NCBI RefSeq assembly: GCF_019195395.1
Contig: NZ_CP078067.1
Location: 1,875,783-1,939,782 of the forward strand
Origin: Kaistella faecalis
GTDB lineage: Bacteria; Bacteroidota; Bacteroidia; Flavobacteriales; Weeksellaceae
Reading direction: 5' to 3'
DNA: 64,000 nt
Positions 1 through 64,000 of this stretch are shown here, piece after piece. The notes under the pieces were generated by a model, which was not told the DNA's origin, did not search any database, and saw only the letters and a list, made by a program, of their open reading frames with translations. Made by a program: the position numbers and the translations under genes. How positions within the stretch are numbered: position 1 is the first letter of the stretch; every line of letters begins with the position of its first letter.

Positions 1-30
1 CAGCAATACAAATAACCTGGTAAGGGTTTA

Positions 31-449
31 CACCGTTACGGCTTTGCCGCGGTGAGACTCCTGCGGAGTGACAAGCGCTATTGTTGATAATTTCGGATTT
101 TAAAAGAACATTTTGTCACTCTGGAAGAGTCCAATCATGATGGGTGCTGGATGTCAGATGCTGGATGACTTAGTGATAAAGTGGTTTGGTGGTTTAGTGT
201 GTTAATTATTGTTGCACAGTTTCGGCTTCGCCGCGGTGAGACTCCTCCGGAGTGACAAACGCTATTGTTGATGATTCGGGAACTTAAAAAAATCTTTTGT
301 CACGCTGTAAGAGTCCCATGTATAAATCACCTGTTAATTGTTGTTGCACCGTTTCGGCTTCGCCGCGGTGAGGCTCCTGCGGAGTGACAAACGCTATTGT
401 TGATAATTTCGGATTTTAAAAGAACATTTTGTCACTCTGGAAGAGTCCA
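31..449. repeat. Three direct copies of a ~103-bp dispersed repeat
   Basis: Copies lie at 31-133, 214-316 and 346-449. Each runs from GCACCGTTTCGGCTTCGCCG through CTCCTGCGGAGTGACAA to TTTTGTCACTCTGGAAGAGTCC. The two GTCACTC-type segments are in opposite orientation, so each unit could fold back on itself. Copies 1 and 3 are nearly identical and copy 2 is more diverged. Between them are short GCTGGAT/GGATGAC heptamer-like words (about 141-178 and 459-505). A degraded reverse-orientation copy lies at 23108-23215. I see no gene in 1-595. Confidence 0.8.
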
Positions 450-595
450 GTTATGCTGGGTGCTGGATGAAGGATGCTGGATGACTTAGTGGTAGAGTGG
501 TTTAATAGTTTAGTGATTGAGGGCAAAAGTCGAGTGACCAATGCTGTGTTGAAGAAAAGGATCTATCAAGCTACACTCTTTTTCAATATTTAAAA

Positions 596-624
596 TTGCA
601 TTAACCCTTGATTTTGTAAATTTG
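596..624 (+). promoter_or_regulatory. Bacteroidota-type promoter of the epimerase gene
   Basis: TTG at 596-598, an 18-base spacer and TAAATTTG at 617-624 match the TTG-N19-TAnnTTTG promoter of this phylum, about 46 bases before the start codon. Confidence 0.6.
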
Positions 625-670
625 CACGCGATCATCATTTCCCTATAGACTTACGCTACAATAAATAAAA

Positions 671-1639
671 ATGAACAAAATACTCATCACCGGCGGTGCC
701 GGATTCATAGGATCCAATCTCTGTGACCATTTTATCGCGAAAGGCGATCAGGTGACCTGTCTCGATAATTTTGCGACGGGTTTTATGCATAATATCGAAC
801 ACCTCATGGGTCATCCCAACTTTACCCTTATGGAAGGCGACATCCGTGATCTGGAAACCTGCACGAAAGCCTGTGAAGGGCAGGATTATGTGCTGCACCA
901 GGCTGCCCTCGGCTCGGTTCCACGGTCCATCAATGATCCCATTACGAGCAATGATGTGAATGTAAGCGGGTTCCTGAATATGCTCGTGGCTGCCAGAGAC
1001 GCGAAGGTGAAGCGATTTGTTTACGCCGCTTCCTCCTCGACCTACGGGGATTCCGCTTCTCTGCCGAAAGTGGAAGACGTCATCGGTAAACCTCTGTCAC
1101 CGTACGCCATCACCAAATATGTCAACGAGCTTTATGCCGATGTATTCTCAAAAACTTACGGTATGGAATGTATCGGACTCCGTTATTTCAATGTCTTCGG
1201 CAGACGGCAGAACCCTAACGGAGCCTATGCGGCGGTAATTCCTAAGTTTGTCATTCAGCTCATGAACCATGAAAGCCCGGTGATCAACGGGACCGGTGAT
1301 TACTCACGCGATTTTACCTATATTGACAATGTCCTGCAGATGAATGAGAAGGCCATGCTTTCCGATAATCCTGCCGCCATCAATACCGTATATAATACGG
1401 CGGTAGGAGACCGTACCACGCTGAATACCCTTGTTGCTTATCTGAAGGAGTCGCTTTCGGCTTTCGATCCTGAAATTAAAAATATACAGACGATCCATGG
1501 GGCACAGCGTGCCGGTGATATCCCGCATTCCCTGGCCTCGGTGGAGAAAGCCAGAACCCTTCTTGGCTACGAACCGTCGCACACCATTCAGAACGGACTG
1601 AAAGAAGCGGTAAACTGGTACTGGGAACATCTGAGATAA
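671..1639 (+). CDS. wbpP: UDP-GlcNAc 4-epimerase-like SDR (WbpP/TviC type)
   Basis: A 322-residue extended short-chain dehydrogenase/reductase. The NAD-binding GGAGFIG is at residues 8-14, the active-site Ser/Thr region SSSTYG near 121 and the YAITK catalytic Tyr-Lys pair near 145. The segment GSVPRSINDP is typical of WbpP/TviC enzymes, which interconvert UDP-GlcNAc and UDP-GalNAc, sometimes as the uronic acids. The first ATG follows a good promoter at 596-624. With the TviB/WbpO-like dehydrogenase at 3146 it could supply UDP-GalNAcA, which is an inference from known pathways. Family assignment is firm; the exact substrate is not. Confidence 0.85.
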   Translation: MNKILITGGAGFIGSNLCDHFIAKGDQVTCLDNFATGFMHNIEHLMGHPNFTLMEGDIRDLETCTKACEGQDYVLHQAALGSVPRSINDPITSNDVNVSGFLNMLVAARDAKVKRFVYAASSSTYGDSASLPKVEDVIGKPLSPYAITKYVNELYADVFSKTYGMECIGLRYFNVFGRRQNPNGAYAAVIPKFVIQLMNHESPVINGTGDYSRDFTYIDNVLQMNEKAMLSDNPAAINTVYNTAVGDRTTLNTLVAYLKESLSAFDPEIKNIQTIHGAQRAGDIPHSLASVEKARTLLGYEPSHTIQNGLKEAVNWYWEHLR

Positions 1640-1680
1640 GCCAGGAGTAAGCCTCTGTCTTATTTTAAGACACTATTCAG

Positions 1681-1688
1681 TATATTTG
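1681..1688 (+). promoter_or_regulatory. Possible -7 box before the second epimerase
   Basis: TATATTTG matches TAnnTTTG, 48 bases before the start at 1736. No TTG -33 element at the usual spacing was seen. Confidence 0.35.
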
Positions 1689-1735
1689 GAGCAGATAAAA
1701 ATTCAGGAAAAGGATTCCTGTACACAAGAGAACTT

Positions 1736-2863
1736 ATGAAAAAAATACTCATTACCGGGGGCGCGGGATTTATAGGCTCTCATCTGGCGGTGACCCTCAG
1801 CAGTGAAGGCCATCAGGTTACTGTTCTCGACAACCTGTCTCCCCAGATCCACGGTGCTGATCCTGAAATTCCTGACTTCGGCGGAGCAGATGTGGCGTTT
1901 ATCCGCGGTGATGTGCGGCATTATGACGACTGGGAGGCTGCATTAGAAGGACAGCAGGTGGTGGTGCATCTGGCAGCGGAAACGGGTACCGGGCAGAGCA
2001 TGTATGAGGTGCACCGGTATACAGATGTCAATATCGGCGGCACCGCGCATCTGATGGATTATCTGGTGAATGCCAGACACTCGGTGGAAAAAGTAATTGT
2101 CGCCTCTTCGAGGGCGGTGTACGGAGAAGGGAAGTACCGGTGTTCTCAGCACGGCATCCTTTGGCCCGCAGCAAGAAAAGAAGCAGCCCTCCTTCAGGGA
2201 TGTTTTGAACCCCAATGTCCCCGGTGCGGGCTTCCGCTGATCTCGGTTCCTACAGACGAAGATTCGCCCCTGCAGCCCACTTCAGTGTACGGAATCACCA
2301 AACAGAATCAGGAGCAGATGGTGATGCAGGTCTGCCGGTCCGTGGGTATTCCCGCGGTGGTGTTCAGGTACCAGAACGTTTACGGCCCCGGACAGTCGCT
2401 CAGAAATCCCTATACCGGAATCCTGTCGGTATTTTCCACGCTGATCCGTAACGGTCAGCCCCTTACGGTTTTCGAGGACGGCCTTGAAAGCCGTGACTTC
2501 GTATATATAGACGATGTGGTGGCCGCCACGATGTTGGGTATCCGGAAAAGCGAAGCCGATCACGAAATCTTCAATGTAGGCAGCGGAACAGCCACGACGG
2601 TACTTGAGGTGACAAAACTCCTGAAGTTACATTACAGGGCCGACCTCCCGGTGAATGTTTCGGGCGGTTTCAGGCTTGGGGATATCAGGCACAATACAGC
2701 GGATTTGAGCCATATCCGCAAGAAGCTCGGCTTCAGTCCCCAAATTGATTTTCACACCGGCAGCGGAAGGTTTGCCACCTGGGTGGAAGCGCAGTGTATT
2801 GAAGCAGATCACTATGAGGCGTCCATTCATGAAATGGAGAAGAGGGGGCTGTTTAAAAAATGA
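1736..2863 (+). CDS. dTDP-L-rhamnose 4-epimerase-like SDR with a four-cysteine insert
   Basis: A 375-residue NAD-dependent epimerase. GGAGFIG is at residues 8-14, the ASSRAVYGEG region near 127 and the YGITK catalytic pair near 188. Between these is an insert of about 50 residues (roughly 135-180) with four cysteines in YRC, GC and CPRC contexts, which looks like a zinc ribbon. I know this insert from the WbiB-type dTDP-L-rhamnose 4-epimerases that make dTDP-6-deoxy-L-talose. No rmlABCD genes are in the window, so dTDP-rhamnose would have to come from elsewhere. Family placement is fairly secure; the substrate is inferred. It lies 96 bases after the first epimerase and may have its own promoter. 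Confidence 0.7.
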   Translation: MKKILITGGAGFIGSHLAVTLSSEGHQVTVLDNLSPQIHGADPEIPDFGGADVAFIRGDVRHYDDWEAALEGQQVVVHLAAETGTGQSMYEVHRYTDVNIGGTAHLMDYLVNARHSVEKVIVASSRAVYGEGKYRCSQHGILWPAARKEAALLQGCFEPQCPRCGLPLISVPTDEDSPLQPTSVYGITKQNQEQMVMQVCRSVGIPAVVFRYQNVYGPGQSLRNPYTGILSVFSTLIRNGQPLTVFEDGLESRDFVYIDDVVAATMLGIRKSEADHEIFNVGSGTATTVLEVTKLLKLHYRADLPVNVSGGFRLGDIRHNTADLSHIRKKLGFSPQIDFHTGSGRFATWVEAQCIEADHYEASIHEMEKRGLFKK

Positions 2864-3040
2864 GTGCGGTGATGAGCATAGGGAGCTGGGGTTAACCGAT
2901 GCCAGATGACGGCCCTTAAATTTTTTTTAACAGACCTCTTTCATTTCGCCTCCCGCCATTCATTACTGCCCTGAGCATCTTCCGGTGTTACTTTATGTTA
3001 AATGCATCTGATGCCTGATGGGCCATATTAAATAAATACT

Positions 3041-3048
3041 TACCTTTG
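3041..3048 (+). promoter_or_regulatory. Possible -7 box upstream of the dehydrogenase operon
   Basis: TACCTTTG matches TAnnTTTG about 98 bases before 3146. No -33 element is evident. The rest of the 282-base gap (2864-3145) shows no gene. Confidence 0.3.
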
Positions 3049-3145
3049 TCGCTTCAAAAAATATGTAATAAAACAGGCGGGCCCACGCTTAAATAATTTT
3101 TAGTCAGTTATTTACGGGACTTTTGCCGCTTTTGTATTTTCATCT

Positions 3146-4591
3146 ATGACGCATAAAATTGCCATCATCGGATTAGGCTACGTCGGCCTTCCCCTTGCGA
3201 GACTTTTCGCTACGAAATACCCTGTAGTGGGTTTCGACATTAACCAACATCGGATCGCGGAACTCAATGCCGGGAATGATTTCACCCTCGAGGTCGAAGA
3301 AGACCTTTTGAAATCGGTCCTTGTCACAGTGAATCCCTTTGTCATTCCGAGCCTAAACAAGGAAGAAACGAAAGTTTCTGACGAAGTTTACGAACGCAGT
3401 TCAGAGGAATCTCAGTCCATTGCACCTGTCCTGAGCGGAGCCGAAGGAAAGCGAGGACTGTACTGCACCCACGAACTTTCCGATATCGCAGACGCCAATA
3501 TCTACATCATCACCGTACCTACTCCCGTAGACAAGAATAACAAGCCCGACCTTACGCCGCTGTACAAAGCCAGCGAGACCGTTGGGAAAGTCCTGAAGAA
3601 AGGGGATGTTGTGATTTATGAATCTACGGTGTATCCCGGCGCGACAGAAGAAGAATGTATTCCGGTGTTGGAAAAAGTTTCAGGACTTAAATATAATGAA
3701 GATTTCTTTGCGGGGTATTCTCCGGAACGGATCAATCCTGGCGATAAGGAGCATACCGTAGAAAAAATATTAAAAGTAACCTCAGGCTCTACGCCGGAGA
3801 TTGGAAAAGTCGTGGATGATCTGTATAAATCGGTCATCACCGCAGGAACCCATCTCGCACCGACGATTAAAGTGGCGGAAGCTGCGAAGGTTATTGAAAA
3901 CTCCCAGCGCGACATCAATATCGCCTTCGTGAATGAACTGGCGAAGATCTTCAACCTCATGGACATCAATACCCATGATGTGCTGGAAGCAGCCGGCACC
4001 AAATGGAATTTCCTTCCATTTAAACCAGGCCTTGTGGGTGGACACTGCATTGGCGTGGATCCCTATTATCTGGCGCAGAAAGCGCAGGAGTTTGGCTATC
4101 ATCCCGAGATCATCTTAGCGGGTCGACGCATGAATGATTCCATGGGCGCCTATGTCGCCTCTCAGGTTGTAAAAGCCATGATCAAAAAAGACATTGCGGT
4201 GAACGGTGCCGAAGTGCTGATGCTGGGTATTACCTTTAAAGAAAACTGTCCGGATGTCCGCAATACCAAGATTGTAGATGTGGTAGCCGCATTGAAAGAC
4301 TACGGCATAAAGGTCACCATTTACGACCCCTGGGCAAAACCAGAAGAAGTGAAACATGAGTACGGATTGACCTGTTATAATACTTTACCCTGTCATTCCG
4401 GGCGCAGCGAGGAATCTCTTTCCGCCGCGCAGCTGGAAAGCACCTCAGCATCCATCGAGAAATACGATGCAGTAGTCCTCGGAGTAGCCCACAATGAATT
4501 CCTGAACCTGAACCTGAACCTCAGCCTTAAAGAAAAAGCGGTGGTGTATGATGTTAAGGGCGTTTTGGAAGGAGCAGAAAACACATTATAA
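3146..4591 (+). CDS. tviB: UDP-N-acetylhexosamine 6-dehydrogenase (TviB/WbpO type) with two repeat-derived inserts
   Basis: A 481-residue nucleotide-sugar dehydrogenase that oxidises UDP-GlcNAc or UDP-GalNAc at C6. The Rossmann motif GLGYVGLP is at residues 9-16, the PTPVD motif near 127, [10 protein letters not shown] near 190-200 and the catalytic-Cys loop [11 protein letters not shown] near 300. The family is usually about 425 residues long. The excess is explained by two segments that read as translated dispersed repeats: residues about 66-102 (3341-3450) and about 416-425 (4392-4418). Both keep the frame open, and all core motifs are intact. It is followed after 6 bases by ugd, so they are probably co-transcribed. 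Choice between a WbpA/TviB and a WbpO substrate is open. Confidence 0.88.
3341..3450 (+). repeat. In-frame repeat insert 1 within the tviB-like gene
   Basis: The stretch opens with GTCATTCCGAGC and closes with GAGGAATCTC, the two ends of a common GTCATTCCGAG...GAGGAATCTC repeat. CCTGTCCTGAGCGGAGCCGA, another widespread repeat word, follows at once. It adds about 37-45 residues between the first Rossmann segment and the LYCTHELSD strand, where relatives have a short loop. Confidence 0.7.
4392..4418 (+). repeat. In-frame repeat insert 2 within the tviB-like gene
   Basis: A 27-base copy begins GTCATTCCGGGC and ends GAGGAATCTC. It is read as CHSGRSEES in the C-terminal UDP-binding domain, followed by a low-complexity Ser/Ala/Glu stretch. 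The flanking [16 protein letters not shown] and [13 protein letters not shown] segments are normally much closer together. Confidence 0.7.
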
Positions 4592-4597
4592 GAACCT

Positions 4598-5764
4598 ATG
4601 AAAATCACAGTTGTCGGTACCGGCTACGTAGGGCTTTCCAATGCCCTTTTACTGGCGCAGCACCATGAAGTGGTAGCGTTGGACATTGTTCCTGAAAAAG
4701 TGGCGATGCTCAATGCACAGGTTTCCCCGATTGAGGATCACGAAATCAGTGATTTTCTACAAAATAAAGCTTTACAGTTCAAAGCCACAACCGATCAGCT
4801 GGAAGCGTACCAGAACGCCGATTATGTGATTGTGGCGACTCCGACCGATTACGATCCCAAAACCAATTACTTCAACACCAGCAGTGTCGAAACAGTGATT
4901 GCTGACGTTAAAAAATACCGACCGCAAGCGGTGGTCATCATCAAATCCACGGTACCGGTGGGTTTTACTGAAGATTTGAAAAAGAAACTGGATTTTCAAA
5001 ACATCATCTTTTCCCCGGAATTCTTGCGGGAAGGAAAGGCGTTGTATGATAATTTATATCCCTCTAGAATCATCATTGGCGAACAGAGCGAAAGAGCAGA
5101 GGCTTTTGCGGAACTCCTCAAAGAGGGGGCGATCAGAAAAGACATTCCGGTGTTATTCACCCATTCCACAGAAGCGGAAGCTATTAAATTGTTCTCCAAT
5201 ACCTATCTTGCATTGAGGGTGGCGTATTTCAACGAACTCGACAGTTATGCCCAAATCCACGGGCTCGACAGCCGCCAGATCATCGAAGGCGTAGGTTTGG
5301 ATCCCCGCATTGGTTCGCATTACAACAACCCATCTTTTGGTTACGGCGGCTATTGTCTTCCGAAAGATACCAAGCAGCTGTTGGCGAACTATGATTCGGT
5401 TCCGAACAATATCATTCAGGCGATTGTGGATGCCAACCGAACCAGAAAAGACTTTATCGCGGATTCGGTGCTTGCAAGAAATCCCAAGAAAGTGGGCGTG
5501 TACCGCCTGATTATGAAATCCGGTTCCGACAATTTCCGGGCTTCAGCGATCCAGGGCGTGATGAAGCGCATCAAAGCCAAAGGTGTCGAAGTGGTGGTGT
5601 ACGAACCCGTAATGAAAGAAGAAACCTTCTTCGGTTCCCGTGTCACCAAATATTTGGAAAGTTTTAAACAGGAATGCGACGTAATCATCTCCAACCGTAA
5701 AGCTCCCGAACTCGCCGATGTGGAAGAGAAAGTTTATACGAGGGATTTATTTGGGAATGATTGA
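4598..5764 (+). CDS. ugd: UDP-glucose 6-dehydrogenase
   Basis: A 388-residue enzyme, the length of enterobacterial Ugd, predicted to oxidise UDP-glucose to UDP-glucuronate in the cytoplasm. [10 protein letters not shown] is at residues 7-16, the KSTVPVGFT segment near 116, SPEFLREG near 137 and the catalytic Cys loop [16 protein letters not shown] near 250. It starts 6 bases after the tviB-like gene and is probably in the same transcript. It belongs to the same superfamily as its neighbour but to the short Ugd branch, and it has no repeat insert. Confidence 0.92.
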
Positions 5765-5792
5765 TTAAAAAATTAAGATAGAACAAGATTAC

Positions 5793-7226
5793 ATGTCTTT
5801 AAAAAAGCAGGCGGTGTCCTCCATGATCTGGACCTTCTCACAGCAATTTGGTAGCCAGCTGATTACTTTTGCGGTAAGCGTTATTCTAGCGAGATTATTA
5901 TTGCCCTCTGATTTCGGAACCATCGCAATGTTCACCGTGGTGATGTCAATAGCCTCCGCATTGGTGGATGGCGGGATGTCTTCAAGTCTCATTCGTTCTA
6001 CAAATGTGGATGACCGTGATTTATCGACGGTCTTTTGGTTTAATTTTGGGGTGGCGGTCGCCATGTATATCATTATTTTTTTTACAGCCCCTTTGATTGC
6101 TGACTTTTACAAAGTGGAAATACTGACGCCGGTCATTAGAGTGTACAGTCTCTCCATTATCATTGGATCACTCACTGCGGTGCAGGGGACAAGGTTTACC
6201 AAAGCGATGGACTTTAAAACGCTGTTTAAAATTCAATTGCCCTCACTGATTATTGGAGCACTTGCGGCCGTGGTGATGGCTTATAATGGTTTCGGAATAT
6301 GGACCTTGGTATTTTATCCGCTTATCCAGTCAGTCGTTGGCGGCATTCAGCTTTGGTTTTACAGCAGATGGAAGCCTTTGCTTGTTTTTGATCGTGCGAA
6401 ATTCAAAGAGCATTTTGGCTTTGGATATAAAATGACTTTATCGGGGCTTTTAGATACTGTTTTTAAGAATATTTACACTATTCTCATAGGAAAATATTTT
6501 TCCAGTGCAGATTTGGGGTATTACAACAGAGCAGATAATCTTAAACAATTACCGGTTAACAATCTGTCTTCCGCCTTGAACAAGGTTACTTTTCCCTTGT
6601 TCTCTAAAATTAAAGACAATAATGTCAAATTGAAAGAGGTGTATCAGAAACTGATGAAACTCGTGATTTTTGTTATTGCTCCCGTTTTATTTCTAATGAT
6701 GGTGGTTGCAGAACCGATGATCCGGTTTTTATTGACCGAAAAGTGGCTGCCTGCAATTCCGTATTTGCAGGTGCTGGTACTGTCCGGGATTCTATATCCT
6801 ATCCATGCCTACAACTTGAATATTTTAAAAGTAAAAGGCCGTTCCGATTTGTTCCTAAAACTTGAATTTTGGAAAAAAGGTTTGCAATTGATTACACTTC
6901 TCACCTCGGTACCATATGGTATTATTGGTATTGTTTGGGGACAGGTGGTATTTTCAGTGTTGGCATTCTTCATTAACACACACTATACAGGTAAGATGTT
7001 GAAGTATGGCTCGATGCATCAGATTTTAGATTTAATGCCGATTATCTCACTTTCTGCAGGTGTTGCGTTAATTATTTACGTTTCAGACCATTTTTTTTTC
7101 TATAATTGGGTAGATTTGCCAAGATTATTAGTGCTGACCTTTTTATATGCCGGGCTCTATTTGGTGGGCGTATGGATTTTTAAGTTCAAAGAAATTAATT
7201 ATTTAAAAGATTTATTAAAAAAATGA
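5793..7226 (+). CDS. wzx: Wzx-type polysaccharide flippase (MOP superfamily)
   Basis: A 477-residue protein with about 12-14 hydrophobic segments in the inner membrane. It is a WzxC-like lipopolysaccharide/exopolysaccharide translocase that would flip undecaprenyl-linked repeat units to the periplasm. The N-terminus (SMIWTFSQQFGSQLITF) and the loop YYNRADNLKQLPVNNLSSAL are typical of this family. It starts 28 bases after ugd and overlaps the aminotransferase by 4 bases (ATGA), so they are translationally linked. A second flippase lies at 60918. Confidence 0.88.
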   Translation: MSLKKQAVSSMIWTFSQQFGSQLITFAVSVILARLLLPSDFGTIAMFTVVMSIASALVDGGMSSSLIRSTNVDDRDLSTVFWFNFGVAVAMYIIIFFTAPLIADFYKVEILTPVIRVYSLSIIIGSLTAVQGTRFTKAMDFKTLFKIQLPSLIIGALAAVVMAYNGFGIWTLVFYPLIQSVVGGIQLWFYSRWKPLLVFDRAKFKEHFGFGYKMTLSGLLDTVFKNIYTILIGKYFSSADLGYYNRADNLKQLPVNNLSSALNKVTFPLFSKIKDNNVKLKEVYQKLMKLVIFVIAPVLFLMMVVAEPMIRFLLTEKWLPAIPYLQVLVLSGILYPIHAYNLNILKVKGRSDLFLKLEFWKKGLQLITLLTSVPYGIIGIVWGQVVFSVLAFFINTHYTGKMLKYGSMHQILDLMPIISLSAGVALIIYVSDHFFFYNWVDLPRLLVLTFLYAGLYLVGVWIFKFKEINYLKDLLKK

Positions 7227-8305
7227 TCCCCGTAACCAAACCTTTTTTACCTCCACAGCAGGTTTACCAGCATTATCTTGACGGAATCTGGAAACGCAAC
7301 TGGCTTACCAATATGGGGCCGCTTGCCAGTGATTTGGAACTGCGACTGAAAGATACTCTGAAAGTCAATCACCTGCTTTTTGTGACCAACGGTACCGTGG
7401 CACTGCAAATGGCGATTAAAGCATTAGACCTGAAAGGCGAAATCATCACCACACCGTTTTCGTTTGTGGCTACGACCAGTGCGATTGTTTGGGAACACTG
7501 TACTCCGGTTTTTGTGGATATTGATGAACATTCTTTAAACATCGATGCAGACAAGATCGAGGAAGCCATTACCCCGAGCACTACTGCTATTTTGGCGACT
7601 CATGTGTACGGAAATCCTTGCGATGTGGAGAAAATTGAAGCCATCGCGAAAAAACATCGGCTTAAAGTCATTTACGATGCGGCCCATGCGTTTGGCGTTG
7701 AGGTGAATGGCAAATCCATTTTTGAATACGGCGATATTTCGACTTGTAGTTTGCATGCCACCAAGCTCTACCACTCGGTGGAGGGGGGATTGGTGGTGAC
7801 CAAAGATGCAGCTTTGCTCAAGAAGCTGGCGTACATGAGAAACTTTGGTTTTGATGGACCTGAGAGTTTTGCCGAACTGGGCATCAATGGAAAAAATTCC
7901 GAATACCACGCCGCAATGGGCTTGGCGAATTTAAAATATTTGGATGTCATTCATCAGAAAAGAAAAGAACTCACCGAAAGATATGATGAAAAACTGAAAA
8001 ACCTGAAAGCACGAAGACCAATATGGCATGCCGCTTCGGAAAATAACTTCGCTTATTATCCGTTGGTGTTTGATTCGGAAGAAATGATGTTACAATGTAT
8101 AGAACTCCTAAAGCTGAATGAAATATTTACCAGAAGGTATTTTTATCCTTCGCTGGCTACATCCTTGCCTTATGTGAAGCCACAGGATTTACCGTTGACT
8201 GATGATATTTCCAGAAGAGTTTTATGTTTGCCGCTGTACTATGATCTCACTCTGGAAGAAGTGGATTTAATTTGTCGATTGGTATTAAGAGTTCAAAATA
8301 ATTAA
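7223..8305 (+). CDS. DegT/DnrJ/EryC1/StrS sugar aminotransferase
   Basis: A 360-residue PLP-dependent aminotransferase acting on keto-sugar nucleotides. Visible are the FVTNGTVALQ cofactor phosphate segment near 50-60, the DAAHAFG motif near 150-157 and the PLP-binding Lys in HATKLYHSVEGG near 180. Lys in an ATK(L/V)(Y/F)xxxEGG context is common in enzymes aminating C3 or C4 of dTDP- or UDP-6-deoxy sugars. It overlaps wzx by 4 bases and is followed after 2 bases by a PglD-like acyltransferase. The pair probably makes an N-acylated amino-deoxy sugar, and the 4,6-dehydratase at 53192 could supply its substrate. Substrate is inferred. Confidence 0.85.
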   Translation: MIPVTKPFLPPQQVYQHYLDGIWKRNWLTNMGPLASDLELRLKDTLKVNHLLFVTNGTVALQMAIKALDLKGEIITTPFSFVATTSAIVWEHCTPVFVDIDEHSLNIDADKIEEAITPSTTAILATHVYGNPCDVEKIEAIAKKHRLKVIYDAAHAFGVEVNGKSIFEYGDISTCSLHATKLYHSVEGGLVVTKDAALLKKLAYMRNFGFDGPESFAELGINGKNSEYHAAMGLANLKYLDVIHQKRKELTERYDEKLKNLKARRPIWHAASENNFAYYPLVFDSEEMMLQCIELLKLNEIFTRRYFYPSLATSLPYVKPQDLPLTDDISRRVLCLPLYYDLTLEEVDLICRLVLRVQNN

Positions 8306-8307
8306 TT

Positions 8308-8943
8308 ATGCTGATCATAGGTGCAAAAGGCTTCGCTAAGGAAGTACTGGAAATTCTTCATCAAAACGGACAAACAAAAAATCTTTGTTTTTATGATGAT
8401 GTTAATGACGATTTGCCTGAAAAATTATATGGGCAATTTCCAGTCTTAAGAACGATGGAGGAAGCTAAAACCTATTTTACTCAGACTTCAAATCAATTTG
8501 TTTTAGGCATTGGAAGTCCTTTCTTAAGAAAAAAGCTTTGTGATAAATTTGAAAGTATAGGTGGTAATTTGAGCAGCGTCATCAGTAAAAATGCAGAAAT
8601 AGGAAGTTTTGGAATATTAATCAGTACGGGATGTAACATTCTTTCGGGAGTTAAAATTTCTAATGATGTTATAATTGGGAAAGGCACCCTGGTTTACTAC
8701 AATTCAGTGATTACACATGATGTTAAAATAGGGGAGTTTTGTGAAATTTCACCATCAACCAGCATCTTGGGAAGAGCCGATATTGGGAATTTTGTAAGTA
8801 TAGGAGCAGGTTCAGTAATTTTTCCTGATGTTGTTATCGGAAGTAATTCTGTTATTGCAGCAGGAGCAATAGTTAGAAATAATATACCTGCAAATGTAAT
8901 GGTAGCAGGAATTCCTGCAGTGGTAAAAAAAGAATTAATGTAA
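8308..8943 (+). CDS. NeuD/PglD-like sugar O/N-acyltransferase
   Basis: A 211-residue protein. The N-terminal Rossmann-like sugar-binding part (LIIGAKGFAKEV, residues 2-13) is followed from about residue 85 by hexapeptide repeats of a left-handed beta-helix (for example GIGSFGILISTG, NDVIIGKGT, GNFVSIGAGSVI). PglD and NeuD enzymes transfer acetyl from acetyl-CoA to sugar amines or hydroxyls. The likely catalytic His is in SVITHDVKIG near residue 135. It lies 2 bases after the aminotransferase. Base composition turns AT-rich from here to about 12700. Confidence 0.83.
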   Translation: MLIIGAKGFAKEVLEILHQNGQTKNLCFYDDVNDDLPEKLYGQFPVLRTMEEAKTYFTQTSNQFVLGIGSPFLRKKLCDKFESIGGNLSSVISKNAEIGSFGILISTGCNILSGVKISNDVIIGKGTLVYYNSVITHDVKIGEFCEISPSTSILGRADIGNFVSIGAGSVIFPDVVIGSNSVIAAGAIVRNNIPANVMVAGIPAVVKKELM

Positions 8944-8946
8944 GAC

Positions 8947-9840
8947 ATGAATATGGAATTACCCAAAGTTAGCGTAGTTACCATCACCTATGGTCACGAG
9001 AAATATATCAGCGAAACCCTTGATGGCGTGCTGATGCAGCAATATGACGGTCCTGTGGAATTTATCATCGCAAACGACAATTCCCCGGATGCAACAGATG
9101 GGGTTGTGAAAAAGTATTTCTTAGAAAACTCTGCACCAAGCAACTTTGAAATAAAATACACCAAACACACAACCAACAAAGGCATGATGCCCAATTTCAT
9201 CTGGGCATTGGAACAGGCAACTGGAAAATACATTGCCCTCTGCGAAGGCGACGATTACTGGACCGACCCGCTGAAATTGCAGAAACAGGTGGATTTTTTG
9301 GAGGAGAATGAGGAATACGTTCTCACGTTTCATGATGTTAAGATTGTTAATGAAGATAAAATTATTTCACCCAATAAAATTCCAAAAAAAAACCGCAGAG
9401 ATTTAGCAGCTAAAGAAATGTGTGGAAGTATTACGATTCCGACTCTCTCAATAGTTTTTCGAAATTTTTGCAATAGTTTTATAGAATTTATGCCAAATGT
9501 GGTTAATGGTGATAAGGTACTAATAGCATTTTTGTCAGAATATGGTAAAGCAAAGTACTTACACTTTTCATCTGGGGCACATTACCGTATCCATGAAACT
9601 GGTGTATGGAGCCTTTTAGATACAGACGCTAAGAATAAAAATAATTTTAAGACATTTTTTGAATTAAGTAAATTACCTTTTAAACATAAAAACCAACTAA
9701 AGAAAAATGCTTTGCTTTTTTTATTTGAGATAAAAAAAACTGATATAGCTTTTTATAAAAGTTATATCAGGCATTTCAGTTTTGTTGAGAAAATTTTCTT
9801 ACGCATAAAATTGATAGTATTAAAAATATTAAAAGTATGA
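8947..9840 (+). CDS. Family 2 glycosyltransferase
   Basis: A 297-residue GT-A fold enzyme. It opens with VSVVTITYGHEKYISETL, and the nucleotide-sugar site is marked by ANDNSPD near residue 42 and the metal-binding CEGDDYW near residue 100. It probably adds one sugar to the lipid-linked repeat unit on the cytoplasmic face of the membrane. An upstream-in-frame alternative start is the Met two codons later (8953). It overlaps the next gene by 4 bases. Donor and acceptor cannot be told from sequence. Confidence 0.85.
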   Translation: MNMELPKVSVVTITYGHEKYISETLDGVLMQQYDGPVEFIIANDNSPDATDGVVKKYFLENSAPSNFEIKYTKHTTNKGMMPNFIWALEQATGKYIALCEGDDYWTDPLKLQKQVDFLEENEEYVLTFHDVKIVNEDKIISPNKIPKKNRRDLAAKEMCGSITIPTLSIVFRNFCNSFIEFMPNVVNGDKVLIAFLSEYGKAKYLHFSSGAHYRIHETGVWSLLDTDAKNKNNFKTFFELSKLPFKHKNQLKKNALLFLFEIKKTDIAFYKSYIRHFSFVEKIFLRIKLIVLKILKV

Positions 9841-10634
9841 TTTCAATTATCATCCCCTCATACAACAGAGCTGATATTATTGCAGAAACTTTGGATTCGA
9901 TCATTTCTCAGACCTATGTCAATTGGGAATGTATTATTGTGGACGACGGTAGCACAGATGATACAGAAACGGTAATTAAAAAATATACCGAATTAGACTG
10001 TAGGTTTTTTTTATATAAAAGGCCTTCAACAATGCTGAAAGGAGCTAATTCATGCCGAAACTTTGGCTTCCTGAAAGCAAAAGGAAAATATGTTAAGTTT
10101 TTGGATAGTGATGATGTACTAACGAGCGATTCTTTGGCAAAACAAGTCGCTGTATTAGAAGGCAACGCTGTTCTTAACGTATGCTTGTCCTATGGTAGAT
10201 ATTTCAATAACGAAACAAAAGAACTGGAAGAGTTTTGGTCCCGGAATAAAGAATATGGTGATTATTTATATGGGCATATTACCAATCAGATAATGTGGGC
10301 AGTTTCGGATCCACTTTGGCGTAAGTCATTTTTTGATGATCCTCCTTTTCGAGAAGGATTAATGAATTCACAAGAATGGCTGATGCACGGGGAGGCGTTG
10401 TTAAAATTAAAAAGAGAAGAAATTTATAATTTGCAGGAAACATTCACTTTAATCAGAAGAGGAAATGAGAGGATGAGTTCTAACACATCGTCATCATATT
10501 ATAAAAATCAAAAGCTAGCTAGAATATACTTATTAAAAAGTATTTTGGGAGCCGGTATTTTTAATTTATCTTATTTCTACGAACTGGCAAAACAAATTCT
10601 TGTTTATAAATATTGGCAATTAAAGCAGAATTAG
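9837..10634 (+). CDS. Family 2 glycosyltransferase
   Basis: A 265-residue GT2 enzyme. The N-terminus ISIIIPSYNRADIIAETLDS, the DDGSTDDT motif near residue 38 and the metal-binding LDSDD near residue 90 are intact. The ATG overlaps the stop of the preceding GT2 (ATGA), and the next gene's ATG directly follows its stop, so this is a compact operon. Composition is AT-rich like its neighbours. Confidence 0.87.
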   Translation: MISIIIPSYNRADIIAETLDSIISQTYVNWECIIVDDGSTDDTETVIKKYTELDCRFFLYKRPSTMLKGANSCRNFGFLKAKGKYVKFLDSDDVLTSDSLAKQVAVLEGNAVLNVCLSYGRYFNNETKELEEFWSRNKEYGDYLYGHITNQIMWAVSDPLWRKSFFDDPPFREGLMNSQEWLMHGEALLKLKREEIYNLQETFTLIRRGNERMSSNTSSSYYKNQKLARIYLLKSILGAGIFNLSYFYELAKQILVYKYWQLKQN

Positions 10635-11768
10635 ATGCAAAAAAAAATAAAAGTGCTTCACGTACAGGAAACTATAGGATCGGGTGGTGTGGAGCGTACG
10701 AGATTAACACTCGCAAAACATTTAGACAAAAATCTTTTTGACCAGAAGTTTGTTTGTACTATTGCCGCAGGGAATATTCCGGAAGAAATAAGTGCAGAAG
10801 GCTTTGAAGTGATTTCAATTGGTCAATTAAAATCCCCTTTTCAGTGGATGCAACATCAAAAAGTACAAAGAATCATTGAAGAATATCAACCCGATATTAT
10901 TCACGGTGCCGTATTCGAAGGTGTCACCATGGCAGCAATTAATGGTTGGCTTAAAAAGGTCCCTGTTATTATTATAGAGGAAACTTCTGATCCTATTAAC
11001 AGAAGTTGGAAGGGAAATTTATTGATGAGATTTTTTTCTAAAATTTCTGATAAAGTTATTGGGGTTTCCCAAAGTGTTACGGAAGAATATCTAAAGGGCA
11101 AATTGGGCATTTCATATACTAAGGCCTTCACTATAAATAACGGTGTGGCCATTCCGAGAATTGTGTTAGAAGAAGAAAAAAAACAAGAAAAACTTAAGTG
11201 GGGGTTAGGTGAAAATGATTTTGTCGTAGGTTCTACTGGTCGGCTCCTGAACAGCCATAAACGATTTTCTGATCTAATTCGCGCCTTCGCCAGTTTTGCA
11301 AAATGTAAAGAAGATGCAAAACTATTATTAGTAGGTGATGGTCCTGATCGAAAAAGTTATGAACAATTGGCTAAAGATTTAGGGATGTCTAATCAAGTGA
11401 TTTTTACAGGATACCAATCCGATGTTACTTTATTTTATCGTATGATGAATGTCTTTTCTCTGGTTTCTGCCAGAGAAGCATTTGGATTGGTGCTTGCTGA
11501 AGCCATGCTGAATAAACTGCCAGTTGTTGCGACCAGAGTAGGAGGAATGAAATATATTGTGGATGATCAGCAAACCGGATTTTTAGCAGAACCTTTTCAG
11601 GTTGATGAGTTTGCAGAAAAATTTGAATTTCTCTATCGCAATCAAGAGACAAGCGAGAAAATGGGAGATAATGGTTATAGAAAGGCTATGGCGAACTATA
11701 CGGAAGATATTTATGTGAATAATATTAAAAATTTATATTTAAATGCTTCAGAAAATATTAAAAATTAA
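10635..11768 (+). CDS. Family 4 glycosyltransferase
   Basis: A 377-residue GT-B fold enzyme. The N-terminal acceptor domain begins VLHVQETIGSGGVERTRL. The C-terminal donor domain has GSTGRLLNSHKRF near 198, LLVGDGPD near 235 and the conserved AREAFGLVLAEAM motif near 283 with the two glutamates of the EX7E signature. It probably adds a hexose with retention of configuration. It starts right after the preceding stop and overlaps the next reading frame by 26 bases. Confidence 0.87.
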   Translation: MQKKIKVLHVQETIGSGGVERTRLTLAKHLDKNLFDQKFVCTIAAGNIPEEISAEGFEVISIGQLKSPFQWMQHQKVQRIIEEYQPDIIHGAVFEGVTMAAINGWLKKVPVIIIEETSDPINRSWKGNLLMRFFSKISDKVIGVSQSVTEEYLKGKLGISYTKAFTINNGVAIPRIVLEEEKKQEKLKWGLGENDFVVGSTGRLLNSHKRFSDLIRAFASFAKCKEDAKLLLVGDGPDRKSYEQLAKDLGMSNQVIFTGYQSDVTLFYRMMNVFSLVSAREAFGLVLAEAMLNKLPVVATRVGGMKYIVDDQQTGFLAEPFQVDEFAEKFEFLYRNQETSEKMGDNGYRKAMANYTEDIYVNNIKNLYLNASENIKN

Positions 11769-12675
11769 ATCCTATTTAAAGTATAAATATAATGTTTATA
11801 GAGATAGAGTTAAGCATTTACAAAAACTACGTACTTTAAATCTTCCAATTTTTATTGACGGTCATCCGGATAGTAAAAATTTCGGTGACGGCTTGAATAT
11901 TTTTCTCGGTGAATATTTATCAGGTAAAGATGTTTTTCCTTCGAAATTTATCAAGGATACCGAATATAAAAATGATATTTCATATTCTGTAATTGGAAGT
12001 GTATGTCAGTGGTCTCGTGAAAAAACGGTGGTTTGGGGAAGCGGATTTATTAAGGAATCCTACCAGGACGGTTCTTTTGTGAAACCTCAAAAAGTAGCAG
12101 CCGTAAGAGGTCCTTTAACAAGAAAAATCTACTTGGCGAACGGAGTCGAATGTCCCGAAATCTATGGAGATCCAGCATTACTTATGCCATTGATTTATAA
12201 TCCTCATTTGGAAATTCCGAGATACGAGTATGGCATTATTCCTCACTATACAGAAGCCGATTCGGATTGGGTAAAGAAACAGCGAAAAAATGCGAATGTA
12301 CTTTTTATTGATATTATGATTGAGTCAGATTATCAGAAATTTATCAGTCAGATTAAATCATGCAAAAAAATTGTGACCTCATCATTACATGGTTTGATTT
12401 TATCTCATGCTTATCAAATTCCGGTGTCACATATTAGTCTATCAGACAAATTAACGGGAGGAGACTTTAAATTTAATGATTATTTACTTTCTGTGAATAA
12501 AGCTCCTAAAAAACCTTACCAAATAACTGCCAATTCCATCCCTATTGACAGTTTGGAATTTGATTCAGAGCCCCTAAAAATAAATATTAGACCACTCATC
12601 AACGCCTGCCCATTTATTAAAACACAGATCAAAGAAAAACTTTTAAAGCAAAGTGTTTACTATGAAGGTTCTTAA
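11743..12675 (+). CDS. Polysaccharide pyruvyl transferase family protein
   Basis: A 310-residue protein of the pyruvyltransferase superfamily (PF04230; ExoV, GumL and CsaB relatives), which adds ketal pyruvate to sugars from PEP. The NFGDGLNIFLGEYL motif near residue 46, the VWGSGF segment near 99, YGDPALLMP near 140 and the C-terminal TSSLHGLILSHAYQIPV near 212 are all present. It is predicted to modify the repeat unit of this polymer. The start is within the previous gene (26-base overlap); no closer in-frame ATG exists before the conserved core. Some family members may not be pyruvyltransferases, so the activity is inferred. Confidence 0.8.
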   Translation: MLQKILKIKSYLKYKYNVYRDRVKHLQKLRTLNLPIFIDGHPDSKNFGDGLNIFLGEYLSGKDVFPSKFIKDTEYKNDISYSVIGSVCQWSREKTVVWGSGFIKESYQDGSFVKPQKVAAVRGPLTRKIYLANGVECPEIYGDPALLMPLIYNPHLEIPRYEYGIIPHYTEADSDWVKKQRKNANVLFIDIMIESDYQKFISQIKSCKKIVTSSLHGLILSHAYQIPVSHISLSDKLTGGDFKFNDYLLSVNKAPKKPYQITANSIPIDSLEFDSEPLKINIRPLINACPFIKTQIKEKLLKQSVYYEGS

Positions 12676-13723
12676 AATAACTACCCTTCTCGATTTTGGG
12701 GGGCAGGAAAAACAATACGTCAGTTTTACAGAAAAACCTGAGCTTTTGAAAAATCATTATATCTTCGCAGCCATTGGCCACGGTGGAAGTGCTGAGAAAT
12801 TTATACGAGAGAAAGGTTTTCCGGTCCATATCCTTAACAGAAACTTTTCAATAAAAAATTTATGTAATATTTGGACAGTTTATAAACTTATTAAAAAAGT
12901 AAAACCAGATGTTGTGCACACCGCAGCAGCGGAAGCTAATTTTCACGGAATAATAGCCGCGAAGCTGGCTGGGGTGAAATACATTATTGGCGAAGAAATC
13001 GGAATTCCAAATCACTCGCCAATAGGCCAAAAAATTTTTTCTTTGGTGTATCGTTTGGCAGATCAAGTAATTTGCGTTTCTCAATCGGTAAAAAAACATT
13101 TGGTAAAAACCGGTGAAATTCCACAGAAAAAGGGAGTAGTTATTTATAATCCCGTGAGTGTACCCAAAAACTATACTTTAAATAGAACTGCAAAATTCAA
13201 TCTTGTATACGTAGGTCGTTTGGAGAAAGTGAAAAATGTAGAATCTTTGATTCATGCTTTTTCTCAAATAAAAGAAGATCATTTACAATTAACGGTTGTA
13301 GGAGATGGTAGGGAAAGAGTAGCGTTGGAAAATTTAGTCAATCAATTGGGATTGAAAGATTCAATTGTTTTTGAAGGCTATCAATCGGAACCAGCGAAAT
13401 TTCTCTGTATTGCAGATTTATATGTTTTGCCTTCTTATACCGAAGGTTTTGGGATCGCTGCTGTAGAAGCGATGTTCCTAAAAATTCCGGTTCTCGCAAC
13501 CCAAGTTGGCGGAGTTCCAGAATTCATTAATCATGGGGTAAATGGTTGGTTGTTTAATCCTGATTCTGTAGAAGATTTGGTTGGAAAATTAACTCATATT
13601 TTATCATTGTGTAAACATGAAAGACAATTAATCGGAGAAAAAGGATTTGAAGAAGTGTCGAATCGTTTTACCGTGGACAAATATGTTGACAATTTAGAAA
13701 ATTTGTATTCATTGCAATCATGA
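12662..13723 (+). CDS. Family 4 glycosyltransferase
   Basis: A GT-B enzyme of about 353 residues. I chose the ATG at 12662 (MKVLKITTLLDFGG), 14 bases inside the previous gene, over an in-frame GTG at 12653. VVHTAAAEANFHG marks the N-terminal domain. YVGRLEKVKN, VVGDGRER and SYTEGFGIAAVEAM carry the donor-site EX7E motif. It ends in a 4-base ATGA overlap with the next gene. AT-rich. Confidence 0.87.
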   Translation: MKVLKITTLLDFGGQEKQYVSFTEKPELLKNHYIFAAIGHGGSAEKFIREKGFPVHILNRNFSIKNLCNIWTVYKLIKKVKPDVVHTAAAEANFHGIIAAKLAGVKYIIGEEIGIPNHSPIGQKIFSLVYRLADQVICVSQSVKKHLVKTGEIPQKKGVVIYNPVSVPKNYTLNRTAKFNLVYVGRLEKVKNVESLIHAFSQIKEDHLQLTVVGDGRERVALENLVNQLGLKDSIVFEGYQSEPAKFLCIADLYVLPSYTEGFGIAAVEAMFLKIPVLATQVGGVPEFINHGVNGWLFNPDSVEDLVGKLTHILSLCKHERQLIGEKGFEEVSNRFTVDKYVDNLENLYSLQS

Positions 13724-14946
13724 AAAACCTCCTCTTCATCACCTGGGACGGGCCACAGACTTCCTATATGGAAGGGTTATTTATGCCCATTTTCCACGAA
13801 ATTGCCCAACAGGCTGATTATCGGTTTCATGTCATACAGTTTACCTGGGCAGAGGAGAAAAAGATTGCGGCGGTGAAAAAGGCAGCCGGTTCTTTAGGCA
13901 TCCAATATACCGCGTTTCCCATTCTGAAGAAACCCGTCGCAAGCGTGGGCAGTCTCCTGACCCTCTTTAATTCTGCCTCAAAGATTAAAAAATATATCCG
14001 CCACCACCACATCGATACCGTAATGCCCAGAAGCAATTTCCCGGCATTCATGGTGAACAGGATCAATAATCAAAATTTTAAAATCATATTCGATGCCGAT
14101 GGTTTACCGATTGAAGAACGTGTCGATTTTGCAGGCTTGAAAAAAGACAGCCGGCAATACCGTTGGCTCAAGTCCATCGAAACCCAGATGCTGAAGAAAG
14201 CCGACGCCGTGATCACGCGGTCGCAAAAATCAATTGACATTCATTTAAAAGAAATTGGCGAAAGCCACCGCAGCAAATTTTCCGTCGTCTTTAATGGCAG
14301 GAATGCGGATTTTTTTCAGCCCAACACCAAGCACCGTTTGGAATCCAGAAAACGCTTAGGATTAACAAGTGATGAGCTTCTATTCGTCTATTGCGGTTCC
14401 CTGGGCGATCAGTATTGTTGGGAAGAAATGGCAGCCGTGGTGACCGCTTACCGAAAAACAACACCCGCAAAGTTTCTGGTTTTAACCGGCAATACCAAGT
14501 TTGCCTTAGACAAGATTTCTTCTGAAGAGGCAACATTCATTACCGTAAAAAGCGTTCCCTTTGATGAAATTCCCTTTTGGCTGAATGCCGGTGATGTTGC
14601 ATTTGCCCTGCGCAAACCAACCTTCAGCATGCAGGGTGTGGCACCGATTAAACTGGGGGAATATCTTCTTTGCGGTCTTCCCACCATTGCAAGCAAAAGC
14701 ATCGGTGATAGTGAACTGATTCTTGAGCAGTTTGAAGAATGTTATCTGTATGATCATTCAGGAGATTCACAAATTCAACTGAAAGAAATAAAAGAGTTTA
14801 GTAAAAGCAGTACATTTGCTGACAGATCTATCATCAGGTCAAAGGCTTTGGACTTTTTTTCCCTCCAGGCTGCTGCAGAATCTTACCTGAAAGCGCTGAA
14901 GAAATTTACTGATGAAGAAATGACTGGACAGTATACAGGTATTTAA
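13720..14946 (+). CDS. GT4-like glycosyltransferase
   Basis: A 408-residue GT-B fold protein. The N-terminus is MKNLLFITWDGPQ, and the donor domain contains VYCGSLGDQY near 225, LTGNTKF near 255 and APIKLGEYLLCGLPTIA near 310, the usual glutamate-containing donor site. Composition is richer in GC than the genes just upstream, and the gene starts at an ATGA overlap. It is probably a further assembly glycosyltransferase. Confidence 0.8.
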   Translation: MKNLLFITWDGPQTSYMEGLFMPIFHEIAQQADYRFHVIQFTWAEEKKIAAVKKAAGSLGIQYTAFPILKKPVASVGSLLTLFNSASKIKKYIRHHHIDTVMPRSNFPAFMVNRINNQNFKIIFDADGLPIEERVDFAGLKKDSRQYRWLKSIETQMLKKADAVITRSQKSIDIHLKEIGESHRSKFSVVFNGRNADFFQPNTKHRLESRKRLGLTSDELLFVYCGSLGDQYCWEEMAAVVTAYRKTTPAKFLVLTGNTKFALDKISSEEATFITVKSVPFDEIPFWLNAGDVAFALRKPTFSMQGVAPIKLGEYLLCGLPTIASKSIGDSELILEQFEECYLYDHSGDSQIQLKEIKEFSKSSTFADRSIIRSKALDFFSLQAAAESYLKALKKFTDEEMTGQYTGI

Positions 14947-14975
14947 CATAGGGTTGAATCTTTTTTATATAACTG

Positions 14976-16202
14976 ATGAAGTATATATTTTTCACTTTGC
15001 GGGATTTCAACAAAGTTGGCGGCGGCTCAATCCGCATTCATGGGGTAGTAAATGCCCTCGCGGAGAAGGGTGAGAACGTAATCCTTATTTCCAGTGCGGA
15101 AGACCATAGCCCTTTTCATCCCGATATTAATCATATCAGGATTGAAACCGGTTTTAGCAGTAAGGCAGTGTTGCAGGGCCTCACGGGGCTTTTGCCTGCC
15201 ACAGCAATAATCACCTTATTTCCCAATCTGTTCCGTAATATTTTGACTGGTTTTAAACTGGTGGATTTAAACAATGCAAAGATTTTCTTTTTTGAATATT
15301 TGGATAATTCCATCGGTTATCTCTTAAAAAAAACAGGAAAAATTGATCATTATATTACGGATATCCATGGAATTGCGCCCATTGAGTTTGCTCATCAGAA
15401 AAGAAATAGCACCTCTCTTTTACGGAGAGCCATAGCCACACTAAAGTATGCTTTGGCCATGCGTCACGATCAGAAGGTGTATCAGAAAGCAGATGGCATT
15501 ATTTACAGTAGTAGCCAAATGAAAAAGTACTTTGAGAACCATTTCCGAATGGATCTTGTGAAGGATTATGTACTTCCCAATCTTCTCGCTGATGAAGTGT
15601 TTGTGAAAACGGAAGATTTAGCAGAAATTGATCTGTTGTCAGCCGAACTGGGAATAAACACAGAGGATGTTATTTTGTTTTTTGCAGGGGGCTTTAAACC
15701 CACCTCTGGGGTTGACGATCTGATAAGGGTTTTTGCAAGACTTAGAAGGGACTTTCCGGAACTGAAACTTATGCTCATTGGTAATGGACCATTGAAGGGT
15801 GAGGTGCAGCAATTAATCAGTGAACTGCAGCTAGCGCAGTGGATTGTTCAGCGCGAGGGTTTGGCCTATGAGGAGTTATTCCGGTATCAGGCTTTAGCAG
15901 ATATTATTGTGTGCCCTGACCGGATGAACGAATTTTCGGATATGATTCTGCATTTGAAGTATCTGGATTCACTGGTGTCCGGCAAGATTGTCGTCAATGG
16001 TGCTTTCAGCAGTGTAAAAGAAATCAATAAAGATGAAAATCTGTCGGTGAACTTTATGCCGTCCGACGAGGGAGATTTATATCAAGTGCTTAAATATTGT
16101 ATTCTGCGTAAAGAAGAATTGACAGAAAAATATAAAAATGTACGCGAATACGCCAAAAATCATCTGACCTACCGGTCACAGATTGACACGTTAATCAAAT
16201 AA
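14976..16202 (+). CDS. Family 4 glycosyltransferase
   Basis: A 408-residue GT-B fold enzyme. The N-terminus YIFFTLRDFNKVGGGSIR has the glycine-rich acceptor-side loop. The donor domain shows FFAGGFKPTSGVDDLI near 228, LMLIGNGPL near 262 and a late segment with LHLKYLDSLVSGKIVV in place of the usual EX7E. It follows the previous gene after 29 bases and precedes a membrane protein after 2 bases. Which linkage it forms is unknown. Confidence 0.8.
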   Translation: MKYIFFTLRDFNKVGGGSIRIHGVVNALAEKGENVILISSAEDHSPFHPDINHIRIETGFSSKAVLQGLTGLLPATAIITLFPNLFRNILTGFKLVDLNNAKIFFFEYLDNSIGYLLKKTGKIDHYITDIHGIAPIEFAHQKRNSTSLLRRAIATLKYALAMRHDQKVYQKADGIIYSSSQMKKYFENHFRMDLVKDYVLPNLLADEVFVKTEDLAEIDLLSAELGINTEDVILFFAGGFKPTSGVDDLIRVFARLRRDFPELKLMLIGNGPLKGEVQQLISELQLAQWIVQREGLAYEELFRYQALADIIVCPDRMNEFSDMILHLKYLDSLVSGKIVVNGAFSSVKEINKDENLSVNFMPSDEGDLYQVLKYCILRKEELTEKYKNVREYAKNHLTYRSQIDTLIK

Positions 16203-16204
16203 TC

Positions 16205-17371
16205 ATGCTGCTTCTCGATCTTATCTTTTCGCTCCTCTTTCTGTTGATGACATTCAATCTGAAGAATCTCTATGCTTTTAACGCAGCTGAAAAGAAAATG
16301 ATCAACTGGGTCTTTGTATTTCACACGGCGGTATGTTTTGCCGCTACGCCTATTTTGTTTTATGGCGGAGACGCCAAGCATTACTGGATGTATCCCAAAA
16401 CGGAGCCATTCGAGGTGATCTGGGGCCTGGTGGTGGAGACACCCAGGCCTTCGCAAATCATGTTTCTGCTTAATTACTTTCCAAGTAATGTTTTAAAGCT
16501 GTCTTTTCTTCCGGGGATGCTGCTTTATTCTTTTATAGGATTTTGGGCATTTCTTCTAATCATGCTCATTGTCAAATCTTTTATTCCTGACCTAAGCAGA
16601 TTAAAGGACATTACGTTGGCCCGCCTTCCGCTTTATCCTTACATTTTTCTGCTCCCGAATATGCATTTCTGGTCAGTCGGCATTGGTAAGGATTCTTTAC
16701 TGTTCTTTTCTGTAAGTATTATCCTCTATTCGCTCATGAATGTCAGGAAGCGCTGGTTAGGATTAATGATTGGCGTGGCAGTAGGTTATTATTTGAGGCC
16801 TCACGTCCTTCTTTTTTTAGCTGCAGGATATGGCCTTGCCATGATTCTCAGTGCCAAACTCAGTCTTTTTCAGAAAATAGCCTTTGCGGCAGTTGGCTCC
16901 GCCATATTTTTCCCGCTGCTGTCAAATGTTCTTGAATTTGCAAAAATCGAAGCATTTACAACGGAACATATTGAAAATTTTTCTTCCGGCAAATCTGCCG
17001 CTCTTGCGAAAGCAGGATCGGGCATCGATTTTTCGGAATACCCCTACCTGTTGAAAGTCCTGACCTTTGTTTTTCGGCCCTTCTTTTTTGATATAAACGG
17101 GATTCCGGCATTTATTGCCTCGGTAGAGAATCTGATTCAGTTGCTGCTGTTTTATTTTTTCTTCAGGAACAGATCCCTTAAATTTATATTTAAATCGAAT
17201 ATCATCATCCGGGCAAGCTTCTTTTACTTTGTCATCGGGGCATTGGCATTCGCACCGGTCATGAGTAATCTCGGAATTATTATCCGGGAGAAAAATATGC
17301 TGATGCCTGCTTTTTTGATTTTTATCCTGGCCGCTGTAAAATACAAATTAATAACAAATACAAATAAGTGA
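16205..17371 (+). CDS. Multi-pass membrane protein, candidate polysaccharide polymerase, paralogue of 21652
   Basis: A 388-residue integral membrane protein with about 10 hydrophobic segments. Motifs shared with the protein at 21652-22737 are GGDAxxYW near residue 56, LPNxHFWxxxIGK near 155, RPHV near 200, a TFxFRP segment near 288, an ENL segment near 308 and NxGIIxR near 358. A multi-pass protein with conserved arginines next to glycosyltransferases suggests a Wzy-like polymerase or ligase, but I do not recognise the family. It overlaps the CapA-like gene by 4 bases. Confidence 0.7.
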   Translation: MLLLDLIFSLLFLLMTFNLKNLYAFNAAEKKMINWVFVFHTAVCFAATPILFYGGDAKHYWMYPKTEPFEVIWGLVVETPRPSQIMFLLNYFPSNVLKLSFLPGMLLYSFIGFWAFLLIMLIVKSFIPDLSRLKDITLARLPLYPYIFLLPNMHFWSVGIGKDSLLFFSVSIILYSLMNVRKRWLGLMIGVAVGYYLRPHVLLFLAAGYGLAMILSAKLSLFQKIAFAAVGSAIFFPLLSNVLEFAKIEAFTTEHIENFSSGKSAALAKAGSGIDFSEYPYLLKVLTFVFRPFFFDINGIPAFIASVENLIQLLLFYFFFRNRSLKFIFKSNIIIRASFFYFVIGALAFAPVMSNLGIIIREKNMLMPAFLIFILAAVKYKLITNTNK

Positions 17372-18522
17372 GCAAAATTAAAATTTTAATTTCAGGAGAT
17401 TTTTGTCCGATAGGTCGTACTGGTCGTTTGTTAAATGAGGGCGCATTTTCCTCAGTATTCAATGGTTTTGAAAAACTGGTTGCGACCGTAGATTATGCGA
17501 TTGTAAATCTAGAGTGTCCCGTTACCTTATCTGACAGAAAAATTGAAAAGACAGGACCCTGTATTAAAACAGAAAATACAGAAGCTTTACGGGCTTTGCA
17601 ATTTGCCGGTTTTAACCTTCTAACGTTGGCCAATAACCATATTCTGGATTATGATGAGCAAGGAGTGATTGATACGGTTGAGAATGCGAAAAAATTTGGG
17701 TTTGCGACTATTGGTGCGGGAAAGAACATAGAGGAAGCAAAAAAGCCCGTCATCAAAGACTTGAAAGGGATTAAAATCGGCTTTATAAACATTGCTGAAA
17801 ATGAATTTTGTGCAGCAGATCATAATGCCGCAGGTGCGCACACGCTTGATTTAATTGGTAACCTTAAAGAAATTGCTGACTTAAGGACAAAAGTCGATAA
17901 GGTAATTCTAATCTATCATGGTGGAAGAGAGCATTATCAATTGCCATCCCCAAATCAGCGGAAAACTTTCCGTTTTTTAATTGAAAATGGCGTAGATGCA
18001 ATCGTTGCCCATCATACGCATTGTGTTAGTGGTTTTGAGTACTATGATGGAAAACCGATCGTCTACAGTTTGGGCAATTTCATCTTTGATTATAAAGAAA
18101 AATACCAACGAGGAAATTGGACAGAAGGAATGAGTGTCGTCTTACACCTGGAAGATGATTCATTTAAAGTACAAGTTATTCCTCATTTCCAAGGGAGAAA
18201 AAGCGACCCGACTTTGCATTTACTGAAAGATAATGACCATAAAATATTTGTTGAGAGAGTAGAAAACCTGAACAGGGTTATTACAGACGATCATCTTTTT
18301 AAAAATGAATGGCAGTCGTATCTTGCAAGTCAGGAAAAATTTTACTTATCAAGTCTGTATATAAAGAATATATACATACGATTTTTATTTATTAAAGGAA
18401 TTTTCCCGATATCCTTATTACGCTCGAAGCATAACAAGTTAATACTTAATCTCATACGATGTGAAGCACATCACGAGATTACCAAAGATATTCTTTCGGC
18501 CGCGGCAAAGAAAAATTACTAA
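17368..18522 (+). CDS. CapA-like protein (PGA_cap, metallophosphatase-like fold)
   Basis: A 384-residue protein of the CapA family (PF09587) that starts at GTG overlapping the previous TGA. Diagnostic segments are GDFCPIGR near 10, NLECPV near 48, LANNHILDY near 87, YHGGREHYQLP near 187 and VAHHTHCVSGFEYYDGKPIV near 212, followed by YSLGNFIFD. The Asp, Asn and His residues match the calcineurin-like metal site. CapA is known from poly-gamma-glutamate capsule loci. Here it sits among glycosyltransferases, so a role in modifying or anchoring the polymer is only inferred. No signal peptide is evident. Confidence 0.82.
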   Translation: MSKIKILISGDFCPIGRTGRLLNEGAFSSVFNGFEKLVATVDYAIVNLECPVTLSDRKIEKTGPCIKTENTEALRALQFAGFNLLTLANNHILDYDEQGVIDTVENAKKFGFATIGAGKNIEEAKKPVIKDLKGIKIGFINIAENEFCAADHNAAGAHTLDLIGNLKEIADLRTKVDKVILIYHGGREHYQLPSPNQRKTFRFLIENGVDAIVAHHTHCVSGFEYYDGKPIVYSLGNFIFDYKEKYQRGNWTEGMSVVLHLEDDSFKVQVIPHFQGRKSDPTLHLLKDNDHKIFVERVENLNRVITDDHLFKNEWQSYLASQEKFYLSSLYIKNIYIRFLFIKGIFPISLLRSKHNKLILNLIRCEAHHEITKDILSAAAKKNY

Positions 18523-18538
18523 ATACTCTAAACAGAAG

Positions 18539-19939
18539 ATGGGTAATATTAAAGACATTTTATATAGACATTCTCCGCTTTTCATCAAAGGGATTTTGCT
18601 GAATCTAATCGCAAAAAAAAATCATAAGAAAAGGTATACCGTTTCTTATGAGGAGTACCTGAAGGAGTATCTTACTTTATGGCAACAGGACAGAAATACT
18701 GTACTTGCTTACCAATCGAAGATGCTGGTCAAATTACTTGCAGAGTGTTATCATTATGTGCCGTACTATCAAAAGGATTTTAAAACTAAAAACATAAGTC
18801 TTTCTGATATTCAGAACGACCCCTACGCTGTGTTAAGCCAACTGAGTATATTGAGCAAAGATACGCGAAAGCAAAAAGTGGATGATTTAGTCAATTTGAA
18901 TCCAAACCGTGCTGTTACTGAAATTGGATTTTCTAGCGGAACTTCAGGCGCACCCACAAAGAATTATTTAGATGATGAAAGTACTGAAAGAGCTTTTGCT
19001 TTGTGGTCTAGATTTCATAAAAATATACGGATCGAAAAAGGAGATAAAAACGTAAGATTTTCCGGAAGATTGATTGTTAATCCTCTCAGAAAGAAACCTC
19101 CTTTTTGGATATATAACTTTGTCGACAGACAATTATTTATGTCTGCTTATCACTTAAAAGATGAAAATCTAAGATATTATGTGGAAAAACTTAATAAGTT
19201 TAAACCCAAATTATTAGATGGCTATCCGTCCGCTTTATATATACTTGCCCGATATATTAATAAAAATGCAGTTAAGCTAAATTTTGTACCAACTGCAATT
19301 GCAGGAACAGCTGAAACATTATATGATTATCAACGTATTGAAATAGAAAAAGCGTTTGGTTGCAGAATTTATAATCAGTATGCTTCAAGCGAAGGCAGTC
19401 CTTTTATTACCGAATGTCATAATGGGAAACTGCATATTAATGAGGACTCAGGAATTTTCGAATTTCTAAATTATAAAAACGAAGAAGCTAAGCCAGGAGA
19501 GTTGGCGAGACTCGTAGTTACAAGTTTTAGAAATTGGAAAACCCCATTGTTACGCTATGACATTCAGGATACTGTTCAAGTGGCTGCCAGGCAGGATCCT
19601 TGTGCCTGTGGCTGTAAGATGCACTATGTCGAAAAGATTATAGGTCGTGAAGACGACATTCTTTGGACAGAAGAAAAAGGCTATGTAGGTAGAATGGACA
19701 CTGCGTACAAAGGTTTAGAGGGGATTGTTAAAAGTCAACTTATCCAGGAAAGAAAGGATCTGCTTGTGGTAAATCAAATCGTTGATGATACATATAACAC
19801 AAGAATGGATCAGTTATTACGTGATAATCTAAAAGATCGGCTTGGAGAAAATCTGACAATCATAATTAATATTGTAAATGATATTCCTTTAGGGTCTAAC
19901 GGTAAGTTCAAAGCTGTAGTTCGCAAGTTTAAAATTTAA
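18539..19939 (+). CDS. CapK/phenylacetate-CoA ligase-like adenylate-forming enzyme
   Basis: About 466 residues from the ATG at 18539. An in-frame start at 18461 would overlap the previous gene by 62 bases, so I prefer the later one. The ATP-binding loop FSSGTSGAPTKNY is near residue 140. IAGTAETL, NQYASSEGSPFITECHNG and the LLRYDIQDT segment match the PaaK/CapK superfamily. A CxCGC segment (DPCACGCKMH) near residue 360 recalls a metal-binding site. Such CapK-like genes recur in polysaccharide loci with unknown substrate; acyl or amino-acid activation for decoration is plausible. Confidence 0.8.
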   Translation: MGNIKDILYRHSPLFIKGILLNLIAKKNHKKRYTVSYEEYLKEYLTLWQQDRNTVLAYQSKMLVKLLAECYHYVPYYQKDFKTKNISLSDIQNDPYAVLSQLSILSKDTRKQKVDDLVNLNPNRAVTEIGFSSGTSGAPTKNYLDDESTERAFALWSRFHKNIRIEKGDKNVRFSGRLIVNPLRKKPPFWIYNFVDRQLFMSAYHLKDENLRYYVEKLNKFKPKLLDGYPSALYILARYINKNAVKLNFVPTAIAGTAETLYDYQRIEIEKAFGCRIYNQYASSEGSPFITECHNGKLHINEDSGIFEFLNYKNEEAKPGELARLVVTSFRNWKTPLLRYDIQDTVQVAARQDPCACGCKMHYVEKIIGREDDILWTEEKGYVGRMDTAYKGLEGIVKSQLIQERKDLLVVNQIVDDTYNTRMDQLLRDNLKDRLGENLTIIINIVNDIPLGSNGKFKAVVRKFKI

Positions 19940-20033
19940 GTCAGGTTATTTTATTGCGACATCATTAAAGAGATGAAATTTAGAATGATAAAAAATAATA
20001 TCAAATCTTTTCTATAGTGAATGGATTACTCAG

Positions 20034-20171
20034 ATGTTCCTGCCCGGGATGCTGATCTACCTGATGTGGGTGTTTTCGTACCAGCAGCAGGTGGCAAAGG
20101 AGCAGATGCTGGCGTACCGGCAGAAGCTGAGGCAAAGGCCGAAGCCTAAGGAGCAACTGCTAAAGGAATAA
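20034..20171 (+). CDS. Possible 45-residue small protein
   Basis: A short open frame, MFLPGMLIYLMWVFSYQQQ followed by a basic tail rich in Lys, Gln and Arg, and a TAA stop. It has one hydrophobic segment then a charged helix-like tail. Its GC content is above that of the flanking DNA. It could also be the truncated 3' end of a former gene: the frame is open for only a few codons upstream of the ATG and has no clear promoter. No homologue is recognised. Confidence 0.3.
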   Translation: MFLPGMLIYLMWVFSYQQQVAKEQMLAYRQKLRQRPKPKEQLLKE

Positions 20172-20183
20172 GCACTGGGGGGG

Positions 20184-20531
20184 ACCACCCCGTCATCCTC
20201 TTGCGCGGCTGACACCCCTGGTTGCTTCCCCGCCTGTGAAGTGTCGCAATGACAGGGAATACGCGGTTTTTCTTTTGTGAGTGAGGTACTGGAAAAGGGA
20301 GATTCAGGAATACTTCAGGGGGAGGAGAATGTGCGGTATTTCTTATTTAAGTGGTTTCTAATGATCCGGGTCTGGGTGTTCTTCCGCGTTGTAATTTTAT
20401 TTCTTCCGGTGTTGACCATATAGATTTCGGCATAGCTGCACAGTACACTCTTATCCTATCCTTTATTAACACTTGGATATTCCCCTCCCCTGGAGGGGTG
20501 TCCGTGTGCTTTGCACACGGACGGGGTGGTT
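20184..20531. repeat. Palindromic-ended repeat, copy A, adjoining the DUF559 gene
   Basis: The unit begins ACCACCCCGTC and ends GGACGGGGTGGTT, so its ends are inverted. Inside the left end is GACACCCCT and inside the right end TGGAGGGGTGTCC; the right end also has a hairpin, CCGTGTGC-TTT-GCACACGG. Copy B (21049-21397) is in the same orientation and about 95% identical by eye. Its last base overlaps the DUF559 stop codon. Sixteen-odd bases at the left have been replaced by a nested repeat at 20219-20254. Confidence 0.85.
20219..20254 (-). repeat. Nested GTCATTGCGA-type repeat inside copy A
   Basis: Read on the minus strand this is CTGTCATTGCGAC, a variable middle and GGGGAAGCAACC. These are the end words of the repeat that brackets the GIY-YIG gene at 27402. 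In copies C and E of the host repeat the same place reads CCTCCAATGGAGGGG, so the nested element replaced or split that hairpin. Confidence 0.7.
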
Positions 20532-20974
20532 CATTCTGCTCCTGACCATTCATCCGGTTCTCTTACTCCATAATGCTCCATGATGAAGTTCTCCAAATCT
20601 CTCAGCACAATCTCCATATTCTTCTTAATATCATGATTTGAAATCCGGAATACTTTTACACCGTAACTTTCAAGATCACGCTGTCGCCTTATATCATATT
20701 CCTGTTTAAAATCATGACTCCAGCCATCAATTTCAATAGCCAGGCCTAAGCTTTTAACATAAAAATCTACAATATAGTTTCCAATGATTTTCTGCCGGTC
20801 AAAATCAATTTGGTGGAATCTTCCGCGGTGCACCTGTTTCCAGAACAGTACTTCACAAAGAATCAAGGCTTTCCTTTTATCCGGAAGCAGGGTTTTAAGT
20901 TTCTTATTGTAAGGCAGCATCAGTGGGGGAGTTTTCTTAATGGGGATGCCGCGGATATGGGTGAGGATTTTCAC
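20531..20974 (-). CDS. DUF559 PD-(D/E)XK endonuclease-like protein
   Basis: A 147-residue protein of the DUF559/Vsr-like superfamily. The core shows GNYIVDFYVKSLGLAIEIDG near residues 80-100, with the catalytic Asp in IVDFYV and the E-x-D in AIEIDGWSH, followed by RQRDLESYGVKVFRI. The N-terminal ALILCEVLFWKQV helix and the C-terminal helices fit the family. It is probably a DNA nuclease or nickase of unknown substrate. The stop codon touches repeat copy A and the 5' end is 74 bases from repeat copy B. No methyltransferase or mismatch-repair gene is adjacent, so a classic Vsr role is unlikely. Confidence 0.85.
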   Translation of the reverse strand: MKILTHIRGIPIKKTPPLMLPYNKKLKTLLPDKRKALILCEVLFWKQVHRGRFHQIDFDRQKIIGNYIVDFYVKSLGLAIEIDGWSHDFKQEYDIRRQRDLESYGVKVFRISNHDIKKNMEIVLRDLENFIMEHYGVREPDEWSGAE

Positions 20975-21048
20975 GGTGTTTTTAAAATAAAGATAGGAAA
21001 TTGTGGAGTGGTGGTAAAATCACCCGACTTGTTTTTACTGCATCTATG

Positions 21049-21397
21049 ACCACCCCGTCATCCGCTGGCGCGGCTGACACCCCTGGTTGCTTCCCCGCCT
21101 GTGACGTGTCGCAATGACAGGGAATACGCGGTTTTTCTTTTGTGAATGAGGTACTGGAAAAGGGAGATTCAGGAATACTTCAGGGGGAAGGGAATGTGCG
21201 GTATTTCTTATTTAAGTGGTTTCTAATGATCCGGGTCCGGGTGTTTTTCCGCGTTGTAATTTTATTTCTTCCTGTGTTGACAAGATAGATTTCGGCATAG
21301 CTGCACAGCACAATCTTATCCTATCCTTTATTAAACACTGGTATATTCCCCTCCCCTGGAGGGGTGTCCGTGTGCCTTGCACACGGACGGGGTGGTT
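21049..21397. repeat. Palindromic-ended repeat, copy B
   Basis: Starts ACCACCCCGTC and ends GACGGGGTGGTT, in the same orientation as copy A, with about twenty mismatches over 349 bases by eye. It carries the same nested repeat (21085-21120) at the same site, so A and B duplicated after that insertion. Copies A and B flank the DUF559 gene as direct repeats. Confidence 0.85.
21085..21120 (-). repeat. Nested GTCATTGCGA-type repeat inside copy B
   Basis: Same sequence and position as the nested element in copy A apart from one or two bases. Confidence 0.7.
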
Positions 21398-21498
21398 ATT
21401 TTCTGCCCGTGCACAGTGGTTCTTTCCGGAAGTGTCCGTTTTTTATATTTTGAAAGAGGTTTTGTAAACAGGGATTTTGGATCTTCCGCAGCTGATTA

Positions 21499-21565
21499 AA
21501 CCACCCCGTCATCCGCTGGCGCGGCTGACACCCCTCCAAGGGAGGGGAATACGCGGTTTTTCTAT
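21499..21565. repeat. Left-end fragment of the palindromic-ended repeat, copy E
   Basis: Reads AACCACCCCGTC ... GACACCCCTCC followed by GGAGGGGAATACGCGG and stops after the TTTTTCT tract. The internal hairpin is intact, without the nested insertion. The right half is absent. Confidence 0.75.
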
Positions 21566-21651
21566 TTGAGAATGGACTGTAAATAACTTCAGTTAATTTT
21601 TCCTGTGGAATGCCGTCCTCCAAACAAAAATCTTCCTATTTTTACGGAAGC

Positions 21652-22737
21652 ATGAAAATCCTCCACCGTATTTTTCCGTTTCTGCTGTTGGTATATCACC
21701 TCGTGTTCGCTTGGATAGGCTTTCGGTATATCCTGACCAACGGTGGGGATGCGCAACGTTACTGGTTTCTCGGACAGGATCTTGCCCATGCTTCCTGGAG
21801 TGATTTTCTGAAACCCGGCACTGATGTGGTGAAGTTTCTTACTTTTCCGCTCGTGAAGTTTTTTCACCTGCCGTTCTGGAGCGGCTTCCTGCTCTTCAGT
21901 CTGATCAGTTTTGCCGGCGCGCTGATTCTTTACCGGACCTTAATGCGAATCGCCGGAAGTAACGTAAAATTACAGGTTCTGGCGATGGTGCTGATGCTGC
22001 TTCCCAATCTCCACTTCTGGACTTCCCTTATCGGAAAGGAAGCGCTGATCCTGATTCCGCTTACGGTTTTCTGTGCTGAACTCAGCCGGAAGAGGTATTT
22101 CAGTGTACTGCTCATCATTTCAGTGCTGGCGGTGGCCGTCATCCGTCCGCATGTGGCGTTTGTCCTGGCCCTGACTTATGTCCTTGCACTTCTTCTGACC
22201 TTCCCGCTGTCTTTAAAAAGAAAAGCAATGGTATTGGGGGGACTCGCTGTCCTGACCGCTCTTTTTGCCTGGCTCCTCACCAGTCTTCAGGATTTCAGTG
22301 GCGGGTTTCAAAGGGTGTTTCAGAAATATGAAGCCCATATCCGGCATTTCAAAACGACAGACGGCTATGTACCGCTGGACGCCTATCCGCTGCCGGCGAA
22401 ACTGTTTACTTTTTACTTCAGACCCCAGCCTGTGGAACGCAGCGGTCTCTTTTATCACGTGGTCAGCACCGAAAACCTTGTACTGCTGCTTATTGCCGGA
22501 TTCGCTCTGTGGTATGGCCTCCGATATTTCGCGGAACTCCGCAGTCGCCTTCTTTTTGTTTTCCCTCTGCTCTTCATGACGGCTCTAGGGCTGATGTATG
22601 TTTATGCCTACGCGAATTACGGCATTATCATGAGGACCAGGGTGATGGCAATGCCGTTTTTTGCGGCCCTGCTGGTGGAGGTTTTTGGAGTTGCTGTAAA
22701 TGAGGCAGGTGCTTCGAAAAGAGGTCCCCGGCAGTAG
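21652..22737 (+). CDS. Multi-pass membrane protein, paralogue of 16205, candidate polymerase
   Basis: About 361 residues from the ATG at 21652; an in-frame ATG at 21610 would add a hydrophilic Ser/Lys-rich leader. There are about 10 hydrophobic segments. Shared with the 16205 product, in the same order, are NGGDAQRYW, LLPNLHFWTSLIGKEAL, IRPHV, TFYFRPQ, STENL and NYGIIMRTRVMAMPF. Conserved Arg and Asp residues in or next to membrane segments are what one expects of a Wzy-like polymerase or a ligase, but the family is not recognised. It stands alone between repeat blocks, apart from the main operon. GC is higher than in its paralogue. Confidence 0.7.
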   Translation: MKILHRIFPFLLLVYHLVFAWIGFRYILTNGGDAQRYWFLGQDLAHASWSDFLKPGTDVVKFLTFPLVKFFHLPFWSGFLLFSLISFAGALILYRTLMRIAGSNVKLQVLAMVLMLLPNLHFWTSLIGKEALILIPLTVFCAELSRKRYFSVLLIISVLAVAVIRPHVAFVLALTYVLALLLTFPLSLKRKAMVLGGLAVLTALFAWLLTSLQDFSGGFQRVFQKYEAHIRHFKTTDGYVPLDAYPLPAKLFTFYFRPQPVERSGLFYHVVSTENLVLLLIAGFALWYGLRYFAELRSRLLFVFPLLFMTALGLMYVYAYANYGIIMRTRVMAMPFFAALLVEVFGVAVNEAGASKRGPRQ

Positions 22738-23107
22738 CGGATTGCAGTCAGGTTTATTACGTAAGGTGTTGATTGCTAAATCTATTTCTGTTCTTTTGCC
22801 TTGATGCAAAAGAACGAAAAAATCAAGACTGGATCTTTTTGCCTCATTGTGTTTATATTTTTAATGGAATCGGCGATGCGCCCATGGCGGATTGCTAAAA
22901 AAGTCTACATTCCGCTAAAAGATTTAAACTTGCGCGGAAAGACTCTTGTTTTCTCAAATGAAATTATTGCCGCGCTTCGGACAAAAAATCTTTGCCTCAT
23001 CCTCTCTATTGACTTATTGGAATCGGCGAACCACACCTTCGGCGGGTTTGTTAACGCTTCATTCCAACTTTTTCTTAACGCAAAAATCTCCTAAGTCATC
23101 AACATCC
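22738..23107. repeat. Decayed dispersed repeat, non-coding
   Basis: The block contains TTCTTTTGCCTTGATGCAAAA and a following AGAACGAAAAAATCAAGACTG, a word set I know as a dispersed repeat in flavobacteria. Two GAATCGGCGA words occur about 170 bases apart (22867 and 23022). A 97-codon frame at 22801-23094 lies over it but has no protein-like features. Confidence 0.5.
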
Positions 23108-23215
23108 TAAGTCATCTGGGAGTCTCGAATCTCACAGGGGCGACGCCGGGACGGTGCAATAATGAAGAAGGGGTGTCTGTACATGCGTCTCTTACAGAGT
23201 GACAAAGGGCTGTGG
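23108..23215 (-). repeat. Reverse-orientation degraded copy of the 31-449 repeat
   Basis: GGAGTCTC ... GGCGACGCCGGGACGGTGCAATAA matches the reverse complement of the window-start repeat (AGGAGTCTCACCGCGGCGA, then CGGTGCAACAA). CTCTTACAGAGTGACAAAG matches its other end. The block order is altered, so it is a rearranged relic. Confidence 0.5.
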
Positions 23216-23283
23216 TTAGAGGGTAGGAGTAGCAAGGAAGTGAGGGGTCTCTTTCGAAGAGTGTTGGATGAGTAATGAGTGAT

Positions 23284-23480
23284 GGGTATTGGATGGAAGA
23301 TGGAAGATGGAAGATGGAAGATGGAAGATGGGTGAGGGATGCTGGAAGATGGGTGCTGGAAGATGGATGCTGGAAGATGGAAGATTGATGCTGGAAGATG
23401 GAAGATTGGACATGGAAGATGGAGGTTGGATGTAAGAGGCAAGAAGCCAGAAGCTAAAGACACGATGCTTGATGCTGGGT
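23284..23480. repeat. Degenerate heptamer tandem repeat (GGAAGAT)
   Basis: About twenty tandem or interspersed seven-base words: GGAAGAT repeated five times in a row, then mixed with GATGCTG and GGTGCTG. On the minus strand this gives a spurious IFHLPSS-type reading frame. Similar words occur at 141-178, 459-505, 28860-28880 and, as GGCTAAGAG, at 45830-45880. The stretch from here to 23695 holds no gene. Confidence 0.85.
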
Positions 23481-23695
23481 TAATTTGAGGTTCTGCAAAA
23501 TATTCCGCCTGGGTTTCCGTTATCAGGGTGATGAACAAATGGAATTTATTTTATAGTTTCCAGTGTTAAAATGACTGAATTTTATCCCGTTATTGGTATA
23601 ATTTATGTAATATTGCGGAGGAAAAAAAATCTTAAAATCTTAGGGGGATAGTAAGATTTATTTGAACCGAAAATGCTGTAAACAGCTTTGATGTT

Positions 23696-24922
23696 GTGAA
23701 AAAATTAGTGAGAATAACAACGGTACCCGTGTCGCTGGACAAGCTGCTCGGGAACCAGCTCCACTTCATGAATGAACATTATGAGGTCACCGCCGTATCG
23801 TCAGACCGCGACAGTCTGAGTAAGATCGCGGAGAAGTATGGAATCGGGCACCATCATATTGAAATGACCCGTAAAGTCACCCCCTTCAAAGACTTAAAAT
23901 CCTTCTGGCAGGTCTATAAATTCCTCAGAGCCCACCGCCCTGAAATCGTGCATACGCATACGCCTAAAGCCGGACTTATCGGCATGGCTGCGGCCTTCTT
24001 CGCCGGAGTGCCGGTGCGCATGCATACCGTAGCCGGACTGCCCCTGCTGCAGGCTAAAGGACTGAAAAAACAGGTGCTCAAGATCGCGGAAAGAACCACG
24101 TATTCATTTGCCAACGGCGTTTACCCCAATTCCTTCAACATGGAAAAAATCATCGGGGATTACGGGTTCTGCAGTGCAGGCAAGATGAAAGTTATCGGCA
24201 ACGGAAGTTCCAACGGCATCGACCTCCATCATTTTAATCCGGAACACTATCCGGAGGAAGAAATCAAAAAAATCAAAACGTCGCTCGGCATCTCAGAAAA
24301 CGATTTTACTTTCGTATTTGTCGGAAGGCTCGTAAAAGACAAAGGAATCAACGAACTGGTGGCCGCATTCTCTGACCTCTCCAAAAAACACAGCGGACCT
24401 TTCAGGCTGCTGCTGGTAGGGAACTACGAGGAAAAACTCGATCCCCTGCTGCCGGAAACCCTTGAGGAAATTGCAGAAAATCCAAATATCATCAGTACGG
24501 GATTTCAGGAAGATGTAAGACCTTACTTTGCGGTTAGTGATGCATTGGCATTCCCGAGCTACCGCGAAGGCTTCCCCAACGTGGTGCTTCAGGCCGCTGC
24601 TATGAACCTGCCGTGTATCGTAACCAACATCAACGGCTGCAACGAGATCATCGCCGACGCGGTGAACGGCCTGCTCATTCCGGTAAAGGATGAGTCCGCG
24701 CTCGGAAAGGCCATGGAGCGTATGTATCTTGACAGGTCGCTTTACACCAAACTGCAGTCCAACGCCCGAAACAGTATCGAAGGCCGCTTTACCCAAACCC
24801 TTCTCTGGTCCCAAATCCGTGAGGAGTATGACCGCCGCTGGCTGCTTTCAGGCGGTTCCGAAAGCCGTACCAAAAAGCTTTCGCGAAGTATTCTTGATAA
24901 GGCCTCTTCGTTTCTTTCTTAA
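23696..24922 (+). CDS. Family 4 glycosyltransferase
   Basis: A 408-residue GT-B fold enzyme starting at GTG (MKKLVRITTVPVSLD). VHTHTPKAGLIGMAAAFFAG near 82 is the acceptor-side motif common in early EPS glycosyltransferases. FVGRLVKDKGI near 206 and SYREGFPNVVLQAA near 285 form the donor site with both glutamates. It is separated from the other glycosyltransferases by repeats and stands alone, so it probably has its own promoter in the AT-rich leader. Its GC content is like the core genes, not like the AT-rich block at 8308-12700. Confidence 0.87.
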   Translation: MKKLVRITTVPVSLDKLLGNQLHFMNEHYEVTAVSSDRDSLSKIAEKYGIGHHHIEMTRKVTPFKDLKSFWQVYKFLRAHRPEIVHTHTPKAGLIGMAAAFFAGVPVRMHTVAGLPLLQAKGLKKQVLKIAERTTYSFANGVYPNSFNMEKIIGDYGFCSAGKMKVIGNGSSNGIDLHHFNPEHYPEEEIKKIKTSLGISENDFTFVFVGRLVKDKGINELVAAFSDLSKKHSGPFRLLLVGNYEEKLDPLLPETLEEIAENPNIISTGFQEDVRPYFAVSDALAFPSYREGFPNVVLQAAAMNLPCIVTNINGCNEIIADAVNGLLIPVKDESALGKAMERMYLDRSLYTKLQSNARNSIEGRFTQTLLWSQIREEYDRRWLLSGGSESRTKKLSRSILDKASSFLS

Positions 24923-24953
24923 CAGAAACAGAAGGGGTGATTATTTGTGCTGT

Positions 24954-25207
24954 AACCACCCCGTCATCCGCTCCCGCGGCTGACACCCCTCCAATGGAGG
25001 GGAATACGCGGTTTTTCTTATGTAAGGTAGATTTTATTAAGTCAGTACCTGGCATTTTACCACACTGTAATTTTATTCCTTCCGGCGTTTATAAGAGAGA
25101 TTTCGGCATAGTTGCACAGTACAATTTTATCCCATCGTTTATTAAACACCGCGATATTCCCCTCCCCTGGAGGGGTGTCCGTGTGCGTGCACACGGACGG
25201 GGTGGTT
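24954..25207. repeat. Palindromic-ended repeat, copy C
   Basis: Begins AACCACCCCGTC and ends GGACGGGGTGGTT, with the intact inner hairpin CCTCCAATGGAGGGG at the left. It shares AGATTTCGGCATAG and the GTAATTTTATT segment with copies A and B but lacks about 100 internal bases. Confidence 0.8.
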
Positions 25208-25213
25208 TTTTCC

Positions 25214-25419
25214 GTTAATACGCGGTTTTTCTTTTTTAACGTGGGTTTTAATAAGTGAGCTCGTGGTTCTTTCCGTAGTGTAATTTTGTGAATTTCCGTG
25301 TTGGGAAGAGAGATTGCGGTACATTTCTACACTACAACCTTATCCTATCATTTATTATATAAAGGGCATCCCCTCCCCTGAAGGGATGTCCGTGTGCTTT
25401 GCACACGGACGGGGTGGTT
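25214..25419. repeat. Palindromic-ended repeat, copy D (left end missing)
   Basis: Starts at the internal TACGCGGTTTTTCTT word and runs to GGACGGGGTGGTT. It lies in tandem directly after copy C. The internal sequence is diverged but keeps GTAATTTTGTGAATTTCCG and AGAGAGATTGCGG. Confidence 0.7.
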
Positions 25420-25703
25420 AATTTTCCGCCAAAACTGACGTAAAACTGCCCCGAAATTTCAGTTTTTGCCTCCGGAAAAATGTGATTTTGGGCAAAGAAA
25501 TTACGTATTCGTACCTTAAAGAACCCCTTTTTGCATCATAAAATTGACCTTTTTTACGGTGAAAAACATCCGTAAGAACAAAAAACTGTGCCCATACTGA
25601 GGAAAAAATATTTTGTAAGTACGGAAAAATACGTCCGTAGGTACGAAAAAAAATTTCGTCAGTACGAAATTCAGCTAAAAAACGGTAACTTTACCGCACA
25701 AAA
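25420..25703. other. AT-rich intergenic region with small hairpins
   Basis: No gene seen. Between 25559 and 25700 there are several imperfect inverted repeats built on TACGG/CCGTA and on TACGAAA/TTTCGT, for example GTACGGA ... TCCGTAGGTAC and ACGAAAAAAAATTTCGT. Their function is unknown. Confidence 0.4.
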
Positions 25704-25733
25704 AAGCCCCGGCTGCAAAACCGGGACTCATTG
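25704..25733 (-). terminator. Rho-independent terminator of the HU-like gene
   Basis: On the minus strand GTCCCGG and CCGGGGC pair around a short loop and are followed by TTTTTT, about 25 bases after the stop codon. Confidence 0.75.
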
Positions 25734-25758
25734 AAAACCATCTGTTCAGGTCGTGGGG

Positions 25759-26145
25759 CTACACGTCCTGAACTTTTTTTACCGGGGCGGTGGCCACCGT
25801 ACGTTTCAACAGGGGAGACGGCGTGAAGAGGATGCGCTTCTTGGTCACGCTCGAGGCGGTGAGTTCATCAGCGGTATCGGCTCCTGTTCCGCTCACTGAA
25901 GGGCGAAAGGTTCCCAGATCTCCGAATTTTACGATATATCCGTCCTGCAGATACTTCAGCAGGGATTTCTCCAGACCGAAAAGCACCGCACGGATGTCGA
26001 CGCTGTTCAGCGTAGAGGCATCCGAAAGTTCTTCGGAAATGGTTCTTACATCGATGACTCCTGTACTTTTCACCAGCGGATAAAACTTCTTCGGATCATC
26101 CGGCAGCTGTGGATTGCGTCTTTCGACGGCCTTAAATGTAATCAT
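25759..26145 (-). CDS. Bacteroidota HU-like DNA-binding protein
   Basis: A 128-residue protein of the HU-related family found in Bacteroidota. It has an N-terminal DNA-binding extension, a conserved VIDVRTISEELS helix segment near 30-40, the beta-arm signature KFGDLGTFRPSVSG near 75-88 and a Ser/Thr/Lys-rich tail. These proteins bind DNA as nucleoid proteins, often without a known specific role. A terminator follows. It is divergent from the XRE regulator, with 247 bases between. Confidence 0.85.
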   Translation of the reverse strand: MITFKAVERRNPQLPDDPKKFYPLVKSTGVIDVRTISEELSDASTLNSVDIRAVLFGLEKSLLKYLQDGYIVKFGDLGTFRPSVSGTGADTADELTASSVTKKRILFTPSPLLKRTVATAPVKKVQDV

Positions 26146-26294
26146 AACGATCAGTTTTAAAAATTAGAATTAAAAGATTTGAATGCCGGGGCTTTACCAT
26201 TCGGCCGTGGCGCTTTGTGCTGTAGGATGAACCTGGAATGGTGGTCGGTTCGGCTGCTTTTAGGTCATATTTTTAATAATTAATGTTAAATAAT

Positions 26295-26340
26295 TTGTAC
26301 AGAAAAGATAAATATGTATCTTTACATCGATACAAATATA
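26295..26340 (+). promoter_or_regulatory. XRE gene promoter overlapped by an inverted repeat (candidate operator)
   Basis: TTG at 26295-26297, a 19-base spacer and TATCTTTA at 26317-26324 match the Bacteroidota promoter. The 20-base inverted repeat TGTATC-N8-GATACA at 26315-26334 covers the -7 box. On the minus strand TATATTTG (26340-26333) could serve the HU-like gene. This would allow autoregulation by the adjacent XRE protein, but binding is inferred. The rest of the 26146-26392 gap shows nothing else. Confidence 0.6.
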
Positions 26341-26392
26341 ATAAAATGTTTTAAATAAAAAACATTTGTGTTGAAAAAAATACAAAATAATA

Positions 26393-27202
26393 ATGAAGCC
26401 ACCTGAAATAAATACATCAGAAGTAATAAAAAATATACGTTCCGAACTGGGGATGACACAGAATGAATTCGCTACGGCTATGAATATCAGTAGAAGTGCG
26501 GTAACACAGTTGGAAAATGGAAATACTAAACCCAGTTTTGCGCTGATGACAACCCTGGTAGAAGATTTCGGAATCGATATGAATGTTTTTTTTAACAGCG
26601 AAGCTAAAGTTGGTGAAAAACAGCAAGTTACGGAAAAAGAAATAGAGCGGAAAGTTAAAAAAATTGAAAGTTTCCACAGCAGGTACTATGGCATGTCGTA
26701 TAATGCTTTGCTTTATGATAAGCTCATAGAGTCGGTTGCTTCATCATATTCCAATAAAGAAGAAGGGAAAGCCTTGATTGGCTTATATAAAATATACCAG
26801 TTTGTTCGGGCTTATACTGATATGTTTGAGGCAGATATCCTGGATCCGCTGAAGCGTCATATCCATACGGTGCGGCAGATGAGAAAGGAAAAAGGAGATC
26901 GTAAAGAGTTTCTGGATGAAGAATTAAGGGAGAAATTTAATTCCGCGCAGTTGCAACTGGGTAGAATTATGAAAAATGCCTATCATTTTAATGAACATTA
27001 TGGTGATATTTTCAATAAATTTCTTGAAGATAATCAAGATATTCTTCGATCCGAATATGTGGTGAGTGATACAAGACTGCAGAAAATGATGCTCGCTTCG
27101 CAGGAGCGGTACCTTCGTGAATTTATTTTTCTTATTCGGTATGCGGATGATCTGGATCAGTTGGAAGAATATTACGAGGTAGAACACCTGTGGGAAGAAT
27201 AG
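26393..27202 (+). CDS. XRE-family transcriptional regulator
   Basis: A 269-residue protein. Residues 10-65 form a Cro/C1-type helix-turn-helix (IRSELGMTQNEFATAMNISR followed by SAVTQLENG). The long remainder is rich in Lys and Glu with helical character, with no recognised domain. It is probably a DNA-binding regulator of a nearby or unlinked target. Its own promoter overlaps an inverted repeat, which fits self-repression. A repeat block follows 3 bases after the stop codon. Confidence 0.8.
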   Translation: MKPPEINTSEVIKNIRSELGMTQNEFATAMNISRSAVTQLENGNTKPSFALMTTLVEDFGIDMNVFFNSEAKVGEKQQVTEKEIERKVKKIESFHSRYYGMSYNALLYDKLIESVASSYSNKEEGKALIGLYKIYQFVRAYTDMFEADILDPLKRHIHTVRQMRKEKGDRKEFLDEELREKFNSAQLQLGRIMKNAYHFNEHYGDIFNKFLEDNQDILRSEYVVSDTRLQKMMLASQERYLREFIFLIRYADDLDQLEEYYEVEHLWEE

Positions 27203-27205
27203 ACA

Positions 27206-27376
27206 GTCATTGCGGGAAGCAAAGCGACGAAGCAATCCTTAAGTGAAGGTTCCCATCGTCGAAAGGCGCGCTGTGTTCAACGGATTGCCACGCTCCACTT
27301 CGTTCCGCCCGCAATGACGAGTGTACTTTAATTAGGGTTCCGGGTCATTGCGAGGAGCGCAGCGACGAAGCAATCC
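27206..27376. repeat. GTCATTGCGA-type repeats left of the GIY-YIG gene
   Basis: Three units: 27206-27238 (GTCATTGCGGG to AAGCAATCC), 27282-27318 in reverse (GGATTGCC to CGCAATGAC) and 27344-27376 forward (GTCATTGCGAGG to AAGCAATCC). The segment 27268-27376, including the spacer GTACTTTAATTAGGGTTC, is repeated at 27703-27806. Confidence 0.85.
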
Positions 27377-27401
27377 TTAAGTAATAATTCAGTCATTCAA
27401 T

Positions 27402-27698
27402 ATGAAACAAGGCTACATTTACATCCTCACCAACAAGAACAACACGACCCTTTACGTGGGCGTAACTTCTCATCTTCCGGAACGGATAATGCAGCATCGG
27501 ACGAAGAAATACCCTAAAAGTTTTACTGCAAGATACGGCCTGCAAAAACTGGTGTACTGGGAGTCTTTCGCCAGTATTACGGAAGCAATTGCAAGAGAAA
27601 AGCAGTTAAAGGGCGGTTCTAGGCAGAAGAAAACTGATCTGATCAACGGGCTCAATCCGGAATGGAATGATTTGTATGATTCGCTGGATCGTGATTAG
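27402..27698 (+). CDS. Stand-alone GIY-YIG nuclease
   Basis: A 98-residue single-domain GIY-YIG protein. The YIYILTN strand (GIY position) near residue 5 and TLYVGVT (YIG position) near 17 are followed by the active-site Arg in LPERIMQHR and a Glu in AIAREKQLKGGSR near 64, then a KKTDLINGLNPEWNDLY end. Such proteins cut or nick DNA, though the substrates of stand-alone members are mostly unknown. It sits between direct copies of a GTCATTGCGA-type repeat, and the nearest repeat unit ends 25 bases before the start. Confidence 0.88.
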   Translation: MKQGYIYILTNKNNTTLYVGVTSHLPERIMQHRTKKYPKSFTARYGLQKLVYWESFASITEAIAREKQLKGGSRQKKTDLINGLNPEWNDLYDSLDRD

Positions 27699-27702
27699 AG
27701 TA

Positions 27703-27806
27703 CGCTGTGTTCAACAGATTGCCACGCTCCACTTCGTTCCGCTCGCAATGACGAACGTACTTTAATTAGGGTTCGGGTCATTGCGAGGAGCGCAGCGACG
27801 AAGCAA
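27703..27806. repeat. GTCATTGCGA-type repeat right of the GIY-YIG gene
   Basis: Direct copy of 27268-27376, with a reverse unit at 27716-27752 and a forward unit from 27777 to 27806. It starts 5 bases after the GIY-YIG stop codon, with only a handful of mismatches to the left copy. The forward unit ends AAGCAACGCG rather than AAGCAATCC. Confidence 0.85.
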
Positions 27807-27826
27807 CGCGTTGAACCCGCCCGCCC

Positions 27827-28810
27827 CTACTTAAACACCTCCATCACTTCCTCAACCGTCACCTTACCAAAGTAGTCGCTTAAATCGACGCTTTCGAGGA
27901 TGCTGCGCAGTTCCTCTTCCTCATGCTTATGTCCGATGAGCAGGTCTTCAAGCTCTTCAATCGGCTTGGGGGCGAAGAAGTCGCCGAAAATTTTAGCCTT
28001 TTCGATGGTTCCCTTAACGACATCGAGGTGGACTTCAATGAATCCTGCAGGCACCTTGATGGCTTTCTGAAAACTGTAATTCGGGGAAAAGCCGAAGTTC
28101 CAGTCCCAGGTCTCGTATTTTTCCTGCATCAGTTTTTCGATGCCGGCAATATTGTCTGTGGTGAGTTCATAGCGTTCCGCACCGGGATTGTTGCTGATGA
28201 TCTCGTCCGTCAGCAAATTTTTGAGTTGCTTCGTGGTCGTGCCTTCCGGAAGATAATGGATGAGGTTGGTCACCCGCGCGCGGTTGGATTTGGTGGCTTT
28301 GTCGATAAATTTCAGGGGATTGGCTTTCAGGGCATCGCCCAATACCTCCATTTCTGAGTTGAGCAGGATGGTGCCGTGCTGAATCATTTTCCCGTTTTTG
28401 GCAAGTTTCGCATTGCCACTGAACTTTTTTCCATCAACCAACAAATCATTACGCCCTTCGAGAACTGCCGGAACACCGAGACGGTTCAGCAACGAAAGTA
28501 CCGGTTGGGTAAACTGCGAGAAATCGCCAAAATCGTGATCTGCCAACAGGGTATGAAAAGAGAAGTTGAGGTTCCCCAGATCGTGGTACACCGCACCGCC
28601 ACCCGACATTCTTCTGACCACCTTAATCTCCTTTTCCTGTACATAATCCAGATTGATTTCAGCCAGGGTATTCTGAAATTTCCCTACAATGATCGAGGGC
28701 GCATTCACATACAGCAGGAAAATATCCTCCGTCGGAAAACGACCGAGCAGATACTCTTCGGAAGCAATATTAAAATACGCGTTGGTAGAAGGCGAGTCGA
28801 TGATAAGCAT
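27827..28810 (-). CDS. lplA: Lipoate-protein ligase A
   Basis: A 327-residue cytoplasmic enzyme that attaches lipoate to the E2 subunits of 2-oxoacid dehydrogenases and to GcvH. The signature RRMSGGGAVYHDLGNLNFSF is near residues 68-87, with the catalytic lysine in GKKFSGNAKL near 130 and a C-terminal accessory domain. It faces the repeat block and is unrelated to the polysaccharide genes. A -7 box lies just upstream (28832-28825). Confidence 0.9.
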   Translation of the reverse strand: MLIIDSPSTNAYFNIASEEYLLGRFPTEDIFLLYVNAPSIIVGKFQNTLAEINLDYVQEKEIKVVRRMSGGGAVYHDLGNLNFSFHTLLADHDFGDFSQFTQPVLSLLNRLGVPAVLEGRNDLLVDGKKFSGNAKLAKNGKMIQHGTILLNSEMEVLGDALKANPLKFIDKATKSNRARVTNLIHYLPEGTTTKQLKNLLTDEIISNNPGAERYELTTDNIAGIEKLMQEKYETWDWNFGFSPNYSFQKAIKVPAGFIEVHLDVVKGTIEKAKIFGDFFAPKPIEELEDLLIGHKHEEEELRSILESVDLSDYFGKVTVEEVMEVFK

Positions 28811-28824
28811 AGGAAATTTTTTTG

Positions 28825-28832
28825 CAAAAATA
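28825..28832 (-). promoter_or_regulatory. Possible -7 box of lplA
   Basis: CAAAAATA on the plus strand is TATTTTTG on the minus strand, 15 bases before the lplA start. No -33 element was found. Confidence 0.4.
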
Positions 28833-28983
28833 GGGAAAAATGTTGGGTGATATAAGAGGAGGATGGAAGAGGGGTGCTGGGTAATAACAGAGAATGGAGC
28901 TGTTTCTCGTAAACACAGCCTATTGAATTATGTGCGCCATAAAAAAGAGTTAAAACACGGTAGCTAAGATTAATTAAATTGCA

Positions 28984-28991
28984 TATATTTG
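28984..28991 (+). promoter_or_regulatory. Possible -7 box of the first T9SS cargo gene
   Basis: TATATTTG, 37 bases before the ATG at 29028; no TTG at the usual distance. Confidence 0.45.
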
Positions 28992-29027
28992 CATGTTAAC
29001 CTAAGTATCACGCTTAAAATAACTTAC

Positions 29028-31601
29028 ATGATGAAAAAAATACTTATTCTTTTATTTTATACCTACTTCTGTACCGCTTACGCTCAGAATATCGGGGATT
29101 ACCAGTCTAAAGGTACTGGAAATTGGAATGACTATAATACTTGGGAGGTATATAACGGCACAACATGGGTGGCTGTTACAAGTGGATACCCCGGAAAGTC
29201 TACTGCTCCGATAGGAACCATACCCGCTGGAAATGCAACAGCTGCCGTGACGATTCAACCCTGTCATGAGGTGACGATGAACACAGGAGCTAAACGAAAT
29301 AAAGTTAACTCCTATGTCAACATTCAGAAGCTGACAGTTAAGGGCCGCATGAAATTAATTGAAAATAATGATGTTGTTTTTGGAGATGATTTGCAAGAAG
29401 TTATAATAGATGGTGGTTCCATTTTTTGGTCAAGTAATCCTACAAATTTATATTTACCACAAAATTGTCTAATAACTTTACTAAATTTAAACTCTACTGC
29501 TTGTTCTTTTCCAAAAGGTTTACAGCCCATAGCTAATTGTACAGGTTCGCAGAATTTATATATTGGTGGAACCAAACCCTATAGTTCCTGTAATGGTGAA
29601 GGTAATAATACAGGAGGTACCTTTGAAGATGTCAATGAAGCAGGCGGAACTAACTTTGCTGCCTTACCCTTGACTAATCCATCTGCCGTTTGTCTTAGTG
29701 ATAATAAGCCCATACAATTTAGTGGTTCCATTATAAAATATATACCGGGAGCTGTTGGAACTTTAACATATAAGTGGGAACTTATTAGGGCTCCATCCGG
29801 ATACTTCTTTCCGCCAAAATTTTCTCAGTCTGTAAATATTGGAACTTTAACTGCGCCTGGGGATTATGAATTTAAATTAACTGTTACGTCAACTTCGCTA
29901 AATGTTTCAAATGAAAAGAAATTTGTAATTTCAGTAGATGGTACTACATCTTATAATGGAGTGCTTTGGGATAATGGGATACCTTCAGAAGGAAACCACC
30001 GCCATGCGGTGATCAACAGTCCCTATGTAACAGCGGACCAAGGAGCATTCTCTGCCTGCAGCTGTACGGTAAACGCCGGGCAGAAATTAACGGTCTCCGC
30101 TGATACGACGGTGAATTTGGTAGGAAAACTTACCAATAACGGCACTGCAGAGAATGTAGTCATTGAATCCGACGGAAACTTAATCCAGAAACTGAATGTT
30201 TCGAACACCGATGCTGTGACGGTACAGCGTTATGTGACGGATATGGATAATGTTCTGGCAACGCAGATGGATTATATTTACTGGAGTGCTCCGGTAAGCG
30301 GCCAGAAACTCAGGGGAACTGCTGCGGAAGGCGGTTTCTCCCCCGGAACGCCAACAAACCGTTTCTTCGAATACAATGAATCGAATGATTATTTCGTTTC
30401 AACCTCAGATGTCACTTTTAAGGCGGGCAAAGGTTATGCAATCCGGGCAGAAGACGGGTTTGACAATGGTTATAATAAAACCTATGAGTTCAAAGGGGTA
30501 CCGAATAACGGGGATGTGCCGATTTTAATAAAACGGTCGGTCAATACAGGCGTTGGCGGAACCGTCATCCATGGGTATAATCTGGTCGGGAATCCTTATC
30601 CTTCCAATATTGATTTCGATGTTCTGTATGCGAACAACTCCGGATTGATTTACAATACGGCATGGTTCTGGAACAATACGTATTACACCCCCAACCAACA
30701 GGGAAGCAGCTACAGCGGCAACAATTACGCAGTTTACAACGGTACCGGCGGGAATAACGCTCCGAGTACTGGAGGTACGGCGGCTGCGTCCAGTATTATT
30801 AAAGCAGGTCAGGGATTTCTGGTTCAGGTGAGAACTGCTCCCGGAACTTCAGGGAATCTGAATTTTAAAAACAGCTATAACGGTCAAAACCTGAGGGTAA
30901 GTACGGGCGGAGCTTTTTATCAGAAAGGAGGTGGAGAGAAAAACCGCTTCTGGCTGAATCTGGTTTCACCCAACGGCATTGCCAACAGCCAGCTTATCGG
31001 TTATGTTGAGGGGGCCACCTACGGCTACGAGCAGGATTACGATGCGGAAATTTTGGAACTCAGTTCCGACATTTTCTATTCCCAGTCGGGTGACCGGAAG
31101 CTCCTTATTCAGGGTAAAGGCGCTTTTACCGATAGCGATAAAGTTTTGCTCGGGGCCAATTTCTTCAGTGAAGGCTCTTACATGATCACCTTGCAGCAGG
31201 CGGAAGGAATTTTTGCGGGAGATCAGGAAATCTGGCTGAAAGATCATGAAACGGGTAGCACGGTGAATCTCAGCAAAGAGAAGAATTACAGGTTTAAAGC
31301 GAAAAAAGGCGAAAGCAGCGGCCGTTTTGAAATCCTCTATCAGAATTTAGGGTCTGTTGTAGCTCCGCAGGAGAGTCCGCGTGAAAGCCTCACGGTTTAT
31401 AAGGACGGAGATCATTTTGTTGTAAAAGCCACGGAACAAATTAGTTCGGTAGAAATTTACGATGCTGCAGGCAAACTGCTGTCGCGCACGGAGTCCTCCA
31501 TGAGCCAGGCTAGGGTCAATGCCGCTCAGCTGAACCCGGGAGTCTATATCCTGAGGATTACTCATAACGGTAAAGTAAGTACCAGGAAAATACTTAAGTA
31601 A
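29028..31601 (+). CDS. T9SS cargo protein 1 with type A sorting domain
   Basis: An 857-residue secreted protein from the tandem ATG at 29028 (an in-frame ATG at 28989 lies upstream of the probable signal peptide). Signal peptide MMKKILILLFYTYFCTAYAQ. The N-terminal 350 residues are AT-rich in coding and unlike the other cargos. From about residue 379 it carries the module shared by all five proteins of the array, with WSAPVSGQKLRG, NRFFEYNESNDYF, GYNLVGNPYPSN, QGSSYSGNNYAVYNGTGG, GYVEGATYGYEQDYDAEI and LIQGKGAF. It ends with a type A sorting tail (LNPGVYILRI ... KILK). It is predicted to be exported and surface-attached by T9SS. Confidence 0.85.
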   Translation: MMKKILILLFYTYFCTAYAQNIGDYQSKGTGNWNDYNTWEVYNGTTWVAVTSGYPGKSTAPIGTIPAGNATAAVTIQPCHEVTMNTGAKRNKVNSYVNIQKLTVKGRMKLIENNDVVFGDDLQEVIIDGGSIFWSSNPTNLYLPQNCLITLLNLNSTACSFPKGLQPIANCTGSQNLYIGGTKPYSSCNGEGNNTGGTFEDVNEAGGTNFAALPLTNPSAVCLSDNKPIQFSGSIIKYIPGAVGTLTYKWELIRAPSGYFFPPKFSQSVNIGTLTAPGDYEFKLTVTSTSLNVSNEKKFVISVDGTTSYNGVLWDNGIPSEGNHRHAVINSPYVTADQGAFSACSCTVNAGQKLTVSADTTVNLVGKLTNNGTAENVVIESDGNLIQKLNVSNTDAVTVQRYVTDMDNVLATQMDYIYWSAPVSGQKLRGTAAEGGFSPGTPTNRFFEYNESNDYFVSTSDVTFKAGKGYAIRAEDGFDNGYNKTYEFKGVPNNGDVPILIKRSVNTGVGGTVIHGYNLVGNPYPSNIDFDVLYANNSGLIYNTAWFWNNTYYTPNQQGSSYSGNNYAVYNGTGGNNAPSTGGTAAASSIIKAGQGFLVQVRTAPGTSGNLNFKNSYNGQNLRVSTGGAFYQKGGGEKNRFWLNLVSPNGIANSQLIGYVEGATYGYEQDYDAEILELSSDIFYSQSGDRKLLIQGKGAFTDSDKVLLGANFFSEGSYMITLQQAEGIFAGDQEIWLKDHETGSTVNLSKEKNYRFKAKKGESSGRFEILYQNLGSVVAPQESPRESLTVYKDGDHFVVKATEQISSVEIYDAAGKLLSRTESSMSQARVNAAQLNPGVYILRITHNGKVSTRKILK

Positions 31602-31621
31602 AACCTACTCAATATAATCAA

Positions 31622-31655
31622 CCTCAGACCTTCGCGGTCTGGGGTTTTGTTTTTC
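31622..31655 (+). terminator. Terminator of T9SS cargo gene 1
   Basis: CCTCAGACC and GGTCTGGGG pair around TTCGC, followed by a T-rich tract. Confidence 0.85.
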
Positions 31656-31701
31656 TTTTTGTACCGGTCGGCTCTTCAATACATCTGGTTTTTGAGTATA
31701 G

Positions 31702-31890
31702 AGTGAATTCCATGGCTCCACTTTAAAGCCGCTGGCGGAAATGTCAGGAAAGTGTGATATTTTATACAGCCGTGAAATCATCATGAAGACACCGGGTTCT
31801 CGTCAGTCTTTAAACAGTGGAATTTATTTCCTAAAAATCAAACATAACAGACGCATGACGGTGAATAAGACAGAAGACGTAAAACGGTGA
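31702..31890 (+). pseudogene. Decayed 3' end of a sixth T9SS cargo gene
   Basis: A 62-codon open stretch without a start reads LAEMSGKCDILYSREIIMKT and then SRQSLNSGIYFLKIKHN before a basic tail. It matches the sorting tail of the neighbours (DASGRL...LNSGVYILKINQDG) in order and spacing. The conserved KKILK end is lost. It is followed by a terminator-like hairpin at 31901-31931, as after the intact cargo genes. The upstream part is missing, so this is probably the remnant left by deletion within the array. Confidence 0.65.
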
Positions 31891-31900
31891 TCATGCAGTC

Positions 31901-31931
31901 GTCCCAAAGCGTCTTGAGACGGGGACTTTTT
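31901..31931 (+). terminator. Terminator-like hairpin after the pseudogene
   Basis: GTCCC pairs with GGGAC, enclosing a second hairpin GTCT-TG-AGAC, and TTTTT follows. Confidence 0.5.
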
Positions 31932-32064
31932 ATACATGGCTTTGCTTTTGCGCACGCACCGGCAGCTGCCGTTTTAGCCCTATCTGTACCTGTTTGGTCA
32001 TGGTTTTTCCGGTTTTACTTTTACACTAAACGCATATTGGTCACCATCATCGCCCGGACAACAA

Positions 32065-32095
32065 TTGCCCAAGCAAACAAAAAAGCCTATTTTTG
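32065..32095 (+). promoter_or_regulatory. Promoter of T9SS cargo gene 2
   Basis: TTG at 32065-32067, a 20-base spacer and TATTTTTG at 32088-32095. It places the true start downstream, at 32167. Confidence 0.6.
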
Positions 32096-32166
32096 CTATA
32101 TCCTGCATTTTTAAGGTTGTTACGGTCTATATCATGCGGCATTATTTTTTAACACAATTTTATCCT

Positions 32167-35100
32167 ATGAAAAAACATTTACTTCCTTTAAGAAACATTT
32201 TCCCGCTGCTGCTTTTACTGCTGATGTCTGCGGGTTTGACCGGACAGACTACGTTAGTAAATTTTCCATTTACAAACAGTTTATCACCAGATACTGTGAA
32301 TATGACTTCTACCCCTACCTTGTCATATTCTAACCCGCCAGTACAGTATTACAATGAGATGTTAGAATATAAAGCAGTTGGACATTTTGTAGAAATTTCT
32401 GCTGATCTTTCAGGTAGATCAGGTGTTTCAGTATCTTTTTATGGAATTGCAGACTTATCACGTTTCTCACTTGCTGCGCAAGTTAGGGTAGAAACTAATA
32501 CAGGTGCAGGTTCACAGTTTGTGGAGAGTGATACTTTTACGATTACTGAGACCGGAAGAACTTTTTCTGTATTATTACCAGCTGCAGCGATGAAATCCGA
32601 TCTTAAGGTAAGGTTAACAGTTGATAATGGATTATGGGGAAATGATAAAGTCCGTATCGATAATCTGAGATTAGTCTCCGGTTCACCCAGTATAAGAATA
32701 TCTTCAGATACCAATGTCTATATACCCCATCTTTCTCCTGCTTCACTGGCGCTTAATACAGATTTTGGAACAAGGCAGACTGCTGACGCAGCGCTCACCA
32801 GAACTTTTCGTGTTAGGAATTATTTAGGGGAACCAAATTCAATATTAAATATTTCAAATATACTTGTTTCCGGAGCAAATCCGGGGGACTTTACCGTTAC
32901 TCCAAATTCGTTGTCAAATATAGCGGTTACAACCAGTACAAATGGTAATACTACCACTTATAAGACGTTTAATATCAGTTTTTTACCACTGGCTGACGGA
33001 TTGCGGACCGCAGAAATTACGGTCTATTCTAATGCTGCTCTTAGCCCCTATACTTTTACGGTTGTTGGAACGGGAGCAAGTTGCACACTGGTCGCAGGTA
33101 CTTTTGCTCAAAATACAATTGCACCTGGACAGCAGTCCCTTTTGGGTGATTATAATGCTTCAGTAGATCTAATCGGTGGCGCAGCAAATCCAGCAAATTC
33201 TAATACGCTCAATACCCGTCTTTATCCAAATGGTGATCTTTATTCAAGTGCGTCTACATCCTGGTATGTTAGAAATGCAACAAAAACAGTAGAATTTGGG
33301 GGGGCAAGTGGCTTAGATATAAGCAATCAGAAGAATGTTAGCATCACTTTTAAAGTAGCTGCGTTCACCACGACAGATGGAAATTGGGGAGTACTAAATA
33401 GTGATAATGGCTTAAATAATGAATCATCTGTTACCTTGTCTGTTCAAAATCCCGATAACAGTTGGTCGACGGAAATGAAACTAAATGGATCCGCAAATTC
33501 AATAACATATTTACGCTATAATTTTTCAGATAGTGGAATTTTTTCCAGTACTTTCACCGGAGCTAATCCGACGGTATCACAAAGTAATACACCATCAACG
33601 AAATACAGTAATATTACGCTCAATATTCCTGCTTCTGCCAATATTTCCAACTTAAAGTTTAGGATCACTGCAAATACAAACGGAAATAACAGGTTATGGC
33701 TCATTGATGATGTAAAGATACTTACCAGCAACTCAGTGTATAAAACTTTTACCACTGCTAATGTTTGGTCTCCCTCCGCACCTACCCAGTATGAGAAAGC
33801 GGTAATTGAAGGAAGTTATCTGCATTCGGGGAATGTTTCAATTTGTGAATGTGAAGTGATGGAGGGCGGATTACTTACAATACCTGAAAACACTTCGGTC
33901 ACGGTAAGGGGTAAAGTTATCAACCACGGAAACGGTGACAATTTTATAGTTCAAACCGGCGGTAACCTCATCCAGATTGAAGATGAAGCCGTTAACACCG
34001 GTAGTATTACCGCTGAAAGAGAAGTAAAGGATATGGACAATGTGCTTACAGGTGCCAACGCTCAAATGGATTATGTGTACTGGAGTGCTCCGGTAGCCGG
34101 ACAAAAACTGAGGGGCACCGCAGCAGAGGGTGGTTTTTCACCAGGTACGGTCTCCAACCGATTCTTTCAGTACAATGAAGTGAATGATTATTTCGTTTCA
34201 ACCCCGGATGTGGCCTTTAAACCAGGAAAGGGATATGCCATCCAGGCAGAAACATCTGCCGGCTATACACCCAATCCGGTGGGCTATACCAAGACTTATA
34301 AATTCAAAGGGGTTCCCAATAACGGCGTAATCCCGGTTGATGTGCAGCGTTCCCCGAACAGCGGAACTGTGGAACATGGCTATAACCTGATCGGAAACCC
34401 GTATCCGAGTAACATGTCTTTTCCTCAGTTTCAGGCCCTGAACAGTTCGGTGATTCATAACACCGCCTGGTTCTGGACCAACAATAATTTTGAGTATTAC
34501 CAGGCCGGATCCAGCTATTCGCAGAATAATTATGCGGTGTGGAACGGAACAGGAGGGGTACAAGCAACAGCAGCGGCTGACAGTAACCCATCAAATCCCA
34601 ACAATAATACAACAGTTCCCACGGGAATCGTTGCGGTAGGTCAGGCGTTTATCGTTCAGGTGAAAACTCCGGGGATGAATCAACAATTGAAATTCCAGAA
34701 CAGAAACGGTACAACCCCTATACGCGTCAATACTGCGGGCACGTTCTTTAATAAAGGCAGTGAGGAAAAAGACCGCTTCTGGGTGAAGCTGATTTCGCCA
34801 GATGATTTGGTCAACAGCCAGCTGATCGGTTATATCGACGGGGCAACCCACGGTTACGAGCAGGATTACGATGCTGAAATCATGTCGATGACTTCCGATG
34901 TCTTTTATTCCCTTCTTGAAAACCGCAAACTGCAGATCCAGGGGAAAGGAGCGTTTGAAACCACCGACAAGGTGCAGCTGGGTGCGAATATCTTTAAAAA
35001 CGGAACCTATACCATCGCCCTCGAAAACCCTGAAGGCAGATTCGGTACAGGGCAGAAGATTTACTTAAAAGACCACCTGCTGAACAGATGGATTGACCTT

Positions 35101-35427
35101 ACTTCCCAATCTTACACCTTCGAGGCCACCAAAGGGATTACCGAAGGCCGTTTCGAGATTGTGTATGAGGCACCGACGGTTCTTGCGACCGACAGTGTGA
35201 TAAAAGATGAGCTTCAGGTGTATCGCGATAGCGGGGCTTTTGTGGTGAAAGCGAATTCTAAAAAAATTACCATGCTGGAAGTGTATGATGCCAGCGGCCG
35301 GTTAGTTTATACCGCAAGACCGAACGATACCAAAGTGGTGATTGATGGAGACCGTCTGAACAGCGGTGTCTATATTCTTAAAATTAATCAGGACGGTGTT
35401 GTTACAGGAAAGAAAATCCTGAAATAG
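32167..35427 (+). CDS. T9SS cargo protein 2 with type A sorting domain
   Basis: About 1086 residues from the ATG at 32167 (MKKHLLPLRNIFPLLLLLLM, a signal peptide); an open frame 34 codons longer would start inside the promoter. The N-terminal half (to about residue 590) has two beta-rich segments with SGRSGVSVSFYGIADLSRFS and NLRLVSG-type jelly-roll signatures. From about residue 595 the shared array module follows (YWSAPVAGQKLRGTAAEGG, GYNLIGNPYPSN, SQLIGYIDGATHGYEQDYDA), ending LNSGVYILKINQ ... KKILK. It is predicted to be surface-attached by T9SS. Function probably adhesive or structural, which is inferred only. Confidence 0.85.
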   Translation: MKKHLLPLRNIFPLLLLLLMSAGLTGQTTLVNFPFTNSLSPDTVNMTSTPTLSYSNPPVQYYNEMLEYKAVGHFVEISADLSGRSGVSVSFYGIADLSRFSLAAQVRVETNTGAGSQFVESDTFTITETGRTFSVLLPAAAMKSDLKVRLTVDNGLWGNDKVRIDNLRLVSGSPSIRISSDTNVYIPHLSPASLALNTDFGTRQTADAALTRTFRVRNYLGEPNSILNISNILVSGANPGDFTVTPNSLSNIAVTTSTNGNTTTYKTFNISFLPLADGLRTAEITVYSNAALSPYTFTVVGTGASCTLVAGTFAQNTIAPGQQSLLGDYNASVDLIGGAANPANSNTLNTRLYPNGDLYSSASTSWYVRNATKTVEFGGASGLDISNQKNVSITFKVAAFTTTDGNWGVLNSDNGLNNESSVTLSVQNPDNSWSTEMKLNGSANSITYLRYNFSDSGIFSSTFTGANPTVSQSNTPSTKYSNITLNIPASANISNLKFRITANTNGNNRLWLIDDVKILTSNSVYKTFTTANVWSPSAPTQYEKAVIEGSYLHSGNVSICECEVMEGGLLTIPENTSVTVRGKVINHGNGDNFIVQTGGNLIQIEDEAVNTGSITAEREVKDMDNVLTGANAQMDYVYWSAPVAGQKLRGTAAEGGFSPGTVSNRFFQYNEVNDYFVSTPDVAFKPGKGYAIQAETSAGYTPNPVGYTKTYKFKGVPNNGVIPVDVQRSPNSGTVEHGYNLIGNPYPSNMSFPQFQALNSSVIHNTAWFWTNNNFEYYQAGSSYSQNNYAVWNGTGGVQATAAADSNPSNPNNNTTVPTGIVAVGQAFIVQVKTPGMNQQLKFQNRNGTTPIRVNTAGTFFNKGSEEKDRFWVKLISPDDLVNSQLIGYIDGATHGYEQDYDAEIMSMTSDVFYSLLENRKLQIQGKGAFETTDKVQLGANIFKNGTYTIALENPEGRFGTGQKIYLKDHLLNRWIDLTSQSYTFEATKGITEGRFEIVYEAPTVLATDSVIKDELQVYRDSGAFVVKANSKKITMLEVYDASGRLVYTARPNDTKVVIDGDRLNSGVYILKINQDGVVTGKKILK

Positions 35428-35450
35428 ACATTTTTTTTCAAGCTATAGAA

Positions 35451-35482
35451 AATCCCAAACTTAGAAGGTTTGGGATTTTTTG
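35451..35482 (+). terminator. Terminator of T9SS cargo gene 2
   Basis: AATCCCAAAC pairs with GTTTGGGATT around TTAGAAG, with a T tract after. Confidence 0.85.
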
Positions 35483-35662
35483 TGTCATCTACACGTGAAA
35501 TGAGAGCCGTTACATTCTTGTCCGTAGATGATCAGGTTTTGCGCTGTCTCACTAAACGAAAAACGTAAAGACTTATTTTTCTTAATATGATATATTTATG
35601 TTACCAATTGGATTAGTATATATTCATTAAAAAAAATAATGATTAGTTATTGATTATTTAGT

Positions 35663-35670
35663 TAAATTTG
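35663..35670 (+). promoter_or_regulatory. Possible -7 box of T9SS cargo gene 3
   Basis: TAAATTTG, 46 bases before the ATG at 35716; no -33 element seen. Confidence 0.4.
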
Positions 35671-35715
35671 ATAGATGGTAAGAAATATTTATTTATCAAT
35701 CTCAATACAAGTGTT

Positions 35716-38700
35716 ATGAAAACAAATTCTATTTTCTTTGTTAAAATATGGAGTGTATTCTTATTTTGTAGTTTTCTTTTTTGTTACAGTATTTCATTTG
35801 CACAAATACCTGAAAAAAAAATTCAGCAAGAAGATTTTCTTTCTCATACCCGGCAATTAAATACAGGTGTCAGCGAAAGCCGTCTCCTGTCAGAAGTCTA
35901 TAAAGAGAAGAGCCAAGTTCAGTACCAACTGTCTGGGGCAAACCCTTCTTCCGAAGATGGAGTCTCTCCCATGGAAAAATTAGGGACAAAGAACGAAGAT
36001 GTTTCAAAAAGAGATGCCTTTTCCAGACATTATAAGAACGCTGACGGAAGTTATACCGCCTTGATTGGAGCAGGTCCAATCCATTACAAAAAAAATGGAA
36101 AATGGGAGAATATTGATACCAAGGTTAATAAAGAGACTATTGGAAATTATGCATATTCCAATAAAACGAATTTAATGGAATCCTATTTCGGAGCAACTTC
36201 CACCCAAGGGGTCTTGTCTAAAACCAGTGAAGGTGAAGTAAAAGAATTTCTGAATACCAAAATGTATTGGGAATTCAAGGGCCAGAAATTAGGCGAGATT
36301 AACGCATCTGATGTTCCTGCCAAAATCAGTGGTGATAAACTGTTTTATGATAAATTATATGGCAATATCAGTGCTGAGTACAAGGTATTGATCGGAAAAC
36401 GGAAATTGAACTATATTATTCCCAATAAGGAAGCCTTGGGTGATATCCCTCTGAAAGCTGATTATCTGGTCTTTTCAGAAGACCTTTTTCTTCCCAAAGG
36501 TTGGACGTCTACAATCAATGAAAAAGGCGATCTGGAAATTAGAAACATCCAGAACAAGACCACTTTTATTTACGCGAAACCTACGGTTTCAGAAAAGTAT
36601 GGAACTGAAGAATTATCACTTCCTAATCGGGATGCAGCAGAATTTAAGGTGGAACAAAATGGGCAATACCTGACGTATGTTTTAAAAGTGAAAACTTCAT
36701 GGCTACTGGATGAAAGCCGCGTTTTTCCTTTAGCTATTGATCCAACGGTTTATCCTAATAATGCCTTAGGCTGGACAGGCTGGGCTACTTCAAGTGGAGG
36801 CAATAATGATGATGTAATTGCCGGATATTATTCTGATGGTTATTCAATGGCTGGATTTATGAGGTTTAACTTAAGTGGAATACCTGATAATTCTCTCGTC
36901 ACTTCAGTGAGTTCCAATTTATATTATAACGGTAGAAATGGGACTTTAAATGGAAGAAGAATGGCCATTACAGATATCAATGCTGATCCCCTTACAACTC
37001 CACTTTATGCTGATATATGGAGTAGTTTAAGCCAGTATATTTCGTTAGATTATGTTACGTGGAATAATTCTAATCAAAATAACCCATCCTGGATGGCAAA
37101 TAATTTTAGTACAGAAGGGGTCGCATATGTTCAGGATGCTTTATCTAAGGATTTCGTGACTGTCGCTGCCTATCCGTATCAGGCAAATACTTGGGCTGTA
37201 AATAATTACGCATGGTTTGCGGGATATAGCAATCTTAACAAGCCCCAATTGATTATTAATTACAATGCTGTACCTGTGTGTAATACACCTTCTTCGACTT
37301 CTAACACTTATTTCATCAGCAACGTAACCTTTAAACCGTCGCTTATTGCTCAAACAAGCTCAGGAAATACGGGTTACGCAGCAACGGGGTACTCGAATTC
37401 TGCCACCAATATGGCTACACAAATCCCTGGGGGAGTTATTAATGTAGAAGTTAGCAATAATGCAGTTTCCAACTTTACCAAAGCCTGGGTAGACTGGAAT
37501 AAAAATGGAATTTTTGATTCCACTGAGAAAGTGTATGACTCAGGTGGAATACTTGCTCCTAATTTAATTTTTGGGTTTGTGGTTCCTGCTGGGACTGTTC
37601 CCGGGACTTATAAAATCAGGATAAGGAATTTTCAAAATTCGCCTTATTATCTTGCCTGCGGTGGATTGGCAAACGGTGAAGCCGAGGAGTATACTTTTAC
37701 CGTCATTGCAGATTGTGTAGCTAAAATTACTTCGGTATCAGTCCCTCAAACTTGTGGGGCAGGCCCCGTTTCACTTACTGCCACGGGAGTTTCGGCGGCT
37801 TCTTATCAATGGTATTCTTCTGAATTCGGCGCCAGCGCCATCGCGGGCGCGACAGGTGCTGCCTATACCACTCCTTCCTTAGCGGTGGGAACGTATACTT
37901 ATTATGTTACGGCAAAAAGCAGTGGCGGCTGCGAGTCGGTGTACAGAACCCCTGTAAAAGTGGTGGTAAGTCCGGTACCTGTCATTCAGTTTACTCAAAC
38001 TTCACCGGATATCTGTGGCAGTGTTTCTTCATTGTCCGTTAGCTCTTCCGGCGATAAAGAAGAGGTCACGCTATTTTCCGATCCATTCAATACCATGAAC
38101 AATTTCGACAATATCGTGGCAGGAAATAATAATGTGAATGCTTACTGGCAGGTAAGACCGAGTCCGTATGTTCCCACATCGCCACCATACAATGTCAATA
38201 AGCCCGCACTTTCATCGGGTTTTACAGGGGGTAACTTTGTATCGATCAATACTGATGTACGGCAAAACACCAACGTTATTAATCATCTTCAGATGAAAAA
38301 TAACATGAATTCTACCGGGTATCAAAATCTGAAGGTAGATTTTGATCTCTATTATTTCTCAATGATTGACAATAATAATACTCAGGGGTATGTTTTAGTA
38401 GAATACTCCACAAATGGGGGAGGCGCCTGGACTACGTTAACTACTTATCTTACCGATCAGGGCACGAGTCCGAGCAAGTGGGATACTAAAACGATTGTTT
38501 TGCCGGCAGCAGTTCTGAACCAAACCCAGCTGAAATTGCGTTTTACGACGATGGCCTATGGGGGAATTTCCGGGTCGTCAAGTTTGTGGGTAGGAAATAT
38601 TGTGGCCATCGATAACCTGAGAATCTATGGCGATAAACCGCTGAGTACCAATTTCAGTTGGGCGGGGTCCAATGTCTCTATTTTTGATGCTGACTGCGTT

Positions 38701-40500
38701 ACGCCTTATTCCGGAGCAGGCACTACAGTTTGTGTAAAACCTAGTTCTACCGAACTGGAAAATAATGCGATTTTTACAGTGAACGCCACGGCGACATTAT
38801 CAAATGGCTGTTCGGCAGTAGGAACTTTCACAGTGCCTAACAATTCCAAAACCTGGGATACCGCCTCCACCGACTGGAATACCACGAACTGGAAACCCAG
38901 TACCTCCGTGCCCGATGCAACCAAATGCGTCATCATCAAAACACCGGTAAATATTCCTGTTTCTAACAGCGGTCTGGCCAAAAACGTAACAGTGCAGTCT
39001 GGCGGCAAACTAGAAATTGCGGGTAACCTTACCGTGACCGATTTTATTAAAAACGAGACCGGAAACGCTGATAACTTCGTGGTGAAAAGTGACGGGAATT
39101 TAATTCAGATCAATCCGATTACCAATACGGATCCGATCAGGGCTGAACGCGATGTTACGGATATGGACAATGTACTGGCCACTCAGATGGACTATATCTA
39201 CTGGAGTGCTCCGGTGGCCGGACAGGTTCTCCGGGGAGCTGCGGGTTTCTCCCCAGGAACGCCAACAAACCGTTTCTTTGAGTACAATGAATCGACTGAT
39301 TATTTCGTTTCAACACCCGACGCCGCTTTCACCCCCGGTAAAGGTTATGCCATCCGGGCAGAAGACGGATATGCCAACGGGTACAACAAAACTTATGTAT
39401 TCCGCGGCGTGCCGAACAACGGGGATGTCCCCATTTCGATAAAACGGTCAGCGGATGTGGGAACACTCCAACATGGATTCAATCTTATCGGAAATCCTTA
39501 TCCTTCCAATATCGATTTCACCAAACTTTACGCGAACAATGCAGGGCTTATATTCAATACCGCTTATTTCTGGACCAATACAACGTATACCCAGTATCAG
39601 CAGGGATCATCGTATGCCGGCAATAATTATGCGGTGTTCAGCGGCACGGGAGGTAATCCGCCTACAGGAAGTTCTTACCAGACTGCTCCCAACGGAATTG
39701 TGAAGGTGGGGCAGTCTTTTATGATTCAGAAAAGAAATGTCTCTGGACCGGAACCTTTGGTATTCAAAAACTCTTACGGTGCTGGTCAGGATCTGAGGGT
39801 CACAACCGCCGGAACGTTTTATCAGAAAGGCGCTGGTGACAGAGACCGGTTCTGGGTGCAGCTGGTGTCTCCGGCAAATCTTACCAATACCCAGCTGATC
39901 GGGTATGTGGAAGGGGCGAGTTCCGGTTTTGAACAGGATTACGACGTGGAGATTATGGGGTTAAGTTCTGATATTTTCTACTCGAAAGCGGACGATAAGC
40001 AGCTGCTGATTCAGGGAAAAGGCCTTTTTAATGTTGCGGATAAGGTGGCGTTGGGTGCCAGTTTCTTCAGTGCCGGAAATTATACCATCCGTCTGGATCA
40101 TGCGGAAGGCGTTTTCGCGAGCGGGCAACCGGTTTACCTTAAGGACAAAGCGACAGGGGTCATCACCGATCTGAGTCAGGGAAGCTATACTTTTGCAGCG
40201 GGCAAAGGAGTCAGCGACGGCAGGTTTGAAATCATCTATACCCCTGAAACCATTCTGAGCACAGACGGTTCTGCGAAAGATGATCTTGTGGTGTACAGAG
40301 ACCGTGATGATTTTGTGATTAAATCACATGGCATGAAGATGACGGGTCTGGAAGTGTACGATGGTGCCGGCAGGCTTATCTTCAGCAGTAAACCCAACCA
40401 AACTGAAACGCGTATCCCGGGTACTGCACTTGGCAACGGAATGTATCTGCTGAAAGTAGACCGTAACAATACCATGACTGCCAAAAAGATCCTTAAATAA
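35716..40500 (+). CDS. T9SS cargo protein 3: DNRLRE- and GEVED-like domains and type A sorting domain
   Basis: About 1594 residues from the ATG at 35716 (MKTNSIFFVKIWSVFLFCSF begins the signal peptide); a start 16 codons earlier is open but unlikely. Residues about 100-350 resemble the N-terminal part of DNRLRE-type surface proteins (IGAGPIHYKKNGKWENIDTK). Residues 350-510 form a DNRLRE-like domain (WTGWATSSGGNNDDVIAGYY). Residues 510-670 match GEVED (VDWNKNGIFDSTEKVYDSGG ... GEAEEYTFTV), then an Ig-like domain. The shared module starts near residue 1124, and the sorting tail ends KKILK. It is probably the most complex adhesin-like protein of the array. Confidence 0.83.
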   Translation: MKTNSIFFVKIWSVFLFCSFLFCYSISFAQIPEKKIQQEDFLSHTRQLNTGVSESRLLSEVYKEKSQVQYQLSGANPSSEDGVSPMEKLGTKNEDVSKRDAFSRHYKNADGSYTALIGAGPIHYKKNGKWENIDTKVNKETIGNYAYSNKTNLMESYFGATSTQGVLSKTSEGEVKEFLNTKMYWEFKGQKLGEINASDVPAKISGDKLFYDKLYGNISAEYKVLIGKRKLNYIIPNKEALGDIPLKADYLVFSEDLFLPKGWTSTINEKGDLEIRNIQNKTTFIYAKPTVSEKYGTEELSLPNRDAAEFKVEQNGQYLTYVLKVKTSWLLDESRVFPLAIDPTVYPNNALGWTGWATSSGGNNDDVIAGYYSDGYSMAGFMRFNLSGIPDNSLVTSVSSNLYYNGRNGTLNGRRMAITDINADPLTTPLYADIWSSLSQYISLDYVTWNNSNQNNPSWMANNFSTEGVAYVQDALSKDFVTVAAYPYQANTWAVNNYAWFAGYSNLNKPQLIINYNAVPVCNTPSSTSNTYFISNVTFKPSLIAQTSSGNTGYAATGYSNSATNMATQIPGGVINVEVSNNAVSNFTKAWVDWNKNGIFDSTEKVYDSGGILAPNLIFGFVVPAGTVPGTYKIRIRNFQNSPYYLACGGLANGEAEEYTFTVIADCVAKITSVSVPQTCGAGPVSLTATGVSAASYQWYSSEFGASAIAGATGAAYTTPSLAVGTYTYYVTAKSSGGCESVYRTPVKVVVSPVPVIQFTQTSPDICGSVSSLSVSSSGDKEEVTLFSDPFNTMNNFDNIVAGNNNVNAYWQVRPSPYVPTSPPYNVNKPALSSGFTGGNFVSINTDVRQNTNVINHLQMKNNMNSTGYQNLKVDFDLYYFSMIDNNNTQGYVLVEYSTNGGGAWTTLTTYLTDQGTSPSKWDTKTIVLPAAVLNQTQLKLRFTTMAYGGISGSSSLWVGNIVAIDNLRIYGDKPLSTNFSWAGSNVSIFDADCVTPYSGAGTTVCVKPSSTELENNAIFTVNATATLSNGCSAVGTFTVPNNSKTWDTASTDWNTTNWKPSTSVPDATKCVIIKTPVNIPVSNSGLAKNVTVQSGGKLEIAGNLTVTDFIKNETGNADNFVVKSDGNLIQINPITNTDPIRAERDVTDMDNVLATQMDYIYWSAPVAGQVLRGAAGFSPGTPTNRFFEYNESTDYFVSTPDAAFTPGKGYAIRAEDGYANGYNKTYVFRGVPNNGDVPISIKRSADVGTLQHGFNLIGNPYPSNIDFTKLYANNAGLIFNTAYFWTNTTYTQYQQGSSYAGNNYAVFSGTGGNPPTGSSYQTAPNGIVKVGQSFMIQKRNVSGPEPLVFKNSYGAGQDLRVTTAGTFYQKGAGDRDRFWVQLVSPANLTNTQLIGYVEGASSGFEQDYDVEIMGLSSDIFYSKADDKQLLIQGKGLFNVADKVALGASFFSAGNYTIRLDHAEGVFASGQPVYLKDKATGVITDLSQGSYTFAAGKGVSDGRFEIIYTPETILSTDGSAKDDLVVYRDRDDFVIKSHGMKMTGLEVYDGAGRLIFSSKPNQTETRIPGTALGNGMYLLKVDRNNTMTAKKILK

Positions 40501-40524
40501 GCATCAATAACCCGAATTTAAGTA

Positions 40525-40552
40525 AAGACCTGAATCATTTCAGGTCTTTTTT
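40525..40552 (+). terminator. Terminator of T9SS cargo gene 3
   Basis: AAGACCTGAA pairs with TTCAGGTCTT around TCAT, followed by T residues. Confidence 0.85.
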
Positions 40553-40676
40553 ATGATATCAATCATCACAGGGGCTATTGTTGATTGGTGCGGGCATGTA
40601 ACCACTGCCGGGGCTCCGCTTCATAAAAAAAAACAGGACCGTGTTTTTTTTATGTTAAATATCCGCAATTTATTAA

Positions 40677-40684
40677 TAGTTTTG
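40677..40684 (+). promoter_or_regulatory. Possible -7 box of T9SS cargo gene 4
   Basis: TAGTTTTG matches TAnnTTTG, about 115 bases before the preferred ATG at 40799. No -33 element. Confidence 0.35.
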
Positions 40685-40798
40685 CCGGGGCAAAAAAAAG
40701 GAGCAGCGGCCGGTAACCCGCGCGGTTACTGCCGATGTGTAATGGCTTTGTTTTTAAAGGTCTTCATAATCAACTGTTTAAAAATTAAAATTCTTTAT

Positions 40799-43700
40799 AT
40801 GAGTAAAAAAAATACTCTTTTTCATTCCGGAATCTTTCTGAACATTCTTCCGTTACTGGCGATCATCATGTCGTCTTTTTCATTCGGACAGGCGACGCAG
40901 ACGTATAATGCGCCTGGAACCTACACCTTTAAGGTGCCGCCCGGCGTGACCAGTCTTAAAATTGAAGCCTGGGGAGCAGGCTCGGGGGGTAATAACGACA
41001 TCAGCCGAGGCGGTGGAGGCGGTGCTTTCGCCGGAAATAACACGGTAGCAGTAACCCCCGGTGCTGAATATACGGTAAGAGTAGGAGGCGGTGGAGCTGC
41101 CGGAACAGGTAACAATGGAGAAGACTCGAGTTTTGGCAGTCTGGTTGTTGCCAAAGGCGGCAACGGAGCTGCCGGAGGTTCAGCTTCAGCCAGTACCGGT
41201 ACGATCACATACAGTGGCGGTAACGGTGGGAGGAGTTACGGTAACGGAGGTGCCGGCGGTGGAGGATCTGCCGGTGCTTTGGGCGATGGAGGAAATGGCG
41301 CAGATACCAATAGCGGAACCGGCGCTGCCGGTGGAGCCGCGGGTTCAGGTGGCGGAGCCGCCGGAGGAAATGGAGGTAATACCAACAATAATGGAGGTAA
41401 CGGTGCATTTCCAGGTGGCGGAGGCGGAGAGCGGGGAAGTAACGGTACTAGCATTGGCTCCGGTGCCGGCGGAAACGGCCAGGTCATCATCACGTATACG
41501 CCGGCCTATGTTGCCCAAATCATCTCCGCGAATACCGGATCAGCGACTTGGTGTGCAGGAGAGACCCGAAATGTAAGTGTCACCATTAAAAATGTCGGGT
41601 CCCAACCCTGGACCGATATACCTGGCACAGGTGGTAAAGATTTCAATATCGGTATCAAATGGAACCAGAACGGAACCAGCTGGCCTGACTATAATGTTCG
41701 GGTTGACGCCGGAAATTTAGCGCCCGGGGATACCAAAACCTATACGTTCACCATCACAGCGTCCAATAATGTAGGCGGTGCTTATACCACACCACTCGCT
41801 GCGGGCATGAATAACCTTACTTTCGATGTGGTTTATGAGGCGGTTGCCTGGTTCGGTAATAATCCTGCCGGTACTGGAGTGGGACCCGGGAATGCAGTTT
41901 TTACTACTCCGGCTCAAACCATAACAGCCCTCACTTCAGTAGGAAATAACATTTTATCATATACCAACGGTACTTCAGGCCGTAGCAATGCTACGGCTGC
42001 AGAAAATGGAAATGCAGGTTTGACTGCTCCTGCAGGTACTTACTTCGCTACGGTTAATTTTGCGAGTTACGGTATGCCTGGCGGAACCGCACCCAATTTT
42101 ACTTTTGGTTCCTGTCATGCTGCAACGAGTCAGTCAGTAACTGAAAATTATCTGTTAGGTAACTCCGGCTCTGTAACGATACCGGCAACCAATGCGGTTT
42201 TTGGAGATCCATGTTCGGGAACGGTGAAGAAACTGTCTGTTTCAGCGTCTTACGTGCAGCCAGTCTGCAGTGGCAGCAGTGTGACGATCACCGGAACCAC
42301 CCCGACCGGAGGTAACGGAACTTTTACATATCTGTGGGAAAGCAGTACGACCAGCGCAACATCCGGCTTTGTGCCTGCTTCCGGTACTAATAACGGACTC
42401 AATTATACTACAGGTGCCCTTGCGCAGACGACCTGGTTCAGAAGGTATGTGACTTCAGGCTGTGCCAGCGGATATTCTGCGGTAGTGATGGTAAAGGTGA
42501 ACCCAACACCGGCAGTGCCTGTGATTGCAACAGCTGCGCCCACGTGTGCAGCGCAGGGTACGGCCACAATAACCAATTATGCGGCTACCAATGCCTACAC
42601 CTTCAATCCGGCCGGCCCTACCGTGGGATCCGGTGGTGTGATCTCCGGCCTCACCGCAGGGACCAGCTATACCGTGACCTCTGGTAACGCCAGTTGTACA
42701 TCGTCTGCGAGTGCGTCTTTCTCGGTGGCTGCAAGACTGCCCAACGGAACGGTAACGCTCAGTTCAGCAGCAGGAACGAACAGTCAGATCCGATGTATCA
42801 ACAGTGCCATTACTGCTATAACTTATACAACTACCGGCGCAACTGGAGCGACAGTGACGGGACTTCCAGCAGGAGTAACCGGAAGCTGGGCTTCCAATGT
42901 GTTGACCATCAGCGGAACGCCGACGGCATCAGGAACCTTTAATTATACCGTTACTTTAACAGGCGGCTGCGGCAGTAGTACTGCTACAGGAACGATTACG
43001 GTGACGGCAGCGAATACGGTGGGAACAGCTTCGTCCACTCCGACTTTATGTATCAGTACTCCGTTAACGGCCATTACTCATTCAACGACCGGTGCAACGG
43101 GAATTGGAACCGCGACAGGTCTTCCTGCCGGAGTTTCTGCAAGCTGGTCAGGAAACGTGATTACAATCAGCGGAACACCGACTGCATCAGGAACGTTTAA
43201 TTACAGTATTCCGTTAACAGGCGGATGCGGAAGTATTAATGCAACAGGAACGATTACGGTGACGGCTAATAACACGGTTACATTAACCTCGGCAGCAGGA
43301 ACCAACAGTCAGACCCGATGTATCAACAGTGAAGTTACCCCGATTACTTATGCAACTACCGGCGCAACGGGAGCGACAGTGACCGGACTTCCAGCAGGCC
43401 TAACCGGAGCATGGGCTTCCAATGTGGTGACCATCAGCGGAACGCCGACGCAAGCAGGAACCTTTAATTATACCGTTACTTTAACAGGCGGCTGTGGACA
43501 GGTAACGGCGACAGGAACGATTATGGTGACGGTACCTTCTGTTGGAGGAACGGTGGCTTCAGCCCAGACCATCTGTTCCGGCAATGCTCCCGCTGATCTC
43601 ATTTTAAGCGGTCATACGGGATCTGTTGTGAAATGGCAGAAATCTGCGGATGCCGCATTTACAGGTTCAGTGGATATCGCTTATACTTCAACGACTCTAA

Positions 43701-45703
43701 CAGGAGCTCTGATAGGAAATCTTACAGCCAATACCTATTTCAGGGCAGTGGTTCAGAACGGCAGCTGTTCGGTGGCGTATTCTGCCCCCGTACTCATTAC
43801 CGTAAATCCGTTACCTACGGCAGCGGTGTCGGCAATAGGAACAGGACAGATCTGTACTACAGCAGATGTGGTATTCAATATCGTAGGAACGCCCGGATCC
43901 TTGGTTAGCTACAACCTCAACGGAGCAGGAACCACAAATATCACCCTTTCAGCCGGAGGAACCGCACAGGTAACAGTGAACGGTGCCACCTCGAGCCAGA
44001 CGCTGAATCTGATTTCCGCTTCGAACGGAACGTGTACCGGTATGCTTACAGGAAGTAGCAGCACGGCAACGGTTATTTTCAGTGCTACCACATGGAACGG
44101 AACATCATGGGATAACGGCTTGCCGGACAATACCAAAATGGCAATATTCGCAGCAGACTATTTCACGGCATTGGGTGACATCACCGCCTGTGCATGCCAA
44201 ACCAACAGTGGGGTAACCCTTACCATTGCAGAAAACGATTTTGTAGAGGTTCAGAAAAATATCATCAACAACGGTAATATTGTAGTGAAAAGCAACGGTA
44301 ACCTCATTCAGAAAAGTGATAGCGGTACTTATATTGCTGGAACTGGTGCCAGCTTTACGGTAGAACGAAGTGTGGAGAATGTAAGAAATGATCTGGCGAC
44401 CTTTATGGATTATGTATACTGGAGTTCACCGGTTACAGGACAGGATCTTCAGGCGTTCTCTCCCGGAACACCGCGAAACAGGATTTTCCAGTACAATGAA
44501 TCCAATGATTACTTTTATCAGGCTCCGGAAAGCGAATTTATCAACGGTAAAGGATATGCTTTCCGTGCTGAAGGAGGTTTATCCAATCCTTACAGTAAGA
44601 CGTATACCTTTAAGGGCGTACCGAATAATGGTGTGATCACCAGAGCTGTTACCAAATCACCCAACACAGGGGTTGGCGGTGCCGTGGAACATGGTTATAA
44701 CCTCATCGGAAATCCTTATCCGTCGAACATCAATGTGGATCAGCTGTTCATTAATAATGCCTCAGTAATCCACGGAACTGCATGGTTCTGGCACAATAAG
44801 ATATTTACGCTCAACCAGCAGGGAAGCAGTTACAGCGGGAATAATTACGCCGTATATAACGGAACAGGCGGAACAGGTGCCACCGGCGGAGCAGTCGCTC
44901 CGAATGGAATAGTGCAGGTCGGTCAGGGCTTCCTGGTTCAGGCAAAAACTGCCGGTACGGTAGTGTTCAGAAACAGCTATGGTGCCGGTGATGATCTTCG
45001 GGTTTCCACACCAGGGATCTTCTATCAGAAAGGGAATCAGAAAAACAGGTTCTGGCTTGAGCTCAAGTCACCGAAAGAGATTATTAACAGTCAGCTTATC
45101 GGTTATGTACCGGGATCGACAGACGGATACGAAAAAGATTACGATGCGGAAATCCTGGGACTGACTTCCGATGTCTTCTACTCGAAAACGGGGGACAGGA
45201 GATTGCTGATTCAGGGGAAAGGACTGTTCACCGACACCGATAAAGTGGTGCTGGGAGCCAATTTCTTTGAGAACGGAAACTACACCATTTCCCTTCAGAA
45301 TGCGGAAGGTGTTTTTTCCGCAGGACAGGCCATCTATCTTAGAGACCTCGTGCTGAATACGGAAACCAACCTGGCAACAGGCAGCTACACTTTCGCGGCA
45401 GGCAAGGGACTGAGTGAAGGGCGTTTCGAGATTGTGTACCGTCCGGGAGCTGTTCTCGCATCAGGTAACAACAGTAAAGACGTTCTTGAGGTATTCCGCG
45501 ATGCGGATGATTTCACCGTGCGTTCTTCCAACAGAAGAATCGCTCAGGTTGAAGTGTTTGATGCTTCGGGAAGATTGGCTCATTCGTATGCTGCGACAGG
45601 TAAGCAAACCGTGGTTCCCGCCCAGACTTTAGCTAACGGGATTTATATCCTGAAAATCACTCTGGAAAACGGAGAACAGGTTCAGCGGAAAATTGTAAAA
45701 TAA
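40799..45703 (+). CDS. T9SS cargo protein 4: glycine-rich N-terminus, Ig-like repeats and type A sorting domain
   Basis: About 1634 residues from the ATG at 40799 (a frame open to 40553 would add a non-signal leader). Signal peptide ends near FSFGQ. Residues about 30-220 are glycine/alanine/asparagine-rich (GGAGGGGSAGALGDGGNGAD type). Three tandem Ig-like units of about 80 residues follow near 650-900, each with GTFNYTVTLTGGCG or GTFNYSIPLTGGCG; they are highly similar at DNA level. The shared array module starts near residue 1163, ending KIVK. GC is higher throughout than in the N-terminal halves of the other cargo genes. Confidence 0.83.
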   Translation: MSKKNTLFHSGIFLNILPLLAIIMSSFSFGQATQTYNAPGTYTFKVPPGVTSLKIEAWGAGSGGNNDISRGGGGGAFAGNNTVAVTPGAEYTVRVGGGGAAGTGNNGEDSSFGSLVVAKGGNGAAGGSASASTGTITYSGGNGGRSYGNGGAGGGGSAGALGDGGNGADTNSGTGAAGGAAGSGGGAAGGNGGNTNNNGGNGAFPGGGGGERGSNGTSIGSGAGGNGQVIITYTPAYVAQIISANTGSATWCAGETRNVSVTIKNVGSQPWTDIPGTGGKDFNIGIKWNQNGTSWPDYNVRVDAGNLAPGDTKTYTFTITASNNVGGAYTTPLAAGMNNLTFDVVYEAVAWFGNNPAGTGVGPGNAVFTTPAQTITALTSVGNNILSYTNGTSGRSNATAAENGNAGLTAPAGTYFATVNFASYGMPGGTAPNFTFGSCHAATSQSVTENYLLGNSGSVTIPATNAVFGDPCSGTVKKLSVSASYVQPVCSGSSVTITGTTPTGGNGTFTYLWESSTTSATSGFVPASGTNNGLNYTTGALAQTTWFRRYVTSGCASGYSAVVMVKVNPTPAVPVIATAAPTCAAQGTATITNYAATNAYTFNPAGPTVGSGGVISGLTAGTSYTVTSGNASCTSSASASFSVAARLPNGTVTLSSAAGTNSQIRCINSAITAITYTTTGATGATVTGLPAGVTGSWASNVLTISGTPTASGTFNYTVTLTGGCGSSTATGTITVTAANTVGTASSTPTLCISTPLTAITHSTTGATGIGTATGLPAGVSASWSGNVITISGTPTASGTFNYSIPLTGGCGSINATGTITVTANNTVTLTSAAGTNSQTRCINSEVTPITYATTGATGATVTGLPAGLTGAWASNVVTISGTPTQAGTFNYTVTLTGGCGQVTATGTIMVTVPSVGGTVASAQTICSGNAPADLILSGHTGSVVKWQKSADAAFTGSVDIAYTSTTLTGALIGNLTANTYFRAVVQNGSCSVAYSAPVLITVNPLPTAAVSAIGTGQICTTADVVFNIVGTPGSLVSYNLNGAGTTNITLSAGGTAQVTVNGATSSQTLNLISASNGTCTGMLTGSSSTATVIFSATTWNGTSWDNGLPDNTKMAIFAADYFTALGDITACACQTNSGVTLTIAENDFVEVQKNIINNGNIVVKSNGNLIQKSDSGTYIAGTGASFTVERSVENVRNDLATFMDYVYWSSPVTGQDLQAFSPGTPRNRIFQYNESNDYFYQAPESEFINGKGYAFRAEGGLSNPYSKTYTFKGVPNNGVITRAVTKSPNTGVGGAVEHGYNLIGNPYPSNINVDQLFINNASVIHGTAWFWHNKIFTLNQQGSSYSGNNYAVYNGTGGTGATGGAVAPNGIVQVGQGFLVQAKTAGTVVFRNSYGAGDDLRVSTPGIFYQKGNQKNRFWLELKSPKEIINSQLIGYVPGSTDGYEKDYDAEILGLTSDVFYSKTGDRRLLIQGKGLFTDTDKVVLGANFFENGNYTISLQNAEGVFSAGQAIYLRDLVLNTETNLATGSYTFAAGKGLSEGRFEIVYRPGAVLASGNNSKDVLEVFRDADDFTVRSSNRRIAQVEVFDASGRLAHSYAATGKQTVVPAQTLANGIYILKITLENGEQVQRKIVK

Positions 45704-45725
45704 TTTCAGTATTACTTAAAAGATA

Positions 45726-45757
45726 AAAGCCCCGATTTTTTCGGGGTTTTTTTGTGA
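45726..45757 (+). terminator. Terminator of T9SS cargo gene 4
   Basis: GCCCCGA pairs with TCGGGGT around a T loop, with a run of T after. Confidence 0.85.
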
Positions 45758-46205
45758 GCTTCGAATCGGCAATGAAGTTTGCTTTGCTGACTTCGGCAGT
45801 TAACAAAGAAAAGGAGGTGAGTTAGGAACTAAGGGCTAAGAGATAAGTAGTGAGGGCTAAGAGCTAAGAGTGTTAGCTGGGCTGTGGGTTAAACATTTTA
45901 TTAATTCCGTAAACTTATCTATGCATTTTGCCACGCTGTAAGCGCTAACGAGGAAAAGATATGCTCACTTTCCAATGGGTAGCGGAACTTCCCGAAGCTA
46001 ACTTTCAATATTATAGGGCTGGGTGTTTAAAACGGGAATTTTTAGGAGTCTAATATCCGCAATTGCCGATGAAATAAAGAAAATAGAAACGGGGAATCTT
46101 TATTGATCCCTTAATTATATCAAACGATTGTTTGGAATGATGTTAACTAAATGATAAATTTTTGAAAATATTTTAAAAAAAAATCAAACCGATTCAAAAA
46201 AGATG
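45758..46205. repeat. Intergenic region with GGCTAAGAG repeats and a relic of the 31-449 family
   Basis: From 45830 to 45880 the words GGCTAAGAG and GAGATAAGTAG recur at about seven-base phasing. CATTTTGCCACGCTGTAAGCGC near 45920-45945 resembles the right end of the window-start repeat (TTTTGTCACGCTGTAAGAGTC). No gene is seen. Confidence 0.5.
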
Positions 46206-46213
46206 TAATTTTG
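46206..46213 (+). promoter_or_regulatory. Possible -7 box of T9SS cargo gene 5
   Basis: TAATTTTG, 43 bases before the start at 46256; no -33 element found. Confidence 0.4.
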
Positions 46214-46255
46214 CTCCCCCAAATAATGGCAACCCTCTCTTATTAAATTCTTTAG

Positions 46256-49200
46256 ATGATGAAAACAGCTATATATTCTTTCTTTAAACCGCTTCTGGCA
46301 GCTTTATTCTTTTTTGTTTCTACCGCAGGGTGGGGACAGATTAATATTACTACAACCGGTAGCTATTCTCAGGATTTTAACACTTTAATTAGTTCTGGTA
46401 GTGCTACATGGAATAATAATGCAACAATACCAAACTGGTATGCAAAGAGAACTGGAACAGGTAGTACTATTGCAGCTGATTCCGGTGCAGCTAGCGGAGG
46501 TAACTTATATAGTTATGGTGAATCCTCAAATTTGGAGCGAGCATTAGGTTCTTTAGGGTCTGGTAATGCAGCTGCTGGAAGTTTTGCGTATGGTGTCCTT
46601 CTAAGAAATAATTCTTCCGTGAGTGTTACAGATATAAAAGTAACTTATGTATTGGAACAATGGAGAAACAGTGCGGTAGCAACTGCACACGATATTAAGT
46701 TTTTTTATAAAGTAAGTTCATCCGCAATTTCTGATTTGCAGCCCAATGTGAATACCTCATGGACTCCTGTAACAAGCTTAGATACATCAGGGCCTATTAC
46801 TGGAGGTGTTGCAGGCCCACTAAATGGAAATTTACCAGCTAATAGGGTTACTAAAACCAATGTCACTATTCCTGGATTAAATTTGGGAGTTGGTGAGTAT
46901 ATAATGCTAAAATGGGATGATGCTGACCATTCTGGAAGTGATCATGGATTATCAATCGATGATGTAACAGTAGCATGGACGGTTGCCCCTACTGCCACTA
47001 TATCCTTTGCAAACCTCCAGTTTCCGGGATCTCACACGATGAATGAAGGCAGTACCTTTGATGTGTATGGCCAGGTTTATGCGGCAGGGTTAACGGAAGC
47101 TGCTGGTGCAGGAACAGGGATTACAGCACAAGTGGGGTACAGTACAAACAACACTAACCCCGACACGTGGACAAACTGGATTAATGGTGCCTTTAATACG
47201 CAGGTTGGAAATAATGATGAATTTAAAACAACGTGGGGAAATAATCTCACGCCAGGAACATACTATTATGCCACAAGATTCAGAATAGGTAATGGAGCCT
47301 GGGTTTATGGCGGTTATAATACCAATGTCCCAACAGCGGGCGGTATCTGGAACGGAACCGCTAATGTAAGTGGTGTCCTTACTGTGAATTCCAATAAAGT
47401 AACTTGGGGAAATTTTCAGCATCCCTTCACCGGTACGGTAGTTTTGGGTTCCAATTATGACGTATATGGTCAGGTTCATGATCCGGAAATTACTCCCCCG
47501 CCAGGACAAGGAGCGGGTATCTCAGCGGAAGTTGGGTTCAGTTTATCAAATACCAACCCTAATTCCCCAACAGGTTGGACTTGGAATTCTGCTTCATACA
47601 ATACTGATTCCGGGAACAATGATGAGTACAGATATAATATTGGAAGTAAATTCACCTCAGGAGGTACGCATTATATGGCCTTCCGATATAGAAAATCAGG
47701 AAGTACGGAGTACGTTTATGGCGGAACGGGTGGTATTTGGAATAGTGATAATGCAACAGTAGATGTTACGGTTCCTGTCAATATTACAAGCACCCTTACA
47801 AAATCTACAATTTACGGGGCCGCAGATTCATATACCATTACCGCGACCGGTTCAACTCCATTTACCTATGCAGCAACCGGTTTACCCGCAGGATTAACAA
47901 TTATTGCGACGACAGGTGTCATTTCCGGAACGGTAACAGGTAATGTTGGAACCTACAACGTGACTATTTCTGCAACCAATGGTGGAGGAACTGATACAGA
48001 AACATTGGTATGGACGGTCAATCCAAGAGCTATAACAATAACCGGATTAGCAGGCGTAAATAAAATTTATGATGCGACAACTTCCGCAACGTTATCCGGA
48101 ACGCCGGTCTTAAATACAATTGTACCAGGAGATGACGTCAGCATCACAGGAACTCCAACCGCAAGTTTTGGCTCGAAAACAGTGGGAACAGCCAAACCCA
48201 TTACTGTAACAGGTTTTACTTTAGCCGGAACAAAGGCAGGGAATTATACGGTGACTCAGCCCACAGGTTTAACGGCCAATATCACAACAAAAGCTTTAAC
48301 GGTTACAGGTGCAGTTGCGCAAAACAAAGATTATGACGGATCTACGGCTGCTACCATCACAGGCGCAACATTAGTGGGTGTTATTTCATCGGATGAAGTT
48401 ACGGTCTCCGGTGGCGGAACATTTGCCCAGCCAAATGTAGGTACAGGGATTTCGGTTACCGCAAACCTTTCTCTGGGAGGTACAGATGCCGGAAACTATA
48501 CCTTAACCCAACCAGCAGGTCTGAGTGCGAATATTACTGCGGTTTCTCCCACGATTAGTGCTACAGTAATTACCATAAATGTTGGGGGAACTTACGCTTT
48601 ACCGGGGGCTAATATCAGCAGTAATTCTACAGGTGCTTTTAGTTATATATTAGGGACACCTGTTCCCGCAGGTTCAATCACATTAACTGGCAGCAATACC
48701 TTAAACGGAATTGCAGTAGGCAGTGCAACGCTTACTGTAAACCAGACTGCCAATGGAAATTATACGGCGGGAACGGGAACGGTAACCGTAAATGTAATCA
48801 GTTGTACCCCACCTGTTTGGGAAGAGAATTTTGATTATGGAAGTTGTGATATTGTAGATATTTCGACAAACTCAGAATTCATGTCTAGTTGGGCATTTCA
48901 AAGTAATGGAACTGATCCATTAAAATACAATACAACCGGTCTTACCTATTTAGGGTACGCTAGTTCAGGAATCGGCGGAAGTGGCCAATATGAAGGTGGT
49001 GCAGATGATGATTTTAGGAGAGAAATTTCTGGAAGTACAGGTATTTCCTCAGGAGCTTTATATGCTTCTTTTATGCTAAATGTCGTTGGAGCTGGTGCAG
49101 CTGACTATTTTCTATCCTTTATGGATAACAATTCGAATCCATCCTTTTATGGATTAGTGCAAATGAGATCTTCGGGATTGGGATACCAACTTGGTATTAG

Positions 49201-52200
49201 AAAATCTACAACAGGAACAATTGTATGGAACACACCGGTATTATCATTTAATAGCACTTATTTAATTGTTGTTAAAAATGAATTTGTATCGGGTAGCGTT
49301 AATGATGTCTTTAAAATGTGGATTATTCCAAATGGAGTGCCTGGAACTGAAGCATTGGCAGGAACTCCAACATTAACAGCTGTCACAGCAGATACTGATC
49401 CTAATACTTCCATCAGGTATTTTGCAATTCGTCAAACAGGGAAAGAAAATGCTTTTGTTGACGGCATCCGTGTTGCAACGTCTTGGGAAAGTTTATTTTG
49501 CGGTACCGCTCCCATAGCAAAAACATATACTTGGACCGGAGCAAGTTCTTCTGCATGGTCCAATGCAACGAATTGGTCACCAAATGGCGTTCCATCTAAC
49601 ATTGACAATATAGTAATTAATTCTTTGGGAGCTAACAAATTGAATATTACAGATTGTCGAACTGTGAAAGATTTCAAGCTCAACGAAACAGGTGAATTTA
49701 ATGTAAGCGCAAATGGAACATTAACGATTAACGGTAATATAATCTATGGCGGAACAGCCTCTGCTACTTTAAACTGTGCGAGCACGGTAAATATTACCAG
49801 CCCGTCATCGCAGCCAGTGCCGCCACTTTCGTATGGTAATCTGGATGTAAGAGGGGGAGACCGTGTATTCTCGCCAACCGGGGAAATCGGTATTTGCGGA
49901 GCTTTCAATGTGGAGCCAAACAATTATTCTTACACGGTAACCAATAGCACCGTCAATTATAAATCACCGGACCCGAACTGGGTTATGATGCCTTTTACCT
50001 ACCACCATCTCAAATTTACAGGAACAGGTGATTTTTCTATAGGTTATTCGGATCCGCAGGTTGATAAGACCATAAATGTTCAGGGTGATTTCACCCAAAC
50101 TGCAGGCACTTTATATTTGGGAGAAACAACGTCGAATACAGCAACATTGAATGTTGACGGCAATATGACCGTTACCGGAGGCGTTTTACAGATGAATTAT
50201 GTATCCGGTGGGAAAGGTATTGTTAACCTTAAAGGTAATTTTTCGGGTTCTGCATCTGCAGTTATGGAGGCCGCAAATACCGGAGCTGCTTTTAATTTTA
50301 CAGGCTCTGGCTCGCAGGCGAATCCACAGCAAATCAGTTATGCCAACCAAGGCAGTGCTTCGAAAATTATTTTCACTGTAAATTCGGGTACATACGCCAA
50401 ACTGGTCAATCAGGATTTTGCCTTAGGAACAAATTCTAAATTCAATGTTTTATCAGGCGGTACTTTAGATTTTGGGTTTAATGGCTCCCAGGCTTTAAAT
50501 ATAGTCCGGGTTGCAAGTCAAACGGGGCAAACCTTTGCTCTTGAAGATGGCGGAACATTAAAAATCAGTTCTCCCGACGGCATTAGCACTTTCGGAAATT
50601 ATACGGGTAATGTTCAGGTTGGAGCAACAACGGCAGAAAACCGGAAGTTTGGCGACAACGCTACGTATCACTATGTTGGGAAAACCACCCAGGTTTCGGG
50701 GAATGGTTTGCCAGGGACTGCTTCAGGAAAAAAAGTAATTATTGAACTGGAAACTACTAATTCACCGGCAGACGATAATTTGGACTTTACAGTGAATGGT
50801 CTTAAATATTTCACCAGTGCCGGTCAACTGGAAATCAGAAAAGGAAAAGTCATTGATGCTGCAGGCAATGGTTTTGCCGACGCAAGTTCTGAAGACGGAT
50901 CGCTCCTTATGAGTGGGGGCAGATATAAAATTTCAAGAGGGGGTACTCAGCCGAGTCTGGGTGGGGACTACATTTTAACCGGAGGTGTGATAGAGTTTTC
51001 CGGTACACCTGCCATCAATATCAGAACCGGAAATCCCGCAAAACAGTATTTCAACGTAGATGTCTCCGGCAGTAATGTAACGCCGGGCGGGAAAAATTTA
51101 GTGGTCAATAATGAACTTAAAGTCACTTCCGCTACGGCAGTATTAACCATCCCGGAAGTGCCTGACAGTGAAAATCCTTATGTGGTAACCGCTCATAAAG
51201 GAATTCAGGTCGCCGAGGGCGGACAGGCAATTTTTAAAAACAACGCCAATCTGATGCAGGATGAAGATGCAGTAAACACTGGAAGTGTACAGGTGGAGCG
51301 AACAACGAAGATGAAAAAGATGGATTATGTCTACTGGAGTTCGCCAGTACAAGGGCAGAAGTTGCTAAATACCATAAATCCAAATTCAGAAAGCAGTACA
51401 GGAGGTTTTTCACCGGGAACTCCCAATACCAGAATCTTCAGATATAATGAGCCGAATGATTATTTTTATGCCACCACAGATACTGATTTTGTTGCGGGCA
51501 AAGGCTACGCCATCAGAGGGAAAAGCGGTTATGGAACGACCCCGACAGCTGACATTTTCAATTTTACCGGAACACCTCATAATGGTGATGAAATTACTGT
51601 AGAGGTGCAGAGAAGTCCAAACAATGCTTTTCAGCACGGATATAATTTAATAGGTAATCCATATTTGTCGGCATTGGATTTTCAAAAGTTTTTTGACGGA
51701 AATTCTTCCTCCATCAAAGGGACTGCATGGTTTTGGAGCAACGCTTTTGAGACTTTATACCAAACCGGATCCGTTAATTATCTGGTTAATAATTATGCAG
51801 TACTTACCCTCGCAGGCGGGTCGCCCCCAACCACTACGCCTGGTAACTACGCAATTTACACCCCTACGGAAAAGATCAAAGCAGGACAGGGTTTTATTGT
51901 ACAGGTTAGGGATGAACTGGCAACTACATCGGTTGTTGAGAAAGACCTGATTTTCAAAAATACTATGCGAATTACCGGAGGAGGCGTTTTCTTCAATAAC
52001 CCAGCCCGACAACAGGAAGAAAAAAACCGCTATTGGTTGAGATTTGTTTCGCCGGATGGAATTGCCAATACCATTCTTTTGGCCCACATGGCGGGTGCAA
52101 CCGATGGTTATGATCAGGATTATGATGCAGAACTTTTCACGGTTGCCGACGATTCGTTCTATTCCGTTACCGATTCCCGCAAAATGCAGGTTCAGGCAAA

Positions 52201-52684
52201 AGGGGAGTTTGTGCAAGATTCAAAAATAGATATCGGTACGAAGCAAAGTAAAGACGGTAATTATACCATCGAATTGGTACAGCCCGAGGGGATTTTTGGC
52301 AGCGGGCAGGGAGTATATCTCCACGATAAACTGAACGGGACCTATACCAATTTGTTTGAACATGACTATACATTCGCGGCCAGCAAAGGATTTACAGATA
52401 ACCGTTTTGAGATCGTTTACAAACCTGGCAATGTATTAGGTACGGGTAATCATGCGACAAAAGATGATCTGTTGATTTACAGAGACGGTGATTTATTTGT
52501 TATAAAATCTTCTTCAGCTACTATAGATGAGATCGAAATTTTCGACGCGAGCGGAAGACTTTTGGTAAATTTACATCCCCAAAGTACGGTCGCGAAGATT
52601 AATGGCTCGGTACTGAGGAATGGGGTGTACTTCCTGAAAATAGACAGAAAAGGTTCTGTAACCAATAAAAAAATTATAAAATAA
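46256..52684 (+). CDS. T9SS cargo protein 5: MBG/YDG-type and beta-rich domains with type A sorting domain
   Basis: The largest protein of the window, 2142 residues. The signal peptide is MMKTAIYSFFKPLLAALFFF onward. Two paired repeats near 245-370 and 385-505 share DVYGQV and NNDEFKTTWG/NNDEYRYNIG. A putative Ig domain is near 508-585. Two YDG/MBG-type domains follow from about 590 and 678 (NKIYDATTSATLSGTP, NKDYDGSTAATITGA). A lectin-like segment begins near 851, and a TWTGASSSAWSNATNWSPNG segment near 1090. The shared array module begins near 1654, ending KIIK. It is presumably surface-exposed with an adhesive or scaffold role. Confidence 0.83.
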   Translation: MMKTAIYSFFKPLLAALFFFVSTAGWGQINITTTGSYSQDFNTLISSGSATWNNNATIPNWYAKRTGTGSTIAADSGAASGGNLYSYGESSNLERALGSLGSGNAAAGSFAYGVLLRNNSSVSVTDIKVTYVLEQWRNSAVATAHDIKFFYKVSSSAISDLQPNVNTSWTPVTSLDTSGPITGGVAGPLNGNLPANRVTKTNVTIPGLNLGVGEYIMLKWDDADHSGSDHGLSIDDVTVAWTVAPTATISFANLQFPGSHTMNEGSTFDVYGQVYAAGLTEAAGAGTGITAQVGYSTNNTNPDTWTNWINGAFNTQVGNNDEFKTTWGNNLTPGTYYYATRFRIGNGAWVYGGYNTNVPTAGGIWNGTANVSGVLTVNSNKVTWGNFQHPFTGTVVLGSNYDVYGQVHDPEITPPPGQGAGISAEVGFSLSNTNPNSPTGWTWNSASYNTDSGNNDEYRYNIGSKFTSGGTHYMAFRYRKSGSTEYVYGGTGGIWNSDNATVDVTVPVNITSTLTKSTIYGAADSYTITATGSTPFTYAATGLPAGLTIIATTGVISGTVTGNVGTYNVTISATNGGGTDTETLVWTVNPRAITITGLAGVNKIYDATTSATLSGTPVLNTIVPGDDVSITGTPTASFGSKTVGTAKPITVTGFTLAGTKAGNYTVTQPTGLTANITTKALTVTGAVAQNKDYDGSTAATITGATLVGVISSDEVTVSGGGTFAQPNVGTGISVTANLSLGGTDAGNYTLTQPAGLSANITAVSPTISATVITINVGGTYALPGANISSNSTGAFSYILGTPVPAGSITLTGSNTLNGIAVGSATLTVNQTANGNYTAGTGTVTVNVISCTPPVWEENFDYGSCDIVDISTNSEFMSSWAFQSNGTDPLKYNTTGLTYLGYASSGIGGSGQYEGGADDDFRREISGSTGISSGALYASFMLNVVGAGAADYFLSFMDNNSNPSFYGLVQMRSSGLGYQLGIRKSTTGTIVWNTPVLSFNSTYLIVVKNEFVSGSVNDVFKMWIIPNGVPGTEALAGTPTLTAVTADTDPNTSIRYFAIRQTGKENAFVDGIRVATSWESLFCGTAPIAKTYTWTGASSSAWSNATNWSPNGVPSNIDNIVINSLGANKLNITDCRTVKDFKLNETGEFNVSANGTLTINGNIIYGGTASATLNCASTVNITSPSSQPVPPLSYGNLDVRGGDRVFSPTGEIGICGAFNVEPNNYSYTVTNSTVNYKSPDPNWVMMPFTYHHLKFTGTGDFSIGYSDPQVDKTINVQGDFTQTAGTLYLGETTSNTATLNVDGNMTVTGGVLQMNYVSGGKGIVNLKGNFSGSASAVMEAANTGAAFNFTGSGSQANPQQISYANQGSASKIIFTVNSGTYAKLVNQDFALGTNSKFNVLSGGTLDFGFNGSQALNIVRVASQTGQTFALEDGGTLKISSPDGISTFGNYTGNVQVGATTAENRKFGDNATYHYVGKTTQVSGNGLPGTASGKKVIIELETTNSPADDNLDFTVNGLKYFTSAGQLEIRKGKVIDAAGNGFADASSEDGSLLMSGGRYKISRGGTQPSLGGDYILTGGVIEFSGTPAINIRTGNPAKQYFNVDVSGSNVTPGGKNLVVNNELKVTSATAVLTIPEVPDSENPYVVTAHKGIQVAEGGQAIFKNNANLMQDEDAVNTGSVQVERTTKMKKMDYVYWSSPVQGQKLLNTINPNSESSTGGFSPGTPNTRIFRYNEPNDYFYATTDTDFVAGKGYAIRGKSGYGTTPTADIFNFTGTPHNGDEITVEVQRSPNNAFQHGYNLIGNPYLSALDFQKFFDGNSSSIKGTAWFWSNAFETLYQTGSVNYLVNNYAVLTLAGGSPPTTTPGNYAIYTPTEKIKAGQGFIVQVRDELATTSVVEKDLIFKNTMRITGGGVFFNNPARQQEEKNRYWLRFVSPDGIANTILLAHMAGATDGYDQDYDAELFTVADDSFYSVTDSRKMQVQAKGEFVQDSKIDIGTKQSKDGNYTIELVQPEGIFGSGQGVYLHDKLNGTYTNLFEHDYTFAASKGFTDNRFEIVYKPGNVLGTGNHATKDDLLIYRDGDLFVIKSSSATIDEIEIFDASGRLLVNLHPQSTVAKINGSVLRNGVYFLKIDRKGSVTNKKIIK

Positions 52685-52719
52685 ATTCAGTACTCAATTT
52701 AATTATATTTATATATTCT

Positions 52720-52727
52720 TATATTTG
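52720..52727 (+). promoter_or_regulatory. Possible -7 box of the PID-CTERM-like gene
   Basis: TATATTTG, 17 bases before the ATG at 52744; no TTG at the usual spacing. Confidence 0.45.
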
Positions 52728-52743
52728 CCCAAAATTGACTTTA

Positions 52744-53013
52744 ATGAGAAAATCATTCTTTATATTTATATTATTATTAAGTATCAACGTAAGTGCTCAG
52801 ATGCAGGCCAACCGCTTCGAAGACGAAGCCAGCACCCAGCAAACTGACCAGTACGAAGCGGAAAGTTCTGAAAAGGAACCCGAAGTGGCCTACGGACCGG
52901 GTGGACCGGGTGAAGATCCCGTTCCCATCGACGACTACATTCCGCTGCTTGTGATTATCGCAGCAGTACTTATTGCCTACAAAACCTACCACAGGAAATC
53001 CCTGTCCAGATGA
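52744..53013 (+). CDS. Small exported protein with a PID-CTERM-like C-terminal anchor
   Basis: About 89 residues from the ATG at 52744 (a TTG three codons upstream is less likely). A signal peptide (RKSFFIFILLLSINVSAQ) is followed by an acidic, Gln/Glu-rich middle. The C-terminus has GPGGPGEDPVPIDDYIPLL, a hydrophobic helix and a basic end (YKTYHRKSLSR). The proline-rich PIDDYI motif then helix then basic cluster resembles the PID-CTERM sorting signals known from Bacteroidota. No exosortase-like gene is visible here. Its place at the start of the second polysaccharide block hints at a surface role. Confidence 0.7.
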   Translation: MRKSFFIFILLLSINVSAQMQANRFEDEASTQQTDQYEAESSEKEPEVAYGPGGPGEDPVPIDDYIPLLVIIAAVLIAYKTYHRKSLSR

Positions 53014-53019
53014 TACCGC

Positions 53020-53050
53020 AAACCCGAAATCAGTTTCGGGTTTATTTTTG
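53020..53050 (+). terminator. Terminator after the PID-CTERM-like gene
   Basis: AAACCCGAAA pairs with TTTCGGGTTT around a 4-base loop, followed by ATTTTT. Confidence 0.8.
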
Positions 53051-53191
53051 CGGATGAGGCTGTGTACCGTTAACGCGGTGTTAAAAAACCTTTGATTTCG
53101 GCAGATTAATGCGTGTAATTTCGTAATATTGTGCAGGAGTATACTCACCGGAGTGTAAAATAAGGGTAATTTATCAATTTACTTAGAATCT

Positions 53192-55132
53192 ATGGGCTTT
53201 GGCAAGAATCTGAAAACTAAACTGTACAGCGGCGATAACCTGATGAACCTGTCGGATGTAAGGTACCTGCCGCGCTGGGTCGTTCTTTTTATCGATATTT
53301 TCTTTATTTCGCTCGCGATCTTTTTTTCGTGCTACCTCATTGAAAAGCTGAGCTACAGTACCATTAAGGTGTTTTCGCACCGGGGTCTCATGTATCTGCT
53401 GATTCTGGGGGTGAGTGTGGTGTTCATGTTCATGTTCCGCACCTTTTCGGGCATCATCCGGCATTCGACTTTTATCGATTTATTCAAGCTTTTTCTGGCG
53501 ACCCTCAGCACGACGGTGGTGGTGGGATTCGGAAGTTTCGGGTATTATTTTGTGACCGGGCAGCGCATCATCCACATGTCGGTTCCGTTCCTGGCCATTT
53601 TCTTTGCGACTTCATTTATCCTGCTTTTTCTTTTCCGGCTTTTTGTAAAGGAGTTTTTCCATATCATCCGCGAATTCCGCAGGAGTACGCTCAGGAAAAG
53701 AATTCTGGTGCTGGGCATCGATGAACAATCGGTGGCGGTGGCGCGTGCCATTCTCGACAATCCTAATGTGCCTTACCATATCGTGGGGTTTCTTACCCAG
53801 AGACATGATTACCGCCGGGCCAACTTATTAGGCAAACCCATTTACGGCAAAGAGCGCATTGAGAAAAACAGCAAGGATGACCTGATGCTGGACGGTGTGG
53901 TTCTGGTAAAAGAGATGATGACGAAAGAGGAAATGAATTCGTGGGTGAACCTTTTCCTGGAGAAAGACCTGCAGGTCTTTAAAGCCCCGTCAGTACAGAA
54001 GCTCCGCGATAACGACATTGAAGGTTCCATTAAATCCCTTCAGATTGAGGACCTGCTGAACCGTAAACCCATCCGCATCGAAAATGAAGATCTTAAGAAC
54101 CGCCATTACGGCAAATCGATCCTCATCACCGGGGGTGCAGGTTCTATAGGAAGCGAAATTGTGCGGCAGGCCGCGCAGCTGGAACCGGACCTGATCGTGG
54201 TACTGGACCAGGCAGAAACGCCACTCTATGATATCGAGATGGAAATGCGCGCTAAGTTCCCGAGGATCCGCTTTAAATTTGTTCTTGCCGATATTTCTAA
54301 CCGTCACCGGATCGAACCGCTGTTCCAGAAATATCAGTTCTCGATGGTGTATCACGCTGCAGCCTATAAACACGTTCCGCTGATTGAAGAAAATCCACAT
54401 GAAGCCATTCTGGTGAATATTCTCGGCAGCAAGAATCTTTCTACTTTAGCAAGCAAATACAGTGTAAACCGCTTCGTGATGATCTCTACGGATAAAGCGG
54501 TGAAGCCTACCAACGTAATGGGCGCCTCCAAACGTGCGGCAGAACTTTTCGTACAGGCATTGCAAAATACTGAAAACAATACCACCAAGTTTATCACTAC
54601 CCGTTTTGGAAATGTGCTTGGCTCCAATGGCTCTGTTATTCCGCATTTTAAAAAGCAGATTGAGAAAGGCGGTCCTGTCACCATTACCCATCCCGATATT
54701 GTGAGGTATTTTATGACCATCCCGGAGGCCTGCGATCTGGTACTCCAGGCAGGAACCATGGGTAAAGGAGGTGAAATTTTTGTTTTTGATATGGGTGAGC
54801 CTGTGAAGATTCTGGATCTTGCGAAGCGCATGATTAAACTTTCCGGCTTTGAACCACATACGGATATCAAAATTATCTACACTGGCCTGAGACCGGGGGA
54901 AAAGCTGTACGAGGAACTCCTTAGCGACGATGCCAAAACCCTTCCTACCCACAATGAAAAGATCCTGATTTCCAAAGATCCCAATATGGAATTTAAGGAT
55001 ATTGAGCGTTATACGAACCACATTGTAAAAGCTGCGATCCGGCGCGAAAAGACCGAGGTAGTGCAGATTCTGAAAGATATTGTGCCTGAATTTAAAAGCA
55101 ACAATTCGGTTTATGAAGTTTTGGATAAGTAA
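53192..55132 (+). CDS. CapD/PglF-like membrane-bound nucleotide-sugar 4,6-dehydratase
   Basis: A 646-residue protein. The first 150 residues hold about four membrane helices, then comes a Rossmann-like CoA-binding-type segment (VLGIDEQSVAVARAIL near 170). The SDR domain starts near residue 310 with GGAGSIGSEIVRQAA; the active-site region is STDKAVKPTNVMGASKRAAE near 430, with SDK replacing the usual Tyr-x3-Lys as in PglF and FlaA1 relatives. It is predicted to make UDP-4-keto-6-deoxy-GlcNAc at the inner membrane. This would suit the DegT aminotransferase and PglD-like gene at 7223-8943. The promoter of the next operon lies inside its 3' end. Confidence 0.87.
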   Translation: MGFGKNLKTKLYSGDNLMNLSDVRYLPRWVVLFIDIFFISLAIFFSCYLIEKLSYSTIKVFSHRGLMYLLILGVSVVFMFMFRTFSGIIRHSTFIDLFKLFLATLSTTVVVGFGSFGYYFVTGQRIIHMSVPFLAIFFATSFILLFLFRLFVKEFFHIIREFRRSTLRKRILVLGIDEQSVAVARAILDNPNVPYHIVGFLTQRHDYRRANLLGKPIYGKERIEKNSKDDLMLDGVVLVKEMMTKEEMNSWVNLFLEKDLQVFKAPSVQKLRDNDIEGSIKSLQIEDLLNRKPIRIENEDLKNRHYGKSILITGGAGSIGSEIVRQAAQLEPDLIVVLDQAETPLYDIEMEMRAKFPRIRFKFVLADISNRHRIEPLFQKYQFSMVYHAAAYKHVPLIEENPHEAILVNILGSKNLSTLASKYSVNRFVMISTDKAVKPTNVMGASKRAAELFVQALQNTENNTTKFITTRFGNVLGSNGSVIPHFKKQIEKGGPVTITHPDIVRYFMTIPEACDLVLQAGTMGKGGEIFVFDMGEPVKILDLAKRMIKLSGFEPHTDIKIIYTGLRPGEKLYEELLSDDAKTLPTHNEKILISKDPNMEFKDIERYTNHIVKAAIRREKTEVVQILKDIVPEFKSNNSVYEVLDK

Positions 55133-55150
55133 GATAGAATTGTATATTTG
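55121..55150 (+). promoter_or_regulatory. Promoter of the wza-wzc operon inside the 3' end of the dehydratase gene
   Basis: TTG at 55121-55123, exactly 19 bases, then TATATTTG at 55143-55150. The -33 part overlaps the last codons of the upstream gene. Confidence 0.75.
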
Positions 55151-55177
55151 CAGGCATCGATATTTTAAATGGTACTC

Positions 55178-55999
55178 ATGAACAAAAATAAAGTCATTCT
55201 TTTATTCGCTTTTCTTCTTGCGCTTTCGGCGTGCAAAACGCAGAATCAACCCAGTGAACTTAATTATATGCAGAATGTGGAGCAGATTGCCACTGAGGCG
55301 GTACTGAAAAATTCTGTAACAACCATTCAAAAGGGGGATCAGCTTGCCATATTTATTACTGCCAAAGATATGACCGTAGTAAAACCGTTCAACCAAAACT
55401 ATTCTTCTGCCGAGGCCTCACAATATTCTACCCCAAGTACCAATGCGCCTGCTGCGCAGATACTGGATAAAAGTACGGCTCCGATCTATCAGGTAGACAG
55501 TAATGGAGAAATTGATTTTCCAGTATTGGGAAAACTGAGCGCGACTGGCAAAACCTTAGTTGATTTTAAAGATGAAATCAGGGACAGGGTGGCAGTATTT
55601 GTGAAAAATCCTTCAGTAAGCCTGAAAATCACCAATTATAAAATTACGGTTCTGGGTGAAGTAAACAATCCCGGACAATATACAGTACCCGACGGACAGG
55701 CCAATGTGTTGAATGCTCTGGGTTTGGCAGGTGATCTCACCATGTACGGAAAGCGGAATGATATTCTCCTTGTAAGAAATGAAGAAGGACGTATTTTAAA
55801 AGAACGCATCAATCTTATGGATGCCAATTTTATTAATTCCCCTTTTTATGAACTTAAACAGAATGACGTGATTTACGTTTCAGCAAATGAAACCAAGGAA
55901 AAAACTGCCCGTCTGAATCCGAACACGGGTACTTATATCGCAATTGCCGGTACCATCATTGGTTTGGCGGGAATTTTCATTACGATTTTTAAAAAATAA
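55178..55999 (+). CDS. wza: Outer-membrane polysaccharide export lipoprotein (Wza/BexD family)
   Basis: About 273 residues from the ATG at 55178 (an ATG three codons upstream is in frame). A lipoprotein signal with lipobox LSAC is near residue 20. Residues 50-150 form the Poly_export domain (KGDQLAIFITAKD, DSNGEIDFPVLGKLSATGKT). A SLBB domain follows (KITVLGEVNNPGQYTVPDG near 155), and a hydrophobic C-terminal helix (IAIAGTIIGLAGIFITIF) near the end. It is predicted to form the outer-membrane export pore with Wzc. Translated 21 bases before wzc. First gene of a run driven by the promoter at 55121. Confidence 0.9.
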   Translation: MNKNKVILLFAFLLALSACKTQNQPSELNYMQNVEQIATEAVLKNSVTTIQKGDQLAIFITAKDMTVVKPFNQNYSSAEASQYSTPSTNAPAAQILDKSTAPIYQVDSNGEIDFPVLGKLSATGKTLVDFKDEIRDRVAVFVKNPSVSLKITNYKITVLGEVNNPGQYTVPDGQANVLNALGLAGDLTMYGKRNDILLVRNEEGRILKERINLMDANFINSPFYELKQNDVIYVSANETKEKTARLNPNTGTYIAIAGTIIGLAGIFITIFKK

Positions 56000-56019
56000 T
56001 TTTACTTTAAAATAATTAG

Positions 56020-58383
56020 ATGAGCCAAAGTTCAGGTCCCGAAATTCAAGTTTCAAATGAGGTTAATATAAAAGAAATTATTAAACCTTATCTCGCAAAA
56101 TGGTGGTGGTTTATGATTTCTGTCCTCATCATGCTCGCACTTGGGATTTTTTATATCAGAACAGCTACCCCCGTATACAGTGTACAGTCATCAATTCTTG
56201 TAAAAGACGCACGTAAAGCGCCATCTTCGGAAATGGGAATGCTTTCTCAACTCTCAGGATTTGGCGGGATGCAGACCAACAGTATTGAGAATGAAATGGA
56301 GATTCTTAAATCCAAAAAACTGGTACAGGATGTAGTAAAGGAGCTCGATCTTCAAACGTCACTGATTTCGGAGCTGGGATTTAAGAAAGAGGAACTTTAC
56401 GGAAAAACCGCTCCAGTTATCATAAAGGTCATCGCTGAGAAAGAAACCGCTCAAAAATTTGAAAAACCTGTTAATCTAAAAATTTCAGGTGATCGACTGG
56501 AAATTACGTCTGAAGAACTTCCTTCCGGCATTGTAACTACCTATAAAAAGACGGTAAATTTACCTTTTGCGAACCTGATGATTCTTAAAAATCCCGAGTA
56601 TGTCGGTTCTCTAAAAAAGCATGAGGGGGAGTTAAAAATCAAATATTCTACAACCGAGGGAGCCGTAAATACTTTTCAGAAAATTATCAAGGTGGATCTG
56701 GTAGATAAAGATGCCACCGTAGTAAGATTATCCATTAATCATTCCAATATAGATAAAGGCAGGAGCATCATCAATAAACTTGTAGATGCATATAATAACG
56801 ATGCCATAAGTGATAAGAATACGGAGTCGAAAAAGACGAAGGATTTTATCGATGAGCGCGTGAGCATTATCGCCGGGGAACTTGGGGAAGTGGAAAGTGA
56901 AAAAGAAAGATTCAAAACTGCCAATAAGATTACCGATATCCCAACTGAAGCCCAGCTTAATTTGGGAAGCTCGCAAGCAGCCAAAACCAGAATCCTTGAA
57001 ACTGAAGGACAGTTGGATATTACCAATGGTCTGATAAGCTATATGCAACGTTTGGGCGGCACCCAGACTCTGCCGGCCAGTGTAGGATTAGGGAATCCTC
57101 TCGCGGCGGCAAATATCAATGCTTACAATCAACTTGTACTGGAGAAAAACAGATTACTGGAGAACGCGACACCGCAAAACCCTCTTGTGATTGAGCTGAA
57201 TAAGCAACTGGCAGTCATGAAGACTTCAGTTACTGATGCATTGGTAAAATACCAGAATTCACTTGTAATAACAAGAAACCAGCTCGTAGGTGAACAGAAT
57301 TTACTCACCGGTAAGATTTCTAAAATTCCAGCGCAGGAGAAAATGTTCAGGAGTATTGAAAGACAACAGCAGATTAAAGAAAATCTTTACCTTTTACTAT
57401 TGCAGAAACGGGAGGAGGCTGCTATTTCATTGGCGATCACTTCACCGAAAGCACGGATCATTGACTATGCATTTGCCTCAGATAAACCGGTAGCACCCAA
57501 GAAGCTTATCACGCTGGCCGTGGCACTGTTATCAGGTTTACTGCTTCCTTATGCCTTTATTTATATCAGAGAACTTTTCAATGATAAAATCCGTTCTAAA
57601 CATGACCTTGAAAAGTTGTCTACTACCCCAATTATTGGCGAAGTGCCAAGCACAGAAAAGGGTAAAAGCGAAATTGTGGAACAGAACGATATTTCGCCTA
57701 TGGCTGAAGCATTCAGGATTCTTGTTACCAATATGAATTTTATGCTTCCGAAAAAGGACAAAGGAAAAGTAGTTTTTGTTACATCAACTATAAAGGGGGA
57801 AGGGAAAACCTTTGTTTCTGTGAATCTTGCTCTTACGGTTGCCGGACCAAGACATAAGGTTATAATCATTGGGGCAGACATTAGAAATCCACAGTTACAG
57901 CGCTATAATCCTGCTTCTAAAGGTTTGGACGGACTAACGGAATATCTGTACAATGAAAATGAAAAACTTGAAGATATTATTCATTTATCAAGTTTTAATC
58001 CGCATCTCGATGTGATTTATTCTGGAAGTATACCTCCTAATCCAGCAGAGCTCCTGTCTAATGGAAGATATGAAAAACTTATTGAGCAGCTTCAGACCAT
58101 ATATGATTATATTATTGTTGATACCGCTCCACTGATGCTTGTAACCGATACCTTGCTTACGTCGGCACTTGCAGATGCTACCCTATACATCACACGATCT
58201 GCCTATACCGAAAAGTCACTTATTGAATTTGCCAACAGACAGGTCAGTACCAACAAAATAAGAAATGTAGGATTTGTACTTAATGATGTTGGTAAAGAGC
58301 ATTTCGGTTATGGTAATAAATATGGCTACGGCTATCAGGCTGAAGAAAAAGGTTTTTTTTCAAGACTACGAGATAAATTTTAA
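56020..58383 (+). CDS. wzc: Wzc-type chain-length regulator and tyrosine autokinase
   Basis: A 787-residue inner-membrane protein. Wzz domain with membrane helix [19 protein letters not shown] near 28 and a second helix ([20 protein letters not shown]) near 490. The cytoplasmic BY-kinase has Walker [11 protein letters not shown] near 587, Walker A' [11 protein letters not shown] near 613 and Walker [11 protein letters not shown] near 690. The C-terminal tyrosine cluster [11 protein letters not shown] near 765-780 would be the autophosphorylation site. It pairs with Wza to control polymer length and export. Family is certain. Confidence 0.92.
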
Positions 58384-58394
58384 AGCGGATATCA

Positions 58395-58742
58395 ATGGAT
58401 ATGGAACATGACGTGCGTCCGTGGGGCGAATATTGGGTCCTGGAAGATACAGAGACTCATAAAGTGAAGAAAATTCTGGTTAATCCCGGGCACAGGCTCT
58501 CATTGCAATATCATGAACATAGAGCGGAAGTATGGACTATGGTTTCCGGAACGGGAACCGTAACCATCAATGATCAGATACAAGATTACGGGCCGGGGAA
58601 TGTAGCTCAGATACCGCTGGGAGCACATCACCGAATAGAGAACAGAACAGAAAATCCTCTCATTTTTATAGAGGTTCAGTACGGTAATTATTTTGGCGAA
58701 GATGATATCATCCGTGTCCAGGATGATTATAGCAGGATTTAA
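58395..58742 (+). CDS. Cupin-type mannose-6-phosphate isomerase domain protein
   Basis: A 115-residue single-domain cupin of the type II phosphomannose isomerase family. RPWGEYWVL near residue 8, the metal-binding HEHRAEVW near 36 and the GNVAQIPLGAHHRIEN segment are conserved. It resembles the C-terminal half of ManC/ManA bifunctional enzymes but lacks the guanylyltransferase half. It could interconvert fructose-6-P and mannose-6-P to feed GDP-mannose. Set between wzc and gmd, it fits GDP-fucose supply. Confidence 0.85.
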   Translation: MDMEHDVRPWGEYWVLEDTETHKVKKILVNPGHRLSLQYHEHRAEVWTMVSGTGTVTINDQIQDYGPGNVAQIPLGAHHRIENRTENPLIFIEVQYGNYFGEDDIIRVQDDYSRI

Positions 58743-58757
58743 AAACATTAAACACTT

Positions 58758-59822
58758 ATGAATAAAGTTGCGCTTATCACTGGAATTACAGGACAGGACG
58801 GCTCGTTTTTGGCAGAATTTTTACTAGAAAAAGGTTATGAAGTTCACGGTATCATCCGGCGATCATCATCATTTAATACGGATAGAATTGAACATCTTTA
58901 TTTTGATGAATGGGTAAGGGATATGCATCAGAAAAGACTCATTAATCTGCATTACGGTGATATGACAGATTCAAGTTCACTAATGAGGATCATACAGCTG
59001 ACTCAGCCGGACGAGATCTATAATCTGGCGGCACAGAGCCATGTAAAGGTAAGTTTTGATGTCCCTGAATATACAGCAGAAACAGATGCAGTGGGAACAC
59101 TGAGATTACTTGAGGCGGTAAGAATTCTTAAAATGGAAAGTAAAACCAGGATTTACCAGGCTTCTACCTCAGAGCTGTATGGTCTGGTACAGGAAGTTCC
59201 ACAAAAAGAAACTACCCCTTTTTATCCGCGCTCTCCGTATGGGGTAGCCAAGCTCTATGGCTTCTGGATTACCAAAAATTACCGCGAATCCTATGGAATG
59301 TACTGTGTAAACGGTATTCTATTCAATCACGAGAGTGAAAGAAGAGGTGAAACTTTTGTAACAAGGAAAATAAGTTTGGCAGCAGCCAGAATCGCGCAGG
59401 GCTATCAAGATAAATTATATATTGGAAATCTTGATGCGATGCGGGACTGGGGCTATGCAAAAGATTATGTAGAATGTATGTGGATGATGCTTCAACACCC
59501 GACCCCCGAAGATTTCGTAATTGCAACAGGTGAAATGCACAGCGTGCGCGAATTCTGTACCAAAGCTTTTAAAGGGGCAGGCATTGATCTTATATGGGAA
59601 GGAGACGGAGTTGACGAAAAAGGGAGTTGCAGCAGGACTGGTAAAGTATTAATTGAAGTGGATGCAAAGTATTTCCGTCCCGCAGAAGTGGAACTGCTAC
59701 TTGGAGACCCTACCAAAGCTAGAACGCTGCTTGGTTGGAATCCAACAAAGACATCATTCGATGAGCTTGTGGATATTATGGTAAAGCATGATATGGAATT
59801 TGTGAAAAAAATTCACGCTTAA
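58758..59822 (+). CDS. gmd: GDP-mannose 4,6-dehydratase
   Basis: A 354-residue SDR that converts GDP-mannose to GDP-4-keto-6-deoxymannose. [14 protein letters not shown] is at residues 8-21, the [10 protein letters not shown] motif near 33, [13 protein letters not shown] near 95 and the active-site [13 protein letters not shown] near 156. [14 protein letters not shown] marks the Gmd family. It forms a pair with fcl, 13 bases downstream, so this branch makes GDP-L-fucose. Confidence 0.95.
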
Positions 59823-59835
59823 AGAAATCGAAATC

Positions 59836-60906
59836 ATGGAGAAAACCAGTAAAATATATGTTGCAGGACACCGCGGGCTTGTAGGCTCTGCTATTTTTAA
59901 AAAGCTTACTGACTTGGGTTATACCAATGTGATTGGCAGAACATCTGCTGAACTGGACCTTTTGGATGGTGGTGCAACTTCAAAATTTTTTGCGGAGGAA
60001 AGACCGGAATATGTCTTCCTTGCGGCTGCTTATGTTGGCGGAATTATGGCCAATAATACCTACCGGGCAGATTTTATATATAAGAATTTACAGATTCAGC
60101 AGAATGTAATTGTCAGTGCATTTGAGACAAAGGTAAAAAAGCTGCTGTTTCTGGGCAGCACCTGTATTTATCCTAAAGAAGCACAGCAGCCGATTTCTGA
60201 AAATGAACTCCTCACCGATACTTTGGAATATACCAATGAACCCTATGCAATCGCCAAAATTGCCGGTCTGAAAATGTGTGAGAGTTTTAATATACAGTAC
60301 GGGACAAATTTTATTTCCGTAATGCCTACCAATCTGTACGGACCCAATGATAATTTCGATCTCGAGCGAAGCCATGTACTTCCTGCCATGATCCGTAAAA
60401 TTCATCTTTCTAAACAGCTAATGGACAGGAATTGGGGAGAAGTACGCAAAGATCTTAAAGCGAGACCGGTGCAAGATTTAAATGGTTCCGAAACTGAATC
60501 GGAAATAATCGAAATGCTGGCACGGTACGGTATTTTTGAAGACCGTGTTGAATTATGGGGATCAGGAACACCAATGCGCGAATTCCTCTGGAGCGAAGAA
60601 ATGGCCGATGCATGCCTATTTGTAATGAATAATGTTGATTTTAAAGATTTGTATTCAGGGAAAGAGATCAGGAATACTCATATTAATATCGGTACTGGCA
60701 GAGATATTACCATCAGAGGTCTATCCAAACTTATCGCTGACAGAATACATTACCAAGGTAAAATTCTTTTTGATTCCTCCAAACCGGACGGCACCTTCAG
60801 GAAACTGGTTGATGTAAGCAAACTGAACGCGCTTGGGTGGAAACACGAAATTGAAATTGAAGAAGGCGTAAACCGGATTTACGACTGGTATATACAAAAC
60901 CTATAA
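59836..60906 (+). CDS. fcl: GDP-L-fucose synthase
   Basis: A 356-residue epimerase/reductase that turns GDP-4-keto-6-deoxymannose into GDP-L-fucose. GHRGLVGSAIF is at residues 11-21, LGSTCIYPKEAQQPISE near 106 and the catalytic NEPYAIAKIAGLKMCE near 137. The C-terminal IGTGRDITI segment is diagnostic. An extra stretch near residues 195-240 is present compared with the E. coli enzyme (about 320 residues). It follows gmd. Confidence 0.95.
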   Translation: MEKTSKIYVAGHRGLVGSAIFKKLTDLGYTNVIGRTSAELDLLDGGATSKFFAEERPEYVFLAAAYVGGIMANNTYRADFIYKNLQIQQNVIVSAFETKVKKLLFLGSTCIYPKEAQQPISENELLTDTLEYTNEPYAIAKIAGLKMCESFNIQYGTNFISVMPTNLYGPNDNFDLERSHVLPAMIRKIHLSKQLMDRNWGEVRKDLKARPVQDLNGSETESEIIEMLARYGIFEDRVELWGSGTPMREFLWSEEMADACLFVMNNVDFKDLYSGKEIRNTHINIGTGRDITIRGLSKLIADRIHYQGKILFDSSKPDGTFRKLVDVSKLNALGWKHEIEIEEGVNRIYDWYIQNL

Positions 60907-60917
60907 AGTTATAGAAA

Positions 60918-62339
60918 TTGAACATCAGAGGCAGCATTAAAAATTTCCTATTTCTCATTTTCTCGCAATTGGTGGGGCTGCTTTTTTATATCGTCATTAG
61001 TTTGGTTTTCCCTAAAATGATGACCGTGGAAAGTTTCGGATATTGGCAGTTGTTTTTGTTTTATTCCTCTTTTGTCGGTTTTTTTCATCTGGGTCTCAAT
61101 GATGGTATTTATCTGAGATATGGAGGAAAAAATTACAGCAAAATCAATAAATCACTATTGAAAGGGCAGTTTGTAATGCTTGCTGCAGCCCAATTCCTTT
61201 TTGCATCTGTTTTTTTTTTAACGTATAAAGCCACTACGGCAGACCAGCCTGACCGACTGTTCGTTATTTTTTATACAATGTTTTTTTTAGTGATTTCAAA
61301 TATTACCTCTTTTGTGACTCTTTCCCTACAGTCGATGAACAGATTAAAGGATTTTTCGCGCGTTACTCTTCTCACGAATCTTCTTCTGGTGCTCTTTTTC
61401 ATCATACTGGCAGTAAGTGGGCAGCGGTCGTACGAACCTTTCGTTAGGGTTTACCTCGCGGCTCATGGTGTGGCAATGGTATTCTGCATTTACCTCATTA
61501 AAGACATCATAAATCAGCCTTTCTTTGCCAACCTAATTCCTTCATATATTAATGAAATAAAAAAGAATGTATCGGTAGGGAGTCAACTCATGTTTTCTAC
61601 GATAGCAAGCATGTTGATTCTCGGCACCGGCAGATTTTTTATCGAGAAAAAATGGGGGATTGTAGAATTTGGTAAAATCTCATTTATACTTACACTCACC
61701 ACTTTTTTTATCTTCTTTATCCGGCAGATTGGTGTTGTAATTTTTCCGCTGTTAAGAAACAAGAACAATGATGAAAAGAGATCTATTTACCACTACACCC
61801 TTGGGTTTCTGAATTCTTTATTATTTGGTCTCTTACTGTTTTTTCCCCTATTAGAATGGGGTATAGATTTCTGGCTTCCGAAATACAGCTCTCATCTGTC
61901 ATCCATGATTATTATTTTACCTGTATTAGTTTTCGAAGGGAAAATGCAGGTTTTGTTGGGTACGTATATGAAGGTGTTAAGGAAAGAAAGAAAGCTCTTG
62001 ATCATCAATGTCATGGGCTTACTCCTGTCACTAGCTTTTTCTGCCATGGGCGTGATGACGAACTCACTTATGCTCCTGGTAGTGGGAATGACTTTAAGCA
62101 TTGCGTTAAGGGGATATCTCGTTGAGAATTACCTCAGCCGTCATTTTCAACTCAAACAACTCAAACAGGAGATCTTCGGGTTACTGCTCCCCGCCGTTTT
62201 TATCCTTGCGTTTTTAACTCTTGGAAATCTTTATGCTTTTGGAATCTACCTGATCATCTATTTTATATTTTTGCTGATACAGCGAAATGACCTGGGAATT
62301 TTTTGGAATCTAATATCAGTTACAAAGCAAAAGTTATGA
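60918..62339 (+). CDS. wzx: Wzx-type flippase
   Basis: A 473-residue MOP-family protein with 12 or more hydrophobic segments. The preferred start is TTG at 60918, 11 bases after fcl; I see no ATG before the first helix. It would flip lipid-linked repeat units across the inner membrane. It is only distantly like the flippase at 5793, so the two may serve different repeat units. It ends in an ATGA overlap with the polymerase gene. Confidence 0.83.
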   Translation: MNIRGSIKNFLFLIFSQLVGLLFYIVISLVFPKMMTVESFGYWQLFLFYSSFVGFFHLGLNDGIYLRYGGKNYSKINKSLLKGQFVMLAAAQFLFASVFFLTYKATTADQPDRLFVIFYTMFFLVISNITSFVTLSLQSMNRLKDFSRVTLLTNLLLVLFFIILAVSGQRSYEPFVRVYLAAHGVAMVFCIYLIKDIINQPFFANLIPSYINEIKKNVSVGSQLMFSTIASMLILGTGRFFIEKKWGIVEFGKISFILTLTTFFIFFIRQIGVVIFPLLRNKNNDEKRSIYHYTLGFLNSLLFGLLLFFPLLEWGIDFWLPKYSSHLSSMIIILPVLVFEGKMQVLLGTYMKVLRKERKLLIINVMGLLLSLAFSAMGVMTNSLMLLVVGMTLSIALRGYLVENYLSRHFQLKQLKQEIFGLLLPAVFILAFLTLGNLYAFGIYLIIYFIFLLIQRNDLGIFWNLISVTKQKL

Positions 62340-63535
62340 TGATTATCTTTAACATATTGATGCTTTTACTTGCAGGATGGCTTCTTCAGAGAAGATTGAA
62401 GGTTTATGACTATGTGTTGAACCACCTCACTTTATTTAGTTTTATATGGTTATTTATCATTATAGGTGTACAGTTGGCATATCCCGGTAAAGTTGATGAC
62501 AGTTCCGTTATACTGTATTATGGATGTTTTTTCACCTATCTGTTCGGTTCATCCATATTAAAAATGCCAAAGTATGAAGTCGCAAAGCAACGGTATTACA
62601 ATTTCAACACGCTAAATGTTATTGTTTTTTTACTGCTAATTCTTGGGCTTATTGCGAATTATGACTTGCTGAATAAGGTAGTCTTTAATTTCAGTTCACT
62701 GGAGGCATGGGTCTCTATGCGTACCAAACAGGAATTTGAAGAAGTAGATGAAAGTAACATCTTCAAAGCCTTGTTTCAGAGATCGTATCTCATTTATATA
62801 CCGCTCGCTCTGTTTTGTGTGAAAAATAAGAAAATGAGTAAAATTATATTTGTCGGACTTATTGTAGCGGGCATTATGATTTCCTCGCTTCGTTTTACCA
62901 GAGCACCTTTTCTCCAGCTTCTTATCATGCTCCTTATTTCCTATGTTTATATTTACCGCATTATGATTCCAGTTAGGACAATTGTGATATCGGTGTTAGT
63001 GACCATAGGAGTTTTCGCGGCCTCACAGCTTTTGCTGTTAGGCGACAACGCTTCCCTGAATGATGTAACAGAGGAAATCAATCTTTATCTTTTTGGCGGC
63101 CTGTACGTCTTTCAGGATATCACGGATGGAAAGTATCTCGACAGTAATTCTTACGACATAGGTTATTACACCTTCGACGCATTTAATTATATTTTAAAAA
63201 AAATTGGGCTCATTGATACGTATCCGTCTTACGTCCGGGAATGGTCCGACAGGCTTACCACAAACACTTATTCTTTTTTAGATGCTTTTGCTTTGGATTT
63301 TGGTATTATTGGTGCATTATTAGGATCGATGATCATCGGTTTGTTCTCAGACTACTGTTACAGATTGGTAAAACAGAATTACAATAATCTTTTCAACATT
63401 ATTTTTTACGGATATATCTGTTATTTCAATGTGTTTGTATTTGCAAATAATGAATTTATACGCTTTCCGGTATTGCTCACTGTCGTCATTTTATTAATCA
63501 TCAATTTTTTCACAAAAAAAATTACTTATGAATAA
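62336..63535 (+). CDS. wzy: O-antigen/EPS polymerase-like membrane protein (Wzy)
   Basis: About 399 residues from the ATG at 62336, overlapping the wzx stop by 4 bases (an in-frame ATG at 62303 is open but lies within wzx). It has about ten hydrophobic segments and a long periplasmic loop (residues about 250-330, with FDAFNYILKKIGLIDTYPSY and VREWSDRLTTNTYSFLDAFA). The LRFTRAPFLQLLIML segment and this loop fit oligosaccharide repeat-unit polymerases. It would polymerise units flipped by the adjacent Wzx. Sequence alone rarely proves Wzy. Confidence 0.75.
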   Translation: MMIIFNILMLLLAGWLLQRRLKVYDYVLNHLTLFSFIWLFIIIGVQLAYPGKVDDSSVILYYGCFFTYLFGSSILKMPKYEVAKQRYYNFNTLNVIVFLLLILGLIANYDLLNKVVFNFSSLEAWVSMRTKQEFEEVDESNIFKALFQRSYLIYIPLALFCVKNKKMSKIIFVGLIVAGIMISSLRFTRAPFLQLLIMLLISYVYIYRIMIPVRTIVISVLVTIGVFAASQLLLLGDNASLNDVTEEINLYLFGGLYVFQDITDGKYLDSNSYDIGYYTFDAFNYILKKIGLIDTYPSYVREWSDRLTTNTYSFLDAFALDFGIIGALLGSMIIGLFSDYCYRLVKQNYNNLFNIIFYGYICYFNVFVFANNEFIRFPVLLTVVILLIINFFTKKITYE

Positions 63536-64000
63536 TAATCCAGCCGTCAGGATTGTAATTTTAAATTACAATGAAAGTTCTTACACCATAGATCTTGTAA
63601 AGCAATTGGAAAAGCAGACTTATCCATCTCTTGAAGTCGTGGTGGTGGATAATGCAAGCAGAACGCAGGAAAAAGAAATCCTAAACCATCTGCCTGCATA
63701 TGTAATTAAGCTGTTTTCTGAAGAAAATTTGGGATATGCACGCGGAAATAATTTAGGCATAGTTCATAAAACTGGAAAAAGGACGGACTATCATCTCATT
63801 CTAAACAATGATCTGATTCTAGATGATGAAGATTTTGTCAAAAAATTGGTTCATGGGATGATAATGCATCCGGAAGTTGCTGCATCGTCGCCGCTAGTTG
63901 ATACTGTTGCAGTCGATGAGCCCCTGGAAGAACAGATTCAGGTACGCCGGATCTTATCTGCAGATCAAATGTTTAAACTTTCCGTACCGCTATTTACCCC
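63528..64000 (+). CDS. Family 2 glycosyltransferase, 3' end beyond the window
   Basis: The ATG at 63528 overlaps the wzy-like stop by 8 bases; the frame is open for 157 codons to the window end. VRIVILNYNESSYTIDLVKQ, VVDNASRTQEKEI and the ENLGYARGNNLGI motif near residue 70 resemble rhamnosyl- and related GT2 enzymes, with the LILNNDLILDDED metal site near residue 87. It is truncated by the window edge, not by mutation. Linkage and donor unknown. Confidence 0.85.
   Translation, partial: MNNNPAVRIVILNYNESSYTIDLVKQLEKQTYPSLEVVVVDNASRTQEKEILNHLPAYVIKLFSEENLGYARGNNLGIVHKTGKRTDYHLILNNDLILDDEDFVKKLVHGMIMHPEVAASSPLVDTVAVDEPLEEQIQVRRILSADQMFKLSVPLFT

Follow-up and report, generated by a model that had tools for sequence, protein, structure and literature searches.

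Small nucleases of two unrelated folds, GIY-YIG and the predicted PD-(D/E)XK fold of DUF559, were found between short repeats of their own. This repeat-bracketing is general in bacteria: it extends, for GIY-YIG genes, across about ten phylum-level groups, occurs far in excess of that around control ORFs, and pairs each nuclease with a cognate repeat. The nuclease gene and its inverted pair of short palindromes may be regarded as one unit, a repeat-nuclease-repeat cassette, and such cassettes probably multiply, and distribute solo repeats, through a homing-like process in which DNA is broken and repaired. One gene of each kind, flanked by repeats of family A or family B, is present in a stretch of 64,000 nucleotides of Kaistella faecalis DNA (contig NZ_CP078067.1), referred to here as the window.

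The DUF559 gene (20531..20974, minus strand) encodes a protein of 147 aa (Pfam PF04480, E 5.1e-24) and is the only DUF559 gene of the genome. Compared with solved structures, the model of the protein (pLDDT 85) matched best to another DUF559 protein (3hrl, E 1.2e-6), followed by the homing endonuclease I-Bth0305I (3r3p, E 1.2e-3), the nearest match outside DUF559. Based on this model, the protein is predicted to belong to the PD-(D/E)XK / EDxHD-like (Vsr-like) fold. Of the acidic active-site positions, D70 and E81 were invariant in 32 DUF559 sequences and D83 was present in at least 90%.

Two A elements adjoin this gene with the CGTC head towards it: one at the 3' end (20478..20531, minus strand; two hairpins, z -5.9), the last base of which is shared by the stop codon, and one at the 5' end (21049..21085, plus strand). 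Outer copies were located to the left (20184..20220, plus strand; CGTC head, hairpin and degenerate tail) and to the right (21344..21397, minus strand). The elements at 21049 and 21344 constitute a unit of ~350 bp that is present as a direct repeat either side of DUF559 (350 bp aligned, 95%). Further along are a solo copy (21499..21551, plus strand; fold z -3.5), an element at 24954..25006 (plus strand) with its inverted partner at 25155..25207 (minus strand; fold z -5.2), and an element at 25369..25419 (minus strand). Family A folds strongly, into a pair of hairpins (z -3.5 to -5.9 versus shuffles), the second of which, CCCCTCC..GGAGGGG, lies behind the first. With respect to the rules for CGTC-REPs, the CGTC tag and hairpin are present and the stems of the minus-strand copies do not start with AT.

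The GIY-YIG gene (27402..27698, plus strand) encodes a single-domain protein of 98 aa (Pfam PF01541, E 1.6e-16). The two Pfam matches bear out the preliminary description of one nuclease gene of each kind, PD-(D/E)XK and GIY-YIG, within 7.6 kb. The residues invariant across 24 relatives include the Y, Y, R, E and N of the GIY-YIG core, which we take to be catalytic. The solved sequences closest to the profile were the UPF0213 / YhbQ-type proteins 1zg2 and 1ywl; to our knowledge, no repeat association is known for proteins of this type. The nearest B elements lie 24-25 bp upstream of the start codon (27343..27376, plus strand; weak fold, z -0.2) and, as its inverted partner, ~20 bp downstream of the stop codon (27718..27754, minus strand). 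The others are an outer left copy (27205..27238, plus strand), an inverted copy that is CGTC-tagged on its own strand (27284..27322, minus strand) and an outer right copy (27776..27806, plus strand). The direct B copies that bracket the gene span 105 bp (95%).

Both genes had been described as enclosed by direct copies of their own repeat. The direct copies are indeed there, at 95% for each family; however, the copies nearest to each gene form an inverted pair, and the direct repeats arise from the outer copies, because further copies lie outside the inverted pair. The description of both families as palindromic applies well to the strong hairpins of A and only loosely to B, since for the two window B copies tested (z -0.2 and +1.0) folding did not exceed that of shuffles. 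The B outer stem is ~5 bp with a long interior, and the tag is CGTC in two of the five window copies and GGTC or AGTC in the other three; an assignment of family B as a strict CGTC-REP was considered and dropped on these grounds.

The Rfam search of the stretch gave two sub-threshold matches and nothing above threshold. NCBIfam gave no match over the cut-off, and PADLOC, for which no cut-off was stated, returned weak partial matches and nothing confident, the best being mREase_II (E 5.7e-6) and UzuA (E 0.0053). An anti-phage defence gene is not indicated by these PADLOC matches, which are weak and partial at best.

The two cases of the preliminary description are both real, and more exist: the three other standalone GIY-YIG genes of this genome all had repeated flanks, compared with neither of the two GIY-YIG domains within long proteins. 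Loci were drawn from the bacterial family (70 DUF559 and 70 GIY-YIG, part of the existing total). With L036, L049, L097 and L098 omitted, where contig ends cut the loci, a repeat was shared between left and right flanks at 64/68 DUF559 and 56/68 GIY-YIG loci, leaving 4 and 12, respectively, that failed the test. Among 307 control ORFs, drawn from twenty 20-kb stretches of genomes of the family, only three reached the same flank similarity. A cross-phylum sample of GIY-YIG loci, comprising the best 80 of at least 576 relatives from about ten phylum-level groups (L262 dropped, its flank being too short), gave 71/79 with a shared flank repeat and eight without, versus 13/313 neighbouring ORFs. 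Flanking repeats are thus far commoner than in controls, in line with the earlier argument that chance association is less likely, and the outcome named beforehand as a refutation, flanking repeats at no more than the expected frequency, did not occur. The proposed general class of small nucleases with their own palindromic repeats is strongly supported by two independent samples and by the cognate pairing. Overall, the observation in the preliminary description was partly confirmed and its interpretation partly supported.

At 75/165 GIY-YIG loci (L092, L097, L098 and L105 excluded from the labelled set), both flanks carried a strict CGTC/TGTC-type palindrome of identical stem, compared to 6/662 control ORFs. 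For plasmids, the loci of 16 of the 33 records were inspected, and ten of the 16 had the CGTC/TGTC tag, an 8-9 bp stem, a 4-5 nt loop and a CCA-like tail on both flanks. Proteobacterial CGTC-REPs beside GIY-YIG genes folded well (z -3.7 and -4.0), and many of the proteobacterial GIY-YIG-flanking repeats are textbook CGTC-REPs. The repeats listed open with CGTC, TGTC or GTC, never GTAG.

The pairing of nuclease and repeat is cognate. Motif A was present on both sides of 62/70 DUF559 loci and 0/70 GIY-YIG loci, and motif B on both sides of 26/30 loci of the GIY-YIG group GIY1 and 0/70 DUF559 loci, with the other GIY-YIG groups bearing other repeats. Along the GIY-YIG tree, repeat type changed 30 times versus at least 64 times in 300 shuffles (127 rows; 38 of the 165 lacked a usable repeat label). 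The repeats also have a preferred polarity, with ratios of 71:27 (5' side) and 69:31 (3' side) at GIY-YIG loci and 57:0 and 45:14 at DUF559 loci, and median distances to the gene of 46 and 31.5 bp (GIY-YIG) and 28 and 10 bp (DUF559). No earlier report of nuclease-palindrome pairing was found in the literature searched.

The two families had also been called dispersed. In the complete 2.66 Mb genome, all eight family A matches lay inside the window at 20184-25423. The B core gave four matches, three flanking the GIY-YIG gene and one elsewhere with two mismatches that looks like chance. Neither family is dispersed in this genome, the copies found being situated at nuclease loci; it is in relatives that dispersed copies occur, with exact-pattern counts reaching 38 for A and 34 for B in one genome. 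Across 246 genomes, among the matches listed, A and DUF559 were both present in 85, the gene only in 10, the repeat only in 44 and neither in 107, while the corresponding values for B and GIY1 were 51, 1, 77 and 117, the counts of A or B without nuclease and of DUF559 without A depending on the nuclease cuts and the exact A pattern. These cuts were chosen by us, with fused genes excluded: standalone matches down to E 2e-22 for DUF559 (at least 95 genomes) and E 1.5e-26 for GIY1 (at least 52 genomes). Among the matches listed for these 246 genomes, each repeat followed its cognate nuclease more closely than the non-cognate one, and repeat copy number climbed with the cognate nuclease.

Complete DUF559 cassettes with translated repeats were found in-frame within leuS, metH and a Type ISP gene, and no repeat was present at the in-frame insertion point in cassette-free relatives. 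In cassette-free leuS loci, the insertion point was occupied by 33 residues in 16/18, with 34 in one and 49 in one. There were 12 occupied leuS loci, of which L445 was left out of measurements; the D..E.D motif was present in 11/11 inserts. Insert identity correlated with host identity at only r 0.22, and for the pair G145/G154 the hosts were 89% identical and the inserts 50%. Insertion at a shared site, with inserts whose similarity is at odds with that of their hosts, resembles homing.

Standalone cassettes gave a different picture in the genus g21, where DUF559 and GIY1 cassettes occupy conserved sites and 30 of the 173 genomes listed match nearly the whole 3.4-kb DUF559 stretch. Since the sites are conserved, movement there is rare, and these cassettes look vertical. 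Sites without DUF559 in g21 had a single clear outer palindrome in 3/14, others being degraded, and the one in G188 retains a gene remnant; given this mixture, gene loss and an unoccupied target are equally likely origins, and the single-palindrome state fits insertion and excision alike. Six g21 genomes without GIY1 hold a stretch of ~593-603 bp in its place. For the window GIY-YIG cassette, a clean empty site was sought in 36 genomes of its genus and not found, and the HU-to-lplA interval varied in every relative compared. Eight other genomes of the genus have GIY1. In seven of them, it is separated from lplA by 15 kb or more, or the two lie on different contigs. In the eighth, G164, one of the two GIY1 copies is ~3.4 kb from lplA, so the change of location is not uniform.

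Under the favoured explanation, the nuclease would recognise either the cognate repeat or the site of entry and make a nick or double-strand break. Repair from a cassette- or repeat-bearing copy would then insert the cassette or a solo repeat, so that solo repeats may be non-autonomous progeny of cassettes. Both folds would have taken on this role, each subfamily having a repeat of its own. Break-repair copying is made more plausible by the nearest solved relative of DUF559 outside that family being a homing endonuclease, and by in-frame cassettes at a single leuS site where the similarity of the inserts does not follow that of the hosts. It is also made more plausible by an evolution experiment reporting candidate recombination hotspots, termed unconfirmed by its authors, beside both GIY-YIG and DUF559 genes (PMC12308824). 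Against such spread are the lack of dispersal of A and B in this genome and the weak hairpins of window B, as well as the 44 genomes with A and 77 with B that have no nuclease by these cuts and the 10 with DUF559 and no exact A. The conserved g21 sites, the mixed state of sites without DUF559, the failure to find a clean empty site for the window GIY-YIG cassette and the loci that did not pass the flank test also speak against it.

Repeats without the cognate nuclease, together with the single palindromes at g21 sites lacking DUF559 (3/14), would also be expected if mobile or homing nuclease genes entered pre-existing palindromes that were spread otherwise, the repeat being targeted and not multiplied. 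This is considered unlikely, as the same specific inverted pair recurs with preferred polarity, repeat copy number increases with the cognate nuclease, and whole two-repeat cassettes lie in-frame in genes whose cassette-free relatives lack the repeat there. Those in-frame cassettes in leuS, metH and the Type ISP gene, and the leuS incongruence, also make it improbable that the nucleases are retained structure-specific enzymes that trim or resolve hairpin repeats in replication, with the flanking repeats as autoregulatory or maintenance sites. Single-copy genes at conserved g21 sites, repeats close to gene ends and the strong folding of A and classic REPs suit such a housekeeping role, but the patchy presence of the genes (at least 95/246 genomes for DUF559 and at least 52/246 for GIY1, among the matches listed) does not.

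The abutment of A elements on stop codons and their GC-rich hairpins could suggest ordinary terminators or insulators that happen to adjoin small genes. This is very unlikely, given that repeat identity follows nuclease subfamily and that shared flanks were seen at 3/307 and 13/313 control ORFs of the same genomes. Chance co-location in a stretch rich in repeats, as the window is, has a negligible probability and is contradicted by the flank, 246-genome, motif and strict-palindrome tests; the control ORFs (3/307, 13/313 and 6/662) led to rejection of both the terminator and the chance readings. Homing-like spread of the cassettes is the favoured explanation, and the bracketing seen here and in many other bacteria makes the two enzyme families the leading candidates for what disperses a large class of repeats in bacteria.

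The arrangement resembles REPtrons (GTAG-REPs with RAYT / TnpA-REP) as they are described in PMC3733652, PMC8266576 and PMC6006769: in both, a gene lies between its own short palindromes, which have preferred orientations, many genomes also contain solo repeats at other places, the genes are patchily distributed and mostly present once, and enzyme and repeat are co-inherited. It differs in the enzyme, which by Pfam is GIY-YIG or DUF559 instead of an HUH tyrosine transposase, and in the tag, CGTC/TGTC in place of GTAG; repeat processing by the enzyme is putative here. The CGTC-REP superfamily (Di Nocera 2013) is said in PMC3733652 to lack a dedicated transposase, whereas a nuclease gene is the partner here. 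The repeats beside proteobacterial GIY-YIG genes match that description in tag, stem, loop and CCA tail, and window A and B conform only partially to its rules on stem and loop. A DUF559-containing gene has been placed in the EDxHD family (PMC9403480). Both folds are known among free-standing homing endonucleases (EDxHD I-Bth0305I, 3r3p; GIY-YIG), but no intron or intein is involved here, short palindromes carry the gene, and solo palindromes occur too. Rickettsia palindromic elements insert into coding genes, as do the repeats in leuS and metH, although the unit inserted here carries a nuclease gene. Two of them, RPE-4 and RPE-6, are put in the CGTC superfamily in PMC3733652 and share the CGTC tag.

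These results name concrete, testable enzyme candidates for CGTC-tagged REPs and suggest that, in addition to the HUH transposases, at least two kinds of nuclease fold can serve REP-like repeats. It is tentatively proposed that homing-type nucleases of the two folds are the missing enzymes that mobilise CGTC-type REPs as well as several other families of palindromes, and that the cassettes may be widespread minimal mobile elements that use break repair in place of a transposase. If the mechanism is true, it would account for many of the short palindromic repeats in bacteria and for their in-frame insertions in essential genes, as well as for many small proteins annotated as 'GIY-YIG nuclease family' and 'DUF559' that have no known function.

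Pfam identified one DUF559 gene (147 aa; 20531-20974, minus strand) and one GIY-YIG gene (98 aa; 27402-27698, plus strand) in the window, as claimed in the preliminary description. The DUF559 repeat (family A, ACCACCC-CGTC-hairpin-(C/A)CA-CCCCTCC-nn-GGAGGGGAAT) was present in eight copies at 20184-25419, and the GIY-YIG repeat (family B, (C/G/A)GTC-ATTGCG...GCAAT-C) in five copies at 27205-27806. The CGTC heads of the nearest A copies point toward DUF559; for the nearest B copies the tails, not the heads, point toward GIY-YIG. The proposed bracketing by direct copies stood in that the direct repeats are real, arising because copy pairs recur on the far side of each gene. A GGAAGAT-rich short tandem array was also seen at 23280-23468.

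The supposition that both families are dispersed did not hold in the Kaistella faecalis genome, where they are local. A 1001 bp BLAST query of the A region gave eight matches, all inside the window's A stretch, and the B core, with up to two mismatches allowed, gave four, three of them at the GIY-YIG gene. This genome (G000) contains one DUF559 and four standalone GIY-YIG genes. Repeated flanks were found at all three standalone GIY-YIG genes other than the one studied, and at neither of the two GIY-YIG domains inside long proteins. One standalone gene (G000:C1:1874250-1874468), ~1.3 kb upstream of the window, carries its own TTGTCACTC-type repeats, which extend into window positions 66-429. 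At G000:C1:2216434-2217025 (loci L013, L016 and L017), a GIY-YIG gene is accompanied by another copy that is broken, and ~400 bp are duplicated in tandem; by eye, the flanks resemble a tRNA gene with terminator and a partial second copy.

Among 246 genomes of the same taxonomic family, the DUF559 protein was matched in at least 121 and the GIY-YIG protein in at least 167. Left and right flanks were similar (≥33 bits) at 64/68 DUF559 loci, 24/28 loci of the window's GIY-YIG subfamily (GIY1), and 17/20 and 15/20 loci of two other groups (GIY2, GIY3), compared with 3/307 control ORFs. Flanking repeats are commoner at these nucleases than at control ORFs, as had been anticipated, and the pattern is a general one across the family.

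The repeats are specific to their nuclease group. Of 70 DUF559 loci, 62 had family A at both flanks and all had it at one or more; no GIY-YIG locus in the family set had it at both. Family B flanked GIY1 on both sides in 26/30 loci and on either side in 30/30; the values at DUF559 loci were 0/70 and 3/70, and one of 20 GIY2 loci had it on both sides. The GIY2 and GIY3 repeats were TGTCATTCCGnAGGAATCT-, TGTCATTC..GAATCT- and TGTCAGGCTGAGCGGAGTCGAAGCCT-like. For a second, distant standalone DUF559 subfamily (L418-L432), a different palindrome, CCCTAAAGGGAG / CTCCCTTTAGGG, was seen by eye in the flanks of all 15 loci, some as variants; 9/15 passed the flank test and none had family A.

Repeat copy number tracks the cognate enzyme. 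With gene presence scored among the matches listed, A and DUF559 occurred together in 85 genomes, the gene only in 10, the repeat only in 44 and neither in 107; for B and GIY1 the counts were 51, 1, 77 and 117. The corresponding Fisher p values (1e-21 and 3e-16) overstate independence, as the genomes are related. In joint regression the cognate nuclease was the stronger predictor of copy number for both repeats: for A, t was 10.9 with DUF559 and 3.9 with GIY1; for B, it was 10.9 with GIY1 and 3.4 with DUF559.

Across phyla, the best 80 of 576 GIY-YIG relatives were sampled, their record titles naming about ten phylum-level groups. The excess of flanking repeats was again observed (71/79 loci versus 13/313 neighbouring ORFs). 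Many of these repeats read CGTCATTCCCGCGnAGGCGGGAATCCAG and are textbook members of CGTC-REP, the published class of CGTC-tagged short palindromic repeats. CGTC/TGTC palindromes lay on both sides of 10/16 plasmid GIY-YIG loci (16 of 33 records; Rhizobium, Neorhizobium, Shinella, Azospirillum, Sphingobium, Novosphingobium and Aeromonas). A strict detector found the same stem on both sides of 75/165 GIY-YIG loci, on one side of 54 and on neither of 36; for 662 control ORFs, six had both sides and 152 one. Repeat type follows the GIY-YIG protein tree, with 30 changes over 127 rows (minimum 64 in 300 shuffles) and 22 versus 28 when only the 75 rows from the cross-phylum and plasmid sets are used.

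Evidence of movement came from cassettes, the repeat-nuclease-repeat units, in an operon gap and inside host genes. In Azospirillum lipoferum (L216), sufB and sufC are separated by a GIY-YIG cassette. The flanks of a Shinella cassette (L224) look like the same genes, the record being unannotated there, and the two may occupy the same operon gap. In-frame DUF559 with translated repeats was present in leuS (L438-L449), metH (L435) and a Type ISP gene (L052, A repeats), the latter two with repeat-derived peptide beside it. Of 30 leuS loci examined, 12, each in a different genome, had the insert, which lies close to the part of leucyl-tRNA synthetase that forms its editing domain. The landmark-to-landmark length was 177-203 residues with it (11/12 measured); in the 18 loci without, it was 33 (16 loci) or 34 or 49. 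Insert and host identity correlated weakly (r 0.22, 11 inserts; genomes G145/G154, hosts 89% and inserts 50% identical; G154/G168, 83% and 67%), which suggests repeated entry at one site. The G122 leuS has a further repeat-like insert downstream.

In one genus (g21), standalone cassettes occupied conserved sites, which counts against easy mobility. So do the sites lacking DUF559, which varied between one lone palindrome and degraded DNA that still held a gene remnant. Genomes of this genus lacking GIY1 (L402-L407, compared with L109) had a ~593-603 bp stretch in place of the cassette. In G162, lplA, which neighbours the GIY-YIG gene in the window, has a different GIY-YIG subfamily beside it (L333).

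The predicted DUF559 model (pLDDT 85) matched 3hrl, a DUF559 protein, and then the homing endonuclease I-Bth0305I. The GIY-YIG core residues, which have catalytic roles, were invariant in 24 relatives. Both folds are therefore known among homing enzymes. No earlier description of the nuclease-repeat pairing was found in the literature searched, most subscription journals and preprints lying outside it. A published evolution experiment describes candidate hotspots of mutation and recombination, next to 11 GIY-YIG genes and also at DUF559-bearing segments, its authors cautioning that no hotspot was experimentally confirmed (PMC12308824). At the level of comparison, the cassette architecture and cognate pairing are shown; nuclease-driven spread, the best-supported mechanism, is inferred.
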